A stretch of DNA of 64,000 nucleotides from Sebaldella termitidis ATCC 33386 (GTDB taxonomy: Bacteria > Fusobacteriota > Fusobacteriia > Fusobacteriales > Leptotrichiaceae). Below the pieces are notes generated by a model that was not told the DNA's origin, ran no database searches, and worked only from the letters and a program-made list of their open reading frames with translations. How positions within the stretch are numbered: the stretch's first letter is position 1; the number at the start of each line of letters is the position of its first letter. The position numbers were made by a program, and so were the translations under genes. Of the stretch, positions 1 through 64,000 are shown in pieces. Location of the stretch: the NCBI RefSeq assembly GCF_000024405.1, contig NC_013517.1:3317989-3381988 (forward strand). Direction: 5' to 3'.

Positions 1-1221
1 TGGATTAAGTAATCTGAAATTTTTCAGATTCATCCTAAAGCTTTTTCTTTTATCCTTTATTCCTGTTCTTAAAGCCTCTACAGTGCTTATTTTCCTGAAT
101 TTTTTCAAAATAATCATGCAAAACAGCATTATCATAAAAAATATTAATAATGATGCAAAAGCTGCAAAAATATATTCTGCTGCACCTGATGGTACTTTTC
201 CCATATAAAGGCTCATATCGGAAAGAAGAAAACCTTTCAGAAATACTGACAGCAAATATCCCGATGCACATCCAACTGCTGATATTACTCCATATTTCAC
301 GGCATATATTTTTTTTATTTCTGTATTACTTATACCTATTGCCTTCATTGTGCCGATTTCCCTGTAGTCTTCTTCTATCGATGCTAAAACGGTAAAACTC
401 AGACACAACAGTGCTATTATATTTATAATTATACTTACCAGTATAACTGCCGCTGTTATTATTCCGTCTGTTATAGAGTTCAGAAGTATAAACAGACTGT
501 GATCAATAACCGGACCATTCAGACGAAACGGCGCTTTACCGTATTCTGTTCTGAATTCTCCGAGACTGCTTATATCATCCAGCCGGAATTCCAGCAGCTG
601 TTCACTTTTTCCTATTTTAGTTCTCATGCTGTGAAAGTCTTCATCATTTATTACAAAACGTTTTGAATGTATGATTGCAGGGTTCATCTGTGCATCCCTT
701 ATAAAATCTGAAATTATAAGGTCAGCACTGAAATCTCCGTCATATATTCTTATTTTATCTCCCTTTTTCAGATTCTCTTTCTGCATATAATAAACAGGAA
801 CAGCTATCTTTCCTTTTTCTACATAAACAGGACTGTTATCCAGTGTCAGCAGAAAATCAAAATCTTTATTCTGCCTTACCAGACTGATATCCATGATGTC
901 ATTCTGCCCGGTTTCCTCTTTACCGTTAAACAGTATATTCCGGCTCCCCATACTTATCATTTCTACTATCTGTACTTCACTTATAAGCCGGCTTTCTGAT
1001 ACAAATCTGCTGATGGCTGCTCTATCTATCCCGCCGGAATTCATCTGAACGAAATGAGGCACTTTTGATTTTTCAAACAGATGTTTTACCGCTCCTGTAA
1101 GTCCTGCAGCCATGAAGCTTCCCGCAGAAGCAAACAGTGATGAAAGAAATATAAACAAAAATAAAGTCATTATTGCAGCTTTATTCCTTAAAAAATCCTT
1201 TTTTACCATTCTCAAAATCAT
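1..1221 (-). CDS. FtsX-type ABC transporter permease (3' part beyond window edge)
   Basis: The frame is open from an ATG at 1221 to base 1 (407 codons) and continues past the edge. A first membrane segment lies at about residues 10-30, followed by a long extracytoplasmic region of roughly 200 residues with MacB-periplasmic-core character. Three hydrophobic segments then follow (about residues 250-280, 305-325 and 340-360). Between them is the motif EDYREIGTMKAIG, typical of FtsX/MacB permeases. These proteins couple to an ATPase subunit for efflux, lipoprotein release or cell-wall signalling; the ATPase is probably beyond the edge. The gene follows the HU-like gene and tetR on the same strand, so it is probably repressed by that TetR protein. 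The substrate is unknown. Confidence 0.8.
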   Translation of the reverse strand, partial: MILRMVKKDFLRNKAAIMTLFLFIFLSSLFASAGSFMAAGLTGAVKHLFEKSKVPHFVQMNSGGIDRAAISRFVSESRLISEVQIVEMISMGSRNILFNGKEETGQNDIMDISLVRQNKDFDFLLTLDNSPVYVEKGKIAVPVYYMQKENLKKGDKIRIYDGDFSADLIISDFIRDAQMNPAIIHSKRFVINDEDFHSMRTKIGKSEQLLEFRLDDISSLGEFRTEYGKAPFRLNGPVIDHSLFILLNSITDGIITAAVILVSIIINIIALLCLSFTVLASIEEDYREIGTMKAIGISNTEIKKIYAVKYGVISAVGCASGYLLSVFLKGFLLSDMSLYMGKVPSGAAEYIFAAFASLLIFFMIMLFCMIILKKFRKISTVEALRTGIKDKRKSFRMNLKNFRLLNP

Positions 1222-1249
1222 TTTATTCAAACATCCCCAATATAATTTT

Positions 1250-1444
1250 TTAATTTTTTTCTTCTTTTTTGCCCTTAAAAAAACTCATTACATTATATAT
1301 CTTGTCAAATGCCCCGCCAAGTCCCTTTGAATCTGCCAGCTCTTCCTCCAGCACTTTTTCAAAAGCATCTATTACTTTTCTGCACTCTTCAAATTCCACT
1401 CCAGATCTTTCTGATACCTTTCTGGCTATTTCTGTTTTATTCAT
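1250..1444 (-). CDS. HU-like half protein (64 aa)
   Basis: The first 40 residues (MNKTEIARKVSERSG, then a helix with VIDAFEKVLEEEL) read like the N-terminal helical dimerisation part of HU/IHF proteins. The protein ends at 64 residues, where HU has about 90. The beta-arm DNA-binding half is replaced by a short Gly/Lys-rich tail. It lies between tetR (12 nt upstream) and the ABC permease, all on the minus strand, with a GGAGGG ribosome site. Whether it binds DNA, caps an HU partner or has another role cannot be told from sequence. It may be a domain-only family found with TetR/ABC units rather than a broken gene, since its start, stop and ribosome site are intact. Confidence 0.65.
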   Translation of the reverse strand: MNKTEIARKVSERSGVEFEECRKVIDAFEKVLEEELADSKGLGGAFDKIYNVMSFFKGKKEEKN

Positions 1445-1456
1445 AATTTCCCTCCG

Positions 1457-2107
1457 TTATTCTTTATTATTAATACTATCTTTTACGACAGGACTCTCTG
1501 TCATAAAATCAAAACTTCCTTTTTCAGCTCCAAGGGACTTTTCCATGAGATAAGCCAAACCTTTAGCTTTTTGAATTTTCTCCTCCGCTGTCCATTGAAA
1601 TACTCCTTCATCAAAAATCATATTCAGAATAACCAGTATATTTTCCACAGTCTCTTTTGGATACGGAGTATTAAATACGCCCTCCTCTATCCCCTGAAGT
1701 ACTACATCGGTTATTAACGGTGTCAGACGCTCTATAGATATAACCAGACTTCTCAGATGCATTTCCGCGTCTCCTGCCTGATGAAATTCTTTCAGCATCT
1801 CATCTTTATTTTCTGCGTTAGTAACATCTTTGGTCAAAAGTATTGTGAGCTTCTCTATAGCAGTAAAGCTTTTATCTTCTATAATTTTTTTCACTGCTAT
1901 TGTCCCCATATCTATATACCTCATAGCCACAGCATCCATTACTTCCTCTTTTGACTTAAAGTAATAGTAAAATGTCCCTTTAGCTATCCCGACTTCCTGC
2001 AAAATATCTATTATTGTAGTTTTCATGAAGCCTTTTTCGGCGAAAAGTTTTTCAGCAGCATCCAGTATCTCATTTCTGCGCTCATCAGGCTTTTTTACAA
2101 TTCTCAT
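1457..2107 (-). CDS. TetR/AcrR family transcriptional regulator
   Basis: 216 residues. The N-terminal 50 residues form the TetR helix-turn-helix (ILDAAEKLFAEKGFMKTTI, then VGIAKGTFYYYFKSKEEV). The rest is an all-helical ligand-binding and dimerisation domain without recognisable specificity. I chose the ATG at 2107 because AGGTG lies six bases before it; a GTG at 2116 is also in frame. It is the first gene of a minus-strand unit (tetR, HU-like gene, FtsX permease). It has a palindromic operator right after its own -10 box, so it probably represses itself and the transporter until an inducer binds. Confidence 0.9.
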   Translation of the reverse strand: MRIVKKPDERRNEILDAAEKLFAEKGFMKTTIIDILQEVGIAKGTFYYYFKSKEEVMDAVAMRYIDMGTIAVKKIIEDKSFTAIEKLTILLTKDVTNAENKDEMLKEFHQAGDAEMHLRSLVISIERLTPLITDVVLQGIEEGVFNTPYPKETVENILVILNMIFDEGVFQWTAEEKIQKAKGLAYLMEKSLGAEKGSFDFMTESPVVKDSINNKE

Positions 2108-2124
2108 TTTCATCACCTCTTTTC

Positions 2125-2178
2125 ATAGACCGACCGTCAGTCTATAAAAAGTATATATTATTTTTTTTCTAAAGTCAA
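2125..2178 (-). promoter_or_regulatory. tetR promoter with palindromic operator
   Basis: On the minus strand, TTGACT (2173-2178) and TATACT (2150-2155) are separated by 17 bases. Directly downstream, 2125-2145 is a 21-base palindrome with ends ATAGAC/GTCTAT and inner GAC/GTC, with a single mismatched pair near the centre. It overlaps the expected transcription start, as TetR repressor sites do. Confidence 0.75.
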
Positions 2179-2293
2179 GCTCTTTTTTCAAAACTTTGCA
2201 ACTATGATTTTATAGGGCTCAATTGCTGCTTCTATTATTATTTTTTTCAATATAAAAAATTTTTTTAATAAATAATTGAAAATACTAATAAAT

Positions 2294-2323
2294 TTGAAAT
2301 ATATGCTGAATTCATGATATAAT
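2294..2323 (+). promoter_or_regulatory. Promoter of the SPFH / zinc-ribbon / TPM operon
   Basis: TTGAAA (2294-2299), an 18-base spacer and TATAAT (2318-2323), about 48 bases before the ATG at 2372. Confidence 0.55.
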
Positions 2324-2371
2324 TTTATATAAAAATTATATTTAAATTAGGAATAAGGAAGGTAGGATATT

Positions 2372-3565
2372 ATGGGGATTATTCGTGCAATAGCCTCTGC
2401 CGCTGGAGGTTCTCTTGCGGATCAATGGCTCGAGGTCATCGAAGCTGACAATATGAGTGATACTACTGTTATGGCCGGCGGTGTTGCTGTACACCGAGAT
2501 AGCAAACGTAACCAGAATAAAAAAGGAACAGACTATCTGATCACAGATAAATCTGTTATTATGGTTGGGCAAAATCAGTTCATGATGCTTGTAGACGGCG
2601 GAAAGGTAATAGATTACAGTGCTGAAGCAGGATACTACACTGTCAGTAACAGCTCTGCCCCGTCTTTATTTAACGGCAACTTCAGCGAAGCTTTGAAAGA
2701 TACTTTTAACCGTATAAAATACGGCGGTGTTCCTTCAACTTCACAGAAAGTATATTTTATTAATACACAGGAAATAAAAAATATAGCATTCGGGACTACT
2801 AATCCGGTTAATTATTTTGATGATTTCTACAATGCAGAGTTATACCTGCGGGCTTACGGATATTTTTCCATCAGAATAACAGACCCGCTAAAGTTTTATG
2901 CTGAAGCAATCCCAAGAAATGCAGTTAATGTTGATATTGAAGATATACACAAGCTGTATCTCGCAGAATTTCTGAATGCTTTCCAGACAGCTATTAATAA
3001 AATGTCTATTGACGGTATACGTATTTCACATGTAACTTCAAAATCAATGGAGCTTGCCAAATATATGTCCGATGTACTGGACAATGACTGGCGCGAGCGT
3101 CGCGGAATGGTTATTGAATCTGTGGGTATTGCCAGTATTTCTTATGATGAGGAATCTAAGAAACTGATTAATATAAGAAATCAGGGTGCTATGCTTTCTG
3201 ACCCTTCTATCCGTGAGGGATATGTGCAGGGCAGCGTTGCCAGAGGTATTGAAGCTGCCGGTTCTAATGAAGGCGGTTCTGCTCAGGCTTTTATGGGCGT
3301 TGGAATGGGAATGCAGTCCGGGGGTAATTTTATGGCTTCTGCCAGTTCCAGCAATCAGGCACAAATGAATCAGCAAAAGGCCGAGGAAGAACAAAAAGCT
3401 GCTTCTGATCAAGACACATGGACATGCAGCTGCGGTGCAAAAAATTCAGGACAGTTCTGTTCTGAATGCGGCAATAAAAAAACTGAATCTAAATTTTGTC
3501 CGGAATGCGGTGAAAAGCTTCCTGAAAATGCAAAATTCTGTACTAAGTGCGGTAAAAAGCTGTAA
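2372..3565 (+). CDS. SPFH-domain protein with C-terminal zinc ribbons (B. subtilis YdjI-like)
   Basis: 397 residues. The N-terminal ~290 residues resemble the SPFH family often labelled virion core protein (B. subtilis YdjI), opening with MGIIRAIASAAGGSLADQW. A Gln/Ala/Met-rich linker follows, then two zinc-binding modules at about residues 350-397, seen as CSCG, CSECG, CPECG and CTKCG pairs. In B. subtilis the equivalent operon (ydjF pspA, ydjG, ydjH, ydjI) acts at the membrane in an envelope-stress response, and YdjI helps recruit PspA. Here the gene comes first in its operon and no pspA is present. The start has a GGAAGG site nine bases upstream. The function here is inferred from family and context only. 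Confidence 0.8.
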   Translation: MGIIRAIASAAGGSLADQWLEVIEADNMSDTTVMAGGVAVHRDSKRNQNKKGTDYLITDKSVIMVGQNQFMMLVDGGKVIDYSAEAGYYTVSNSSAPSLFNGNFSEALKDTFNRIKYGGVPSTSQKVYFINTQEIKNIAFGTTNPVNYFDDFYNAELYLRAYGYFSIRITDPLKFYAEAIPRNAVNVDIEDIHKLYLAEFLNAFQTAINKMSIDGIRISHVTSKSMELAKYMSDVLDNDWRERRGMVIESVGIASISYDEESKKLINIRNQGAMLSDPSIREGYVQGSVARGIEAAGSNEGGSAQAFMGVGMGMQSGGNFMASASSSNQAQMNQQKAEEEQKAASDQDTWTCSCGAKNSGQFCSECGNKKTESKFCPECGEKLPENAKFCTKCGKKL

Positions 3566-3583
3566 CTACTTATATATTTAATA

Positions 3584-3625
3584 ACGCCGGTTTTTCATGC
3601 TTCTGACAGAAAAACCGGTGTTTTG
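3584..3625 (+). terminator. Intra-operon hairpin, possible partial terminator
   Basis: A 13-base stem (3584-3596 with 3609-3621) is followed by TTTTG. It lies between the SPFH gene and the zinc-ribbon gene and could lower expression of the two downstream genes relative to the first. Confidence 0.55.
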
Positions 3626-3669
3626 TAAAAAAGAAAATTTAAACTTTATTTTTTATGAAGGAGATAATT

Positions 3670-4734
3670 ATGGAGACTGTAAGTTATAAATGTCCCAATT
3701 GCTCTGCACCACTTTCTTTTGATATAGAAAGTCAAAGCTGGAAGTGCAGATTCTGTGATTCAGAGTTTACCAGTGCCGATCTGGGACGTATAGAAGCTCT
3801 GGGAAGCAGCGAGACTATAAAAGAAGAAGAAATAAACCCGGCAGCACAGACACAGGCAAAAGAAGAAGCAACCATGTATGTCTGTCCCAGCTGCGGCGGA
3901 AAGATCATTACTACTCCTACTACTGCCGCCACTTTTTGTGTTTACTGTCATAATCCCGCAATTATAGCCTCACGTTTATCAGAAGAAGAAAACAAGCCTG
4001 CTTATCTTATCCCTTTCAAACTAAAGAAAGAGGAAGCGATAAAGAAGCTTCAGTCTTTATGTAGCGGAAAAATTTTTCTTCCCAAAGATTTCAGGAATAT
4101 GGTTTCTAATGGTGAAGTTTCTGGACTTTATGTTCCCTTCTGGCTTTTTGATATTGATATAGCTTCTTCATTCACTGCCCAGGGCTTGAAAACACAATTT
4201 TGGAGTGACAGCAACTACCGGTATTCTAAAACTGATAATTATGAAGTTGCCAGATCCGGAGAGATTTTTTTCAAAAATGTACCTGTGGACGGCTCTCTGA
4301 AAATGGATGATAATCTTATGCAGCTGCTCGAGCCTTTTGATTACAGTCAGATGCTGAACTTCAAAATGGAGTATCTTTCAGGACATTTTGCGGAAATTCA
4401 TGATGATAACGTGAACACTGCTGCTGAAAAAGCTTTTTCACGTATTTATCCTAATGCTAAAAGTATGCTTCTTAATACAGCACGTGAATATTCTTCCCTC
4501 ATGGGAACAAATCATTCACTAAACAAGAAAGAAACAAGCTATGTTAATGTAATGCTTCCTGTGTGGGTATTAATGGCTAAATGCGGGGGACAAAAATATG
4601 TTTTTACTATGAACGGACAAACTGGAAAAATGTCAGGTTATCTCCCAAAAAGTTTAGGTGTTGCTTTTTCTCTTTTTCTAAAAATCAGTCTTGCTGCTTC
4701 ATTGATTTTTTTCATAGGAGGGATGCTAATTTGA
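3670..4734 (+). CDS. TFIIB-type zinc-ribbon membrane protein (B. subtilis YdjG-like)
   Basis: 354 residues from the ATG at 3670, which has AAGGAGA six bases upstream; the ATG at 3655 would sit on that ribosome site. There are two zinc ribbons, CPNC..CRFC at about residues 7-27 and CPSC..CVYC at about 75-95. A beta-rich middle domain follows. A hydrophobic segment at the C-terminus (about 330-352) presumably anchors the protein in the membrane. This layout matches YdjG of the B. subtilis ydjGHI system, which pairs with the TPM protein encoded next. The stop codon overlaps the next start (TTGA). A scaffold role at the membrane is inferred. Confidence 0.75.
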   Translation: METVSYKCPNCSAPLSFDIESQSWKCRFCDSEFTSADLGRIEALGSSETIKEEEINPAAQTQAKEEATMYVCPSCGGKIITTPTTAATFCVYCHNPAIIASRLSEEENKPAYLIPFKLKKEEAIKKLQSLCSGKIFLPKDFRNMVSNGEVSGLYVPFWLFDIDIASSFTAQGLKTQFWSDSNYRYSKTDNYEVARSGEIFFKNVPVDGSLKMDDNLMQLLEPFDYSQMLNFKMEYLSGHFAEIHDDNVNTAAEKAFSRIYPNAKSMLLNTAREYSSLMGTNHSLNKKETSYVNVMLPVWVLMAKCGGQKYVFTMNGQTGKMSGYLPKSLGVAFSLFLKISLAASLIFFIGGMLI

Positions 4735-5552
4735 AGAAGAAAACTATTTTTTTTATTATTTATCTGATTTTTACAATGGTATCTGCATTTCCTGCTTCTG
4801 CTTCCGCTGACGATGTTCCAAAAGTTAATGCTGATATAAAAGTTTATGACTATGCGGAGCTGCTGACAGAAGATCAGGAAAAACAGCTGGCTCTGAAAGC
4901 TAAGGATATCCTTGCCAGACATAATATAGATATAGCAATTGTTACTGTTAATACCACTAACGGACTCAGCTCCACGGAGTATGCAGATGATTTTTATGAT
5001 TATAATCCTTTTGGATACGGTAATGATGCTTCCGGCTTATTAATGCTTATAAATATGGAAGAAAGAGAAGTAGCGCTCAGTACAACCGGAAATGCAATCA
5101 CAATTTTTACTGACCGTAATATAAATTCTCTTTTAGATGAAATTTATTCTGACCTTGGCCAGGGTGACTATTTCAAAGCTAGTAATATTTTTCTATCTGA
5201 ATCCGAACGTTATATAAGTAAATGGGAGTTTCAGCAAAAACCGTTTAGAGAAAAATATACCGTATTTCATATCTTGTTTTTTTCACTTTTTTTTGGTTTT
5301 GGAGCAGGAGGATTTATAACATTTATTCTGTTTATTTTTTCCAAGAAAAGTATTTCAGGAAAACCGCATATGAGTACTTATCAGGATAATTTTGAACTGA
5401 CAACAAGAAGAGATAATTTTTTATCTACCAATACTACCCGCAGTGCTATTCCTAAAAATGTCTCCTCTTCCGGATCAAGCCGGAGCGGAGGAAGTACCAC
5501 TCACACATCTTCCAGCGGAAGAACACACGGCGGAGGGAGCAGAAAATTTTAA
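4731..5552 (+). CDS. TPM-domain membrane protein (B. subtilis YdjH-like)
   Basis: 273 residues starting at a TTG (4731), with GGAGGG about eight bases upstream; the start overlaps the previous stop as TTGA. A signal-like segment (about 4-22, ending ASASADD) leads into a TPM domain (about 30-165: VYDYAELLT, then YNPFGYGNDASGLLMLI). A membrane segment lies at about 180-205, followed by a Ser/Gly/Arg-rich tail ending GGGSRKF. TPM domains are alpha/beta folds also seen in the thylakoid protein TLP18.3, and the TPM-anchored proteins here probably face outside. As third gene of the operon it matches YdjH. An upstream in-frame ATG at 4581 lies inside the previous gene and has no ribosome site. Confidence 0.75.
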   Translation: MKKKTIFFIIYLIFTMVSAFPASASADDVPKVNADIKVYDYAELLTEDQEKQLALKAKDILARHNIDIAIVTVNTTNGLSSTEYADDFYDYNPFGYGNDASGLLMLINMEEREVALSTTGNAITIFTDRNINSLLDEIYSDLGQGDYFKASNIFLSESERYISKWEFQQKPFREKYTVFHILFFSLFFGFGAGGFITFILFIFSKKSISGKPHMSTYQDNFELTTRRDNFLSTNTTRSAIPKNVSSSGSSRSGGSTTHTSSSGRTHGGGSRKF

Positions 5553-5565
5553 CAAAATAAATTAT

Positions 5566-5600
5566 AAAAAGGAGATATGTAAAAATATCTCCTTTTTTAT
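5566..5600 (+). terminator. Rho-independent terminator of the SPFH/TPM operon
   Basis: AAAAAGGAGATAT (5566-5578) pairs with ATATCTCCTTTTT (5585-5597), followed by TTAT. It closes the operon just before the IS200 element. Confidence 0.85.
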
Positions 5601-5715
5601 TTATAGACTTAAGTCAGTTGAGTACGCAAAGCGTACGAAACATAAAACCACCCGCTATGCGGGTGAGGAAATCGAAGTTGTACAAAAAAACACCAATCCA
5701 ATATAATAGAAGTTG

Positions 5716-5729
5716 TTCAAGCTACTATT
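5716..5729 (+). repeat. tnpA 5' leader arm complementary to the 3' region
   Basis: TTCAAGCTACTATT is the exact reverse complement of AATAGTAGCTTGAA at 6251-6264, beyond tnpA. One more G:C pair extends it (5715 with 6265). The arm lies just before the tnpA ribosome site (AGAGAGG). Confidence 0.7.
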
Positions 5730-5747
5730 AGAGAGGATGGTGTAAGA

Positions 5748-6212
5748 ATGGCTAAAAAAAGTAATAGCCTGTCTCATACAAAGTGGATGTGTAAGTACCA
5801 TATTGTATTCACCCCAAAGTATAGACGAAAAATAATATATAATCAATATAAAAAAAGTGTAGGAGAAATATTGAGGAGTCTATGTAAATATAAAGGAGTA
5901 GAATTACTGGAAGGACACTTAAAAACGGACCACGTGCATATGTTGGTAAGTATACCGCCGAAAATAAGTGTATCAAGTTTTATGGGATATTTGAAAGGGA
6001 AAAGTGCGCTGATGCTGTTTGACAGGCATGCAAATTTAAAATATAAATTTGGTAATAGACATTTTTGGTCAGAAGGATATTATGTAAGTACAGTAGGTTT
6101 GAATGAAACGACAATAAGAAAGTATATTCAGGAACAGGAAAAACAGGATATAGCCCGAGATAAGCTGAGTGTGAAAGAATACGAAGACCCCTTTAGGGGT
6201 AAGTCGGAGTGA
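5748..6212 (+). CDS. tnpA: IS200-family Y1 (HUH) transposase TnpA
   Basis: 154 residues, normal for the family. The HUH metal-binding pair is His62-Val-His64 in TDHVHML, and the catalytic tyrosine is most likely Tyr126 in TIRKYIQEQ. The N-terminal YHIVFTPKYRRKI motif is the classic start of IS200 TnpA. The enzyme cuts and joins single-stranded DNA at the element's end hairpins. The gene is intact, so the element may be active. Its last codons (DPFRGKSE) are encoded by one of the element's hairpins (6187-6200). Translation is probably restrained by structure in the leader. Confidence 0.93.
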   Translation: MAKKSNSLSHTKWMCKYHIVFTPKYRRKIIYNQYKKSVGEILRSLCKYKGVELLEGHLKTDHVHMLVSIPPKISVSSFMGYLKGKSALMLFDRHANLKYKFGNRHFWSEGYYVSTVGLNETTIRKYIQEQEKQDIARDKLSVKEYEDPFRGKSE

Positions 6213-6348
6213 TAATAAACCTCTTTAAGAGGTAGCCACGAGTCAAAGACAATAGTAGCTTGAACGAAGAGAAAGCGAACGCCTTGAGGCGTAGTCAGAG
6301 ACCCGTTGGCTTATAGCCAAGGAGCAAACCACCCCTTGAAGGGGTGGT
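6187..6348 (+). repeat. Array of five short hairpins at the IS200 right end
   Basis: Stems with small loops: ACCCC/GGGGT (6187-6200), CCTCTT/AAGAGG (6220-6232), ACGCC/GGCGT (6279-6292), TTGGC/GCCAA (6306-6320) and ACCACCCC/GGGGTGGT (6328-6348). Only the last is required as the transposition end. The others suggest a structured RNA or DNA segment. Confidence 0.7.
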
Positions 6349-6365
6349 CCTGATTGAAAAAAACC

Positions 6366-6749
6366 TTATTTTCCTATTACTTTGTCCCTGTATTCCTTCC
6401 ATTTTCCAAAAGCACTCTCTGTACCGCTTTCGATAAATTCCCCTGAGGAACAATCAAAAATCCTGCATTGAAATTTTCCCTTTATAATTTCGAATAAGTC
6501 CTCCGGCTCTTTGCTTCCTCTGATATGAAGCATTATACAATCAGCTTTTTTATCCTTTCCCATGTTAAACTCCACAGAATAGTATTCTCTGTTCAGAAGA
6601 AGCCAGGTCTTATCCTCCGTATTCAGGTCCGGAACATGTTTTTTTATTTCTTTTATAAAAGTCTCCCTGTCAAAAGGAAGCGGACTTTTTATATCTTCTA
6701 TAGCTTCTTTATTAGTTTTAGTCTTAATAAGCACTACATCCCAGCTCAT
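6366..6749 (-). CDS. Uncharacterised 127-aa cytosolic protein
   Basis: I do not recognise a named family. The protein begins MSWDVVLIKTKTN, a start shared by several small uncharacterised bacterial proteins, and has no signal peptide or membrane segment. A predicted alpha/beta pattern includes a conserved-looking WLLLNREYYSVEFNMG stretch. Its ATG overlaps the stop of the metallophosphoesterase gene by four bases, so the two are translationally coupled and probably work together. It is followed directly by the IS200 right end. Confidence 0.6.
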   Translation of the reverse strand: MSWDVVLIKTKTNKEAIEDIKSPLPFDRETFIKEIKKHVPDLNTEDKTWLLLNREYYSVEFNMGKDKKADCIMLHIRGSKEPEDLFEIIKGKFQCRIFDCSSGEFIESGTESAFGKWKEYRDKVIGK

Positions 6750-7291
6750 TTTTCCACCTCCGGATTAATTGCATTCTGCATTTTTTCAGTTATTTCTTCG
6801 AATTCCAGCGGAATATACCCTGTTCTTTCTGCCGAAACACAAAAACTCTGTCTTGAAACATCAGTATAAAGGGGATTCCCGTGTACATGCCCGAAAATAT
6901 TGGCATACGGCATATTTTTATTAATATATAAAGGTTCATGTGACAGCATAAACCATTCTTTGTATATTACAGGATATTGTATTACTTCCTGAAATCCTGC
7001 TCCTGCCCACCACGACTGCGGATAAACCCTGTCATGATTTCCCATAATCAGTATCTTATATCCATTTAAAGCTGAAATATACTGTTGTATTTCTTCTTTT
7101 TCCCCAAAGGCAAAATCACCCAGCAGGAATATTACATCCTTTTCAGAAACTGTTTTATTCCAGTTTTGAATTAGTATTTCATTCATTTCTTCCGTATTTT
7201 TGAACGGACGGTTTTCAAAATTTATAATTTCCTTATGTCCAAAATGTGTATCTGCTATAAAAAAAACTTTTTTCACTGCTACCACCGCCAT
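6746..7291 (-). CDS. Calcineurin-like metallophosphoesterase
   Basis: 181 residues with all the metal-binding motifs of the family in order: ADTHFGH (residues ~13-19), LLGDFAF (~56-62), MGNHDR (~83-88), SHEPL (~114) and FGHVHGN (~132-138). Two divalent metals are bound and a phosphoester or phosphodiester is cleaved. The short single-domain form resembles the YfcE/MJ0936-like group of small phosphoesterases, but the natural substrate cannot be read from sequence. It overlaps the 127-aa gene and starts 16 bases after the PRD regulator gene, so the three probably form one transcript. Confidence 0.88.
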   Translation of the reverse strand: MAVVAVKKVFFIADTHFGHKEIINFENRPFKNTEEMNEILIQNWNKTVSEKDVIFLLGDFAFGEKEEIQQYISALNGYKILIMGNHDRVYPQSWWAGAGFQEVIQYPVIYKEWFMLSHEPLYINKNMPYANIFGHVHGNPLYTDVSRQSFCVSAERTGYIPLEFEEITEKMQNAINPEVEK

Positions 7292-7307
7292 TAAATATTT
7301 ATTTTAC

Positions 7308-8990
7308 TTATTCCGCCGTAAAGTTCTCTTCCGGCAGTAATTCCATAACTGCACTGTTATTTTCATAGCTTATGTCATTGCAGTATTCGGCGAGCTCCTT
7401 TAACATCTCGGGATTACTTTCCAAAAAAGTATATTTATTTATTATTTCCATAATTTTTTTTACTTCAATTTTTCTCGGAATTTTTCTTTCAAGATAAAAA
7501 TCCAGTTTTTTTATGTCATTATCGTCCAGCAAAGGGCTTACTTTTATTATTGGAATATTTCTGTCGCTTTTTTCAAGGTTCAGGCTTGAAATAATAAGCT
7601 GGATATTGTCCAGATTATAGCTGAGATACTCTTCATAAGGAAGCACCTTTATATTCTTCACTTTGTATATATAATCCAGCCTTCCCTTTATGAGCTGTGA
7701 TGTTCCGTAACCGTATTTACATACTACAACAATATTTTTATCTGTTTCTCTTTTTTCATTTTTTCTGTAGTTTTCTACTGCCATTCTGAGATATACAGTA
7801 AGATACGCTATTTCATTGGCATCTATTTTCTTCCCTAGAAACTCTTCCAGCGATTTTAGTGATTTTTCCGTTGCTTTATATAAAAAATTATATCTTTCCA
7901 TCACTTTTTTATAATCTACAGCTGTATTTTGTATATCATTTTTTATCCTGTATATAGCCGGTCTGAGATATCTTATTACCTCTTCCTCAAATTTTTTGTT
8001 TGTTACCAGAATTCCTGTTTCTTCTTCAATATTTTTTATCATTTCTTTAGCAAGAGTTTCCATCTTTACCCAGTTATCATAAAAAGAATATTTAAAATTA
8101 TACGAATAGGTTCCCAGCAGATATTCTGTGAATTTCAATATCTCATATTCGTTAAAAGCCGTTTCACCTGCTTCTTTTACAGCTTCATTTATCATTTTAT
8201 ATTCTTCGGCACTTTTCAAAAAACTTTCATTAGATACATCTTCTGCAGTAAGAGGAAACTTCCCTGTACGAAAACTGCTTACCAGAACATAAATAAGCAA
8301 AACCCTGAAGCCTTCCTCAGACATCACTTTATTCATTTTCTTTTCCAGTAATTTCAGCATATCAAAAATCTTTTTGGTATCATAACTCAGAATATTTTTT
8401 GCAAAAAATTCCACTGCTCTGCTTATCATACATGTATCATCTTTTAATAACAGTTTATAAAAATCCTTCACATAAAAATATTTTAAGATACGCTCTATCA
8501 TCAGTCTTCTTATGGTATTTTCACTGCCTTTTACCGACAGCCCCAATTTTGGCGTAGAACTAAAGCTTAGATTTTCACGGGCAAAGCTTTTCTTTAATTC
8601 ATATAAATCGCTTTTCAGAGCTGATCTTCCCATATTCAGGACACCTTCCAGCTCCTCGGCCTTATAAGCTTTTAATGTAAACAGGTAAGCGAATTCAAGA
8701 ACTTCCACTCTTTCACTTTTATTAAAGCTGTAGTTTTCTATTTTGAAATTTCTTAAAAACTGAGACAGTTTTTTTTCTTTATCTGTAAGCATGAGATTAT
8801 AATGCTCGAATTTCAGTTTTATATCATATCCGGATTCGCTGAGAACATAATTAATATTATCTATTTTATATTTTATAGATCGTTCTTTCAGATTCAGCAA
8901 TCCTGTAAGCTCCTTCAGCTGCATATTATTTTTATGCAGGAATTCCTTCAGGATTAATATATCATTCCTGTCCAAAAACATTTCTAACAC
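7308..8990 (-). CDS. PRD-containing transcriptional regulator with EIIB-like domain, no EIIA
   Basis: 560 residues. The N-terminus has winged-helix domains (about 8-60 and 85-135). Two PTS regulation domains (about 170-400) follow, with a typical FTEYLLGTYSYNF segment and then ANEIAYLTVYLRMAVE. An EIIB-like domain (about 412-500) carries a phosphorylatable Cys in VVVCKYGYGTS. The MtlR/LicR-type architecture normally ends in an EIIA domain of ~140 residues; here only ~60 residues follow. Such proteins switch between active and inactive forms through phosphorylation by HPr and EII proteins. No PTS gene is adjacent, so it either controls a distant locus or the downstream phosphoesterase. Confidence 0.85.
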   Translation of the reverse strand: MLEMFLDRNDILILKEFLHKNNMQLKELTGLLNLKERSIKYKIDNINYVLSESGYDIKLKFEHYNLMLTDKEKKLSQFLRNFKIENYSFNKSERVEVLEFAYLFTLKAYKAEELEGVLNMGRSALKSDLYELKKSFARENLSFSSTPKLGLSVKGSENTIRRLMIERILKYFYVKDFYKLLLKDDTCMISRAVEFFAKNILSYDTKKIFDMLKLLEKKMNKVMSEEGFRVLLIYVLVSSFRTGKFPLTAEDVSNESFLKSAEEYKMINEAVKEAGETAFNEYEILKFTEYLLGTYSYNFKYSFYDNWVKMETLAKEMIKNIEEETGILVTNKKFEEEVIRYLRPAIYRIKNDIQNTAVDYKKVMERYNFLYKATEKSLKSLEEFLGKKIDANEIAYLTVYLRMAVENYRKNEKRETDKNIVVVCKYGYGTSQLIKGRLDYIYKVKNIKVLPYEEYLSYNLDNIQLIISSLNLEKSDRNIPIIKVSPLLDDNDIKKLDFYLERKIPRKIEVKKIMEIINKYTFLESNPEMLKELAEYCNDISYENNSAVMELLPEENFTAE

Positions 8991-9399
8991 CTTCTCTCAT
9001 TTTACTTTTTCATATAAAATCCGCTTATTACATTGGACAATATAATTTTAGAAAATTCCAGTAAATTATAAATAAAGATTTATGCCTGTGCAGCTTCGCA
9101 TAGATATATTATACTGTAGATTTTTTCTCTATTTATACTTTGTTTTTATTTCAGAAAACATTTGAATCGTTAATCTAACATATAATATCATATTTATTAT
9201 TCCTTATAAAGTCAAAAAATTTCTGATTCACCGACCTGTTTTGGCAAAAGTACAGCAAATTGCATATAAAATAAAAATCAGGCCTACCAAACCTGATTTT
9301 GAATAAAAAATTATTATTATTATCTCCAGCGATTTATATAAAGTTTCCTTTATAATATATTTAAGAGTTTACTCTTTCGGTAAATCTCTTTCTCATTGA
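8991..9399. other. Intergenic region with MarR terminator
   Basis: No coding potential seen on either strand. A rho-independent terminator for the minus-strand marR gene lies at 9274-9300 (AAAATCAGG pairing with CCTGATTTT, T-rich after it on the minus strand). The remainder is AT-rich and presumably holds the promoter of the PRD regulator. Confidence 0.6.
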
Positions 9400-9837
9400 T
9401 TACCCGTTCATTTTTTCAAGAAGCTTTTTCAAAGTTATTATAGAACTTTCAAGCTCTTTTCTTTCACCTGATGACAAACATTCCAGCTTATCAGTCAGCT
9501 TTCTTTCTGCTTCAGAATAGGTGTCTTTCAATGCTTTCCGTCCTTCATTGGTTATTCTTACATGAGCTATACGCAGGTTCTTATCATCTGTATATCTTTC
9601 CACATATCTCTTTTTCCTGAGGGATCCTGTTATAGCTGTAAGCTGTTGTTTTGATACAGAAAGTTTTTTATTTAAAACTGACATTGATAATTCCTTGTGT
9701 CCGGAAAGTTCCATAAGTGCATTCTTTTCAGATGGTTTGATATCTGATTTTGTTCTTGACTCTGCTGTTTTTATAAAAACTGATTTAAAAAGCCGCCCTG
9801 TATTTACTATCTCCATTATCAAACTAGAATTTTTCAT
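9400..9837 (-). CDS. MarR family transcriptional regulator
   Basis: 145 residues with the MarR winged helix at about 45-110: ELSMSVLNKKLSVSKQQLTAITGSL, then KKRYVERYTDDKNLRIAHVRITNEGRKAL, where the wing and the Asp-Arg-like DDKNLR motif are visible. Helical dimerisation segments lie at both ends. MarR proteins repress efflux or stress genes and release DNA on binding a small phenolic or after oxidation; no Cys sensor is present here. It is divergent from the membrane-protein/ANT(6)-like pair, which may be its target. Confidence 0.88.
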   Translation of the reverse strand: MKNSSLIMEIVNTGRLFKSVFIKTAESRTKSDIKPSEKNALMELSGHKELSMSVLNKKLSVSKQQLTAITGSLRKKRYVERYTDDKNLRIAHVRITNEGRKALKDTYSEAERKLTDKLECLSSGERKELESSIITLKKLLEKMNG

Positions 9838-9995
9838 ATAAACTTTCCTTTACTATAAATTATTATGTTATGTACTGTAAAAAATAATTTACTTTTTATA
9901 TCAGTATATTAGCATTTTTATTTATAAATGTCAATAAAAAATTTTTTTAAATGATAAAACATTCAGCTAAAAATAAATCGATTACTGTATCAAAT

Positions 9996-10024
9996 TTGCA
10001 TTTTTCCTGTTAATATTCTATAAT
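9996..10024 (+). promoter_or_regulatory. Promoter of the membrane protein / ANT(6)-like unit
   Basis: TTGCAT (9996-10001), a 17-base spacer and TATAAT (10019-10024) give a leader of about 165 bases. A nine-base direct repeat, CGATTACTG, occurs near 9979 and 10158 and could be a regulator site. Confidence 0.55.
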
Positions 10025-10196
10025 CACTTATATTAATAGATAAAAACAATTATTCTTCACTTTATAAATCTGTTTTTTTGCATAAAAACTTTTTATTTTA
10101 TTTATTAATAAATGCAGCAGCCGTTTTATAATCAGCTGAATAATTCTGAATATGAACCGATTACTGCACCAGCATAATTAAAGGAGGTTTATCATC

Positions 10197-10703
10197 TTGC
10201 AGCTGATCAGATATATTGGAGCCGCCGGCTTCTTTATTACGCTTTTTATAATGTACGGAACAAAATACGGACTTCCGGGGATAAAACAATATGACAGAAA
10301 GTTTAAACCCGTTGATATGAAATTTTTTTACAAAAAATCACTGCTTTATGAAACATTTGAAAAAATCGGGGAAGACGGAAGAAAAGTATATTTTGGATAT
10401 TTTATTATTGACTTTTTTCTTGCGAGCTTTACACTTATTGTAATGATTATGATAACAGACCTTCTGATGCATGATCCTGATATTCACTATGCTGTATATC
10501 TTGCAGCCGGTCTGAAAGCATTATTTGACATACTGGAAAACTGTATCTGTCTTTATCTTCTTCATATCTACCCTGCTAAAAATAATATTGCTGCTTTTTT
10601 TGCATCATGCTCCACTATGCTGAAATTTATTATGTTTTATTTATGGCTTCTTGCAGTAGTTGCCGCACTTTTATATTTTTATCTGGCAGGATTAAGATAT
10701 TGA
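10197..10703 (+). CDS. Uncharacterised membrane protein, about four membrane segments
   Basis: 168 residues from a TTG start at 10197, with AAAGGAGG nine bases upstream. Hydrophobic segments lie at about 5-22, 65-90, 100-120 and 138-162. The loop after the first segment is basic and soluble-looking. I recognise no family. It ends 40 bases before the ANT(6)-like gene in the same orientation, and they may be co-transcribed. It may carry a small-molecule sensing or transport role, but nothing in the sequence shows which. Confidence 0.65.
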   Translation: MQLIRYIGAAGFFITLFIMYGTKYGLPGIKQYDRKFKPVDMKFFYKKSLLYETFEKIGEDGRKVYFGYFIIDFFLASFTLIVMIMITDLLMHDPDIHYAVYLAAGLKALFDILENCICLYLLHIYPAKNNIAAFFASCSTMLKFIMFYLWLLAVVAALLYFYLAGLRY

Positions 10704-10742
10704 TTTTTTAATTTGACATATAAGAACAGGGAGTTGGAATTT

Positions 10743-11624
10743 ATGAGAAATGAAAAAGAGATGCTTGACCTGATTTTGAGAACAGCTGTTAATGATCCTG
10801 AAATAAGGGCAGTTTACATGAATGGCTCCAGAACAAACCCCAATGTAAAAAAGGATATTTTTCAGGATTATGATATTGTTTATGTTGTTAATGAAATAAA
10901 AACCTTTTTGGATGCCGAAAACTGGATTGATGTTTTCGGTAAAAGGCTTTATATGCAGCTACCCGAAGCTCTCGATAAATCACTTGGAAAAGATGTCGAT
11001 ACAGATAACTGCTTTGGCTGGCTCATCCAGCTGGCTGACGGCAACCGTATCGACCTTCATCTTCAGACAGCGGCTTTTGCCAAAAATGAAATTCTAAAAG
11101 ATAAACTCTGCATAGTTCTGCTTGATAAGGATAACATTCTGCCGGATATACCGCCGGCCTCTGATATAGACTATCATGTACAAAAGCCTTCACAGGCAGA
11201 ATTCAGCGCCTGCTGCAATGAATTCTGGTGGATACTCAATAATGTTGGAAAAGGTCTTTGGCGGAGTGAAATTACTTATGTTATGGATATGATAAATTTT
11301 TATCTGCGGCCTGAGCTCATAAAAATGCTTTCATGGGATATTGGAATAAAAACTGAATTTTCCTGCAGTATCGGGAAATCCGGAAAATATATGAAGAAAT
11401 TTCTGTCAGAAGATATATGGAACAGATTTTTAGCTACTTATTCCGCTGCCGAAACAGATTCTGTCTGGAATTCTGTATTTACAGCAGTTGATTTATTTGA
11501 TGAAACAGCAGTTAAATCTGCCTTCAGCTTTAAATATATCTACGATACAAATGAAGCAAAAAACAGCAGATCGTTTCTTCTTCATACTTTCAGCCTGCCT
11601 AAAGACGCTGAAGAAATATTATAA
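10743..11624 (+). CDS. Aminoglycoside 6-adenylyltransferase (AadE/ANT(6)-like)
   Basis: 293 residues from the ATG at 10743, with AGGGAG about nine bases upstream; family members begin the same way (M-R-x-E-x-x-M-L-D-L-I). The nucleotidyltransferase motif is GSRTNPNVKKDIFQDYDIVY (about 29-48), with the Gly-Ser and Asp-x-Asp-type metal residues. IDLHL at about 106-110 gives a third acidic position. The C-terminal half is helical, as in ANT(6). The family transfers AMP to streptomycin. Base composition matches the surroundings, so this is probably a resident chromosomal gene; whether it confers resistance or has a housekeeping substrate is unknown. Confidence 0.85.
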   Translation: MRNEKEMLDLILRTAVNDPEIRAVYMNGSRTNPNVKKDIFQDYDIVYVVNEIKTFLDAENWIDVFGKRLYMQLPEALDKSLGKDVDTDNCFGWLIQLADGNRIDLHLQTAAFAKNEILKDKLCIVLLDKDNILPDIPPASDIDYHVQKPSQAEFSACCNEFWWILNNVGKGLWRSEITYVMDMINFYLRPELIKMLSWDIGIKTEFSCSIGKSGKYMKKFLSEDIWNRFLATYSAAETDSVWNSVFTAVDLFDETAVKSAFSFKYIYDTNEAKNSRSFLLHTFSLPKDAEEIL

Positions 11625-11701
11625 TTTTTAGCATTATTGTCTTGTTTTTTTATATAATTTATTTTATAATGCTTTTGTAAATCAATTCAAGGAGTCTTTT
11701 T

Positions 11702-12073
11702 ATGAAAATACTATTTTTACCGGCTTTTGCTTTAGCTCTTTTTCTAAACACAGCTTATGCAGATTCATTTTCTTTCACTCAGAATAAATTTATTGAAGAT
11801 CACACAAAGGATTTTTCAAAAAATAGTGAGCAAAATGAAATTTTAAACAGATATAAAAAATTTGAAAAACTCTTTCTTATAAAAAAGGAACTTTTTGCAG
11901 CTGATATTCTCTTGCCTGAAGAATTAAAACAATATTCTCTGAAAGAAAAAGAAAAAATTTTTCTGGACAAAACTAACATAGGAATCCTCGTTTCCTGCCC
12001 CAAAAGAACTCTTTTTCTTATTCCTTCAGATATAAAATACAGCGATACAAGTGCAAGATCAGACAGGTTTTAA
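11702..12073 (+). CDS. Small exported protein of unknown function (123 aa)
   Basis: A Sec signal peptide is clear: MKILFLPAFALALFLNTAYA, with a likely cut after residue 20. The mature ~103 residues are Lys/Glu/Phe-rich and probably helical up to about residue 90. No family is recognised and there are no cysteines apart from Cys99 in SCPKRTLF. A good AAGGAG site precedes the ATG, and a terminator follows, so it is a one-gene unit. It is most likely periplasmic or secreted. Confidence 0.7.
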   Translation: MKILFLPAFALALFLNTAYADSFSFTQNKFIEDHTKDFSKNSEQNEILNRYKKFEKLFLIKKELFAADILLPEELKQYSLKEKEKIFLDKTNIGILVSCPKRTLFLIPSDIKYSDTSARSDRF

Positions 12074-12088
12074 TATTTTCAAGTACAT

Positions 12089-12120
12089 AAAAAGGAGCTT
12101 TTGACAGCTCCTTTTTTTTT
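12089..12120 (+). terminator. Terminator after the small exported protein
   Basis: AAAGGAGCT (12091-12099) pairs with AGCTCCTTT (12106-12114), followed by an uninterrupted T run. It serves the plus strand and lies between convergent genes. Confidence 0.85.
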
Positions 12121-12134
12121 CATATACCCTTTAT

Positions 12135-12881
12135 CTATTTTACTGTATTTACGCTTATTCTTCTAAATTCTTCTTTTGCTTTATTCAGCTGCTCATTAAA
12201 TTTTTGGTTGCTGTGAAGCTTTGCTACCACCGCACTTGCCACTACTCTTGCAGCGTCTATATCACTCTGCCAGTGATAACCGCAAATAACCCTGCTTTGC
12301 CCCATTTCATATCCTCTTGTCATTATTTCATCCTGTCTTTCAGGATTAATTTCAGAAAGCACAAGTGCCGCAGCCCATCCGATTGCAGTGTGTCCCGAAG
12401 GATACGAACCATTTTTAGACAAAGTTTTTTCATCATCAGGTCTGCATGTATGCTCTTCAAAAAAAGCAAACGGTCTTATTCTCATATAGGCTACTTTAGC
12501 TCCCCGAGTAGACAGATCCCCAGCATCCTCACGAAAATTCTGCAGTAACTTATAAATTTCCGGTGTTGTCTTTTGTGTTATAGGAATTCCAAAAGCTTCG
12601 GAAAAAGCCTGCGGTACGCCGTCAGCACTTACATGAGCATCATTATAAGCCTGTTTTCCTCTCGGAGTATTTCTCAAAAGCTTTCCTTTATCATACTGCG
12701 CCTTGTCATTCAGAAAAGCAATACTATCAACTTCAGGTGGCGGAGGTAATAATTTGTAACTATCTACGACCTCACTGATTTCAAGAAAATAAAGATCAGG
12801 TTTCGTCTTTACATCGTCTGCAGCATAGGTAACTGCTGTACTAAATAACAATATTAATACTGTAAGAATTCTTTTTTTCAT
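12135..12881 (-). CDS. Class A non-specific acid phosphatase (PAP2 superfamily, PhoN/PhoC-like)
   Basis: 248 residues from the ATG at 12881 (MKKRILTV); a GTG at 12893 would abut the AGGAGA site. A signal peptide (about 1-21, ending TYA) sends it to the periplasm. The three PAP2 phosphatase motifs are present: a Lys/Arg-Arg-Pro segment (MRIRPFAFF, ~135-143), PSGHT (~164-168) and [17 protein letters not shown] (~200-216). The last contains the His nucleophile and its Asp partner. Such enzymes remove phosphate from many monoesters at acid pH. It is monocistronic and faces the previous gene. Confidence 0.92.
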
Positions 12882-13274
12882 GGGTTTTACCACTCTCCTG
12901 TTCTTTGATATTTATATGTACCATATTATATTATGTCATATTTTTTTGTATTGTAAAGACCGGCAGGCAAAATTGTGCTTTCCGGTTATTAAATAAAGCA
13001 CCGGATTAAATGTCACTTTCCCTTTTATTTCAACACTTTTATATATATAAATAAATATAAAAAAAATTTGAAAATATTTCATATAATAAATTATTTACTA
13101 AAAAAAATAAGATTATGTAAGACTTTTCATAATATTACCTCTTATTGTAAATCTATTTTTTATATTTTAATTTTTTATCAAATTTACCTACAAAATACTA
13201 TATCTGGATTTTTTCTTTATTAAAAATTTGTTTTAAGATGCTGTTACTTTAGTACAACATTGATAAAATTTTCT

Positions 13275-13457
13275 TTGACATTATTATTCAAATATGAACT
13301 TAATCTGCCATGGCATGTTATCCGCTCTTCAAACACAAAGACAAAAAAAAGATTTTTCTAATACTAATATAAGTAAAAATTTGTATGATAACTTTGCTAG
13401 AGAAGATAATAATAATTTTTTATTCAAAAGACAGGTTGGTAACCTGTCTTTCTTTTT
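13275..13457 (+). ncRNA. Candidate small RNA between a promoter-like box and a terminator
   Basis: A TTGACA box at 13275 and a perfect 10-bp terminator stem with three-base loop at 13428-13450, followed by TCTTTTTT, bracket about 150 bases that lie far from either neighbouring gene on this strand. The -10 box is weak, so the transcript is only a candidate. Confidence 0.3.
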
Positions 13458-13549
13458 TCTTTGTTTTTATTGAAAAAAATTGCTTATTGATGATTTTTAT
13501 TTTTCTAAATTATTTCTATAATTTGTCTGATAAATTACAAAATAATAAA

Positions 13550-13584
13550 TAATAAAGACTGTATTCTTTTCTCAATACAGCCTC
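13550..13584 (-). terminator. Terminator of the 298-aa repeat protein gene
   Basis: On the minus strand CTGTATT (13574-13580) pairs with AATACAG (13559-13565) and is followed by a T-rich run. Confidence 0.65.
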
Positions 13585-13628
13585 TTATTAATAAATACAT
13601 ACTTATTTTCATTATATCCCATAAAACT

Positions 13629-14525
13629 TTATCCCCATTTAGGAAAATTCACAACAGTAAATTTTAGTAAAAACCAAAAAAGTAAAGGTGCAGAATGTCT
13701 TGGCATTATCAAATCTATTTTTTTCGGATCTTTAAAAAACTGAAATACTCTCAGATCTAAATTTTTCACATAAAAATGTGCTAAAATCTGGAATTCCACT
13801 ATGAATTTCTGTAAATCTAAAACACCTTCATTGCTGAGTACACAATATACAGAACTTATACTATATACTATACAAAAAAAAGAGCTTATTTCAATTTTCT
13901 CAAAACCTGTGTATTCTGAATGTTCTGCCAATTTTTCATATTTTTTATAAAACTCTTCCCTAGATATATTTAAACTCATGTTTTCATTAACAATAAGCTT
14001 GATACCATTATTTGAGTAATGGATATTATCAAAAATTTTATTAATATTCTTAAAGAACGAATGTGAAAAAATTTTATCTATATTTCTTATCATACGCTCT
14101 TCTTCCATTTGCTTTATATAGCTATGATCATTATAAGACAGCGGATCAATTAATTCCTGAATGTTTTTTTCAATATCTTTTTCATTATAACCTGTTGTGT
14201 CTGTGATATCATCGACATTATCTATTATGCATTTCTGAATTTCATAATATTCTTCAATAGCTTCTTCAAACGTAGATGGATAGGTAAGATCATGTATGGT
14301 ATCCGCAATAGTCTTCTGATCATCGTAATATTCTACTATCATTTGCTTGAAAGTGGACGGTTCTACCAGATCATATATATCCGACTTCAGATATTCTTCA
14401 TTGAAAAGATTTTGAAAAGACTGACATGAATTTCTAAAATTTAAAAACAAATTTTCACAAATTACTTTTTTTCGATGATTTAACTGAAGAATCAAATTAT
14501 ATTCTTCTGAAAACTTTTCTTTCAT
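13629..14525 (-). CDS. Uncharacterised protein with internal acidic repeats (298 aa)
   Basis: No family recognised. From the ATG at 14525 (AAGGGTG upstream) the protein is rich in Ile, Glu, Asp and aromatic residues. About residues 50-110 hold at least two repeats of ~29 residues sharing PSTFxxxIxEYY, with a third degenerate copy (IDPLSYND) near 130. The C-terminal half has hydrophobic helices (ISSFFCIVYSISSVYCVL and APLLFWFLLKFTVV) that are probably buried or membrane-associated. It lies alone in an unusually AT-rich stretch and has its own terminator. A horizontally acquired accessory gene is possible; no role is assigned. Confidence 0.65.
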   Translation of the reverse strand: MKEKFSEEYNLILQLNHRKKVICENLFLNFRNSCQSFQNLFNEEYLKSDIYDLVEPSTFKQMIVEYYDDQKTIADTIHDLTYPSTFEEAIEEYYEIQKCIIDNVDDITDTTGYNEKDIEKNIQELIDPLSYNDHSYIKQMEEERMIRNIDKIFSHSFFKNINKIFDNIHYSNNGIKLIVNENMSLNISREEFYKKYEKLAEHSEYTGFEKIEISSFFCIVYSISSVYCVLSNEGVLDLQKFIVEFQILAHFYVKNLDLRVFQFFKDPKKIDLIMPRHSAPLLFWFLLKFTVVNFPKWG

Positions 14526-14792
14526 AAATATCACCCTTGTAAAAAAATATATACTTATTATATCATATTTTTAAGATTTTTCAATTTATTTTTATTTTAC
14601 AAACGTACAATATATATTTTTTTTATTTCGATTAAATACTTGTCATTTTTATACTTATTGCTATATCAAATATTTTTTTATTTATTTTTGAAATAATTAA
14701 TTATATATTTTTTTAGAATTATATTATTATCTATCATTTTTTATATTAAATAATTTATATATATAAATTATTGAAAAAAATGTTTTAAATTA

Positions 14793-14828
14793 AAAATACA
14801 GGGCTGTCCAACCTTGACAACCCTGTAC
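14793..14828 (-). terminator. Terminator of the 42-aa secreted peptide gene
   Basis: Stem of TACAGGG plus TGTC (14798-14809) with GACA plus CCCTGTA (14816-14827). On the minus strand it is followed by TTTTTAATTT. Confidence 0.8.
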
Positions 14829-14829
14829 A

Positions 14830-14958
14830 TTACTTATGTCTCATTTCAAATTGAATTCTTGATATGATTTCCTCAGAAGTATCATATGTAATCGCATTTG
14901 CAAAAGACGCAAATGAAGTTATAATTGCTATAGTTAGTATTAACGCTGCTTTTTTCAT
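14830..14958 (-). CDS. 42-residue secreted or periplasmic peptide
   Basis: This is a very short gene with complete signals: AGGAGG eight bases before the ATG at 14958, a stop at 14830 and a terminator immediately after. The product starts MKKAALILTIAIITSFASFA, a textbook signal peptide with a probable cut after FASFANA (about residue 22). That leaves a mature peptide of about 20 residues with an acidic then amphipathic character (SEEIISRIQFEMRHK). Its own TTGACA/TACTAT promoter and a TetR-type operator lie upstream, opposite a divergent tetR gene. The function is unknown; a regulated signal, toxin-like peptide or membrane-stress peptide are all possible. Confidence 0.65.
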   Translation of the reverse strand: MKKAALILTIAIITSFASFANAITYDTSEEIISRIQFEMRHK

Positions 14959-14981
14959 GTTGACCTCCTATTTTTGTATTT

Positions 14982-15032
14982 TATAACGACCGGTCTATAT
15001 ATTATAGTACCATATAAAAAAATAACTGTCAA
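14982..15032 (-). promoter_or_regulatory. Promoter of the 42-aa peptide gene with TetR-type operator
   Basis: On the minus strand TTGACA (15027-15032), a 17-base spacer and TACTAT (15004-15009). Just downstream lies TATAGACCGGTCGTTATA (14982-14999), centred on the perfect palindrome GACCGGTC. The sequence resembles the ATAGACCxGTC boxes bound by LmrA/YxaF-type TetR repressors of Bacillus, and the divergent gene encodes a protein of that type. Confidence 0.65.
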
Positions 15033-15151
15033 TCCTTTTTTCAGTTTATAGTTTTGTATTTTGAACAGCAATAAAATTCAGTATTTGAGTAATTGACAAA
15101 ATTGTTTCATCATGCTAACATAAAAATATATTTAGTCTGCAAGGAGAAGGA

Positions 15152-15730
15152 ATGGAGAAAAATAAAGGAAAGTCCAGACAAAAGATTTTGGAAACAGCTG
15201 GTGAGCTTTTCAAATCTCAGGGCTATCATGCTACAGGTCTTAATCAAATAATTAAAGAAAGCGGTGCTCCCAAAGGTTCCATATATCATTATTTCCCCGG
15301 CGGAAAAGAGGAGCTTGCAATAGAATCCATAAAGCTGGCAGTAGAAAAAGTCAAAGAAGGACTTATAGATAATCTGTCCCAATATTCTGAGCCTCTAAAA
15401 TCTATCGAGGAGCTTTTAAAGAAAATGGCTGATGAATTTAATCCGCATAATCCTTATCACGGGCTTTCTATAAATATGCTCGCAATGGAGACATCATTGA
15501 TAAGCGAACCGCTCAGATGTGCCTGTCTGGAAGCATTTAAGACATGGGAGAATATTTTTTACGATAAGCTTATCGAGGGCGGGTATTCTCCAGAGGATGC
15601 TGAAGATCTCGGCATGACAATTCATTTTCTGGTGGAGGGAGCAGTTGCCCTGTCATTGGTAAGACAGGACAATAAACCTTTTTTAATTGTTTCAAGACAA
15701 ATTCGTAAATTACTAAACAAGAATACATAA
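15152..15730 (+). CDS. TetR family regulator, LmrA/YxaF-like
   Basis: 192 residues. The helix-turn-helix (about 10-55) contains ILETAGELFKSQGYHATGLNQI, then SGAPKGSIYHYFPGGKEELA. The GAPKGSIYHYFPGGK form is characteristic of the LmrA/YxaF subgroup. The C-terminal domain matches the family length. The gene diverges from the 42-aa secreted peptide gene, whose promoter carries an LmrA/YxaF-like box over the start point, so that peptide is its most likely target. AAGGAGAAGG precedes the ATG. It has its own terminator (15761-15785). Confidence 0.88.
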   Translation: MEKNKGKSRQKILETAGELFKSQGYHATGLNQIIKESGAPKGSIYHYFPGGKEELAIESIKLAVEKVKEGLIDNLSQYSEPLKSIEELLKKMADEFNPHNPYHGLSINMLAMETSLISEPLRCACLEAFKTWENIFYDKLIEGGYSPEDAEDLGMTIHFLVEGAVALSLVRQDNKPFLIVSRQIRKLLNKNT

Positions 15731-15760
15731 TAAAATTTTTTAATATCAGAATCTATAAAT

Positions 15761-15785
15761 ACCGTTTTAAAAAACGGTTTTTTAT
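15761..15785 (+). terminator. Terminator after the LmrA/YxaF-like tetR gene
   Basis: ACCGTTTT pairs with AAAACGGT across a three-base loop, followed by T residues. Confidence 0.75.
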
Positions 15786-15951
15786 ATTATAAATACTTAT
15801 TATTCTATTTCTCCTGCTAAAACTGCATCCTTTTTACAGCTATAAAAATTCTGCATATCAGCATTCTGCAAGATTACCTGCTGTAATGCCGCTGTGCTGC
15901 CTTTCTAATATTCAGCCGAATAATAAATTATTACCAGTATAAAAATAATTC

Positions 15952-15982
15952 TTGACCCGGACACCGTGTCGCACTTTATAAT
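15952..15982 (+). promoter_or_regulatory. MerR-type promoter with 19-base spacer
   Basis: TTGACC (15952-15957) and TATAAT (15977-15982) are separated by 19 bases, the over-long spacing that MerR proteins correct. The spacer holds the palindrome GACACcGTGTC (15960-15970). It precedes the merR gene itself, implying autoactivation. Confidence 0.75.
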
Positions 15983-16004
15983 TTTAACAGAAAGGAGGCA
16001 CTAA

Positions 16005-16988
16005 TTGAACTTAAAAACTATAGGAGAGGTCTCAAAAAATCTGGGAATTTCCACACGCATGCTTCGATATTATGAAAAAGAAGGACTTATATGGAGCAGA
16101 AAAAAAGAGAACTATGCTTACAGAGTCTATGATGAAGAAACAATTTCACGCTTATATCTGATAATTTTTTTGCGAAAACTGCGTTTCTCATTGAAGGATA
16201 TTGCTATACTACTCTCTTCAAGCGATATTCAGAATATTACAGGGATTTTTAGCAAAAATATCGATGAAATAAATAACGAAATCAATGCACTCTCTACTAT
16301 CAGAATAATACTTAAAAATTTTATTGCAAAACTGAAGAAAAATTCAGATTCAGAGTTAAATCTTTTTTTGCTGAATAATGAAATTGCAGATAAGATAGGG
16401 ATATTCCTGAGTCCGAAAAGGAATGAATTAAAGGAGGAAAAATTTATGGATGAGCTAAATAACGCAGGAAAAGAATTCTCAAAACTAAAAAATGTAAGGA
16501 TTATTTATCTCCCGCCGTTTACAGCTGCCGCCAGCCACTACATAGGAGAAAATCCGGAAGAAAATGCCGAAAAGCCGCTAAGAGATTTTATAAAGAAAAA
16601 AAGATTATTCGATACAAAACCTGATTCACGTGTCTTTGGTTTTAACCATCCTAGCCCATCGCATGAAAATGCATATTACGGATATGAATTCTGGGTTACA
16701 ATCCCTGATGATATGGAGGTCGAAAGACCCCTGACTAAAAAGAAATTTGACGGCGGATTATATGCAGTTCATACTATTAACATGGGTGATTTTCATGAAT
16801 GGGAATGGCTTATGAAATGGGTACAGGAAAGCCCGCATTACTTAGAAAACTACAGAGATGAAGCAGACGAATGTATGGGCGGACTTTTGGAAGAAGCATT
16901 AAATTTCGTATACCACGTATCTAATGATATAGAGAAAGTAAAAGCTGAACATCAGCTTGACTTATACTATCCCATAAAAAGAAAATAG
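16005..16988 (+). CDS. MerR family regulator with GyrI-like effector-binding domain
   Basis: 327 residues from a TTG start at 16005 (AAAGGAGG eight bases upstream). The N-terminal ~70 residues are a MerR winged helix (IGEVSKNLGISTRMLRYYEKEGLI). A helical linker covers about 75-125. The C-terminal half (about 160-325) resembles the GyrI-like small-molecule binding domain: AASHYIGENPEENA, YYGYEFWVTIPDD, GLYAVHTI and WLMKWVQES. This is the architecture of drug-sensing activators such as BmrR or TipA. The gene has its own MerR-type promoter. No transporter target is adjacent, so it may mainly bind and respond to a drug itself. Confidence 0.88.
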   Translation: MNLKTIGEVSKNLGISTRMLRYYEKEGLIWSRKKENYAYRVYDEETISRLYLIIFLRKLRFSLKDIAILLSSSDIQNITGIFSKNIDEINNEINALSTIRIILKNFIAKLKKNSDSELNLFLLNNEIADKIGIFLSPKRNELKEEKFMDELNNAGKEFSKLKNVRIIYLPPFTAAASHYIGENPEENAEKPLRDFIKKKRLFDTKPDSRVFGFNHPSPSHENAYYGYEFWVTIPDDMEVERPLTKKKFDGGLYAVHTINMGDFHEWEWLMKWVQESPHYLENYRDEADECMGGLLEEALNFVYHVSNDIEKVKAEHQLDLYYPIKRK

Positions 16989-17013
16989 AAAATTTTATCT
17001 GCTTAATAATAAG

Positions 17014-17070
17014 AAAATCCATATAGAAAAATCATCGGCATTTCAGCTGATATACTCTATATGGATTTTT
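17014..17070 (+). terminator. Terminator after the MerR/GyrI-like gene
   Basis: AAAATCCATATAG (17014-17026) pairs with CTATATGGATTTT (17057-17069); TTTTT follows. Confidence 0.8.
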
Positions 17071-17081
17071 ATATTCCAAAA

Positions 17082-17107
17082 TAAAAAAAGAGCCTGAAAA
17101 ACAGGCA
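17082..17107 (-). terminator. rRNA operon terminator
   Basis: On the minus strand GCCTG pairs with CAGGC across five T residues and a T run follows, immediately after the 5S rRNA. Confidence 0.8.
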
Positions 17108-17115
17108 AAAAAAAA

Positions 17116-17231
17116 GCTTGGCGAAGACCTATATTCCCTAGAAGTAAATCTAAGTATTGTCGGCGCAAACAGGCTTAACTACCAGGTTCGAAATGTATCT
17201 GGGTGTACCTCTGTCGCTATGTTCACCAAGC
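17116..17231 (-). rRNA. rrf: 5S ribosomal RNA
   Basis: About 116 bases. The ends CTTGGTGA and CGCCAAG pair as helix I. The internal CGAACCTGG and GTTAAGCCTG segments are typical of 5S. It is the last gene of the minus-strand rRNA operon. Confidence 0.93.
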
Positions 17232-17248
17232 AAGGATTGTCTTAAAAA

Positions 17249-17275
17249 GACAATGAGAAATAAATAGTAGGATAG
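17249..17275 (-). other. 3' arm of the 23S precursor processing stem
   Basis: This 23S-5S spacer sequence is complementary over about 26 bases to the 16S-23S spacer at 20260-20285 (GACAATGAGAAATRAATAGTAGG on opposite strands). The 23S precursor therefore folds into a long stem for RNase III or Mini-III cutting. Confidence 0.75.
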
Positions 17276-17311
17276 ATATCCATCAGTAAAAACGGTATAT
17301 ATTTTTTAAAA

Positions 17312-20238
<2,927 letters not shown>

Positions 20239-20361
20239 TCTTTTTTACTTTCTTTCTTTCTACCTACTATTCATTTCTCATTGTCCAATTTTAACACTTT
20301 TAGTTGATTGTTCAAGGAACAATCAAAATAAAAGAAGAAGCTGCCATCTTATTTCTCCTTA
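20239..20361 (-). other. 16S-23S spacer without tRNA
   Basis: Only about 120 bases. It contains the 5' arm of the 23S stem (20260-20285), a GATTGTTC/GAACAATC hairpin near 20307-20325, and 20325-20341, which pairs with the 16S leader at 21919-21935. No tRNA fits in it. Confidence 0.75.
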
Positions 20362-21877
<1,516 letters not shown>

Positions 21878-21918
21878 TATTTATTTCCACTACCTTAATC
21901 TTTTCTTTCTTGGCGTTT

Positions 21919-21935
21919 GCTTCTTCTTCTATTTT
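21919..21935 (-). other. 5' arm of the 16S precursor processing stem
   Basis: The leader segment AAAATAGAAGAAGAAGC (minus strand) pairs with GCTTCTTCTTTTATTTT just after the 16S 3' end (20325-20341). Confidence 0.65.
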
Positions 21936-21976
21936 CATTGTCCTTTTGCCTAGCATTTTTTCTGCTGACAAGGAAT

Positions 21977-22005
21977 ATACTACCAAATCTAAAAAGTTTT
22001 GTCAA
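21977..22005 (-). promoter_or_regulatory. rRNA operon promoter
   Basis: TTGACA (22000-22005), a 17-base spacer and TAGTAT (21977-21982) on the minus strand, giving a leader of roughly 95 bases before 16S. Only this single strong promoter is obvious. Confidence 0.7.
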
Positions 22006-22443
22006 CGACTTTTTTTTATTTTTTTTGTTTTTTTTTATTTCATATTATCTAAGTACTGATTTTATTGACTTTATCATTTTAAAAAAAATTGATTTTTCTT
22101 GCTTATCTTACTGTCTCCTCTGTTTTTCTTTTATTATTTTTCATTAATTATTTTTATATTTCAAATATTTTTTTATTTTTTTTAAATATTAGTGTTTTAT
22201 TTCTTTACACCGGGTCTATATATAGTTATGATTTTATTTTATTCCCTATTATATTTTTTTACTACCTTATTATATTGTAATTTATATTTTTTTAGATACA
22301 TTATTATCATACTGCTGTTTCTGCATTAATTCATCGATTATGTACTTTTTATCAACAGATGTAAATTTTTGTAATTATACTTTTCAAAACTTCTAAATTG
22401 TTTTTATCGAATTATAGGTTATCATTATAATGGGTGAGATAAT
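22006..22443. other. Very AT-rich region between the rRNA promoter and the PRD operon
   Basis: No gene seen. It is long T-rich tracts on the plus strand, which probably act as an UP-element region for the rRNA promoter. A TATAAT at about 22424 could be the -10 of the PRD operon, but its -35 box is weak. Confidence 0.45.
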
Positions 22444-24501
22444 ATGAAAATTAATAGCCGGTTGTTAAAAATTGTTAATTTTTTGTACCATAATAACCCG
22501 ACTAACATCAAAGAAATTGCTCGCTCTCTTGATATAAGCGAACGTGCTGTCAGATACGAAATAGATAATTTTAATTTTATACTGGAAATGAATAATGTCC
22601 CCGGAGTGCAAAAGCTTCCTATGGGTACTCTGAAAATTGATAAAAACTTCTTCAACACGAAATATGTTCCTTTGCTAAAAGATATTGTAAAAGAAACTAA
22701 GGAAAACAGAAGCAGCTTTATCAAATTTTTATTTCTTGCCGAAAATTCTATTAATATTTCTCAGACAGCAAAAAAGCTTGGTATCAGCAGAGCAACAGTG
22801 AAAAATGATTTATTAGGGTTAGAAGATGAATTTAGAATGAATAATGTTATATTAGAAGGTCAGAACATTATTTCTTCTGAAAAAAATACAAGAGATTACT
22901 TGTTAAAATGTTTTTCCAAAGATATAAACGCACTGTACTACTTTGTCCCTGAAAAAAACGAACTTATTTATTCGTATCTTTCAGAGAGAATAAGTACGCT
23001 TTATATTGATGCAGTAAAAGAATTTATACAGCAGATAATAAATATTTTTAAAAATACTGATAATGCCTTTTACGAATTTATATTTGCCTACATTATAATC
23101 ACTATATTAAGAGTAAAAGAAAATAGAAGTTTATGTGATATCAAAAACGAAAATTTTCTCGAAAATATAGAAGAATACCATATTATTACTGAGCAGGCAG
23201 AGTCTTTGGAAAGCTCCCTTGGTATCAGATTCAGTAAAGTGGAAAAACTACAGTTAACAGATTATATTTTAGGTTTTGTTTCTTATTCATATAATACTTC
23301 TGTTTTAGAAAACTGGATAGAAATCGAAATTTTTGTTAAAGATCTGATCGCTTTGGTCAATGAGGATATTGACTATAATATCCTTCATGACGAACAGCTT
23401 GCCGAAGGTCTTCTAAATCATATGAAACCTCTTATTTACAGATTGAAAAATAATTTTTCCATAAACAGCGATATTCATATAAAAGCTGTAGAGGAACATT
23501 TTAATATTTTTTATCTGGTAAAAAAATCTCTTAGCAAATTTAATTCCATAATCTGTAAAGAAATATCAGATTCGGAAATAGCACTTTTAACACTTCATTT
23601 TTTAGCTTCTATTGAGAGAAATAAAAATAAGAGCGGTAATTATAATAAGAATATTCTTCTGGTCTGCTACGGCGGTTATGGGACTTCTATGCTTGTAAAA
23701 GACAATCTTGAACAAAATTATCACGTAAAAATTGAAAGTGTAATTTCTTATTTTCAGCTTTCAAATTATGATCTTTCTGATATAGATTATATAATCAGTA
23801 CTGTTAAGCTGAAAAACAGGCTTTTATACCCTGAAAAACCTAAAATTATTGAAATAACTCCGTTTTTTTCCATTGAGGACCAAAAAACTCTTGAAGAAAA
23901 CTATATATTTAAGAAAAAAAACAATGAAATAAGAGTATCTGTAAATGAAATAGTAACAATTGTCAAAAAATATGCGACTATTCATAACCCTGAAAGTCTA
24001 AACCATGAACTTGTAAAGATTTTTAATAAAGAAACACTTTATCCGGCGAAGGAAAATAAATTTATGGATTATATCTCACCCGATAAAATTCAATATACTG
24101 AAAGTGTAAAAGACTGGAAAGAAAGTATTTTTCTGGCCGGAAGCGATCTTTTACAGTCCGGTTACATCAATAATTCATATATAGAAGAAATCATTAATGT
24201 AACGGAAACTTTTGGTGCATACTTTGTTTTAGGTAACAAAATAGCCATTCCACACGGACAGCTGGCAAAAAATGTTTATAAAAACGGAATTAACATACTT
24301 TATATAAAAAAGCCTGTTACTTTCCCGAATAATAAAAAGGTTTCCCTTATATTTTTTATGGCTGCACTGGAGAAGAATGCACATTTAAACAGCCTTGCCT
24401 CTATTCTTGGGCTGGCAAAAAATAAAAATTTTTTATTAAGTTTAGAAAAGATAAATAATAATATTGAGCTTTTCAATTTAATTGAACAATATTCGGAGTG
24501 A
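22444..24501 (+). CDS. PRD-containing PTS-controlled transcriptional regulator (HTH-PRD-PRD-EIIB-EIIA)
   Basis: 685 residues with full LicR/MtlR-type layout. Winged helices lie at about 5-60 and 85-135 (IKEIARSLDISERAVRYEID; ISQTAKKLGISRATVKNDL), then two PRDs (about 175-395). The EIIB-like domain is at about 400-490, with Cys in LLVCYGGYGTS. The C-terminal EIIA domain (about 545-680) keeps the phosphorylatable His in KIAIPHGQ. It is the first gene of the operon and its stop is nine bases before the EIIA gene's ATG. It presumably activates the operon when the sugar drains phosphate from the PTS. Confidence 0.92.
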   Translation: MKINSRLLKIVNFLYHNNPTNIKEIARSLDISERAVRYEIDNFNFILEMNNVPGVQKLPMGTLKIDKNFFNTKYVPLLKDIVKETKENRSSFIKFLFLAENSINISQTAKKLGISRATVKNDLLGLEDEFRMNNVILEGQNIISSEKNTRDYLLKCFSKDINALYYFVPEKNELIYSYLSERISTLYIDAVKEFIQQIINIFKNTDNAFYEFIFAYIIITILRVKENRSLCDIKNENFLENIEEYHIITEQAESLESSLGIRFSKVEKLQLTDYILGFVSYSYNTSVLENWIEIEIFVKDLIALVNEDIDYNILHDEQLAEGLLNHMKPLIYRLKNNFSINSDIHIKAVEEHFNIFYLVKKSLSKFNSIICKEISDSEIALLTLHFLASIERNKNKSGNYNKNILLVCYGGYGTSMLVKDNLEQNYHVKIESVISYFQLSNYDLSDIDYIISTVKLKNRLLYPEKPKIIEITPFFSIEDQKTLEENYIFKKKNNEIRVSVNEIVTIVKKYATIHNPESLNHELVKIFNKETLYPAKENKFMDYISPDKIQYTESVKDWKESIFLAGSDLLQSGYINNSYIEEIINVTETFGAYFVLGNKIAIPHGQLAKNVYKNGINILYIKKPVTFPNNKKVSLIFFMAALEKNAHLNSLASILGLAKNKNFLLSLEKINNNIELFNLIEQYSE

Positions 24502-24506
24502 GAAAA

Positions 24507-24962
24507 ATGAAATTAAACGAACTTTTTACTGAAAAAAATGTAGAGCTGGATATGATTGCAGAATATCCTGAAGATATTATCAGAGCCGGAGGAAATCTTT
24601 TATTGAAAAACGGTTCTGTCCGGGAAGGTTATATCGATGAAATGCTTAACAGCTATGAAAAAATCGGGGCATATATGGTTATTTCCCCCGGAATAGCAAT
24701 TCCCCATGCAAGACCTGATTCTTCCGTCATAAAATCAGGTATCTCCTTTATACGCCTGAAAAACCCGGTTTATTTCGGACATCCTGAAAATGATCCTGTT
24801 ACTCTTGTCTTTTCCATTGCGGGTACCAGCGGGGATAATCACATAGAACTTATCCAGTCGCTAAGTGAGATTTTATTTGACAAAAATATTGTAAACAGCC
24901 TTTATACGGTGAAAAATAAAGAAGACTTTCTGAAATTATTATCTGAGAAGGAGGGAAAATAA
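24507..24962 (+). CDS. PTS EIIA component, mannitol/fructose/ascorbate type
   Basis: 151 residues from the ATG at 24507, eight bases after GGAG; a GTG at 24498 is in frame but too close to that site. The active-site motif GIAIPHARPDSSV places the phosphorylated His at about residue 66. It accepts phosphate from HPr and passes it to the EIIB encoded next. The stop overlaps the next start (TAATG). The same EIIA fold is also fused to the regulator upstream. Confidence 0.9.
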   Translation: MKLNELFTEKNVELDMIAEYPEDIIRAGGNLLLKNGSVREGYIDEMLNSYEKIGAYMVISPGIAIPHARPDSSVIKSGISFIRLKNPVYFGHPENDPVTLVFSIAGTSGDNHIELIQSLSEILFDKNIVNSLYTVKNKEDFLKLLSEKEGK

Positions 24963-25234
24963 TGAGAATAATAACAGTCTGCGGAATGGGATTTGGTACA
25001 AGTCTTATGCTGCTTATGAGTATACAGAAAATCGGAACAAAATATAATATGAGTATTACCGGGGAAGCTGTAGATCTCTCATCATTACACGGATTAAAAG
25101 CTGACCTGATAGTAGCTTCTTCTGAGATAGCAAAGGAAATCAGAGATTCTGATATTCCCGTTATCGGCATTACCAATATGCTTGACGAAGATGAAATCGA
25201 AGCAAAAGTAATACCCGTACTGCAAAATTTATAA
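24962..25234 (+). CDS. PTS EIIB component, ascorbate (SgaB/UlaB) type
   Basis: 90 residues. The P-loop-like phosphocysteine motif is at the N-terminus (VCGMGFGTSLML, Cys7). The length and small Rossmann-like fold match the lactose/cellobiose-galactitol-ascorbate EIIB family. It transfers phosphate from EIIA to the substrate during passage through the EIIC encoded 39 bases downstream. Confidence 0.9.
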   Translation: MRIITVCGMGFGTSLMLLMSIQKIGTKYNMSITGEAVDLSSLHGLKADLIVASSEIAKEIRDSDIPVIGITNMLDEDEIEAKVIPVLQNL

Positions 25235-25273
25235 TATTATATAACACTATCTAAAAAGGAGGTTTTTAGAATC

Positions 25274-26548
25274 ATGGAATCTTTATTATATCACGTAATC
25301 AGTATCCTCAAAAATCCGGCTTTTGTTCTGGGAATTATCGCATTCATAGGACTTTTGTCTCTGAAAAGAAGCTTTTCCGACTGTATAAAAGGTACAGTAA
25401 AAACTATACTGGGTTTTCTTATTCTACAGGTTGGGGCAGGTGCTATAGTAGGCGCCCTTATACCTTTCAGCACTCTTTTTACAGCAGCTTTCGGTTTTAC
25501 GGGAATAGTAGCGGAAGATAACTCTTTAGTAGCGGCAGTCCAGCAGTTTCTTGGTATTGAAACTGCCTTAATCATGCTTTTTTCATTTATTATAAATATT
25601 CTTCTGGCAAAATTTACTAAATGGAAATATATTTTTCTTACAGGACATATGATGTTTTCCTTTGCGGGAACAATGGCGATTTTATTTGACCAAATGGGAT
25701 TTTCAAGAATACAGATTATAATTTTCGGTTCAATAATACAGGGAATATCAATGGTTCTCTTCCCGGCTATATCACAGCCTATGGTTAGAAAGGTTACTGG
25801 TAATGATAATGTAGCCTTTGGTTTTTGGGGAAGTTCCCTTGTTACATTCTGCGGATATCTCGGAGGGCTTGTAGGTAATAAGGAGCAGTCTTCGGAAGAT
25901 GTAAAAGTTTCTAATAAACTGGACTTTTTGAAAGATATGGGAGTTCTTATGTCTATTGTAATGGTCTGCGTTTATCTGGTAACATCTATATTCGCAGGAA
26001 AAGAAAATCTTATAGAAATTACAGGTGAAAGTTCTGTGGTTTCATTCAGTCTTATGACTGCCCTGAATTTTGTTGCAGGTATTCTGGTATTATTACAGGG
26101 AGTCAGAATGTTTCTTGGTGAAATCGTACCTGCATTTAAAGGTTTTTCGGATAAAATAGTTCCGGGAGCAAAACCGGCACTTGATGTTCCTATTTTTTAC
26201 TCTTATGCTCCTATTGCAGTTACTATAGGCTTTCTATCTGCCATGGCTGGAGGAATACTGGTAACATTTATATCAAAGTTTCTGCCGGTTACTGTACTGC
26301 CGAGTGTTATTGGTCTTTTCTTCATGGGCGGAGCAGCAGGTGTTTTTGGTAATACAACAGGCGGAAGAAGAGGAGCTGTAGTTTCCGGTTTCCTTTTAGG
26401 CTTTCTGTTTTCGCTTATTATAGCACTTGCCTACCCGTTACTGGATTTGAGTTCATATAACATACAGGGTCTCTGGTTTGCTTCCACAGATGCAATAATA
26501 GTAGTAGTTATTATAAGGGTTATAGGATTTATATTTGGTATCAAATAA
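25274..26548 (+). CDS. PTS EIIC component, ascorbate (SgaT/UlaA) family
   Basis: 424 residues and about 11 hydrophobic segments. The N-terminal AFIGLLSLKRSFSDCIKGTVKTILGFLILQVGAGA region and GGRRGAVVSGFLLGFLFSLI near the C-terminus are family hallmarks. UlaA-type permeases carry ascorbate or related sugar acids and lactones, which fits the lactonase-like enzyme encoded next. It has AAAGGAGG upstream. Substrate is inferred, not shown. Confidence 0.9.
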   Translation: MESLLYHVISILKNPAFVLGIIAFIGLLSLKRSFSDCIKGTVKTILGFLILQVGAGAIVGALIPFSTLFTAAFGFTGIVAEDNSLVAAVQQFLGIETALIMLFSFIINILLAKFTKWKYIFLTGHMMFSFAGTMAILFDQMGFSRIQIIIFGSIIQGISMVLFPAISQPMVRKVTGNDNVAFGFWGSSLVTFCGYLGGLVGNKEQSSEDVKVSNKLDFLKDMGVLMSIVMVCVYLVTSIFAGKENLIEITGESSVVSFSLMTALNFVAGILVLLQGVRMFLGEIVPAFKGFSDKIVPGAKPALDVPIFYSYAPIAVTIGFLSAMAGGILVTFISKFLPVTVLPSVIGLFFMGGAAGVFGNTTGGRRGAVVSGFLLGFLFSLIIALAYPLLDLSSYNIQGLWFASTDAIIVVVIIRVIGFIFGIK

Positions 26549-26566
26549 TTTTAGGAGGAAATATAA

Positions 26567-27481
26567 ATGAAAAAAATAAGAACAATTCTGGGAGATATCG
26601 AAAGGGAGAAACTTGGCTTTACATATACACATGAGCATCTGATTGCAGTTCCTCCTGTGCATCAAAAAGACAGAGATCTGGAATTAAATGATTATTATAA
26701 ATCTTACTCGGAACTTTTGAAATTTAAAGAAGCAGGCGGACAAACCCTTGTGGAAGCCTCTACTCTGGACTACGGACGAAGTGTAAAACAAATGCGGCAA
26801 ATGTCTGTTGATTCCAAAATAAATGTAGTTTTCACCACAGGATTTAATAAACACATTTATTACCCTGAATGGGTTTCTGAAAAAAGTATAGAGGAAATCA
26901 CTGAAATACTTACCGGCGATGTTATGAACGGCGCAGAAGGAACAGATTCCAAAGCAGGCTTTCTAAAAGGCGGTGCATGGTATAACCTGATCCACCCGCT
27001 CGAGGAAAAGACAACTATTGCCATAGGAAAGGCAGCTGTTATTACCGGAGCTCCTGTATGGCTTCATACAGAAGCCGGTACAATGGGAATGGAGATGCTT
27101 GACATACTTGAAGAAGAAAATGTCGATCTGACTAAAGTAGCAGTCGGACACTCAGACCGAAATGCTGATTTATTTTATCATCTGGAGCTTTTAAAAAGAG
27201 GAGCATATGTTCAGTTTGACGGAGTCGGTAAGGTAAAATACTATCCTGACAGCACGCGTATAGAGCTTATCAAAGGTATAATAGATGCCGGTTTTGAAGA
27301 CAAGCTTCTTATTTCAGGTGATATGGGACGTCAGTCTTATCTTCATTCATATGGAGGCGGACCGGGATTTGAATTTATAATAAAAAAATTCATTCCTAGA
27401 ATGCAGGCTGAAGGTATCAGCAATGAAATAATAGCAAAAATTTTCCTGAAAAACCCTGCTGACTGGCTTGCACAATTCTAA
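26567..27481 (+). CDS. Phosphotriesterase-family hydrolase (COG1735), probable sugar-lactone phosphate lactonase
   Basis: 304 residues, an amidohydrolase-fold TIM barrel with two metals. Visible ligands are His-x-His in YTHEHL (~22-24), a probable carboxylated Lys in LKGGAWYN (~138), His in WLHTEAG (~167), His in VGHSDRN (~195) and Asp in SGDMGRQ (~252). The ending GGGPGFEFIIKKFIPRM is typical of the PTE-homology group. Mycoplasma members encoded beside ascorbate-type PTS genes have been reported to hydrolyse pentono-1,4-lactone 5-phosphates, so a phosphorylated lactone imported by the preceding EIIABC is the best guess. Confidence 0.82.
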   Translation: MKKIRTILGDIEREKLGFTYTHEHLIAVPPVHQKDRDLELNDYYKSYSELLKFKEAGGQTLVEASTLDYGRSVKQMRQMSVDSKINVVFTTGFNKHIYYPEWVSEKSIEEITEILTGDVMNGAEGTDSKAGFLKGGAWYNLIHPLEEKTTIAIGKAAVITGAPVWLHTEAGTMGMEMLDILEEENVDLTKVAVGHSDRNADLFYHLELLKRGAYVQFDGVGKVKYYPDSTRIELIKGIIDAGFEDKLLISGDMGRQSYLHSYGGGPGFEFIIKKFIPRMQAEGISNEIIAKIFLKNPADWLAQF

Positions 27482-27495
27482 GGAGTATGATTAAA

Positions 27496-28230
27496 ATGAA
27501 AAATTTTGAAATAGAATTTATGACAAGAACCGAAGTAGAAGAGCATCTTGTCAAAAACCCTGTTATGATTCTTCCTGTAGGTTCTACCGAACAGCATGGT
27601 TTTCATCTGCCTCTGGGAACTGATACTATTCTTGCAAAAGCCCTTGCAAGAATGGTTGCCCCTAGAATAAACTCACTTATAATTCCTGCACTTTATTACG
27701 GTTATTCATGGGTATGGCACAAAATTCCCGGGACTATAACTCTGGAACAGGAGCATTTTAAAACTGTTTTAAAAGACATAGCCAAAAGTGTGGAAACATA
27801 CGGAACAAAACTTTTAATTATAATTAACGGACATGATGCCAATAATCAATCCCTGAAATATACAGTAAGAGAAATGAAGTACCAGACTGATATGAAAATA
27901 CTTTACTTTTTCTATCCAAATTTTTCTGAAATTTATAAAAAATATTGTGAATCAGAAATACAAAATGGTCTGTTTCATGCGGAGGAATTTGAAACTTCAC
28001 TTATGCTTGCAGAAAATGACAAGCTTGTAGATATGACAAAAGCAGTAAAGGAATATCCGGACTATCCACCGTTATATTCACATACCAGCGAAATACTCGG
28101 AGATATAAGTAAAAGTGGTGTTTTTGGAGATGCTACCGCTGCCGGTAAAGAAAAAGGGCAAAAGATGTTTGAGGAGTTTGCCGACGAAATCTGTAAGGCT
28201 GTAAGTCTTTTAACAAATAATAAACTATAG
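27496..28230 (+). CDS. Creatininase-family metal-dependent amidohydrolase
   Basis: 244 residues from the ATG at 27496 (AGGAG ten bases upstream; an ATG at 27487 sits too close to it). Family motifs are clear: LPVGSTEQHGFHLPLGTDT (~28-46, with Glu, His and Asp ligands), INGHDANNQS (~112-121) and HAEEFETSLML (~160-170). The family opens cyclic amides or hydrolyses amides (creatinine, mycofactocin and riboflavin precursors). In a PTS operon this is unexpected: the substrate may contain an amide, or the enzyme may act as another lactonase or epimerase-like step. It sits between the lactonase-like gene and the aldolase gene with very short gaps. Confidence 0.85.
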   Translation: MKNFEIEFMTRTEVEEHLVKNPVMILPVGSTEQHGFHLPLGTDTILAKALARMVAPRINSLIIPALYYGYSWVWHKIPGTITLEQEHFKTVLKDIAKSVETYGTKLLIIINGHDANNQSLKYTVREMKYQTDMKILYFFYPNFSEIYKKYCESEIQNGLFHAEEFETSLMLAENDKLVDMTKAVKEYPDYPPLYSHTSEILGDISKSGVFGDATAAGKEKGQKMFEEFADEICKAVSLLTNNKL

Positions 28231-28240
28231 GGTGAAATAT

Positions 28241-28855
28241 ATGATAAATTCTAAAATAACCGGAATATTCAGAAATATAGACGAAAGTAAGATTGTCAAA
28301 ACTGCCGAGATCCTCATTAATAATAATATTAATACCTTTGAGGTCTCTTATAATTCACATGATGCGATAAAGCAGATAAAACTTTTGAAAGAGCATTATC
28401 CGGATGCTAAAATCGGAGCTGGGACTATTTTGAATATAGAAGATCTGAAAAAGATAACTTCAGAGACAGAACTGGATTTTATTTTTACTCCCTCTGTCAA
28501 TGAAGAGGTTCTTAAATATTCCAAAAAAAATAATATAAATCTTATTCCGGGTGTTTTTTCTCCCAGTGAGGTTGCACTATGTCTGAATTACGGCTTCAGA
28601 CTTCTGAAACTGTTTCCAGCAGAAAATCTCTCGGAAACTTATGTAAAAAATTTGAAAGGTCCCTTTAATAATGCTGATTTTATTGCTGTAGGCGGTGTTA
28701 CCAAAGATAATATCATGTCTTTTTTCAAAATGGGCTATCTTGGTGTGGGGATGGGTTCAAGTCTTATAAAAACTGATTTTTTGAAAAACAATGACTGGGA
28801 TTCTTTAGACAAGCATATTAAGGATACGCTGAAAGCAATAGATGAATTTTTATAG
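28241..28855 (+). CDS. KDPG/KHG aldolase-family enzyme
   Basis: 204 residues from the ATG at 28241 (GGGTG six bases upstream; a GTG at 28232 lies on that site). The class I aldolase pattern is present: FEVSYNS, IGAGTI (~60-65), DFIFTPSVNEEVL, LIPGVFSPSE, the Schiff-base Lys in LLKLFPAE (~127) and VGGV at the phosphate site. Family members split 2-keto-3-deoxy-6-phosphogluconate or similar 2-keto acids to pyruvate and an aldehyde phosphate. As last gene of the operon it presumably makes the final cleavage of the acid produced by the upstream hydrolases. No dehydratase is seen in the window, so the route is incomplete here. Confidence 0.88.
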   Translation: MINSKITGIFRNIDESKIVKTAEILINNNINTFEVSYNSHDAIKQIKLLKEHYPDAKIGAGTILNIEDLKKITSETELDFIFTPSVNEEVLKYSKKNNINLIPGVFSPSEVALCLNYGFRLLKLFPAENLSETYVKNLKGPFNNADFIAVGGVTKDNIMSFFKMGYLGVGMGSSLIKTDFLKNNDWDSLDKHIKDTLKAIDEFL

Positions 28856-28966
28856 ACTTTTGAAAAATAAGAAATATATAAATTCAGGTAATTTTTTCCT
28901 AACTGATATAACAGTGGTCTTAATTTACCTGATCTGTTGTATCAGAACCTTATAAAATATAAAATC

Positions 28967-28997
28967 AAAATCAGAAGCATGGAGCTTCTGATTTTAT
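28967..28997 (+). terminator. Terminator of the lactone-type PTS operon
   Basis: AAAATCAGAAGC (28967-28978) pairs with GCTTCTGATTTT (28984-28995) over a five-base loop. Confidence 0.8.
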
Positions 28998-29102
28998 GAT
29001 ACATTATATTTTCCGTTCTTTAAGTTTTTTTACTTTTCAAATGTTTGAAATTATTCCTGAAAAAAGAACTCTCAATAAAAAAATGAACTGTAAAGTATAA
29101 TA

Positions 29103-29141
29103 TTGTTATATCACCTAAATATGATATAATAGTATCATATT
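29103..29141 (+). promoter_or_regulatory. tetR promoter inside a palindromic operator
   Basis: TTGTTA (29103-29108), 16 bases and TATAAT (29125-29130). The -10 box lies inside the perfect inverted repeat AATATGATA / TATCATATT (29118-29126 and 29133-29141, six-base spacer), so the downstream TetR protein probably represses its own gene. Confidence 0.7.
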
Positions 29142-29166
29142 GTAGAAAACAGAGAGGTGAAGCTTT

Positions 29167-29733
29167 ATGGGTGATAATGAAACAAGAACCAAAATAATCA
29201 AAGCTGCCGAAGAGTTATTTAAGCAGAAAGATTATGAAGATATTTCTATCAGGGAAATCTGTCAGCTGGCCGGCATCTCAATAGGAGCTTTTTATCGTCA
29301 TATAGGATCAAAGGAACAGTTATTTAAAATATTTCATATTCAGCTGGGAACAGAAGCATTAAAAATATTATTTGAAAAAATTGACAATAAAACACCTATG
29401 GAGAAGATATCTGTAGTTATAGATATATACCTTGATTTGATAACATACTTTGGATATAAATTTGTTAAATATTTTCTTACATTATCACTGAATAATGAAA
29501 TTTTTGCGAATCCTCCGGGGGCTCTGCATACTTTTTTGAAGGAATATATTACTGAAGCATCCAACAATGGTGAATTCAAGCCGGAATACACTATTGACTA
29601 TATTTTCAGAGCTCTTTTTTCCTCTTTGCGCGGAGCTGCATTTGACTGGAGTGTAAATTCAGGAAAAAGTGATATAAAGGCTGACTATTCCATCACATTA
29701 AATATTTTACTCAATGAATTCAAGAAAAAATAA
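29167..29733 (+). CDS. TetR/AcrR family regulator
   Basis: 188 residues with the N-terminal helix-turn-helix (KIIKAAEELFKQKDYEDISI, then AGISIGAFYRHIGSKEQLF) and an all-helical ligand domain. AGAGAGGTGAAG precedes the ATG. Its operator-like palindrome surrounds its own promoter. It is a single-gene unit closed by the terminator at 29782-29813, and no transporter or enzyme is adjacent in an obvious regulatory arrangement, so its targets are elsewhere or only itself. Confidence 0.88.
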   Translation: MGDNETRTKIIKAAEELFKQKDYEDISIREICQLAGISIGAFYRHIGSKEQLFKIFHIQLGTEALKILFEKIDNKTPMEKISVVIDIYLDLITYFGYKFVKYFLTLSLNNEIFANPPGALHTFLKEYITEASNNGEFKPEYTIDYIFRALFSSLRGAAFDWSVNSGKSDIKADYSITLNILLNEFKKK

Positions 29734-29781
29734 TTTTTTATATATCTTTTTTGGAAAAAAATCTGCTTATTATATAAAAAT

Positions 29782-29813
29782 ACTGCCAGCTTAATAAATC
29801 GGCAGTGTTTTTT
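29782..29813 (+). terminator. Terminator after tetR
   Basis: ACTGCC (29782-29787) pairs with GGCAGT (29801-29806), followed by GTTTTTTAG. Confidence 0.7.
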
Positions 29814-29993
29814 AGTTACCATACAAACCAAGCCAGTATTTTTATATATGTCATTACAGCTGAAAAATCATATATAAGCACTGATATAAATAAAAAAGAC
29901 AGGCTCATAATAATATTCCATATTTTAAAGTATACTGTTATAATTTTTCTGTGTTATAATATACTCGATAAAAGAATATAATCAGGAGGAAGC

Positions 29994-30473
29994 ATGAATA
30001 ATAAACAGCTGAATGAGCAGGAAAAGAATGAAGAACTTGTCGAGATTGGTATCACGGCTTATGAAAATAAGGATTATCAAAAAGCCCTTGAAGCATTTTC
30101 AAAAATAACACCGTCATTTGAGCAGTATGATATCGTAAGGGGGGAGATTATAGGATTTCACTATAACTTAGAGCATTATGAAGAAGTCATCAGACTTGCC
30201 CGGTTAGAAACAGAAGAAAATGAAAGTTATCCGATTATTATTGCCAATAGAATGAGAGCACATTTAAAATTAGAACAATATCAGGAAATTTTAGATTTTT
30301 ATAAAAACTCAACAGTTTCTCTTGATGAGGAAGCAAGGGAACATTATCTTATCACTGTCCAAAATGCTGCCATGGCTGTTAATGATAACAGTTTAGCTTC
30401 TGAAATTGCAGTGAAATTAGATAACATGTATATTAAATTAGGTAAGGATCGCACAACTTACACCGCTTTTTAA
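29994..30473 (+). CDS. TPR-like helical protein of unknown function (159 aa)
   Basis: Tetratricopeptide-like helix pairs are visible: AYENKDYQKALEAFSKI (~22-38) and a following copy around HYNLEHYEEVIRLARLE (~56-72), then NRMRAHLKLEQYQEILDFY. No signal peptide or membrane segment, so it is cytosolic and probably a protein-binding scaffold. CAGGAGGAAGC lies before the ATG. It stands 52 bases before the acetyltransferase gene in the same direction; partners are unknown. Confidence 0.7.
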   Translation: MNNKQLNEQEKNEELVEIGITAYENKDYQKALEAFSKITPSFEQYDIVRGEIIGFHYNLEHYEEVIRLARLETEENESYPIIIANRMRAHLKLEQYQEILDFYKNSTVSLDEEAREHYLITVQNAAMAVNDNSLASEIAVKLDNMYIKLGKDRTTYTAF

Positions 30474-30525
30474 GAAGCTGCAACAAAATTACCGTTAAAA
30501 ATAAATCTATTATGGTGGTGACTAA

Positions 30526-31035
30526 ATGAATATTATAATCAAAAAAGCTGAAAAAACGGAGCATTATAAAATTATTGAGATACTTGCTGATGAAATCTGG
30601 AATGAATGTTATATTTCAATTATTAGTAAAGAACAAATTGAATATATGCTGAGAAATTTTCAGTCTGAAAATACTGTAAAAGAACAGTCAGAAAACGGAT
30701 ACCTGTATTTTTTTGCGGAATATAACGGCGAGTATGCCGGTTATTGCTGCATTGTCCCGGAAAATGACGGAGTTTTTCTGAGTAAATTTTATATAAAAAA
30801 GGAATTCCGCGGTAAGGGCATTGCCAAACAGCTTCTTAAATACGCTTTAGAGCCTTTTTTATCAGAAAAACCGCTTCGTGTACATCTTACTGTTAATAAG
30901 TATAATGCAAATTCTATTGCTGTTTATAAGAAAATGGGATTTGAAGTCTTTAACGAATGTGCAAATGATATCGGAAACGGCTTTATAATGGATGACTATG
31001 AGATGGAATGTTTTTTAAATAAAAATGTTCTGTAA
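30526..31035 (+). CDS. GNAT family N-acetyltransferase
   Basis: 169 residues. The acetyl-CoA binding motif A is FLSKFYIKKEFRGKGIAKQLLKYA (~85-108), with the R-G-K-G-I-A loop, followed by NKYNANSIAVYKKMGFEV (~126-143), the typical motif B. The acceptor cannot be predicted. It is followed by a bidirectional terminator shared with the convergent antiporter gene. Confidence 0.88.
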   Translation: MNIIIKKAEKTEHYKIIEILADEIWNECYISIISKEQIEYMLRNFQSENTVKEQSENGYLYFFAEYNGEYAGYCCIVPENDGVFLSKFYIKKEFRGKGIAKQLLKYALEPFLSEKPLRVHLTVNKYNANSIAVYKKMGFEVFNECANDIGNGFIMDDYEMECFLNKNVL

Positions 31036-31040
31036 AAATA

Positions 31041-31092
31041 AAAACTGCCTTAAAATACAAAAGCTTTATTTTGTTTTAAGGCAGTTTTTTTT
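31041..31092. terminator. Bidirectional terminator between the GNAT and antiporter genes
   Basis: AAAACTGCCTTAAAA (31041-31055) pairs with TTTTAAGGCAGTTTT (31074-31088). A- and T-runs on both sides let it work in both directions. Confidence 0.85.
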
Positions 31093-31107
31093 AGTAAGAA
31101 ACTTATG

Positions 31108-32283
31108 CTACTCCAGAAGCTTTTTATACGACAGACTCATGGCTAATGCTCCTGCAGGTGCTGTAATAATAATTGCCAGCACTGCTATAGCAAGTATCAG
31201 ATCCCCGGAAGCCACTCCCGCTGCAAGCGGTATTCCGCCTACAGCGGCCTGTACAGTAGCTTTAGGGATATATGCCAGAATGCAGAACAATCTTTCTTTT
31301 ATATTCAGATTACTTCCAATTGTAGAAATATAAACACCTGCACTTCTTCCTGCAAGTCCTGCGAGAATTATCAAAAAACCGGTAAGTCCGGCATTCAGAG
31401 CTACATGTATATTTACCTGGGCTCCGACCAGAACAAAAAGCAGCAGTTCGGCAAAAACCCATATTTTATTGAATTTTTTTGACAAACGCTCTGCTGCTTC
31501 CGGAAGTTTTTCCAATATAACAACTCCGACTGTCATTACTCCAATAAGCGAAGCAATCTCTACTTTATCATGAAGAAAATTCTCCATACCCTTTAAAAAA
31601 ATGGAAATAGACAATATAATCAGTACTTTTTTAGTATCCCTTATATGAAATTTCCTGAAAATTCTTACCAGTATCAGTCCCGCACCTATTCCCACAGCTA
31701 TCCCAAGAATTATGGACAAAGGAATTCCCAAAAGCTGGAAAACAGGGTTTACACTGCTTCCTCCATAAAGTCCCAGAAATACAGTAAATAATGTTATTGC
31801 AAAAACATCATCTGCTGAGGCTCCTGCCAGTATAATCGTAGAAATTCCTTTTTTCATTCCTATTCCTTTTTCTGAAAGAAATATCATAAAAGGCACTACT
31901 ACTGCCGGTGATACAGCAGCAATTATAAATCCCAGCATCCCGCCTTCCACAAATGAAAATCCCAGCAGCTTCATTGATAAGAATGCAATGGTAAATCCTT
32001 CTATAAGTCCGGGAATACAGGAGAATTTCACTGCAAGCGGACCGACCTTTTTCAGTTCATTTCTGTTAATGCCAAGACCTGCTCTTAATAAAATTATTAT
32101 TAGTGCAATTGTTCGCAGTTCTCCAGATATTTCAATAAGATTTTTATCAAGAATATTAAAGCCGTAAGGTCCTGCTGCTGCCCCGAGAATAATCATTCCC
32201 AAAAAACCCGGTAATTTTAATTTTGTAAATATGTAATTCAGCAGTAATCCTGCCAAAACTATAAATGCCATACTAAGTGCCAT
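31108..32283 (-). CDS. Cation/proton antiporter (CPA family)
   Basis: 391 residues and about 12 membrane segments. I chose the ATG at 32283 because GGGAGGCGG lies upstream; the longer frame runs into the leader RNA. The transport-site acidic pair appears as GASADDVFAITLF (~165-177). LPGFLGMIILGAAAGP near the N-terminus and GRSAGVYISTI near 310 are typical of CPA antiporters. It would export Na+, K+ or, given the leader, possibly help in fluoride resistance. It is controlled by a structured leader (32301-32405) that overlaps a terminator and is described separately. Confidence 0.85.
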   Translation of the reverse strand: MALSMAFIVLAGLLLNYIFTKLKLPGFLGMIILGAAAGPYGFNILDKNLIEISGELRTIALIIILLRAGLGINRNELKKVGPLAVKFSCIPGLIEGFTIAFLSMKLLGFSFVEGGMLGFIIAAVSPAVVVPFMIFLSEKGIGMKKGISTIILAGASADDVFAITLFTVFLGLYGGSSVNPVFQLLGIPLSIILGIAVGIGAGLILVRIFRKFHIRDTKKVLIILSISIFLKGMENFLHDKVEIASLIGVMTVGVVILEKLPEAAERLSKKFNKIWVFAELLLFVLVGAQVNIHVALNAGLTGFLIILAGLAGRSAGVYISTIGSNLNIKERLFCILAYIPKATVQAAVGGIPLAAGVASGDLILAIAVLAIIITAPAGALAMSLSYKKLLE

Positions 32284-32300
32284 AGTATTATCCGCCTCCC

Positions 32301-32405
32301 GTAGAAAAATAAAAAATAGCTTCCACAACAAAAAAACGCTGCAGAAGCTATTAACATGAAAAACATGTGGTTCCGGCATACACCGCGGAGAGCTTCATCT
32401 CCTTA
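32301..32405 (-). promoter_or_regulatory. Candidate riboswitch, variant fluoride (crcB)-like, with overlapping terminator
   Basis: On the minus strand GGAG (32399-32402) can pair with CUCC (32387-32390) as a pseudoknot. GAAGC (32392-32396) can pair with GCUUC (32344-32348) as P1, and ACAUG/CAUGU forms P2. The fluoride-aptamer order GGxGAU, P1, xUCxCC, AACC, P2, UxAUx, P1', U is kept, but UGAUG reads UAAUA and a CGG/CCG hairpin is inserted before AACC. The P1' strand also forms a terminator, AATAGCTTC (32344-32352) with GAAGCTATT (32315-32323), followed by TTTTTATTTTT. The two folds exclude each other, so ligand binding would switch the gene on. Confidence 0.6.
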
Positions 32406-32418
32406 AGTTTACTGTTCT

Positions 32419-32447
32419 AATATATCATATCCGAATTTAAAATACAA
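32419..32447 (-). promoter_or_regulatory. Promoter of the antiporter leader
   Basis: TTGTAT (32442-32447), a 17-base spacer and TATATT (32419-32424) on the minus strand. Transcription would start about 10 bases before the aptamer-like fold. Confidence 0.65.
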
Positions 32448-32460
32448 ATAAATTTTGAAG

Positions 32461-33264
32461 CTATGTCTTTTCCTTATACATTATCGGTATGAACTTTGCT
32501 GCAAATTTATATTTATCACGATTCTTTATATAAAGAAGCCCGAATATGGAAAAAACAACAGCCCCTATAAAATTTACTATAAGATCTTTCATTGTATCAA
32601 TAATGCCTATATCCAGATATCCGCCTTTTATTACTGTTTTTGTCAGGTTATTTTCATCATTGCCCGAATATATCTCTGTATATTTAATATTTCTGATTAC
32701 TACAGGTATATTCTTTCCTTCGGGCTCCAGCTCAACAGTGGAAATCACCTGTACTATACGGTCTTTCTGCATATCAGTTTTAAGATACCGGTCTGCCGAG
32801 AATTCAAAAAATTCCCAGAGCACGCCAATTGTCATAGAAAAACAAAATGCTACAAGAGCCACAAAAATCGGTGACATTTTTATATAAAATTCTTCACTCC
32901 TGTTTAGAATATCTATAAGTGAAAATCCTATTGCAGCACAGAGAAAACCGTTTATAGTGTGAAGCATGGTATCCCAGTACGGAAATAATCCGTAAAAATT
33001 ATGTATCTCTCCGAGTATCTCTGCCGAAAATATAAACAATACCACTATACTCTCCAATAATGTAGGAAACTGAACCATCAGCCTTTTTTTTATTATACTC
33101 GGTATTAAAAAAAGTATCAAAGTCAGTATACACATAAATACACTGTGCCAGTCCTGTAGAAATATCTCCCTTATCATTGTTGCCACCACAATTACTCTGA
33201 GTACTATATATATTGTCAGTTTAGTCTTTTTCTTATTCATCACTTTCTTTTTCAATTTTATCAC
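32461..33264 (-). CDS. Multi-pass membrane protein of unknown function
   Basis: About 265 residues with hydrophobic segments at about 18-38, 42-58, 70-90, 100-122, 132-155 and 228-250. The motif GLFPYWDTMLHTINGFLCAAIGF (about 92-114), with its Asp and His in a membrane segment, recalls the DUF2238/YjdF-type membrane proteins, but I am not certain. A soluble loop lies at about 165-225. The start is a GTG at 33264 or TTG at 33255, after CGGAG. It is transcribed toward the antiporter promoter and may share no transcript with it. Confidence 0.65.
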   Translation of the reverse strand: MIKLKKKVMNKKKTKLTIYIVLRVIVVATMIREIFLQDWHSVFMCILTLILFLIPSIIKKRLMVQFPTLLESIVVLFIFSAEILGEIHNFYGLFPYWDTMLHTINGFLCAAIGFSLIDILNRSEEFYIKMSPIFVALVAFCFSMTIGVLWEFFEFSADRYLKTDMQKDRIVQVISTVELEPEGKNIPVVIRNIKYTEIYSGNDENNLTKTVIKGGYLDIGIIDTMKDLIVNFIGAVVFSIFGLLYIKNRDKYKFAAKFIPIMYKEKT

Positions 33265-33371
33265 TACTCCGTTTCAGCTGGTTTCTTTGTAATAAATAAC
33301 CTGGAAAAATAAGAAATAATACGATATACCGAAAATATTCCGCTATAACCGTATATTTTTTCAGAGATAAA

Positions 33372-33908
33372 TTATTGTAAAGTTCTGTTATTATAGCTGA
33401 GAACAGCTGTATAAGAAGCTATTTCATAATACTTTTCCCCGATTCTCACTTCCACAAGAGGAAGGTCTGTTCTCACCTGATAATTCGGATTTATGAGAGT
33501 CTTATTTCCTTTATGATAACACGCAAGTATCTGCCCTTTATTTCCGCTGATAGCTCCTTCTACAGTAAGTCTCAGTCCCATTTCACCTATCCACATACTT
33601 TTTTCTTTTTTACATCTTGTTATTTTCCTGTTTGCCGCAAGCTCTTCTCTTATTTCTGTCAAAATTTCCCTGTATTTTTCTTCCGGATTATCAATTACAG
33701 TATTGCTTTTATTTTCCAAAAGATATATTTTCTGATCTAAACCTACCTCAAAAATATAATCAGGATTCAGACTCTCCCCAGCTGCGATAAGCCTTGTCCC
33801 GGGAATATACGCAATAAACTCCGCTGTATCTCCTACCATTTCTGTCCCTGTTTTTCTGCCGCATGATACAAACAGTAAAAATACAAATAAAAAATATATT
33901 TTTTTCAT
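33372..33908 (-). CDS. Lipoprotein of unknown function (178 aa)
   Basis: A lipoprotein signal peptide is clear: MKKIYFLFVFLLFVSCG, with the lipobox Cys at residue 16. The mature part (about 162 residues) has no recognised family; it is mixed alpha/beta with a helical middle (YREILTEIREELAANRK) and three further cysteines or aromatic clusters. It is probably anchored in the inner or outer membrane facing the periplasm. It lies just upstream of the DUF2238-like membrane protein on the same strand (107-base gap), so the two may be co-transcribed. Confidence 0.75.
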   Translation of the reverse strand: MKKIYFLFVFLLFVSCGRKTGTEMVGDTAEFIAYIPGTRLIAAGESLNPDYIFEVGLDQKIYLLENKSNTVIDNPEEKYREILTEIREELAANRKITRCKKEKSMWIGEMGLRLTVEGAISGNKGQILACYHKGNKTLINPNYQVRTDLPLVEVRIGEKYYEIASYTAVLSYNNRTLQ

Positions 33909-34043
33909 ATCCGCTTTTCCTCTCTTTAATTTATTAAATATTTTGTATAATATTCTGCAAAATACTGTTTTATCCGTTTAAACTTTTACTTATTATACAA
34001 CATAAAACCATATTTTGTCCAATGACAGCAAATATGATACATA

Positions 34044-34092
34044 TAAAAACCGGTCTGTTTCCCTGTTAAAAAACAAAGTATACAGACCGGCA
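34044..34092 (-). terminator. Terminator of the beta-glucoside PTS unit
   Basis: CCGGTCTGT (34050-34058) pairs with ACAGACCGG (34082-34090). On the minus strand T residues follow the stem. Confidence 0.7.
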
Positions 34093-34153
34093 CCGAAAAA
34101 ACCAGATTTATTGCTTAGATTCTCTTTTTATTTTAAAATTTTACTCTTTTGCT

Positions 34154-35479
34154 TCAGGAAATATCATCCTTATTGATTTTTGACATGCGTTCGTCCATTT
34201 TCAGGAAAGGAAGATATATAAATATAGTAATTATAATAATCACTAACTGCAGCACCGCTGCACGCCAGTCTCCTCCTGTAGCAAGAAACGCTGAAATAAC
34301 CGGAGGCGTTGTCCATGGAATCTGTACCACTACATGATTTATAAGTCCCACTGAAGTGGCAAAATAAGCAGTAAGCAGAGAAAATACCGGTGCTATTACA
34401 AACGGAACAATAAGGAACGGATTAAAAACTATAGGCAGTCCAAAAATCACCGGTTCGTTTATATTGAATAAACCTGGCATAAATGACATTTTAGCAACAT
34501 CTTTATAATCTTTTCTTCTTCCAAAAATAAAAATCGCTATAAGAAGAGCTATTGTATTGCCCGAACCTCCTGTTATACCAAAAACATCTTTAAATGCGGA
34601 AGTAATTATATGAGGTATGGGCTGATGATTCGCATATGCCAGCATATTTTCCTGCATATTCTGGAGCAGAAACGGATCCAGCAGAGGATTGGATATAACA
34701 GCCTGATGAATCCCGAATCCAAAAAACAGATTTCCCAGACACATTAAAAATAAAAATCCGAAAAGACTTGTTGTCACATGGCTTAGAGGCTTTGTTATAA
34801 GCATGGAAATCAGCTGATTAAAATCTAATTTAAACAGAAGATTCAATAAAAACGATATTATTGCAAAGATAATTACATTTATCATAATAGGGATCAGTAC
34901 ATTAAATGATTTGATTACTGCCGGCGGAATATCTCCCGCTATATTTATCTGAAGCTTTTTATTTGCCGAAAGCTTTATAAATATATCAGTAGCAAAAAGA
35001 CCGACTATAATTCCTACGAACATACCAGTAGCATTTGTATAATTCACAGGAATAACACCATTTACAACAAAGCTTTCATTCAGCCCTTCAGGTTTAAACG
35101 TACTCATAAAAGGAGTTACGACAAAAAGTGTAGACAAGCTTACTAATACTGATGCAAGTACATTATCAAAATTTCTGTTCTGGCTTAGATGATATGAAAC
35201 AGACGCAGTAACAATGACTGTTATTATGCCGAGTGTTCCGTTTGAAACCGAGCTTCCTATTTCCTGAAGCCTTGTAAGAATTTTTGGATCTATTATTTTC
35301 CCCATAAATCCTGACGGTTCTAAAATAACATAATTAATAAATATTACAAACCCTGCCAGAATCATAAAAGGCATAATAGATGCAAAGCCGTCCCTGAGAG
35401 ATCTCAGGTGAATCTGTCCGCCCAGTTTTACAGCTACCATTCCGAAATAATCAGATATTCTTTTTTTATCTTTTTTCAT
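34154..35479 (-). CDS. PTS EIIC component, cellobiose/lichenan type (CelB/LicC)
   Basis: 441 residues and about ten membrane segments. The family signature GLFNINEPVIFGLPIVFNP is at about 327-345, and the N-terminal LRSLRDGFASIMPFMILAGF is typical. It takes up beta-linked disaccharides as 6-phosphates, which the GH1 enzyme encoded 20 bases upstream would split. No EIIA or EIIB of this type is in the cluster, so it must borrow them from another locus. It is presumably controlled by the divergent GntR/UTRA protein. Confidence 0.92.
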   Translation of the reverse strand: MKKDKKRISDYFGMVAVKLGGQIHLRSLRDGFASIMPFMILAGFVIFINYVILEPSGFMGKIIDPKILTRLQEIGSSVSNGTLGIITVIVTASVSYHLSQNRNFDNVLASVLVSLSTLFVVTPFMSTFKPEGLNESFVVNGVIPVNYTNATGMFVGIIVGLFATDIFIKLSANKKLQINIAGDIPPAVIKSFNVLIPIMINVIIFAIISFLLNLLFKLDFNQLISMLITKPLSHVTTSLFGFLFLMCLGNLFFGFGIHQAVISNPLLDPFLLQNMQENMLAYANHQPIPHIITSAFKDVFGITGGSGNTIALLIAIFIFGRRKDYKDVAKMSFMPGLFNINEPVIFGLPIVFNPFLIVPFVIAPVFSLLTAYFATSVGLINHVVVQIPWTTPPVISAFLATGGDWRAAVLQLVIIIITIFIYLPFLKMDERMSKINKDDIS

Positions 35480-35499
35480 ATTTTCCCTCCGAATTTTTA

Positions 35500-36912
35500 T
35501 TATACTAACTTATCAGTATCATATAGAAAGCCGTTTTCTTCCGTCATCTTTTTAAAAAATTCCCCGCTCTTTTTTATTGTTCTTTTTTGTGTAGCAAGAT
35601 CCAGCGAAACGAGCCCGTATCTGTTTTTATATGCATTTATCCATGACCAGCAGTCTATAAATGTCCACAGGTGGTATCCCTTTATATTGCATCCTTCATT
35701 TACTGCTTTATACAGATATGCCAGATGGTCTTTTATATAATTTATTCTGTATTCATCAATAATCTGTCCGTTTTCTCCGAGAAATCTCTCTTCATCTGCT
35801 ACTCCCATTCCGTTTTCAGAAATAAATGATTCTATATTGCCGTAGTTTTCCTTTATATCCATACATAAATCATAAATTCCTTTTTCATATATTTCCCAGC
35901 CTCTGTATATATTCATTCTCTTTCCGGGCATATTATGAAGTTCAAAAAACCATTCAGGCAGAAAAGGACTGTTTTTATTAACAGCTGTTAATCTGGCTTT
36001 CACCCTTCTCGGCTCATAATAATTAAGCCCCAGAATCTGTGCAGTATTTTCAGATATTATTTTCAGATCTTCCTCTGTATAATCAGGCATCTGATCGTAT
36101 TCTTTCAGTATAGATACCAGTTTTTTATTAAAAGTCCCTTTTACCATAGGATCAAGAAAGCTTCTGGTATAAAATGCATCTGCGGTTTCTGCTGCTTCTG
36201 TATCCCATTTATTGCTGCTTCTCGGATATGTAGGACTAAGGTTTAATATAACTCCTATTTTTGACTTCAAATTCAGCTTCTTAAATTCTTTTATAGCCTT
36301 TGCATGTGCCAGTATTGTGTAAAAAGCTGCCTGTGCTCCTTCTTTAAAATCTATAAAATTCGGATAATGAAAGTCTTCGAGATATGTTCCTAAAATAGGA
36401 CCGAGAGGTTCGTTGGATGTAAACCAGTGATAACCAAGATCACCAAATTCCTTAAAGCATGAAACTGCATAATTAACATAAGCTTCCACTGTTTCACGTG
36501 ATGCCCAGCCTCCCAGCTCCTGTAATTTCATCGGCATATCAAAGTGATATAGATTTATAAAGGGCTTTATATCATTTTTTATCATTTCACTCATTAAGTC
36601 CCTGTAAAAATCAACAGCTTTTCTGTTTATTTCTCCTCTTCCTCCGTCAGGAAATAAACGTGCCCATGATAAGGAAAGTCTGAAAGAATTATGCCCTGTT
36701 TCTTTCATAAGTCTTATGTCATCCTTGTAACGGTTAAAATGATCAGTAGTTACATCTGGTCCTATTCTGTCATAAAACCTGTTTGGTTCTTCGCTAAACC
36801 AGCGTTTCCATATAGTTTCTGCTTTTCCGGTATCCCCTGTTCCTTCCGACTGTTCTGCGGACCATGCTGAGCCCCACCAAAAATCCTCAGGAAATACTAT
36901 TTTCTTTTCCAT
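35500..36912 (-). CDS. 6-phospho-beta-glucosidase (GH1)
   Basis: 470 residues, full length for GH1. Motifs are in order: the N-terminal FWWGSAWSAEQSEG, the acid/base Glu in FTSNEPLGP (~165-173) and the nucleophile Glu in FISENGMG (~365-372). HLWTFIDCWSWINAYKNRYGLV (~418-439) follows; enzymes acting on 6-phospho-glycosides typically show Ser/Lys/Tyr residues in this final segment, and they are present here. It cleaves intracellular cellobiose- or aryl-beta-glucoside-6-phosphate to glucose-6-phosphate. It is the first gene of the minus-strand unit ending with the EIIC gene. Confidence 0.92.
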   Translation of the reverse strand: MEKKIVFPEDFWWGSAWSAEQSEGTGDTGKAETIWKRWFSEEPNRFYDRIGPDVTTDHFNRYKDDIRLMKETGHNSFRLSLSWARLFPDGGRGEINRKAVDFYRDLMSEMIKNDIKPFINLYHFDMPMKLQELGGWASRETVEAYVNYAVSCFKEFGDLGYHWFTSNEPLGPILGTYLEDFHYPNFIDFKEGAQAAFYTILAHAKAIKEFKKLNLKSKIGVILNLSPTYPRSSNKWDTEAAETADAFYTRSFLDPMVKGTFNKKLVSILKEYDQMPDYTEEDLKIISENTAQILGLNYYEPRRVKARLTAVNKNSPFLPEWFFELHNMPGKRMNIYRGWEIYEKGIYDLCMDIKENYGNIESFISENGMGVADEERFLGENGQIIDEYRINYIKDHLAYLYKAVNEGCNIKGYHLWTFIDCWSWINAYKNRYGLVSLDLATQKRTIKKSGEFFKKMTEENGFLYDTDKLV

Positions 36913-36968
36913 AAATACCTCCTATCTCATAATTATAGAAATTATAACACCCAATTTTTTAAAAAGCA

Positions 36969-36995
36969 ATACTTTTTTATAAAAGTATATACTTT
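36969..36995. promoter_or_regulatory. Overlapping palindromes between the GH1 gene and gntR (operator candidate)
   Basis: ATACTTTT/AAAAGTAT (36969-36988, four-base spacer) overlaps the perfect palindrome AAAGTATATACTTT (36982-36995). The divergent position suggests the GntR protein binds here and controls both directions. Confidence 0.55.
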
Positions 36996-37045
36996 TTGTT
37001 TTATTTCATTTTATATGATATAATTCACTATCAAAGGAGGACTTT

Positions 37046-37759
37046 ATGGAACCAAAAATAAAATATATGTATATATATAATGATGTAAAAAATAAAATAA
37101 ATAATAATAAATATAAAATTGATACGAAACTTCCCACTGAAACAGAGCTTGCCAAAATCTACGGCTGCAGCAAGCTTACGGTAAAAAAAGCCCTCGGTCT
37201 TCTTGAGAGTGAAGGGATGCTTATGAGAAGAAGGGGTTCCGGTACTTATGTAAAAAGACACTCTATCCTGAATAATGAATTTATTATAGAGCCTACATCC
37301 AATCTTACTGATAAATACGGCGAAAAAAATGTGGAATCAAAAATAGTAAAATTTCTAATAGAAAAACCGTCAGAAAGAATTGCAGAGATCTTGAATATCA
37401 AGGATGATTATATTTATCATATAGAGAGAATAAGGTATATAAATAAACAGCCTTATTCAATAGAATATACTTATATGCCCCTTTCCCTGATAAAAGGTCT
37501 TGAACCGAAGCATTTAGAGCACTCTATTTATAATTATATACAGGATATACTAAAACTAAAGATAAAAACAGGACATATTTTTATCAGAGGAAAAGAATTT
37601 ACCAAGGAAGAAAAAGAACTTCTTAATATAAAAAGTGATAAATTCAGTATAGAGCTGGAAAAGAAGGTTTATCTTGATGACGGGGATATTTTTGAATATT
37701 CTGTCACTAAGCATGTATATGAACATTTTGTTTTTGAAACAATATTTGTTAATAATTAA
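37046..37759 (+). CDS. GntR family regulator with UTRA domain, beta-glucoside unit
   Basis: 237 residues. The winged helix (about 8-70) reads LPTETELAKIYGCSKLTVKKALGLLESEGMLMRRRGSGTYV. The C-terminal UTRA effector domain (about 90-235) includes HIERIRYINKQPYSIEYTYMP and a final EYSVTKHVYEHF segment. UTRA repressors usually release DNA when a sugar phosphate, here perhaps glucose-6-phosphate or the imported disaccharide phosphate, binds. CAAAGGAGG precedes the ATG. It is divergent from the GH1/EIIC unit with a palindromic operator candidate between them. Confidence 0.9.
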   Translation: MEPKIKYMYIYNDVKNKINNNKYKIDTKLPTETELAKIYGCSKLTVKKALGLLESEGMLMRRRGSGTYVKRHSILNNEFIIEPTSNLTDKYGEKNVESKIVKFLIEKPSERIAEILNIKDDYIYHIERIRYINKQPYSIEYTYMPLSLIKGLEPKHLEHSIYNYIQDILKLKIKTGHIFIRGKEFTKEEKELLNIKSDKFSIELEKKVYLDDGDIFEYSVTKHVYEHFVFETIFVNN

Positions 37760-37767
37760 TAAAATAA

Positions 37768-37845
37768 AAAGCTGTATTCTTGATAAAGTGTGCGCAGAAA
37801 TTAAATTTTCCGGTCTTTATCCTTTGAATAATACAGCTTTTTTTA
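37768..37845 (+). terminator. Terminator after the beta-glucoside gntR gene
   Basis: AAAGCTGTATT (37768-37778) pairs with AATACAGCTTT (37830-37840); an inner ATAAAG/CTTTAT stem extends the fold and a T run follows. Confidence 0.7.
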
Positions 37846-38016
37846 TCAGTCAAAATATTTTTTTATTGATATTACTGCAAAACAAAAAGAAAACGATCAT
37901 TTTTTGTTTATTTCCCAAAATTTCTTTATAAATTTTTGTTAAACAAATATCGTTCCCTGATTTATCTATTTCCCTGATACCTGATAAAAGTTTTTTATAT
38001 CTGAGAGAAAGTTATA

Positions 38017-38766
38017 TTATCTGTTCTTTTTTCTGCTTAGTGATATCTTAAATTTTGAAATAAGACCTCTGTCTCTCGAAACAGAAAACTCTACAGGATT
38101 ATAATCAGCATCAAATGTCACTGTTTTGACAAGCTGAATTGCAGTTCCCTGCTTTATTTCCAAAGCTTTTGAATCTTCTTTATCGGCATTTATCGCCGTA
38201 AAAGTTTTTTCCGCATAATTTACTTTGACATTATAGTATTTGTACAGAATATCAAATAATGAATTATTCGAGAAATCAAATTTTTCCAGATTCGCTGCAA
38301 GACTTTTCGGAATATATGTCGTAACAAGCTCCAATGGAGATTCGTCAATATATCTAAGTCTTTCCAGCTTATAAAAATCTTTCTCACTTCCTCCAAAAAT
38401 ATCAGCTAATTCATCATCAGATTTTACTGTGCTGAAGTCTATCAGCTTTGTTCTGCTGACCATCCCTTTTCTCTGGGCTTCCTCATCAAAGCTTCTAAGC
38501 TCCGACAGATCCCAGTAGTCAGTCTTGGGCTTTGCTATAAGAGTTCCTACTCCCCGTTTTCTCGCCAGATAATTTTCCTGTACCAGTATATCTATAGCCT
38601 GCCTTATAGTCGTTCTGCTTACATTATATTCCTCCATTAGCTTAAATTCTGAAGGAAGATAATCGCCTACATGTAAAATTCCTGAATTTATCTTCTCTTT
38701 CATGTCATCCTTTACCTGTGCATATAACGGAGTATGGCTTAATTTATCAATTTTAGGCTTATCCAT
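38017..38766 (-). CDS. GntR family regulator with UTRA domain, sorbose-type PTS operon
   Basis: 249 residues. Winged helix at about 12-75 (LPSEFKLMEEYNVSRTTIRQAIDILVQENYLARKRGVGTLI) and UTRA effector domain at about 95-245 (KLERLRYIDESPLELVTTYIPK; VEFSVSRDRG). It is divergent from the ten-gene operon starting at 38989. Two perfect palindromes lie at and after that operon's -10 box, matching where such a repressor would act. The inducer is probably a sugar phosphate made by the PTS. Confidence 0.9.
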   Translation of the reverse strand: MDKPKIDKLSHTPLYAQVKDDMKEKINSGILHVGDYLPSEFKLMEEYNVSRTTIRQAIDILVQENYLARKRGVGTLIAKPKTDYWDLSELRSFDEEAQRKGMVSRTKLIDFSTVKSDDELADIFGGSEKDFYKLERLRYIDESPLELVTTYIPKSLAANLEKFDFSNNSLFDILYKYYNVKVNYAEKTFTAINADKEDSKALEIKQGTAIQLVKTVTFDADYNPVEFSVSRDRGLISKFKISLSRKKNR

Positions 38767-38895
38767 TCGATAATATTTCCTTTCGTAACATTTATTACTT
38801 ACTTTTTAAATAGTTTAACAGGTATTTTCAAATAAATCAAGATATCTCATTTAACTCATTTATTTCTCACTTTAAGCATAAATCAAATTTTTACG

Positions 38896-38957
38896 TTGAC
38901 ATATATTTAAAATTATGCTAGCATAACATCAAAGACAATATGACGTCATGACGTCAT
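38896..38957 (+). promoter_or_regulatory. Promoter with two perfect palindromes before the sorbose-type operon
   Basis: TTGACA (38896-38901), a 17-base spacer and TAGCAT (38919-38924). TTATGCTAGCATAA (38913-38926) is a perfect palindrome over the -10 box. ATGACGTCATGACGTCAT (38940-38957) is a perfect 18-base palindrome just after the start point. Both are strong operator candidates for the divergent GntR/UTRA protein. Confidence 0.75.
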
Positions 38958-38988
38958 TATGTGTGAAAATTTAAGGAGGTATTTTTTT

Positions 38989-39792
38989 ATGGGTAACATA
39001 TGGCTGGATATGACTGGAAAAATTATTATTGTTACCGGAGGAAGCATGGGAATCGGACAGCACATTGTCGAAGATCTGCTTACCGCAGGTGCTACAGTCG
39101 TAATCGCAGATAAAAGTAAAAATGACGACCTGGCTTCAAAAGAAAATGTTTTCCATTTTACATGCGATATTTCCAAAAAAACAGAAGTGTATTCTTTGAT
39201 TGAAGAAACAGTGAAAAAATTCGGAAAAATTGACGGATTGGTGAACAATGCCGCAGTACACGGTCCGCGTCTCCTTGTAGATTATTACAATAATGACCCT
39301 GAACGCGAAGCAAGCGAGAAAGATTTTGATTTTATGACAAGTGTTAATCTGAAAGGAGCTTTTTTTTGCTCACAGGCAGCTGCCCGGATTATGATCGGAC
39401 AAAAGAGCGGCGTTATCGTGAATATAAGCTCTGAAGCCGGCAATGAAGGTTCACTTGGACAGAGTATCTATTCTGCTACTAAAGGCGCTTTAAATGCATT
39501 CACTCTTTCATGGGCAAAAGAACTGGGAAGATTTAATATCAGAGTGGTTGGCGTAGCACCTGGGATCAATGAGCCTACACCTATGGGAAACGCAGAGCAT
39601 GTAGCTGAATTCGCATATGCAAGAGGCGTAAAAGCTTCTGATGTTTCTCCTGATTATCAAAAGACACTTCCGCTTGGAAGAGTAGGAAAGCTGGATGAAA
39701 TCGCAGATCTGGTAACTTATCTTTTATCAGACCGTTCATCATATATAACAGGTACAATAATTAATATTACAGGTGGAAAATCAAGAGGATAA
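38989..39792 (+). CDS. Short-chain dehydrogenase, sorbitol-6-phosphate dehydrogenase (SorD)-like
   Basis: 267 residues from the ATG at 38989 (AAGGAGG upstream; an earlier ATG lies in the operator). SDR hallmarks: the NAD-binding TGGSMGIGQ (~15-23), DISKK, NNAAV (~82-86), catalytic Ser in ISSEAGNEG (~147), Tyr-x-x-x-Lys in YSATKGAL (~160-164) and PTPMGN after the cofactor loop. Together with the mannose-family PTS that follows it matches the sorDFBAM order of L-sorbose operons, where SorD oxidises glucitol-6-phosphate to fructose-6-phosphate. It is the first gene of a ten-gene operon. Confidence 0.8.
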   Translation: MGNIWLDMTGKIIIVTGGSMGIGQHIVEDLLTAGATVVIADKSKNDDLASKENVFHFTCDISKKTEVYSLIEETVKKFGKIDGLVNNAAVHGPRLLVDYYNNDPEREASEKDFDFMTSVNLKGAFFCSQAAARIMIGQKSGVIVNISSEAGNEGSLGQSIYSATKGALNAFTLSWAKELGRFNIRVVGVAPGINEPTPMGNAEHVAEFAYARGVKASDVSPDYQKTLPLGRVGKLDEIADLVTYLLSDRSSYITGTIINITGGKSRG

Positions 39793-39819
39793 TTATTTTA
39801 TTAAGATTGGAGGAGATTT

Positions 39820-40251
39820 ATGAATACTTATCCATGGATAATTATTATGACACACGGTAACTTTGGAGCAGAATTGAAAAAAAGTGCCGAATTGGTTTTA
39901 GGACCTCTTAAGGACGTTTACTGCCTTTCTCTGAATGAGGGTACTGATCCTATGGAACTTTCGGAGGAGCTTGCCGGAATCCTTGAAAAAGCTCCGGATA
40001 ATACAATTATTTTAACAGATTTATATGGCGGGACTCCGTCCAATGTTGCTGCCATATATGCACCCAGAAAGAATTATACAGTAATCAGCGGTGTTAATTT
40101 TCCTATTCTTATTGAAGCAGAGATGAGCAGAACTCCCGAAGAATGTGAAGATTCACAAAGCTGCGGCACTATGGCCGAAAGATTGATTTCTGCCGGAACT
40201 GCCGGTATATCAGATATAAGAAAAATTATGGAGGAGATGAGGAAAAAATGA
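39820..40251 (+). CDS. PTS EIIA component, mannose/sorbose (SorF) type
   Basis: 143 residues. The phosphorylated His is in MTHGNFG (His11), and DLYGGTPSNVA (~67-77) and VISGVNFPILIEA (~86-98) complete the family pattern. It accepts phosphate from HPr. Its fold is the same as the EIIA-like domain of DhaM, which matters because dhaL and dhaK lie downstream with no dhaM. The stop overlaps the next start by four bases. Confidence 0.9.
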   Translation: MNTYPWIIIMTHGNFGAELKKSAELVLGPLKDVYCLSLNEGTDPMELSEELAGILEKAPDNTIILTDLYGGTPSNVAAIYAPRKNYTVISGVNFPILIEAEMSRTPEECEDSQSCGTMAERLISAGTAGISDIRKIMEEMRKK

Positions 40252-40742
40252 TAGACGGTATTAAGCTGGTTCGTGTTGATTTCCGACTTATTCACGGACA
40301 GGTAATTACAAAGTGGAGTAATACTATCTCTGCTAAAGAAATCATAGTGGTTAATGATCAGCTGTCTAAAGACGAATATATGGCTGAAATATATATCATG
40401 GCTGCACCGCCTGGTATGAAGGTCAATGTTCTTTCCATAAATGATTTTGTCACACAGGCTAAAAATAATACGTATGCTTCAGGAAATGTACTGGTTCTTT
40501 TCAAAAATATCAAGGATGCAAGAGATACAGTAGATCTGGGTATTCCGTTTAAACAGGTGCAAGTCGGCGGACTTGGAAGCGGAAACGGAAGAACCTCTGT
40601 GGTAAAAGGTATTTCCATTGATGCTGCGGATGTTGAAAATCTTACCGCTATCCAGAATTCAGGAGCCGAGGTCTCATTCCAGGTTACTCCTGAGGAACAA
40701 AAATTATCATTAGAAAAAGCTTCTAAGAAAGTGAGAGGATAA
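40248..40742 (+). CDS. PTS EIIB component, mannose/sorbose (SorB) type
   Basis: 164 residues. The phosphohistidine lies in RVDFRLIHGQVITKW (His17), and AAPPGMKV and VQVGGLGSGNGRT are family features. It receives phosphate from the EIIA encoded just before and phosphorylates the sugar as it passes the EIIC/EIID pair. Four-base overlap upstream and a one-base gap downstream show tight co-translation. Confidence 0.92.
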   Translation: MIDGIKLVRVDFRLIHGQVITKWSNTISAKEIIVVNDQLSKDEYMAEIYIMAAPPGMKVNVLSINDFVTQAKNNTYASGNVLVLFKNIKDARDTVDLGIPFKQVQVGGLGSGNGRTSVVKGISIDAADVENLTAIQNSGAEVSFQVTPEEQKLSLEKASKKVRG

Positions 40743-40743
40743 T

Positions 40744-41484
40744 ATGTTAATAGTAAGTATTTTTACAGGAATTTATTATTGGATTATGAAAACTGACGTG
40801 GGATATGCCATTACCCATGCAATACGTCAGCCGCTGTTTTCGGCACTTTTGATCGGGCTCATCATGGGAGATGTAAAGCAGGCAGTTATTATCGGAGCTG
40901 CAGTGCAGATTTTATACATTGGTTTAGTGGCAGCAGGCTCTAATCTTCCGGCCGACGACTGTCTGGCAGGACTTATTGCAATTCCTATTGCTCTAAAATC
41001 CGGGCTTTCTCCTGAATTAGCCATAGCAATTGCTGTTCCCGTGGGTGTAATGGGTGTTTTTGTGGATCAGCTCAGAAAAACAATTAATGTAATTTTTGTT
41101 CACATGGCTGATAAATATGCAGAAGAAGGAAATACCAGACAAATTACTCTGTGTAACGTGTTATACCCTACTTTATTAAGCTTTTTTATGCGTTTTCCGA
41201 TTCCTTTTCTGGCTAATTTATACGGTGCAGATGCTGTAAAATCTTTTATGGATACAGTTCCGCAATGGATTATTCATGGTTTCAGCGTAGCAGGAGGTCT
41301 TCTTCCAGCTCTGGGATTCGCTCTTACAATGTTTGTAATAGGGAGAAAAGAAATGCTTCCATGGTTCTTTATAGGATATTTCATGATAAGATTCAGCGGA
41401 ATGCCTGTAATAGGAGCAGCAATATTTGGATTATGCGCGGTTCTTCTGATTACTATGTATAAAAGAAAAAGTGAGGAGGCATAA
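40744..41484 (+). CDS. PTS EIIC component, mannose/sorbose (SorA) type
   Basis: 246 residues, with hydrophobic segments across nearly the whole length (about six to eight). GLIMGDVKQAVIIGAAVQILYIG and LPADDCLAGLIAIP are the conserved early motifs of EIIC-Man family proteins. It forms the membrane pore together with EIID. Confidence 0.9.
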   Translation: MLIVSIFTGIYYWIMKTDVGYAITHAIRQPLFSALLIGLIMGDVKQAVIIGAAVQILYIGLVAAGSNLPADDCLAGLIAIPIALKSGLSPELAIAIAVPVGVMGVFVDQLRKTINVIFVHMADKYAEEGNTRQITLCNVLYPTLLSFFMRFPIPFLANLYGADAVKSFMDTVPQWIIHGFSVAGGLLPALGFALTMFVIGRKEMLPWFFIGYFMIRFSGMPVIGAAIFGLCAVLLITMYKRKSEEA

Positions 41485-41486
41485 CT

Positions 41487-42311
41487 ATGGAAAATGAAGA
41501 AAAAAAATTAATTACCATAAAAGATGTAAGAAGCCACTGGCTGAGATATTACATGACATGTGAAATGGGTATTTCTTATGAACGTCTTCAGGCAGTGGGA
41601 CTTTGTTCAGCTCTGGTTCCTGTTCTGAAAAAGCTCTATCCCAATAAAGATGACCTTTCAAAGGCTCTCCAGAGACACCTTGTATTCTATAATACAGAAG
41701 CTGTTTTTGGTTCACTCATAAACGGAATTGTTATTGCCATGGAAGAACAGAAAGCAAACGGAGAACCTATAGAGGACGAAACAATAACAAGTTTGAAAAC
41801 CGGACTTATGGGACCACTTGCGGGTATCGGAGACTCTATAGACTGGGCTACTCTAAAACCGATTATTTTCGCACTTGCTGCTACTCTTTCCGCTACGGGA
41901 AATCCTATAGGGTGTTTTGTACTGCTGGCTCTGCCTGTTATTCAGATAGCTATCGGACTGAATCTTTCAGTTTACGGATATAAGGCTGGACGTTCTTCCA
42001 TCAGAGATATATTAAATTCCGGACGTATCAAAGAGCTAATTCTCGGTGCCAGTACACTCGGGCTATTTATGATGGGTGCTTTATCATCTACATATGTAAA
42101 ACTCTCTACTCCTGTTGTTATAAACTTTGGTAAAGGAAATGAGCCGTTTATACTGCAGAATGTAATCGACGGAATTGTACCCGGTCTGCTGCCCCTTGCG
42201 GCTGTTTTGGGGATCTACTGGTGGCTGAATAACAAGAACCAGAAAATGATTATGATTATGCTGATTATACTGGCTGTTTCCCTTATAGGAGCTGTTACAG
42301 GACTTCTTTAA
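41487..42311 (+). CDS. PTS EIID component, mannose/sorbose (SorM) type
   Basis: 274 residues. A soluble N-terminal part contains YERLQAVGLCSALVPVLKKLYP and LQRHLVFYNTEAVFGSLINGIVIAMEEQKANG. The transmembrane GLMGPLAGIGDSIDWATLKPI signature lies at about 110-130, and the C-terminus has two more membrane spans. EIID exists only in mannose-family PTS and confirms the class. A hairpin-rich gap follows before the next gene. Confidence 0.92.
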   Translation: MENEEKKLITIKDVRSHWLRYYMTCEMGISYERLQAVGLCSALVPVLKKLYPNKDDLSKALQRHLVFYNTEAVFGSLINGIVIAMEEQKANGEPIEDETITSLKTGLMGPLAGIGDSIDWATLKPIIFALAATLSATGNPIGCFVLLALPVIQIAIGLNLSVYGYKAGRSSIRDILNSGRIKELILGASTLGLFMMGALSSTYVKLSTPVVINFGKGNEPFILQNVIDGIVPGLLPLAAVLGIYWWLNNKNQKMIMIMLIILAVSLIGAVTGLL

Positions 42312-42345
42312 AAATCAACTCTCAAATATATCAATATTCCAGTGA

Positions 42346-42436
42346 AAGACCCTGAAATACTTTGCGTACTCTCTATTAACATATGCAGGGTCTTGATAAT
42401 AATAAAGAAAGGTAATAACAATACAGCATTGTTATT
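42346..42436 (+). other. Two intra-operon hairpins between the PTS genes and the enzyme genes
   Basis: AAGACCCTG (42346-42354) pairs with CAGGGTCTT (42386-42394), and AATAACAAT (42414-42422) pairs with ATTGTTATT (42428-42436) eight bases before the mtlD-like ribosome site. Neither has a T run. They may protect, cut or tune the downstream message. Confidence 0.55.
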
Positions 42437-42451
42437 AATAAGGTTATTTTT

Positions 42452-43642
42452 ATGAAAAAAGCAGTACATTTTGGTGCAGGAAGTATCGGAAGAGGATTTA
42501 TCGGAGACCTGCTTCATGATACAGGCTATGAAATAGTTTTGGTTGATGTAGATAAAAATATAGTAGAGCAGATAAACAAAACAAATTCTTATGATCTTTA
42601 TATTATTGAGGAAAATTATAAAAAGAAAACAATAGATAATGTAAAAGCTGTTCTTCTTACTGATACGGATAAAATTGCCGGAGAAATTGCCGGTGCAGAA
42701 CTGGTTACGGTTTCTGTGTGGGTCGACAATCTTCCCGGAGTTGCTGTTCCTCTTCTGGCAGGACTGAAAAAAAGAGTCGGGAAAGAAGCTGGCAAATTAG
42801 ATGTTCTGACTTGTGAAAATGCTATTCACAATGGTTCTATTCTAAAAAATGAAGTATTAAAGCTGGATGCGGATTTTACCGAAGATATGCTGGACAAAGC
42901 AGCAGCATTTCCGGATACAGCTGTAGACCGTATGGTTCTTGCTTCTGAAAGAAACGGTGTAAAAAGTGTGGATATTGGTCTCGCCCATGAACTTGTTATC
43001 GAAAAAAGCAAGCTTACAGATCCGGAATCAGAGCCTGTAAAAGGAGCTGTTTACACGGAAAATATGGATAAATATATAGAACGAAAGCTGTTCATAATAA
43101 ACGGCGGTCATGCTTGGGCAGGATATATGGGACATATCTGCGGTTTTACAACTATGCAGGAGGTATTCGAAGATGAGAATTTTACTTCTTCGGTAAGGGA
43201 GGTAATGCAGGAAATCGGTGCTCTTATTGCTCAAAAATATAATTTTAGTATTGACGAGCTGAATAATTATATTGATTTTGTCATTAACAGGTTCAAAACT
43301 CCGGGAATTACTGACTATATAAGCAGAGTCTCAAGAAATCCCATTCGAAAACTAAAAGCCGGTGAGAGGCTTACAGGCCCTTGTATTCAATGTGAGGAGA
43401 GAGGACTGAAAAATGACAGACTGATCGAAGGCATTGCAGCAGCACTTTTATATGACATTTCGGAAGATAAGCAAAGTTCAGAGCTTCAGACTCATATAAA
43501 GGAGCATGGTATCGAGGAATCAGTAAGCTTTTATACAAGCATCCCGGCCGATTCAAAGCTCCATAAAAAAATAGTCGAAAATTATAAAATATTAAGTGAA
43601 AAAAAGAAATCTCACAGCTATACAGCCACAGGAGGTGTTTAA
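42452..43642 (+). CDS. Mannitol-1-phosphate 5-dehydrogenase-like (MtlD family)
   Basis: 396 residues, usual for MtlD. The N-terminal Rossmann motif is VHFGAGSIGRGFIGDLL (~5-21). VLTCENAIHNG (~118-128) and the catalytic Lys-Asn-His segment KLFIINGGHAWAGYMGH (~211-227) follow. MtlD converts mannitol-1-phosphate to fructose-6-phosphate with NAD. In sorbose operons a sugar-phosphate reductase (SorE) occupies this place; here the polyol-dehydrogenase family does. The real substrate is probably a polyol or ketose 1-phosphate made by the PTS. Its stop overlaps the dhaL start (TAATG). Confidence 0.8.
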   Translation: MKKAVHFGAGSIGRGFIGDLLHDTGYEIVLVDVDKNIVEQINKTNSYDLYIIEENYKKKTIDNVKAVLLTDTDKIAGEIAGAELVTVSVWVDNLPGVAVPLLAGLKKRVGKEAGKLDVLTCENAIHNGSILKNEVLKLDADFTEDMLDKAAAFPDTAVDRMVLASERNGVKSVDIGLAHELVIEKSKLTDPESEPVKGAVYTENMDKYIERKLFIINGGHAWAGYMGHICGFTTMQEVFEDENFTSSVREVMQEIGALIAQKYNFSIDELNNYIDFVINRFKTPGITDYISRVSRNPIRKLKAGERLTGPCIQCEERGLKNDRLIEGIAAALLYDISEDKQSSELQTHIKEHGIEESVSFYTSIPADSKLHKKIVENYKILSEKKKSHSYTATGGV

Positions 43643-44283
43643 TGACATTCTCAAACAATGACGGAATAAAAATAGTATCCGGCATAATCAAAGCAGTAAA
43701 ATCTAATCGTGCATATCTCAGTGAAATTGACGGTGCAGCAGGTGACGGCGATCACGGCATAAATATGAGCAAAGGCTTTACTATTGCCGAGGAAGAAATA
43801 AACAGCAGAAAGTCAGTGTCAATGAGTGAAGGTTTTCTGATTATAAGTGATGTACTTGTAAGTAAAATAGGCGGTTCTATGGGACCGTTATACGGAAGCT
43901 TTTTCCGCGGTCTCTACGCAGCTTCAAAAAAGGCAGAAATAATTGATAAAAATATTATATTGTCCATGCTTGAAAAAGCATATTCAAATCTTTCCATGTT
44001 AACTGATGCAAAACCGGGAGATAAAACACTAATTGATGTTCTTGATCCGGCTGTCTCAGCTTACAAAAAATCTGTTGAACAAAATTATGATTTTGATATC
44101 TGCCTTAAGAATATGATTTCAGAAGCTGAAAAAGGACTGGAGTCTACTAAAGATATGGTTGCCCGATTAGGAAGAAGCAGCAGGCTGGGTGAACGTTCAC
44201 GGGGTCATCTGGATGCCGGTGCGGCATCATGTTATATAATTTTACGGGCAATTGCTGATACTGCTGTAGAACTAATGAATTAA
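43642..44283 (+). CDS. Dihydroxyacetone kinase subunit DhaL-like
   Basis: 213 residues. Nucleotide- and Mg-binding motifs are kept: DGAAGDGDHGINM (~31-43, with the Asp triad), GGSMGPLYGSFFRG (~77-90), TDAKPGDKTLIDVLDPA (~118-134) and ARLGRSSRLGERSRGHLDAGAAS (~174-196). In PTS-type kinases DhaL holds ADP that is re-phosphorylated by DhaM; no DhaM is in the window. It is co-transcribed with dhaK and PTS genes. Confidence 0.88.
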   Translation: MTFSNNDGIKIVSGIIKAVKSNRAYLSEIDGAAGDGDHGINMSKGFTIAEEEINSRKSVSMSEGFLIISDVLVSKIGGSMGPLYGSFFRGLYAASKKAEIIDKNIILSMLEKAYSNLSMLTDAKPGDKTLIDVLDPAVSAYKKSVEQNYDFDICLKNMISEAEKGLESTKDMVARLGRSSRLGERSRGHLDAGAASCYIILRAIADTAVELMN

Positions 44284-44295
44284 TAGGAGGTAGAA

Positions 44296-45294
44296 ATGCA
44301 AAGATTTGTTAATGATCCTGATCTTATTGTGGAGGATATGCTCTCAGGATTCGTAAAAGCAAACCCTGAAACAGAACTGTCAGATAAAAATGACCGCGTA
44401 ATAAAGTTTACAAAGGCTTCCAATACTGATAAAGTAGGATTGGTTACAGGCGGCGGAAGCGGTCATGAACCGGCATTTCTGGGGTATCTCGGAGACGGTC
44501 TGCTTGATGCCGTGGCTGTGGGGGAAGTCTTTTCTTCGCCTCCTGCACAGGCATTCTATGATGCGATTCTGGAGGCTGATAAAGGAAAAGGCGTAGCAAT
44601 ACTATTCGGAAACTATGCCGGGGATAATATGAATGTAAAGATGGCAGTACAAATGGCAGATGAAGAAGATATTCCCGTAAAATATATCGTTGCCAATGAT
44701 GACATTGCCTCTTCTCCCAAAGAAACAAAAGAGAAACGACATGGTATCGCAGGCGGATTCTTTATGTGGAAAGCAGGCGGAGCAAGAGCTGCTTTAGGCG
44801 GCAGTATTGATGAAGTAATAAAATCTGCAGAAAATATAGTGAACAAAACAAGAAGTATATGCATAGGCTTATCGCCATGCACTATCCCTGCAGTAGGAAA
44901 ACCAAATTTCCAGATAGAAGACGGAACAATGGAAACAGGAGTCGGACATCACGGCGAAGCGGGAATAAAAAAAGAGAAACTTAAAACAGCTAACGGCATT
45001 GCAGAAGATATCACAGGCAGAATACTTGAAGACTTCGCTTTTAATGACAAAAGAGAGCTTGCTGTTATGATTTCCGGGCTTGGAAGTACTCCTGTCATGG
45101 AGCTGTATGTTTTATATAATAAGGTGGAAAAAATACTAAAGGATAAAGGGCACAAAATATATAAGGTTTATATAGGAAACTTTGTTACTTCCCTTGATAT
45201 GAACGGTGCTTCTCTTACTATTGTTGATCTTGACGATGAAATAAAGGATCTTCTGGAATTTCCGGCAAGTCCTGTAGGAATGAAAAATTATTAA
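44296..45294 (+). CDS. Dihydroxyacetone kinase subunit DhaK-like
   Basis: 332 residues. The substrate His that forms the hemiaminal is kept in ETGVGHHGEAG (about residue 218). TGGGSGHEPAF (~51-61) and GNYAGDNMNVKMA (~104-116) carry the general-base His/Asp residues. The subunit binds dihydroxyacetone or another short ketose (erythrulose, a trulose-like compound). All catalytic residues are present, so it should be active with its DhaL partner. The C-terminus SPVGMKNY is normal for the family. Confidence 0.9.
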   Translation: MQRFVNDPDLIVEDMLSGFVKANPETELSDKNDRVIKFTKASNTDKVGLVTGGGSGHEPAFLGYLGDGLLDAVAVGEVFSSPPAQAFYDAILEADKGKGVAILFGNYAGDNMNVKMAVQMADEEDIPVKYIVANDDIASSPKETKEKRHGIAGGFFMWKAGGARAALGGSIDEVIKSAENIVNKTRSICIGLSPCTIPAVGKPNFQIEDGTMETGVGHHGEAGIKKEKLKTANGIAEDITGRILEDFAFNDKRELAVMISGLGSTPVMELYVLYNKVEKILKDKGHKIYKVYIGNFVTSLDMNGASLTIVDLDDEIKDLLEFPASPVGMKNY

Positions 45295-45423
45295 TAGGGT
45301 ATATTACTGCTGCTAGTTATATTCCGGTATTTTCAAGGATACCTTTTATTTATAAGCAAAATTTTTTTTAAATCAAATCATTAAAACCATTAATAAAAAT
45401 ACTAAATCAGATAGGAGAATAAC

Positions 45424-46059
45424 ATGAAATTACAATTAGCTTTAGACGAACACAAACTTGAGGATGCTTTGGCTTTCGCGGAAAAAGTCATTGATTATGT
45501 GGATATTATAGAAATAGGGACTCCGTTTGTTATTGATTCGGGCATGAATGCAGTAAGAAAGTTCAAGGAAAAATTTCCCGACAAAGAAATTCTTTCGGAT
45601 GAAAAAATAATGGACGGGGGTTATTATGAATCACAGCTGGCATTCGAAGCCGGGGCTGAATATGTTACCGTACTCGGTGTTACAGATATCGCTACGGTAA
45701 AACAATGTGTAAGAGCCGCGGATGATTTTGGTAAAAAAGTTGTCGTTGATATGATCTGTGTAGACAATATACCGGCTAAAGTTACACAAATGGAGGAATT
45801 AGGTGCACATATACTGGCTGTTCATACAGGTGCCGACCAGCAGGCTGAAGGCAGAACACCTCTTGATGATCTTAAGGTTATGACAGATTGCGCTAAAAAA
45901 GCTAAAATCGCTGTTGCAGGCGGAATCAGTAGTAAAACAATAGATAAATATGTAGCACTAAAACCTGATATAATAATAGTGGGAAGCGCAATTACACGTG
46001 CGGCAGATCCCGTGGAAGAAGCACGTCTTATAAAAGAAGCCATAAAAAAATCTCAATAA
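45424..46059 (+). CDS. 3-hexulose-6-phosphate synthase-like (OMPDC superfamily)
   Basis: 211 residues. Active-site motifs: LQLALDEHK (~3-11), IIEIGTPFVIDSG (~30-42), LSDEKIMDGGYYE (~58-70, the Asp-Lys-x-x-Asp site) and ILAVHTGADQQAEGRTP (~128-144). These fit hexulose-6-phosphate synthase better than keto-gulonate-6-phosphate decarboxylase (UlaD), though the two are close relatives. It joins formaldehyde to ribulose-5-phosphate or runs in reverse. A 129-base leader with a GGTAT/ATACC hairpin separates it from dhaK. The next gene encodes the matching isomerase. Confidence 0.82.
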   Translation: MKLQLALDEHKLEDALAFAEKVIDYVDIIEIGTPFVIDSGMNAVRKFKEKFPDKEILSDEKIMDGGYYESQLAFEAGAEYVTVLGVTDIATVKQCVRAADDFGKKVVVDMICVDNIPAKVTQMEELGAHILAVHTGADQQAEGRTPLDDLKVMTDCAKKAKIAVAGGISSKTIDKYVALKPDIIIVGSAITRAADPVEEARLIKEAIKKSQ

Positions 46060-46075
46060 AAACGGAGGAAATCAT

Positions 46076-46639
46076 ATGACAGAATGTAGAAACCTGAAAC
46101 TTATTATACAGGAATTAGCAGAGAATGCTAAAGTAATTGATAACGACCAGCTGATAGAAGCTGAAAAATTAATCAGAGAAGCCGGCAGAATATTTATAGC
46201 AGGTGCCGGACGTTCGGGATTTGCAGCAAGAGGCTTTGCAAACAGACTTATGCATCTGGGATTTCACTCTTACTTCGTAGGTGAACCAACTACTCCCTCT
46301 ATACAAAAAGGTGACCTTATTGTCATAGGCTCAGGGTCAGGAAATACTGCAAGCCTTGTCAGCATGGCAAAGAAAGCTAAGAGTCAGGGGGCTAAGCTTG
46401 TTACTCTGACTATTTTCCCTGAGAATACCATAGGAAGCTTTGCAGATGTAATTATTCAAATTCCGGGTGTTACCTCTAAAGCTGATAATGAACAGGAAGA
46501 ACCGGATTCTATACAGCCGAAGGGAAACTCATTTGAACAGTTAAGCTGGCTGATCTATGACAGTATGATAATTGATCTGAAAAGAGAAACCGGGCAGACT
46601 GAAGAACAGATGTTTGCCAGACATGCGAATCTGGAATAA
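46076..46639 (+). CDS. 6-phospho-3-hexuloisomerase
   Basis: 187 residues, a SIS-fold isomerase. The sugar-phosphate-binding loop is FIAGAGRSGFAARGFANRLMHLGF (~40-63), with IVIGSGSGNTASL (~82-94) and PKGNSFEQLSWLIYDSM (~141-157) following, all characteristic of PHI. It interconverts 3-hexulose-6-phosphate and fructose-6-phosphate. Paired with the preceding synthase it forms a ribulose-monophosphate module, usually used to fix or release formaldehyde or to make pentose phosphates. It ends the operon. Confidence 0.9.
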   Translation: MTECRNLKLIIQELAENAKVIDNDQLIEAEKLIREAGRIFIAGAGRSGFAARGFANRLMHLGFHSYFVGEPTTPSIQKGDLIVIGSGSGNTASLVSMAKKAKSQGAKLVTLTIFPENTIGSFADVIIQIPGVTSKADNEQEEPDSIQPKGNSFEQLSWLIYDSMIIDLKRETGQTEEQMFARHANLE

Positions 46640-47157
46640 TCTTCTATAATAATTAACTGCCATTATTTCCTAAATAAAGGAAAAGGAACTGTATTTGAAA
46701 TAAATCTCTTTTAAAATTCAGATACTCAATATTATATTTTTGAGCTAAAATTTTGAAGAAATGTCATTTTGAACAGTTCCTTTTTATTTTACGCTATTTC
46801 TGATTCTAAATAAAACACAAATAAATAGCTGCTGTCTTTAAATGTAAATAATCTGATAAAATTTCAGAAAAATCATTAATTAAAAAATACGTACCTTAAA
46901 AGTCAGAAAAAGCTGCGGCTTTAAAAGTACGTTTTCAAAACAAATTTGTTTATACTAATAAATTAAAATAACTGTATTGATTCTATGAAAAATTCAATAG
47001 ACATCTTTTGAAACCATTATCCAGACTGTTTAGATATTAAAGTTTTTTGATTTCAAACTCTTTTGTATTAAGTACAGTGATCTGTATCTAGTTAAATAAA
47101 TCACAGCACCGGGTTTCAAAAGAAGTCTAATGTAAAAATAATTTTGAAGATAATATT
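46640..47157. other. Intergenic region with terminator-like and long inverted repeats
   Basis: No gene seen. AAAAGGAACTGT (46681-46692) pairs with ACAGTTCCTTTT (46773-46784) and is followed by Ts, a probable long-loop terminator for the operon. A second inverted repeat is described separately. A TACAG-TGAT-CTGTA palindrome lies near 47075. Confidence 0.55.
46999..47128. repeat. 17-base imperfect inverted repeat with a 96-base loop
   Basis: AGACATCTTTTGAAACC (46999-47015) and GGTTTCAAAAGAAGTCT (47112-47128) pair with one mismatch. The loop contains smaller palindromes and no ribosome site. Terminal-repeat mobile remnant, small RNA or the terminator of the dicarboxylate symporter gene are all possible. 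Confidence 0.5.
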
Positions 47158-48528
47158 TTAATTATTTTCTGCGATACGTAAATTATCATTAAAAATATCC
47201 CTGTCTAATTCACCTTCCTGTGCACACACAATTACATTTGTCGCTGCATCCCCCACTACATTCATTGTTATAACAGCCATACCCACCGGGTAATTCATTG
47301 CCAGTACAAGTGCATAACCGATCATACATGCATCACTGGTAAATCCCAGTCCGGAAAGTACCGCAAATATCATCGTTGTTCCGGCCACAGGAATTGCGGG
47401 ACATCCCATTGCTGTGGTAACAGAAATCAAAGCCGCCATAACAAGCTGTGAAGGTGTTATGTCTATACCGGCTGATGTTGCAATAAAGGTTGTCGCTATC
47501 ATATGCATAACAGTGGTTCCGTTCATGTTAATAGTCATACCGGTCGGAAGCACAAAACTGGTAATCTCCTTACTGCATCCCAGTTCTTCTGTACAGGTCC
47601 TTATATTCAGCGGCAAAGTAGCTGCTGATGAGTTAGTTGCGGCAGCAAAAAGACCTACCTTCCATATTTTTTTCATAAACTTCCAGGGACTTAAACCTGT
47701 TGTAATAAAAATCCCGATGGGATAAATAGTTAATACAAGAAAAATGCCGGTAAGAACACCTGTTATAACAAATGCCGCTATTGGTCTTAAATATTCTACT
47801 CCATATATGGCAAAAGTTCTGGCTATCATACAAAAAATAGCAACCGGCGCTATTTTATTTATCAAAAAATCCAAATACAGCTGTATAATATCATACACGG
47901 CCTGTAAAAACTCCCTTAAGCTCTTTGTCTTTTCCGGAATTTTCTGCATACAAAGTCCGATTACTATTGCGACTACCACTACTGATAAAATCTGGTTATT
48001 AGAGCTGAAAGCCGAAGCCAGATTATTTGGAACTGCATTAATAATTACGGTTAACGGATTATAGGGTTCCATCGTAACAGAGTTTTCCAGTGATACAGCA
48101 GGAATACTGACATTAAATAGTCCGTAGCTCTTTACTGTATAAGCTATTGTCCCTGCCAAAGCAGCTCCGACAAAATAAAATATTACAAAACATAAAATAG
48201 TTTTCCCTGCAATTTTGCCTAATTTATTTCCCTGAGCTATACTGCACATTGCAAGACTTAATGATACCAATACCAAAGGAACTATTCCCAGCTGCAGGGC
48301 ACTCATAAAAATATTTCCTATTATAAAGAATATTCCTATTCCGTTAATACCTTCCTTAACGGTAATATCCTGAAAAAATATCTGGTTTATTATTTCCCAG
48401 ATCTGACTTTTACCGCTGTTTATAAGTTGGATTTTTAAAAATAAGCATAGAAAACCAACTACAAAACCTGCCAAAACAGAAATAAGCATTTTTCTGACTA
48501 TTGACATTGCTTTTCTCTCTTTTTTCAT
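47158..48528 (-). CDS. Dicarboxylate/amino acid:cation symporter (DAACS family)
   Basis: About 456 residues (ATG 48528; an ATG at 48507 after GAGAG is an alternative). The re-entrant loop signature of the family is visible: FAAATNSSAATLPLNIRTC (~292-310), TGMTINMNGTTVMHMIATTF (~328-347) and ATAMGCPAIPVAGTTMIFAVL. About eight membrane helices. These symporters bring in glutamate, aspartate, C4-dicarboxylates or serine with Na+ or H+. It follows deoR in the same direction and takes the position that the MFS gene ydjE has in the E. coli cluster, so it may be regulated with it. Confidence 0.88.
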   Translation of the reverse strand: MKKERKAMSIVRKMLISVLAGFVVGFLCLFLKIQLINSGKSQIWEIINQIFFQDITVKEGINGIGIFFIIGNIFMSALQLGIVPLVLVSLSLAMCSIAQGNKLGKIAGKTILCFVIFYFVGAALAGTIAYTVKSYGLFNVSIPAVSLENSVTMEPYNPLTVIINAVPNNLASAFSSNNQILSVVVVAIVIGLCMQKIPEKTKSLREFLQAVYDIIQLYLDFLINKIAPVAIFCMIARTFAIYGVEYLRPIAAFVITGVLTGIFLVLTIYPIGIFITTGLSPWKFMKKIWKVGLFAAATNSSAATLPLNIRTCTEELGCSKEITSFVLPTGMTINMNGTTVMHMIATTFIATSAGIDITPSQLVMAALISVTTAMGCPAIPVAGTTMIFAVLSGLGFTSDACMIGYALVLAMNYPVGMAVITMNVVGDAATNVIVCAQEGELDRDIFNDNLRIAENN

Positions 48529-48641
48529 ATACTTTTCTCACCCACATTCTTAAAGTAAGTATCTGACCATACAGGATACTTACTCTAAAATTAATATCTG
48601 GGTGTTATGCTTCATTATTTTTGCTTAAATGAAACATAACA

Positions 48642-49400
48642 CTAGTAGATGAGCTCTATGGAATTTTTCTCACAAAATTTTACCCATTCTTCACTTGGTT
48701 TTTGATCTGTGACAAGATAATCTATACATTCCAAATCTGCCAGCTGTACAAAAGCTTTCTTATCAAATTTAGAATGATCTGCGAGCAATATTACCTCTGA
48801 AGCCTGCTCAAGCATTGCTTTTTTTATTTCAGCTTCATTTTCATTAGAGTCTAACGCGCCGTTTTCCATGTCCAGACCTTTACAGCTCATAACCACCACG
48901 TCTACCAGATATTTTTTTATTATTTCTTTTGTAAGTCTTCCCTGTAAAGAGAGCGAGCTTTTATTAAACTCTCCTCCTGTCGAGACTACATAAACATCCG
49001 CTTTGGAAAGCTCATTAAAGGCCTCGGTAGAATTAGTAAGAATTGTCAGATCCTTTCTGTTTTTCAGTAATTTCAAAAGTTCCATTACTGTCGAACTTGA
49101 ATCACCTGACATTGTAGTTTTATTTTCAAGGAGAGGCAGTACTTTTAATGCGATTTTTCGCTTTTCAACAAGCATGGTATTAGCCCTTTTATAAAAAGGA
49201 ACACCTTCCATCTGGCTGTTTTCATTTAGTATTGCCCCTCCGTATGTTCTGGTCAAAATTCCCTCTATTTCTAACTTTTCCAAATCACGGCGTATTGTTT
49301 CTTCAGTTACTCTAAAAACTTCGCTTAGATTTGACACTGTGACTTTTTTTTCATTTGATACCATTTGTTTGATTGTATTAATTCTGTCTTTTGCCGACAT
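48642..49400 (-). CDS. ydjF: DeoR family regulator (E. coli YdjF counterpart)
   Basis: 252 residues. The DeoR helix-turn-helix (about 3-57) contains RINTIKQMVSNEKKVTVSNLSEVFRVTEETIRRDLEKLE, and GILTRTYGGAIL follows directly. The sensor domain (about 75-250) carries SGDSSSTVMELL (~95-106), the phosphosugar loop. Position directly after the aldo/keto-reductase gene, on the same strand, matches ydjF in the E. coli ydj cluster. It probably represses the cluster until a phosphorylated intermediate appears. TTTGAAA-AAA-type repeats near 56176-56220 are possible binding sites. Confidence 0.88.
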   Translation of the reverse strand: MSAKDRINTIKQMVSNEKKVTVSNLSEVFRVTEETIRRDLEKLEIEGILTRTYGGAILNENSQMEGVPFYKRANTMLVEKRKIALKVLPLLENKTTMSGDSSSTVMELLKLLKNRKDLTILTNSTEAFNELSKADVYVVSTGGEFNKSSLSLQGRLTKEIIKKYLVDVVVMSCKGLDMENGALDSNENEAEIKKAMLEQASEVILLADHSKFDKKAFVQLADLECIDYLVTDQKPSEEWVKFCEKNSIELIY

Positions 49401-49593
49401 ACTTTGTCACCCACTTTGCATAATGTAAAAATACTATAAAATAAATTATATCACTTTTTTTCTGTTTTTTCAAAAAATATTGTGTAAAACAAAATTAATT
49501 CATATGAAACAGAAATAATATAATATATAAACTTAGATAAATCAGAACATAGACCTTACCAAAGAGGTGATTTTTGACATTTTGCAGTATATA

Positions 49594-50574
49594 TTAGTTC
49601 TCCAGCTCTTCTGCCATAGAACGTAATAATTGTATGTCTTTTTCTTCAAGCCTGATATCAGCCGCTTTTACGTTTTCTCTTACCTGTTCCGGCGTAGTTG
49701 CTCCACTCAATATAGTAATATAATCACCCTGAGCCAAAATCCACGAAAGAGCAAGTGCTGGAATTGTACAGTTATATTTTTCGCAAAGCGGTTTCCATTT
49801 CTCAAGCATATCTATCACTTTCGGCATATTTTCTTTTTGGAACCACTTTTTATTCGCCTGTGCTCCCTGCGGAATATAATTCTTTGTGATTGCACCTGTC
49901 AAAAGTCCCTGTTCTAAAGGAGAATACGCCTGCAATACAATATTGTGCTCTTTACATATCGGAATTAATTCTTTTTCTACTTCACGATCCAGAATACTGT
50001 ATTTTCCTTGTACAATGTCCAATTGTCCGTATTTCAAATATTCTTTTATATGATCTATATTTACATTGGCAGCACCTATTGCTTTTATTTTCCCCTGTGC
50101 CTTTAATTCATTCAGTACTTCCATTGTTTCAGATATTGGTGTAAAGCACGGCTCGACTGCCTGCCAGTGTGTCATATAAATATCAATATAATCAATTTCC
50201 AAACGTTCCAGACTCTTATTAATTTCCTCTTTTATAGATTCAGGAGAAAGATTTTTATACAGCTGGCGATCTCCCACCTTATTAAAGAGACTTCCTTTTC
50301 TTTCCCATACAATACCGCATTTTGTTTCTAGAATTATATCTTCTCTTTTCAGATGTTTCAACGCTTTCCCTACTACTATCTCACTGTTTCCGAAATTATA
50401 ACCGGGAGCAGTATCTATCAGATTTATTCCGGCTTTCTGTGCTTCACATATTGTATCTATGCAGACCTGAGTATCCATATCTCCGCCCCAGGCAGGCCCT
50501 CCGCCTATTGCCCATGTTCCGAGACCAATTACAGATACCTTCATTCCTGTTTTGCCTAAATCAATGTTTTTCAT
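49594..50574 (-). CDS. ydjG: Aldo/keto reductase YdjG
   Basis: 326 residues. The catalytic Tyr lies in IDTAPGYNFGNSEIVVGKAL (~50-70), with Asp and Lys (ETKCG) of the AKR tetrad. The stretches GTWAIGGGPAWGGD and GSLFNKVGDRQLYKNLSP match what I know of E. coli YdjG almost word for word; this unusual identity is the anchor for the cluster assignment. E. coli YdjG is an NADH-dependent reductase reported to act on methylglyoxal and probably reduces a sugar-derived aldehyde or ketone in the pathway. Confidence 0.9.
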   Translation of the reverse strand: MKNIDLGKTGMKVSVIGLGTWAIGGGPAWGGDMDTQVCIDTICEAQKAGINLIDTAPGYNFGNSEIVVGKALKHLKREDIILETKCGIVWERKGSLFNKVGDRQLYKNLSPESIKEEINKSLERLEIDYIDIYMTHWQAVEPCFTPISETMEVLNELKAQGKIKAIGAANVNIDHIKEYLKYGQLDIVQGKYSILDREVEKELIPICKEHNIVLQAYSPLEQGLLTGAITKNYIPQGAQANKKWFQKENMPKVIDMLEKWKPLCEKYNCTIPALALSWILAQGDYITILSGATTPEQVRENVKAADIRLEEKDIQLLRSMAEELEN

Positions 50575-50642
50575 TTATTTTCACCTTTTTCATATAAATT
50601 GGACAGCCTTAAAAAAGTATATAAAAGTTGTCCTTTGGATAA

Positions 50643-51581
50643 TTAACCATAGTACTCAAATACTTTTTCCACTTGTTTTTTATTCAGAACTCCTGTTGTT
50701 GCTCCGGGATTCTGAACTGCAATCGATGCTGCTGCATTAGCAAACTGTGCGCAGTTTATTAACTCTTTCCCGTCCAGTAAAGCTGTAATAAAGCCTGCTG
50801 CGAAATTATCCCCCGCACCGATTGTATCTATTGCTTTAATTCCTGATATTGCAGGAACTTTTACAGATTTTTCTTTTGTTTTTATAAAACATCCTTCTTT
50901 TCCGGTTTTAATAATAACATGTTTTACGCCATACTTTAAAAAGCTGTCGGCAACTGCATCCAGATCTTTTTCCCCAGATAAAAGACAGGCTTCATCGTAA
51001 TTCGGAAAAAAATAGTCAATATATCCCAGTGCTTCCCCTATATCTTCCAATTTTTCCGAAAAACGCGGTTTTATCATATCAGCACAAATAATCATGTTTT
51101 CCTCTTTTGCCTTTTTAAAAATCTGAACCAAACTTTTGTTATCCAGCAGCGGACAGTTAAAAATACTTGCCAGAGTTAACAGACGTGCTCCCTTAAACTT
51201 TGAAAAATCAACATCTGTAATATCTGTTTTCCAAAGACTGCCGTTTCTGTTCGTAACAAAGGTTCTTTCCCCATCTTCAGTGACTAGACCTACATTAATT
51301 GATGTATCTACCTTTGGATCAATGTTAAGAGCTTCTGTATCTATTCCCTCTTTTTGGCAAAAATCCAATATGAATTTACCTGCCGCATCTTCCCCTACCT
51401 TGCTCATTAAAGCTGTTTTATACCCAAGCCGTGAAATAATAGTAGCCTCATTAATAGCATCCCCGCCTATTGTCATAGCTATTCTGTCAACAGGATAAGA
51501 CTCTATATCAAAAATATTCTTGCTTACCGGTCTAAGCGGAATATCAACAACGGCTGCTCCTATACAGATGACATCTGTCAT
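50643..51581 (-). CDS. ydjH: PfkB family sugar kinase (YdjH)
   Basis: 312 residues from the ATG at 51581 (GGTGAG five bases upstream), four bases after the aldolase stop. PfkB motifs: GGDAINEATIISRLG (~38-52) and the catalytic anion hole DTIGAGDNFAAGFITAL (~245-261, Asp base). E. coli YdjH phosphorylates the C1 of an acidic higher-carbon ketose so that YdjI can cleave it; the same is inferred here. It is adjacent to the aldolase in the same order as in E. coli. Confidence 0.85.
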   Translation of the reverse strand: MTDVICIGAAVVDIPLRPVSKNIFDIESYPVDRIAMTIGGDAINEATIISRLGYKTALMSKVGEDAAGKFILDFCQKEGIDTEALNIDPKVDTSINVGLVTEDGERTFVTNRNGSLWKTDITDVDFSKFKGARLLTLASIFNCPLLDNKSLVQIFKKAKEENMIICADMIKPRFSEKLEDIGEALGYIDYFFPNYDEACLLSGEKDLDAVADSFLKYGVKHVIIKTGKEGCFIKTKEKSVKVPAISGIKAIDTIGAGDNFAAGFITALLDGKELINCAQFANAAASIAVQNPGATTGVLNKKQVEKVFEYYG

Positions 51582-51585
51582 TTTC

Positions 51586-52428
51586 TCACCGTCCATCCGC
51601 TTTTCCGTCTGCTTTGAATAAATAAATTTTTTCTAATGCTCTCTTTTTCACTGCTGTTCTGACTTCTCTTTCTACATGTAAAAACGGCTGGTCTGTGTTT
51701 TTCTGAATTGCTTCCATTGCTGCCAGACAAAGCTCAGTATGTATATTGATTTTTGCAATTCCCAGATCAATCGCCTGACGTATATCATCATCACTGATTC
51801 CAGATGCACCATGTAATACTAATGGTATAGATACTGCTTCACGCACTTTTTTGATTACCTCAAAATTCAGCTTGGGAGCAGAAGTATATACTCCGTGTTG
51901 ATTACCTATTGCTACAGCAAGAGAATCACATTTTGTTCTTTCTACAAATTCTGCCGCCTGTTCCGGATTAGTATACTGGTAATGTGCTAATGCTTCCTCA
52001 TACACAGTTTCATTTCCCACATGGCCTAATTCAGCTTCTACGGGGATACCAAGCGGATGAAAATAATCAACCGCTTCTTTTGTCAGTCTGATATTTTCTT
52101 CAAAGTCAAAAGCCGAAGCATCTCTCATTACGGAATTCATTCCATGGTTATACGCATTTTGTATAATTTCCAGACTTCTGCCGTGATCCCAGTGTGTTAT
52201 TACAGGAATCGAAGCTTTTTCAGCCATGGAAACCATCATGTGGCTAAAATCCTCAAAAGAAGTATTTCCTACGAAACCAGTTCCAAATGAAATAATAATC
52301 GGAGCTTTTGCTTCTTCTCCCGCATCAATAACCCCCATTAACATTTCTGCATTCCATACATTAAAATGCGGAATTGCATACTTTCCTTCCTGAGCCTTTT
52401 CTTCCCAAAATTTTATATTTGCTAACAT
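51586..52428 (-). CDS. ydjI: Class II (zinc) aldolase, YdjI-type
   Basis: 280 residues. Zn ligands and substrate residues are visible: PVITHWDHGRSLE (~77-89, catalytic Asp and first His), VEAELGHVG (~132-140), VLHGASGI (~206-213) and KINIHTELCLA (~227-237). This is the fructose-bisphosphate/tagatose-bisphosphate aldolase family (KbaY/GatY-like). E. coli YdjI has been reported to prefer unusual higher-carbon ketose 1-phosphate acids rather than FBP. It would release dihydroxyacetone phosphate and an aldehyde. It is not the B. subtilis protein of the same name near 2.4 kb. Confidence 0.88.
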   Translation of the reverse strand: MLANIKFWEEKAQEGKYAIPHFNVWNAEMLMGVIDAGEEAKAPIIISFGTGFVGNTSFEDFSHMMVSMAEKASIPVITHWDHGRSLEIIQNAYNHGMNSVMRDASAFDFEENIRLTKEAVDYFHPLGIPVEAELGHVGNETVYEEALAHYQYTNPEQAAEFVERTKCDSLAVAIGNQHGVYTSAPKLNFEVIKKVREAVSIPLVLHGASGISDDDIRQAIDLGIAKINIHTELCLAAMEAIQKNTDQPFLHVEREVRTAVKKRALEKIYLFKADGKADGR

Positions 52429-52460
52429 TTTTTCCTCCTAAATTACATAATGTCTGTACA

Positions 52461-53513
52461 CTAGTCTGCTATTTTTATTACGCCTTTAATAATATCTTTT
52501 TTATTGTTTATCGATTCTTCAAAAGCCTTTTGTACTTCTTCATAACCATAAATATTTGTTACCATGGATTTCACATCGAACTTCCCTGATGATATCGCTT
52601 CTATAGTAGTCGGATAGCAGTTTGCATATCTGAATACTGTCTGAATGGAAACCTCACGATTTATCTTAAGAAAATCAATAGGAGTCTCCCCCGGTATAGT
52701 TCCGACTATCATGATTTTTCCGCCACGCATAACAATCTGCGGAGTTAATTTTGCAGTAACCTGAACACCTGCAGTTTCAAAAACAATATCAGCACCTAAT
52801 TCTCCCAATATTCTTTTGCATTCTGTTACTGTATCAGCCTCACTGCTGTCGATTACCTCCATTGCACCCAGCTTTTTTGCCATTTCAAGTCTTTTTTTCA
52901 GAACATCTACCACTACTATCTCAGCTGCTCCCATAGTTTTACATGCCTGTAATGTCATAAGACCTATACATCCCGCACCTAATATGACTATTTTTTTCCC
53001 CGGTGTCACGCCTGCAAGTAAAGCAGCATGTATTCCAACAGCAGCAGGTTCTACCAGAGCACCTTCCATAGTATCCATATTATCCGGTAATTTATAAGTA
53101 AAGCTTTCAGGATGAGACAGATATTTTGTTAATGCACCTTTATAATTCGGCTGTGTTGCCATAAAATCTACGTCAGGACAGATATTGTACTTCCCTTCCA
53201 GACAAAATCTGCACTTTCCGCACGGGACACCCGGTTCAATATTTACTTTATCCCCAATTTGAAATTTTTTTACTTTACTTCCAATACCGACTACAGTTCC
53301 TGCACATTCATGCCCTAATCCAATTTCCTGATTCGGATCTTTAGGCGGAATAAAAGGTCCTGATTCAAACCCGTGAACATCAGATCCGCAAATACCGACA
53401 TACTCCACCTTGATTAAAACATCCTCATCCCTTAAAACAGGCATTTCTGCCGGACGAATTTCCATTGTTCCCGGTACTTTTAAAATGGCTTTTGAATTTT
53501 CCATATTATTCAT
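52461..53513 (-). CDS. ydjJ: Zinc-dependent alcohol dehydrogenase, YdjJ-type
   Basis: 350 residues, medium-chain reductase of the sorbitol/xylitol dehydrogenase group. Catalytic zinc: Cys in VGICGSDVHGFE (~37-48) and His-Glu in GLGHECAGTVV (~64-74). Structural zinc: four Cys in VPCGKCRFCLEGKYNIC (~96-112). NAD site: VILGAGCIGLMTLQ (~170-183). It would oxidise a polyol or sugar alcohol to a ketose. It lies between the MFS and aldolase genes, as ydjJ does in E. coli. Confidence 0.88.
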   Translation of the reverse strand: MNNMENSKAILKVPGTMEIRPAEMPVLRDEDVLIKVEYVGICGSDVHGFESGPFIPPKDPNQEIGLGHECAGTVVGIGSKVKKFQIGDKVNIEPGVPCGKCRFCLEGKYNICPDVDFMATQPNYKGALTKYLSHPESFTYKLPDNMDTMEGALVEPAAVGIHAALLAGVTPGKKIVILGAGCIGLMTLQACKTMGAAEIVVVDVLKKRLEMAKKLGAMEVIDSSEADTVTECKRILGELGADIVFETAGVQVTAKLTPQIVMRGGKIMIVGTIPGETPIDFLKINREVSIQTVFRYANCYPTTIEAISSGKFDVKSMVTNIYGYEEVQKAFEESINNKKDIIKGVIKIAD

Positions 53514-53523
53514 CCTTTCTGAC

Positions 53524-54915
53524 TTAATTTGCTGTTTGCACTTTTACTGCTTCACTGTTAATAGACTCTATAGAAACACCTTTCGTTTCAATACCGATTA
53601 CCGCAATAACCGCAGCTACGATCACAGATACACTTCCAAGCAGTACAAATACACCTGTTACTCCATAATTATCCAAAAGAACTGCTACTGCATAAGGAGC
53701 TAAAATTCCGCTTATACGACCTACTGCATTTGCAAGTCCCGATCCTCTTAGCTTCGCTTCTGTAGGCCAGATTTCCGGCACATAAACAGCTGAGGCATAA
53801 CATACATACATATAAACAAAAGTAATAAGGAAAAATCCAAATATGGAAATCATAGTCATGCTGCTTTGAAGCGAATATATATAACCTAATATTGCTATCA
53901 AAATAAGCAGCCCGACTCCCATAACCTTTCTTGGTATTTTATCCATAATAAGCATAGCAATAAATATTCCAAACGGTGCACCGAACATACTCATCGTATT
54001 CAAAACTATGGAATCCTTCAGATTAATACCCTGTGTCATAAAAATTGTCGGCAGCCAGTTTATCAGAGTATACTGGACAACATTCATTGCAATTAAGACA
54101 AATGAACCTAAAATAACTCTTTTTAAGAGAACTCCGTGAAGTAATGCTGAATAAGGCAGTACCTTTTCTTTTTTTGATTCTTCCGCTGCAGCTGTTATCT
54201 CAGGAAGCTTCGTATTTGTCTGTGCTTCTACTCTTTTTTCGATTTCAGACATTATTTTTTCCGCTTCTTCGTATCTTCCCTGTGCTTCCAGCCAACGCGG
54301 CGATTCAGGGAATTTTTTATAAACAACAGCAGTTACGATTAATGATAAAGCAGCCGGAATCAAAAATTGTACTCTCCAGTTCATTTGTGCCGAAAGCATC
54401 GGAGCAATCAGCATAGCAATTGTAGAACAGATAGGATATGACCAGTTCCCTATGAATGATACCCTGCTTGACCAAGTCCCTCTGTTACGTCCAGGCATAT
54501 ATTCCGTATATCCTGCAAACAAAGTAACCAGTAATGCTCCCAGACCGAATCCCATAACGAAACGGCAGGCAATTAAAAAGTTCATGTTTGGAGAAAATGC
54601 TGCTACAACCATTGCAATAATGTGTATAACTTCATACAGTATATAAGCCTTACGTCTTCCTATCTTATCTCCGATAATTCCGCCAAAAAGCGCCCCGACA
54701 AACATTCCCGCAGTTGTTAATGATGAAAAAACAGCACTTGTCGAATTATTTGTCCATCCTAATTCTTTCAGCTGAGCCAGTACAAGCCCGCCTATTGCAT
54801 TACTCCAGCATACGAGCAGACCAAACGCAACCATTCCAAACATACTCCAATGCCAGTTACTGTTTGGTAAACGGTCAAGTCTCGCACCGCAGTTCGGTTT
54901 TCTTATATTTTCCAC
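53524..54915 (-). CDS. ydjK: MFS sugar/acid porter, YdjK-type
   Basis: 463 residues and 12 membrane segments. MFS motifs: GGIIGDKIGRRKAYILYE (~79-96) after helix 2, and RFVMGFGLGALLVTLFAGYTEYMPGRNRG in helices 4-5, with PESPRWLEAQGRYEEAEKIM in the central loop. The family includes E. coli YdjK and YgcS, which carry sugar acids or related compounds. It is 10 bases before ydjJ and provides proton-coupled, non-PTS uptake for this cluster, which explains the need for the YdjH kinase. Confidence 0.88.
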   Translation of the reverse strand: MENIRKPNCGARLDRLPNSNWHWSMFGMVAFGLLVCWSNAIGGLVLAQLKELGWTNNSTSAVFSSLTTAGMFVGALFGGIIGDKIGRRKAYILYEVIHIIAMVVAAFSPNMNFLIACRFVMGFGLGALLVTLFAGYTEYMPGRNRGTWSSRVSFIGNWSYPICSTIAMLIAPMLSAQMNWRVQFLIPAALSLIVTAVVYKKFPESPRWLEAQGRYEEAEKIMSEIEKRVEAQTNTKLPEITAAAEESKKEKVLPYSALLHGVLLKRVILGSFVLIAMNVVQYTLINWLPTIFMTQGINLKDSIVLNTMSMFGAPFGIFIAMLIMDKIPRKVMGVGLLILIAILGYIYSLQSSMTMISIFGFFLITFVYMYVCYASAVYVPEIWPTEAKLRGSGLANAVGRISGILAPYAVAVLLDNYGVTGVFVLLGSVSVIVAAVIAVIGIETKGVSIESINSEAVKVQTAN

Positions 54916-54952
54916 TATAATAGCCTCCTAAAATACAGGTATTTTTATTTTT

Positions 54953-56029
54953 TTAATCATCAAAATCATATGTTATAATTACTTTAATAGCTTCCTTGCT
55001 GACCATTGCATCAAAGCCTTTTTCCCATTCAGATAAGCCGATACGGTGTGTAATCATAGGCTGTACTTTAATGGCTCCTGACTCAAGAAGTCTCAGAGCA
55101 TTACGCCAAGACGTAGAATCATATGCCATATGCCCTATTATGCTTTTATTCCATGAAGTAATATCATTAATAGAAAATTCTAACGGTTTGAATCCCATTC
55201 CTACACGAACTACCTCTCCGTTTGGTCTTAACATTTCGATTGACTGTTTTAGTGCAATATTTGCTCCTGAACACTCTATCACCAGACCAAGATTATCCTT
55301 GCCGCATATTTCCTGGCAGCGTTTTACCACATCTTCTCTTGAAGCATTCACTACATCAGTAGCTCCTAATTCTTTTGCTATGTCGAATCTTACTTTTGCA
55401 TCATCTTCCAGTCCTACGACAACAATATTAACTGCTCCCATAATTCTTGCCATTTGTACAGAAAATAATCCCAGAGGACCTGTTCCAAATACTACGACAT
55501 CCTGTCCGGGCAAAAATTTTGACTGCTGGGCGATTGATTTGTACGCATTGCAAATAGGGTCCAATACCGCTGCTTCCTCATATTTAAGGTTTTCTGGAAT
55601 TTCCCATATTGCATGTTTATGTATTTTTAAAATTTCTCCGGGAATTAAACAATATTTTGAAAATCCTCCGCCCCATCTGTTATTATCCAAGCCAAGGTTC
55701 ACTTTCTCCGTACAACACAGAAAATCACCCTGTTCGCAGGCAGGACATACTCCGCATACGTGACCGCTGTTATCAGAAACTACTCTTTGTCCGATTTTCC
55801 AATCAACAACATTTTTTCCGATTTCCACAATTTCACCCGCAAACTCATGTCCCCTAACAGAATTAAATTCATCAGAGCCATTATCAACTTTGTAGTGTTT
55901 CATATCAGCACCACAAATCGCTGCGGCCTTTATTTCTACAATAATATCATCCGGACCGCATTCAGGTTTAGGTATATCAATAAGTTTATACCCTCCAAAC
56001 TCTTTACCATACCGCGCTAAAGCCTTCAT
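54953..56029 (-). CDS. ydjL: Zinc-dependent alcohol dehydrogenase, YdjL-type
   Basis: 358 residues, a second medium-chain reductase. Catalytic zinc: Cys in AAICGADMKHYK (~34-45) and His-Glu in VRGHEFAGEIVEIG (~59-72). Structural zinc Cys cluster: HVCGVCPACEQGDFLCC (~93-109). NAD site: VVFGTGPLGLFSVQM (~175-189). It is the first gene of the operon, transcribed from a good promoter at 56147-56175. Together with YdjJ it probably performs two successive oxidations of a polyol. Other names in use for relatives are galactitol- or erythritol-type dehydrogenases. Confidence 0.88.
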   Translation of the reverse strand: MKALARYGKEFGGYKLIDIPKPECGPDDIIVEIKAAAICGADMKHYKVDNGSDEFNSVRGHEFAGEIVEIGKNVVDWKIGQRVVSDNSGHVCGVCPACEQGDFLCCTEKVNLGLDNNRWGGGFSKYCLIPGEILKIHKHAIWEIPENLKYEEAAVLDPICNAYKSIAQQSKFLPGQDVVVFGTGPLGLFSVQMARIMGAVNIVVVGLEDDAKVRFDIAKELGATDVVNASREDVVKRCQEICGKDNLGLVIECSGANIALKQSIEMLRPNGEVVRVGMGFKPLEFSINDITSWNKSIIGHMAYDSTSWRNALRLLESGAIKVQPMITHRIGLSEWEKGFDAMVSKEAIKVIITYDFDD

Positions 56030-56146
56030 ACTTTTCCCTCCATTCTATTTTTTCAGCTGATCAACTGTTATTTTAAGAAAGATTATTGAAACTGTCTGCT
56101 TCTATGATTTTCACCGAAGTTTTATGTCTCAACTATCAATAACTGC

Positions 56147-56175
56147 ATTTTACAACTTTTTTATTTGAATGTCAA
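56147..56175 (-). promoter_or_regulatory. Promoter of the ydjL operon
   Basis: TTGACA (56170-56175), a 17-base spacer and TAAAAT (56147-56152) on the minus strand, about 110 bases before the ydjL ATG. Upstream TTTGAAA-rich repeats (about 56176-56220) may bind the DeoR-type YdjF. Confidence 0.75.
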
Positions 56176-56357
56176 CGATTTTTATTTGTTTCAAAAAAAA
56201 AATCTTTTTTTCAAAGAAAATTGAATATGAATTTTATAAAATATTTGTAAGTGTATAGTCCGAAATACCCATATAAACTGCTGAATAAGATCAAATATTT
56301 TACTATTCTGCAAAGCAGAAATAAACAGACCAAAACAAAAGTTTATTTCTTTAAATA
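56176..56357. other. Intergenic region upstream of ydjL
   Basis: No gene seen. TTTGAAA-type repeats lie at 56176-56220; the rest is AT-rich. Confidence 0.4.
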
Positions 56358-56402
56358 TAAAAAATACCCCGTAATTATAGTTTTATCCTTAATTACGGGG
56401 TG
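56358..56402 (-). terminator. Terminator of the MerR/CMD operon
   Basis: TACCCCGTAATTA (56365-56377) pairs with TAATTACGGGGT (56390-56401); on the minus strand TATTTTTTA follows. Confidence 0.85.
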
Positions 56403-56425
56403 CTTATATATATTATTAAATTATT

Positions 56426-57172
56426 TTATGCCGTTTCATTTATACAGCCCAGTGCATTCAGTGTTCTTGGAAAGCCTATATACGGCATACACTGTGTTAC
56501 TGCTTCTATCATTATATCTTTGTCATTCCCTGCACTGAGATTTCCCTCTATGTGTGATCTCAGCTGATTCTCACATCCTCCGAGTGCACTCAGAATACAT
56601 AGTGTCAATAATTCCCGCATTTTTATATCCAGCCCGTCCCTTGTGTAAAAATCCCCAAAACACATAGCACTAAGATAATTCTGTATATGCTTCTGATTTT
56701 CAGGAGCATTTTCATGCATCCGGCGGATTCTTTCACCGAATATTGTTTCCTGAACCTTCAGTCCTTCATTAAAACGATTATTTTCATCAGTCTTTTTCAT
56801 ACTTTTTACAGGAAGAGATATTCCTGCTTTCCTAAATACTTTATCAGCTTTGTGTATTGCCTTTAATGCTTTTGGAAACCCTGTATAAGGTGCACACTGA
56901 TATAAAGCCTCCTTAATATCCTCAGGACTTAATCCTGTATTTAGTCCCGCTTTTATATAACGTTTAAAATTTTTAAAAATACCTCCTGCTGTCAGAGCAC
57001 ATAAAGTTATTAATATCCGCTCTTTATCAGTAAGCTTTCCATGATTATATACCTCGCCGAAAACAAACTTATTTAATATTTCCGCAAATTCCGGATCTGC
57101 AGTAAACAAAGATGAATCTGCATCTCCAAACAGCTGTTTCATTTTTTCCCTGTAAAGCAATTCTCTGTCCAT
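56426..57172 (-). CDS. Carboxymuconolactone decarboxylase (CMD) domain protein, two-domain
   Basis: 248 residues made of two CMD-like halves (about 25-115 and 155-245). Each half ends in the same pattern, QCAPYTGFPKALKAIHK and QCMPYIGFPRTLNAL. The first half also has ALTAGGIFKNFKRYIKAGLNTGLSPEDIKEALY. CMD proteins range from true lactone decarboxylases to AhpD-like peroxidases, but no CxxC redox pair is visible here. It follows merR by about 32 bases and lies in the operon controlled by the MerR-type promoter at 58333. Confidence 0.85.
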   Translation of the reverse strand: MDRELLYREKMKQLFGDADSSLFTADPEFAEILNKFVFGEVYNHGKLTDKERILITLCALTAGGIFKNFKRYIKAGLNTGLSPEDIKEALYQCAPYTGFPKALKAIHKADKVFRKAGISLPVKSMKKTDENNRFNEGLKVQETIFGERIRRMHENAPENQKHIQNYLSAMCFGDFYTRDGLDIKMRELLTLCILSALGGCENQLRSHIEGNLSAGNDKDIMIEAVTQCMPYIGFPRTLNALGCINETA

Positions 57173-57204
57173 AAGAATCCTCCCTTATATAAAATGATAT
57201 CCTT

Positions 57205-57609
57205 TTAATCTGTTTCCATTGCAGTATTTCCATTTTTCAATAATTCTACTTCTTTTGCCATCAATCTCTGATCGTAATTCTCAATCTTATAATTCAGACG
57301 TTCCAAAGTTTCCTGCATTTCATCTATTTTTCTGGCAAGCTTGTCGCGCTGCTTTACTAAAAGTCCTTTTCTTTCCTCGTGTGTACTATCTCCCTGCTGG
57401 AACAAATCAAGATATTTTGTCAATACTTCTATTTGAAGTCCTGCATTCCGCATACATTTCACAAATTCAATCCACTTACAGTCTTCATCTGTATAATCTC
57501 TTATTCCGCTCTTATTTCTGTTTACATTGGGAATCAGACCTATACGTTCGTAATAACGAAGTGTGTCCTGAGAAAGTTCATATCTTTTGCTTACTTCTGC
57601 TATCATCAT
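57205..57609 (-). CDS. MerR family regulator, AdhR/NmlR-like
   Basis: 134 residues. Winged helix at about 1-70 (EVSKRYELSQDTLRYYERIGLIPNVNRNKSGIRDYTDEDCKWIEFVKCMRNAGLQI). A coiled-coil dimerisation helix covers about 75-120 (RDKLARKIDEMQETLERLNYKIENYD). The single Cys in EDCKWIEF is the position used by AdhR/NmlR to sense aldehydes or thiol stress. The gene precedes the CMD gene and follows the histidine phosphatase gene. The MerR-type promoter at 58333-58363 is the likely target. Confidence 0.88.
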   Translation of the reverse strand: MMIAEVSKRYELSQDTLRYYERIGLIPNVNRNKSGIRDYTDEDCKWIEFVKCMRNAGLQIEVLTKYLDLFQQGDSTHEERKGLLVKQRDKLARKIDEMQETLERLNYKIENYDQRLMAKEVELLKNGNTAMETD

Positions 57610-57700
57610 AAAAATACACCTCCTGGTATTATTAACACTAAAAATTAATTACAGCTCCTGTCACATGTCTTATCTGTATTGGAAAATCAAAAAATATCTG

Positions 57701-58276
57701 CTATATTGCTGCATTCCGGATAGTCTCAAGCAGTGTGAATTTTCCGTTTTCATATTCAAATTTAAAAATACAGCAGTTTGGAAACCCTTTCTTTAATTCT
57801 GTGAGAGGATCCTGCCAGTGACTGAGAAAATTAAAGCATGCTCCTGCATGAGATACTGCAAGTACTGTATTATGACCTTCCTTCTCCATTATCTCCGTAC
57901 ATGTCTTTACCATTCTTTCCTTTACCTGTTCTCTTGACTCACCTCCGTAGCCAAGAAAAAAAGTCTCAAATACCTCTAAGTCCTTAGGATTCAGATCTTC
58001 ACTTTCCCCTTCAAAGGTACCAAAATTCATCTCTTTTAATCCTTTCATTCTCGTGTACTGCGCATCAGATCCTATGATCAGTTCTAGAGTATCACTGCTT
58101 CTTTCGGAAGTAGAAGAATAGGCATAATCTAACTCTATATTCTTAAAATATTCTCCTGCTGCCTGAGCCTGCTTTATGCCCAGTTCTGTCAGCGGAGAAT
58201 CACAGGCTCCCTGAATTTTTTTACGAAGATTGAATAAAGTCTGTCCGTGTCGCATTAAGTAAAAAATTTTTTTCAT
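57701..58276 (-). CDS. Histidine phosphatase family protein (phosphoglycerate mutase-like)
   Basis: 191 residues. The phosphate-binding motif MRHGQTLFNLRKKIQG (~8-23) carries the nucleophile His9 and Arg8, ELGIKQAQAAGEYF follows, EMNFGTFEGE provides the Glu and VSHAGACFNF (~139-148) the second His. Such enzymes remove phosphate from small esters or act on cofactor-independent mutase substrates. It is the first gene after the MerR-type promoter. Confidence 0.88.
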   Translation of the reverse strand: MKKIFYLMRHGQTLFNLRKKIQGACDSPLTELGIKQAQAAGEYFKNIELDYAYSSTSERSSDTLELIIGSDAQYTRMKGLKEMNFGTFEGESEDLNPKDLEVFETFFLGYGGESREQVKERMVKTCTEIMEKEGHNTVLAVSHAGACFNFLSHWQDPLTELKKGFPNCCIFKFEYENGKFTLLETIRNAAI

Positions 58277-58332
58277 AATCTGCTCCTTTTCTATAATAAA
58301 TTAATTTTTTCTGTATTTATATTATATATAAT

Positions 58333-58363
58333 AATATACCACTTGGAGCTGGCTCCAAGTCAA
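58333..58363 (-). promoter_or_regulatory. MerR-type promoter with 19-base spacer and palindromic operator
   Basis: TTGACT (58358-58363) and TATATT (58333-58338) are 19 bases apart. Between them is the perfect inverted repeat ACTTGGAGC/GCTCCAAGT (58341-58360, two-base spacer). This CTTGGAG form resembles operators of aldehyde- or thiol-sensing MerR proteins. Confidence 0.85.
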
Positions 58364-58616
58364 GCTTTTTTTATTGCAAGCTTGAATTTTATAATAAAAG
58401 TAACTGTATCAAATTCTTTATTATCTCTTCATTTCCGTTTTATCTGCTTTTATCAGAGTCTTTTTAATGTTACTGCATAAATATACAGGATTTTTTTACT
58501 GACAAAACCGCGTATCCTTTATTTAAAAATGTTATTACAGCCCGTTCAGTTTTCTCCGGCTGTTTCAATACCGTTTATTATCTTTAACTTCTGAAAAATG
58601 TCTATATTTATCATAT

Positions 58617-58662
58617 AAAAAAACAGGAGCAATTTCTAAAAAAGAAATCATTCCTGTTTTTT
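58617..58662 (-). terminator. Terminator of the iron-type alcohol dehydrogenase gene
   Basis: AAACAGGA and AATTTCT pair with AAGAAAT and TCCTGTTT across 58619-58660; on the minus strand Ts follow. Confidence 0.7.
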
Positions 58663-58689
58663 ATCAATATTCCAATTCTATTCTATATT

Positions 58690-59838
58690 TTAATATGCTT
58701 TTTGAAATATTTCTATTATTTCCTCTTTTGTTGCCTGTATCGGATTAGTAAAACCACAAACATCTTTCAGGGCATTTTCTGCCAGTATTGTAAAGTCTTC
58801 TTTCTTAACATCTAATTCTTCAAGTGATTTAGGTATTCCCACATCCTGTGATAATTTCCTGATAAGTTCCACAGCTTTTTCTGCACCTTTCTGATCACTC
58901 ATTTTGCTGACATCTGCTCCCATAAATTCCGCTACCTTCTTTAGACGCGGAGCAGCAGCCTTTATATTATACTCCTGTACATGAGGAAGCAGCAATGCAT
59001 TACAGACTCCGTGCGGCAGGTTATAAAATCCTCCCAACTGGTGCGCCATGGCATGTACATATCCAAGACTGGCATTATTAAAAGCCATACCTGCGAGATA
59101 TTCGGCAAAAGCCATATTTCCTCTGGCTTCCAGATCACTTCCGTTATCTACTGCATTTTTCAGATTATCCCTGATTAAGACTATAGCTTTTTCGGCACAG
59201 GCATCTGTTATAGGATTGGCAACTGTTGACACATATGCTTCTATGGCGTGTGTCAGTGCGTCCATTCCTGTAGCTGCCGTAAGTGCTTTTGGCATTCCTG
59301 CCATAAGCTTAGGATCATTTACTGCTATGATAGGTGTCACATGCTTGTCCACTATCGCCATTTTTATCTGTCTTTCTTCATCTGTTATAATAGAAAATCT
59401 AGTAATCTCAGAAGCTGTTCCTGCTGTAGTATTTATTGCTACAAGAGGTATCTGTGGTTTTTCAGACTTATCCAGTCCTTCATAATCCTTTATTTCCCCG
59501 CCATTTGCCAGTATAAGGGCTATTCCTTTGGCACAGTCATGCGGTGATCCTCCTCCGAATGATATTATAAAATCGCAGTCCTCTTTCTTAAAAATTTCTA
59601 TTCCGTCATTAACATTAGTTATTGTAGGATTTGGGTTTGTCTTATCGTAAATATGGTATTTTATTCCGTTAGTATTAAGCTCGTCAGTCAGCATATCCAC
59701 TAGCTTTGCTTTTACCAGCATTTTATCTGTTACTATCAGAGCCTTTCTGAATTTTCTCTTTTTCACCTCAATAATTGAATCCTTTAACGAACCTTCTCCT
59801 ATGAATGATAACATAGGCATATAAAAATTATAACTCAT
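58690..59838 (-). CDS. Iron-containing alcohol dehydrogenase
   Basis: 382 residues. NAD-binding [14 protein letters not shown] (~95-108). Metal ligands: Asp and His in [16 protein letters not shown] (~190-205), and two His in [26 protein letters not shown] (~261-286). The family (FucO, AdhB, 1,3-propanediol and butanol dehydrogenases) reduces aldehydes with NADH. The likely role is removal of reducing power as an alcohol during fermentation. It is a single-gene unit with its own terminator. Confidence 0.9.
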
Positions 59839-60348
59839 TTTTACCTCCCATATATTTTATTAATAGAAGTATAGCACGTTTTCATCTAATGGCAAGCATT
59901 GCTTAAAATAAAATTAATTAAAACAATCACAACCCAAACAAAGCCGTATTTCAAAAGACAATAAAATGAAATATTTTTCAGTTATATTAAAAAAATAATA
60001 TTTTAATTAAGTGAAAAAAATACCGTTATTTCCTAGTGAAATTAATCATTTTATTGCTGCTTGCAGATATTCTTACATTCATATTATTTTTTTTAATTCA
60101 CTGTAAATTTTTTTACCTTAAATTAAAAAAAATAAAAAAATCATAAATCAATGAAAATTTTATTTTTTTTTAGTTTTCATAGAAAATAATTTCACAAATA
60201 GATAATCAGATAAAGACATATATATTCTGACTGAAAAAAAGATCATGCAATCAGACTCACCAAATTATATATACTGCTTTCAAATACCTTTTTTCTTATT
60301 ATTCTTTATTATTTTATATATTTTTCCGGATTATTTCTTTTTCTTATT
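59839..60348. other. AT-rich intergenic region
   Basis: No gene or clear structure seen. It probably includes the promoter for the iron-type ADH at its start. Homopolymer runs dominate from 60000 to 60180. Confidence 0.5.
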
Positions 60349-60498
60349 TTATTTTTCTATTTCTGTGGATAATTCCTGATCTTGATCCGGAATAGAGTAA
60401 GCACAAAACAGACCAAATCCTGTAATACTGCCTAAAGCTAAAGCAATATAAATGATTCCTCCTGCTATAATTATTATTATACCTTTTCTATTTTTCAT
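60349..60498 (-). CDS. Small single-pass membrane protein (49 aa)
   Basis: From an ATG at 60498 (GAGGGAG nine bases upstream) the product is a basic N-terminus (MKNRKG), one membrane span of ~24 residues (about 7-33, many Ile and Ala) and a short acidic tail. An upstream frame reaching to 60639 has no ribosome site. It lies 34 bases after the septoil-knot-like gene on the same strand. Function unknown. Confidence 0.55.
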   Translation of the reverse strand: MKNRKGIIIIIAGGIIYIALALGSITGFGLFCAYSIPDQDQELSTEIEK

Positions 60499-60532
60499 AA
60501 ACATATTCTCCCTCTTAATAAAATATCTATCA

Positions 60533-60781
60533 TTATTGTGCTCCGGGAAACATATTAACAAGCTCAGTTTTAAAATCAAAAATAGCACCTGCAAATTCAA
60601 CTGTAAAGTCATGCAAAACATCTGCAATATGATTGACAACTTCTACTCTAAAATCAGCCATAGATGATACAGATTTCACCTTGCCATATAATCTTTTTCC
60701 ATTTAGTGTGCATGTTTCTCTATCAATATTTCCTGAAAAAATTCCTGTTCGAAATAATAAAAATATATAAATTCTTTTCAT
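60533..60781 (-). CDS. Small exported protein, possible DUF6150/7(1) septoil-knot relative
   Basis: 82 residues from the ATG at 60781 (AGGAGG four bases before). The N-terminus is a short hydrophobic segment, an unusual signal sequence with Arg in its core (MKRIYIFLLFRTGIFSG). After CTLNGKRLYGKVKSV come beta-strand repeats of about 13 residues (ADFRVEVVNH, HDFTVEFAG, FDFKTELVN), ending MFPG. This recalls the repeat of the knotted DUF6150 family (xDxxVxxVxSFPD), but copies are fewer and degenerate, so it is either a shorter variant or decaying. The assignment rests on memory of the pattern. Confidence 0.45.
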   Translation of the reverse strand: MKRIYIFLLFRTGIFSGNIDRETCTLNGKRLYGKVKSVSSMADFRVEVVNHIADVLHDFTVEFAGAIFDFKTELVNMFPGAQ

Positions 60782-61071
60782 AACACCTCCTGATCTTTAC
60801 TACATATTACTACATAACTGTGGCATCTGCGTGAAGATTATAAAAAATCAGTTACTCAGGTTCAAAATATTTTATTTTTTAGAATATTCAATAAAATTAG
60901 CAATAAAACTATTTGAATATGCTAAACTATATAATAATTCAATAAAAAAACATTATATTAAAGATAGTAGCAGCTTTCCTAAAAATAAAACTATTTATGG
61001 TCGCAGTCATTTACATAACACCATATATCACCAGTAAATACAGTGCTTCAAACAAATGTCTAACAAAAGTC
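60782..61071. other. Intergenic region upstream of the autotransporter
   Basis: Only a 68-codon frame at 60831-61037 without ribosome site and with atypical composition, which I regard as chance. Confidence 0.5.
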
Positions 61072-61100
61072 TTGCATTAATTTTTTAAGTATGGTAAAAT
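61072..61100 (+). promoter_or_regulatory. Promoter of the autotransporter gene
   Basis: TTGCAT (61072-61077), a 17-base spacer and TAAAAT (61095-61100), about 74 bases before the GTG start. Confidence 0.6.
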
Positions 61101-61173
61101 AATGTGCATATGCAAATGAATATAATGACAATTTTGTATTTATGCAAAAATTAATTGAAAAGGAAGTAAAATA

Positions 61174-63780
61174 GTGAGAAAAAGTTTTTATGGAAAAGTA
61201 TTAAGTGCCATAGTTTGTTTAAATGCGGTAGGTAATGCTCAGACTATATGGACAGAAGCTGATTTTCCTACTCCTAAAGGACACACATGGATTAATCCCG
61301 GAAACTATGAATATGGCGGAGATGTCCATATACAAAATATTAATCCGGTAAACTTTGCATCAAATATGAGCGGAAAACCCAATACTGGTGTATTAAGTAT
61401 CGAAAACGGCGGAAAACTAACTGCTGATGGTGAAGTAATAGTAGAGCAGCTTGGACCTACTACCGGTGATGCTGTTTTAATCACTGACGGAGGAAAAGCC
61501 TACTTTAACGGCGGTCTTACTGCTGTTAACAGAAATATAAATAATGACTACTATGTAGCTGGTACAATAAGAGGAGACTCACAGCTTCATGTTAAGGGAA
61601 ATACTACTCTTTTATCAGAATATGAAAAAGGTTACGGCCTGTATTTAGGTGAAGGAACTACAAACAGCTTTAATAAAGACAGCAGCGGAAATGGTATTGT
61701 GAATATTTCTACCGGAGTGAGGGGAATTCATTCTATTGGAAATACAGATTTTAATCAGGAAGTACATGTCAAATTAAATGCCAATGGTGCTACCGGCGTT
61801 CTGACTTTGGATACTGCATCTTCATCATTGACAAATTTTAATGAAAAAGTATACATTACAAATAATTCCGTGAGCAACAATACTTCCACTGCGTATGGAA
61901 TTGCTGTCAATAATGTAAATGGAGTATTCAATTTAAACGATGGTGCTGTAATTGAATTTGGCGACACATACACAAATGGAAATGAGATAGGACTTTATTC
62001 AGGAAAAGGTACTCTGAATGTACAGGGGGACCTTAATATAAAAACAAATTCCGGAAATATACAGTCCGTTATTTATGCTACAAACAACGGAACAATTGAT
62101 ATCACTAACTCTGTGGCTGATCTGAAAGGAGATATTCTTTCTAATAATGGAGCACGTATTACAATGGACATAAAAGACGGCTCAAAATGGGAAGGAGCTT
62201 CCCGTATAGGAAACTCTGCTTCTACAGATATAAGCATGACAGGTACAGTCTGGCAGATGACAGATGATTCTGATCTGACTAATTTTAGTTTATTAGATAA
62301 TTCTGTTGTTTATCTGAACTCTGATCCGTCTATGGGAACCTTCACACCAAGAACTCTTACAATATCAGATAATTATACAGGAAATAACGGTACAATAGTT
62401 TTTAATACCAAGCTTGAGGATGACTTTTCAGCTACTGACAAATTGAACATTCTCGGCAATACCTTGGGTACAACTAAAGTACAGGTAAGAAATGCCGGCG
62501 GAACAGGAGCCCATACTATAGATGGTATCGAATTAATATCTGTAGGCGGAACATCAGACGGTGAATTCGTAAAAGACGGCCGTATTGTTGCAGGCGCTTA
62601 TGAATATTTTCTGAGCCGAGGCAATGGAGGAACTACGAATTATAATAACTGGTATCTTACAAGTAAAATACCGTCAATAATACCTCCGACTGTTACTCCT
62701 CCGGTTGATCCTACTGATCCGGGGATTATTCCCCCAGAAGATCCGGCTATAGTTCCGCCGGATTCGGAAGCTTCTGTAAACCCTCCTGTATTTGGAGGAT
62801 TCGAATCTGTATTTCGTCCTGAATCAGGAAGTTATATTGCTAACAATGCTGCTGTGAATTCATTATTTTTACACAGACTGCACGATCGTCTTGGTGATGC
62901 CCAATATACAGATTCTATGTCTGGTCAGGATAAAGTTACAAGCATATGGGTACGAAGTGTGGGAGGCTACAATACCTTCAAGGATACTTCCGGACAGCTG
63001 GATACCAAAGGAAAAAGCTATGTAATACAGGCTGGCGGCGACATTGCGGACTGGTCTTCAAACGGCTCTGACCGTTTTCATCTGGGAGTTATGGGAGGAT
63101 ACGGAACAAATCATAACAAAACAAATTCCAATATGATTGATTATAACTCTAAAGGTAAAGTAGAGGGATATAATATAGGAATATACGGAACATGGTACTC
63201 AAATAAAGAAGACAGGTCCGGTCTTTATGCTGACAGCTGGCTTATGTATAACTGGTTTGACAATGAAGTAAACGGTGACGGACTTGATAAAGAAACATAC
63301 AGTTCAAAAGGATTAACAGCCTCTCTTGAAGGCGGCTATACCTTTGAAATAGATAAAAATTCTGACGGAAATGCTTTTTTTATCCAGCCGAAAGCTCAGG
63401 CTGTATATATGGGAGTAAAAACAGATAATCATACAGAATCAAATGGAACTATAGTAGAATTAAGCGGTGACGGGAATATTCAGACTCGTCTGGGCGTAAG
63501 ACTTTATACCGGAAATTCTAATTTTATAAACAGAAATGAAAAAAATGAATTTCAGCCTTTCATTGAAGCTAACTGGATTCATAATACAAAAGAATTCGGC
63601 GTAATTATGGATGGCGTAGAAAATAAACAAAGTAATGCAGGTGATTTGGCAGAAGTCAAATTAGGTACCGAATTAAAACTGAATCAAAATTTTGATCTGT
63701 GGGGAAATGTTGCATATCAATGGGGCGGCAGCAACTATAATGATACACAGGTAACTGTAGGACTGAAATACAGATTTTAG
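61174..63780 (+). CDS. AIDA/Ag43-type autotransporter (type Va)
   Basis: 868 residues from a GTG start (AAAAGGAAG upstream). Signal peptide about 1-22 (MRKSFYGKVLSAIVCLNAVG, cut near NA|QT). A beta-helical passenger of ~475 residues with Asn/Gly-rich repeats is followed by a Pro-rich linker (about 500-540) and the membrane barrel (about 555-868), which starts FRPESGSYIANNAAVNSLFL and ends in aromatic KYRF. Barrel segments such as GVMGGYG, GIYGTWYSN, FQPFIEANWIHNT and LWGNVAYQWG resemble enterobacterial AIDA-type barrels closely. The passenger carries no recognised enzymatic motif, so an adhesin is likely. Confidence 0.9.
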   Translation: MRKSFYGKVLSAIVCLNAVGNAQTIWTEADFPTPKGHTWINPGNYEYGGDVHIQNINPVNFASNMSGKPNTGVLSIENGGKLTADGEVIVEQLGPTTGDAVLITDGGKAYFNGGLTAVNRNINNDYYVAGTIRGDSQLHVKGNTTLLSEYEKGYGLYLGEGTTNSFNKDSSGNGIVNISTGVRGIHSIGNTDFNQEVHVKLNANGATGVLTLDTASSSLTNFNEKVYITNNSVSNNTSTAYGIAVNNVNGVFNLNDGAVIEFGDTYTNGNEIGLYSGKGTLNVQGDLNIKTNSGNIQSVIYATNNGTIDITNSVADLKGDILSNNGARITMDIKDGSKWEGASRIGNSASTDISMTGTVWQMTDDSDLTNFSLLDNSVVYLNSDPSMGTFTPRTLTISDNYTGNNGTIVFNTKLEDDFSATDKLNILGNTLGTTKVQVRNAGGTGAHTIDGIELISVGGTSDGEFVKDGRIVAGAYEYFLSRGNGGTTNYNNWYLTSKIPSIIPPTVTPPVDPTDPGIIPPEDPAIVPPDSEASVNPPVFGGFESVFRPESGSYIANNAAVNSLFLHRLHDRLGDAQYTDSMSGQDKVTSIWVRSVGGYNTFKDTSGQLDTKGKSYVIQAGGDIADWSSNGSDRFHLGVMGGYGTNHNKTNSNMIDYNSKGKVEGYNIGIYGTWYSNKEDRSGLYADSWLMYNWFDNEVNGDGLDKETYSSKGLTASLEGGYTFEIDKNSDGNAFFIQPKAQAVYMGVKTDNHTESNGTIVELSGDGNIQTRLGVRLYTGNSNFINRNEKNEFQPFIEANWIHNTKEFGVIMDGVENKQSNAGDLAEVKLGTELKLNQNFDLWGNVAYQWGGSNYNDTQVTVGLKYRF

Positions 63781-63835
63781 TTTTCTGAATGTCATTTGTG
63801 TTCTAACTGAAAATCAAAATTTTTATATAATAAAG

Positions 63836-63876
63836 CAAACCGGAGTACAGTCAAAATACTGTCACTCCGGTTTTTT
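63836..63876. terminator. Bidirectional terminator after the autotransporter
   Basis: AAACCGGAGTACAGT (63837-63851) pairs with ACTGTCACTCCGGTTT (63858-63873) over a short loop; T runs follow on the plus strand and, weaker, on the minus. Confidence 0.85.
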
Positions 63877-63907
63877 GCATATATAAATTTATGCCTTGTA
63901 AAAATCC

Positions 63908-64000
63908 CTATGCTTTTGGCTCCTTATTTTGGACTTTTCCTACCAATACTGGAAATACTTTTTTTATAATTTTTACTGATAGGCTTTCATTATACAGCTT
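63908..64000 (-). CDS. C-terminal fragment of a minus-strand gene (cut by window edge)
   Basis: A frame open from the window edge ends at the stop 63908-63910 and encodes 30 residues (KLYNESLSVKIIKKVFPVLVG, then basic tail ending KEPKA). The stop falls about 32 bases before the shared terminator, so this is probably the real 3' end of a gene. The family cannot be told. Confidence 0.45.
   Translation of the reverse strand, partial: KLYNESLSVKIIKKVFPVLVGKVQNKEPKA

Follow-up and report, generated by a model that had tools for sequence, protein, structure and literature searches.

A probable fluoride riboswitch with a UAAUA core upstream of a CPA-type antiporter gene in Sebaldella termitidis

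The window analysed here, a stretch of 64,000 nucleotides from Sebaldella termitidis ATCC 33386 (contig NC_013517.1), carries on its minus strand a gene for a CPA-type antiporter of 391 amino acids (31108–32283). The protein belongs to the Na+/H+ exchanger family, and the longer version of its open reading frame matches PF00999 with an E-value of 7.2e-46. This longer frame starts at 32379 and overlaps the aptamer described below; that start is probably not the true one. Translation most likely begins at the ATG at 32283–32281, a position that is placed by a Shine-Dalgarno ribosome-binding site, GGGAGG (32295–32300, minus strand), and by a homologue from the same genus with an 86% identical protein. 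The aptamer ends 59 nt before this start codon. Upstream of the aptamer, a possible promoter can be read from the sequence at 32419–32447 on the minus strand (TTGTAT, a 17-nt spacer and TATATT, with a TG one base upstream of the latter as in extended –10 promoters). Its putative –35 element is weak, matching at only 3 of 6 positions, and for this reason the promoter is absent from the output of the promoter scan.

Two open reading frames on the minus strand lie upstream of the riboswitch (32461–33264 and 33372–33908). No Pfam family was found for either of them; the first resembles a membrane protein and the second a lipoprotein (MKKIYFLFVFLLFVSCG). At the other end, a near-perfect inverted repeat (AAAACUGCCUUAAAA...UUUUAAGGCAGUUUU; 31039–31090, positions 205–256 of L002) separates the convergent ends of the antiporter gene and a GNAT gene, and is probably a two-way terminator. 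Matches of this repeat to miRNA families were set aside as chance. The window also holds a complete rRNA operon (16S, 23S and 5S; 17116–21876, minus strand).

The candidate fluoride aptamer core occupies 32343–32402 on the minus strand. Read from 32402 to 32343, its strands follow in the order GGAG-AU-GAAGC-U-CUCC, CGGU-GUAU-GCCG, AACC, ACAUG-UUUUU-CAUGU, UAAUA, GCUUC and U. P1 is formed by GGAG (32402–32399) with CUCC (32390–32387), and its 5' strand is followed by AU (32398–32397). The pseudoknot joins GAAGC(U) (32396–32391) to (A)GCUUC (32349–32344). Between P1 and the AACC joining segment (32372–32369), which was placed by sequence and by the RF01734 alignment, stands an inserted hairpin of CGGU (32385–32382) with GCCG (32377–32374), which is supported by covariation among Sebaldella copies. 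The P2 hairpin, ACAUG (32368–32364) with CAUGU (32358–32354), is predicted by folding and its pairing is retained in relatives. It leads into UAAUA (32353–32349), which the RF01734 alignment sets against the family consensus UGAUG. In the published numbering, the conserved U38, A40, U41 and U48 are all in place at 32353, 32351, 32350 and 32343 (PMC8752731, PMC11077080), so that A40 faces the closing U48 as the linchpin pair. P1, P2 and a pseudoknot of 5–6 bp thus stand in the correct order with all pairs formed, and relatives keep them with compensatory changes. The preliminary description of this DNA had recognised the fluoride-aptamer order with its P1 and pseudoknot pairings intact, and every element could indeed be located on the minus strand.

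An intrinsic terminator (32305–32352, minus strand) follows. A terminator scan gives a 16-pair stem of 32352–32337 with 32330–32315 and a U run at 32314–32305, and the fold has an energy of –20.7 kcal/mol with a z-score of –7.4. The terminator starts within the UAAUA element and takes the 3' strand of the pseudoknot, the stretch in common being 32352–32344. Both terminator strands named in the preliminary description (32315–32323 with 32344–32352) are correct, but the real stem is longer than the one described. Its proposal that a CPA antiporter lies under an aptamer with an overlapping terminator is also supported.

The Infernal search that the preliminary description had proposed gives 32402–32343 a score of 33.5 bits with RF01734 (E = 1.2e-07), 0.5 bit short of the gathering cut-off of 34 bits. 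Automatic annotation at that cut-off therefore misses the aptamer. No other of the 4227 Rfam families scored credibly at this position. A second model (R1), trained on 28 aptamers from other genera within the phylum and run over the whole window, scored the aptamer at 39.4 bits (E = 2.5e-06), with 13 bits for the runner-up; the aptamer is far above chance. The shortfall against the Rfam threshold probably arises because RF01734 is weighted towards G at two positions that vary and towards a short joint between P1 and AACC.

A score slightly below the family cut-off could also point to a fluoride riboswitch that has degenerated and lost its function, leaving a plain terminator or a constitutive leader. 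We consider this very improbable, since the published key positions (P1, the pseudoknot, A40, U41 and U48) are intact and the same-genus homologue with the 86% identical protein still has the aptamer, whose hairpin shows compensatory changes. In each of the four aligned Sebaldella copies, the complete structure forms with its 18 pairs intact; P1 is invariant among these copies and variable in relatives, where its pairing is mostly retained. In the 28 relatives, 98.8% of pseudoknot cells are paired, and two of its pairs show changes on both sides. The comparison of homologous leaders, likewise suggested beforehand, thus yielded compensatory changes in the hairpin, the pseudoknot and other stems.

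The inserted hairpin had been singled out as a departure from the fluoride aptamer. It is present before AACC as described; it is not odd, being usual in Fusobacteriota. The joint between P1 and AACC is short in 12 of 50 Fusobacteriota aptamers and longer in the rest, nearly all of which could form a hairpin. At three of the hairpin's four pairs both bases vary between the four Sebaldella copies, and all remain paired. Shuffling the joint segment, one sequence at a time, gave a mean stem of 4.9 against 3.1 in shuffled segments, a weak test because the segments are short, and one in which the parser set the segment bounds wrongly in a few sequences. Stronger support for the hairpin comes from the compensatory changes.

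Matches to RF01734 occur in 50 of 100 genomes, mostly of the same order (Fusobacteriota); two weak matches in relatives (L057, L058) were left out, as they lack the core. Downstream of the 50 parsed aptamers lie 42 PF00999 genes, three CLC genes and one gene each for crcB, enolase, NUDIX and GGGtGRT. Moreover, Na+/H+ antiporters are the second most common genes under fluoride riboswitches, after exporters (PMC11139923). This agrees with the earlier statement that fluoride aptamers precede CPA antiporters, crcB and other fluoride genes. A fluoride aptamer lies immediately upstream of 15 of the 19 homologues of this antiporter from 40 relatives, and the other four have no riboswitch; the antiporter gene is therefore not always under fluoride control. 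In a Sebaldella sp. metagenome-assembled genome (L044/L140), a fluoride aptamer sharing the UAAUA core lies upstream of a NUDIX hydrolase gene rather than of an exporter or antiporter gene.

The S. termitidis genome holds a second copy of the motif, which scores 35.7 bits with RF01734 and so lies above the cut-off. Its core is the same as that of the antiporter copy (GGAGAUGAAGCUCUCC ... UAAUAGCUUCUGCAG), and a terminator of the same kind follows. This copy lies upstream of a CLC protein with the sequence GNNLI, taken here as the signature of CLC-F fluoride exporters. The genome's other CLC has GSGIP at that position, and no RF01734 match was found with it. A crcB protein is absent from the genome. 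As one sensor sequence precedes both genes, it would control the likely fluoride exporter of this genome together with the antiporter. A third RF01734 match (L003, 19.6 bits) falls inside the end of an alcohol-dehydrogenase-like reading frame and was read as chance, as were the remaining matches in this genome, at 10–14 bits.

The preliminary description regarded UAAUA as a variant of a conserved core, with changes that might alter ligand preference. Two positions do deviate from the Rfam consensus, G39 and G42, both of which are A in this aptamer, and the downstream gene belongs to a cation/proton antiporter family; an aptamer for a different ion (Na+ or Li+, for instance) would suit such a gene. 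G39 and G42 are consensus bases and not defining ones, as both vary among accepted RF01734 members. The step from UGAUG to UAAUA comprises two separate changes, each of them common. Position 39 is split evenly between A and G (25 each) in the 50 Fusobacteriota aptamers, among them those with the highest scores, and A39 is present in the Bacillus cereus riboswitch, a proven fluoride responder (PMC8752731). Position 42 is A in 11 of the 50. It pairs with position 13, as UG in 36 aptamers, UA in 11 and CG in three, and the pair is broken in none of them; an unguided consensus fold of the 28 relatives also contains it. NMR of the B. cereus aptamer identified a U-G wobble in the pseudoknot stem (U12·G39 in that study's own numbering; PMC8004769). 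The pair is U-A in this aptamer: A42 turns the wobble into a U-A pair, and so the pair is kept and no contact is removed.

The UAAUA core is also widespread. When 84,980 species were scanned with a pattern that left the two G and the third upstream base free, 88 matches were returned, 83 of them with a full four-pair P1, spread over many bacterial phyla and two archaeal records. A hairpin resembling the inserted one was present in 21 of these aptamers by a simple criterion. The 81 reading frames downstream include 16 antiporters, 12 crcB genes, two CLC genes and two enolases, and the exact core also precedes crcB in another Fusobacteriaceae genome. With 83 structurally intact aptamers carrying it, the view of UAAUA as an unusual core is not supported. 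Furthermore, the ligand contacts Mg2+, and through it backbone phosphates, rather than bases (PMC8752731), and the proposed search for Na+-sensing models found no Na+ or Li+ riboswitch family among Rfam matches up to E = 10, nor any other ion-sensing riboswitch family among the Rfam matches. Because an identical core precedes CLC-F in this genome and crcB elsewhere, we reject an altered ligand specificity as very improbable.

As a separate observation from the same scan, nine of the 81 reading frames match Dynamin_N (PF00350) and three match DUF6062 (loci L073, L075, L089, L092, L117, L126, L131 and L136, read from the starts of the frames). We know of no published link between dynamin-like GTPases and fluoride.

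Taken as a whole, the locus very probably encodes a fluoride riboswitch of the crcB motif (RF01734) acting as a transcriptional ON switch before the antiporter gene. Judged by its sequence, the aptamer is an ordinary member of this known class that lies just below the threshold. The claim rests directly on the aptamer anatomy, the terminator overlap, the near-cut-off score, the pairing across relatives and the gene context, and from there we infer the identity of the ligand at the antiporter copy, the direction of control and the role of the antiporter. The missing 0.5 bit, the weak –35 element and the four homologues without a riboswitch count against it.

When fluoride is absent, the nascent RNA would fold into the long terminator, which takes up GCUUC, and transcription would end ahead of the antiporter gene. 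When fluoride is present, bound via backbone-associated Mg2+ ions, the A-U linchpin and the pseudoknot would lock, the terminator would be blocked and the antiporter could be produced. In the B. cereus switch, fluoride locks the docked form via A40-U48 and so stops the terminator (PMC8752731, PMC11077080), and for the crcB motif the ligand is predicted to relieve overlapping terminators (PMC2864571). The ON direction should, by analogy, be expected here. It had been suggested before that the ligand blocks the terminator and turns expression on, and the anatomy, in which pseudoknot and terminator compete for one strand, is consistent with this. The antiporter most likely offsets the acid load and ion stress caused by HF entry; antiporters under fluoride riboswitches have been explained by pH homeostasis after such entry (PMC11139923). 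It is improbable, though conceivable, that the antiporter clade with the riboswitch in 15 of 19 homologues serves fluoride stress specifically, perhaps transporting fluoride or HF-linked protons itself, and is not a general Na+/H+ antiporter.

When comparing this switch with the crcB-type switch of B. cereus, both share P1, the pseudoknot, AACC, P2, U38-A39-A40-U41 and the A40-U48 linchpin, as well as a terminator that uses the pseudoknot strand. Whereas the B. cereus type has U-G at 13-42, the S. termitidis aptamer has U-A, and it carries the extra hairpin between P1 and AACC; both features are common in relatives. There is no notable difference from the Fusobacteriota fluoride riboswitches that precede CPA genes (42 of 50), with which it shares the aptamer form, the overlapping terminator and the gene family. 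With the Na+ and Li+ riboswitches found before cation transporter genes (for example PMC9646797) it has antiporter control in common, whereas their Rfam families have no match here. No new principle follows from this locus. G39 and G42, which look fixed in the Rfam consensus, vary freely among fluoride switches, as does the distance from P1 to AACC, and the model cut-off therefore excludes probable true members, this aptamer among them. The locus also strengthens the case for antiporters as a main target of regulation by fluoride in Fusobacteriota.
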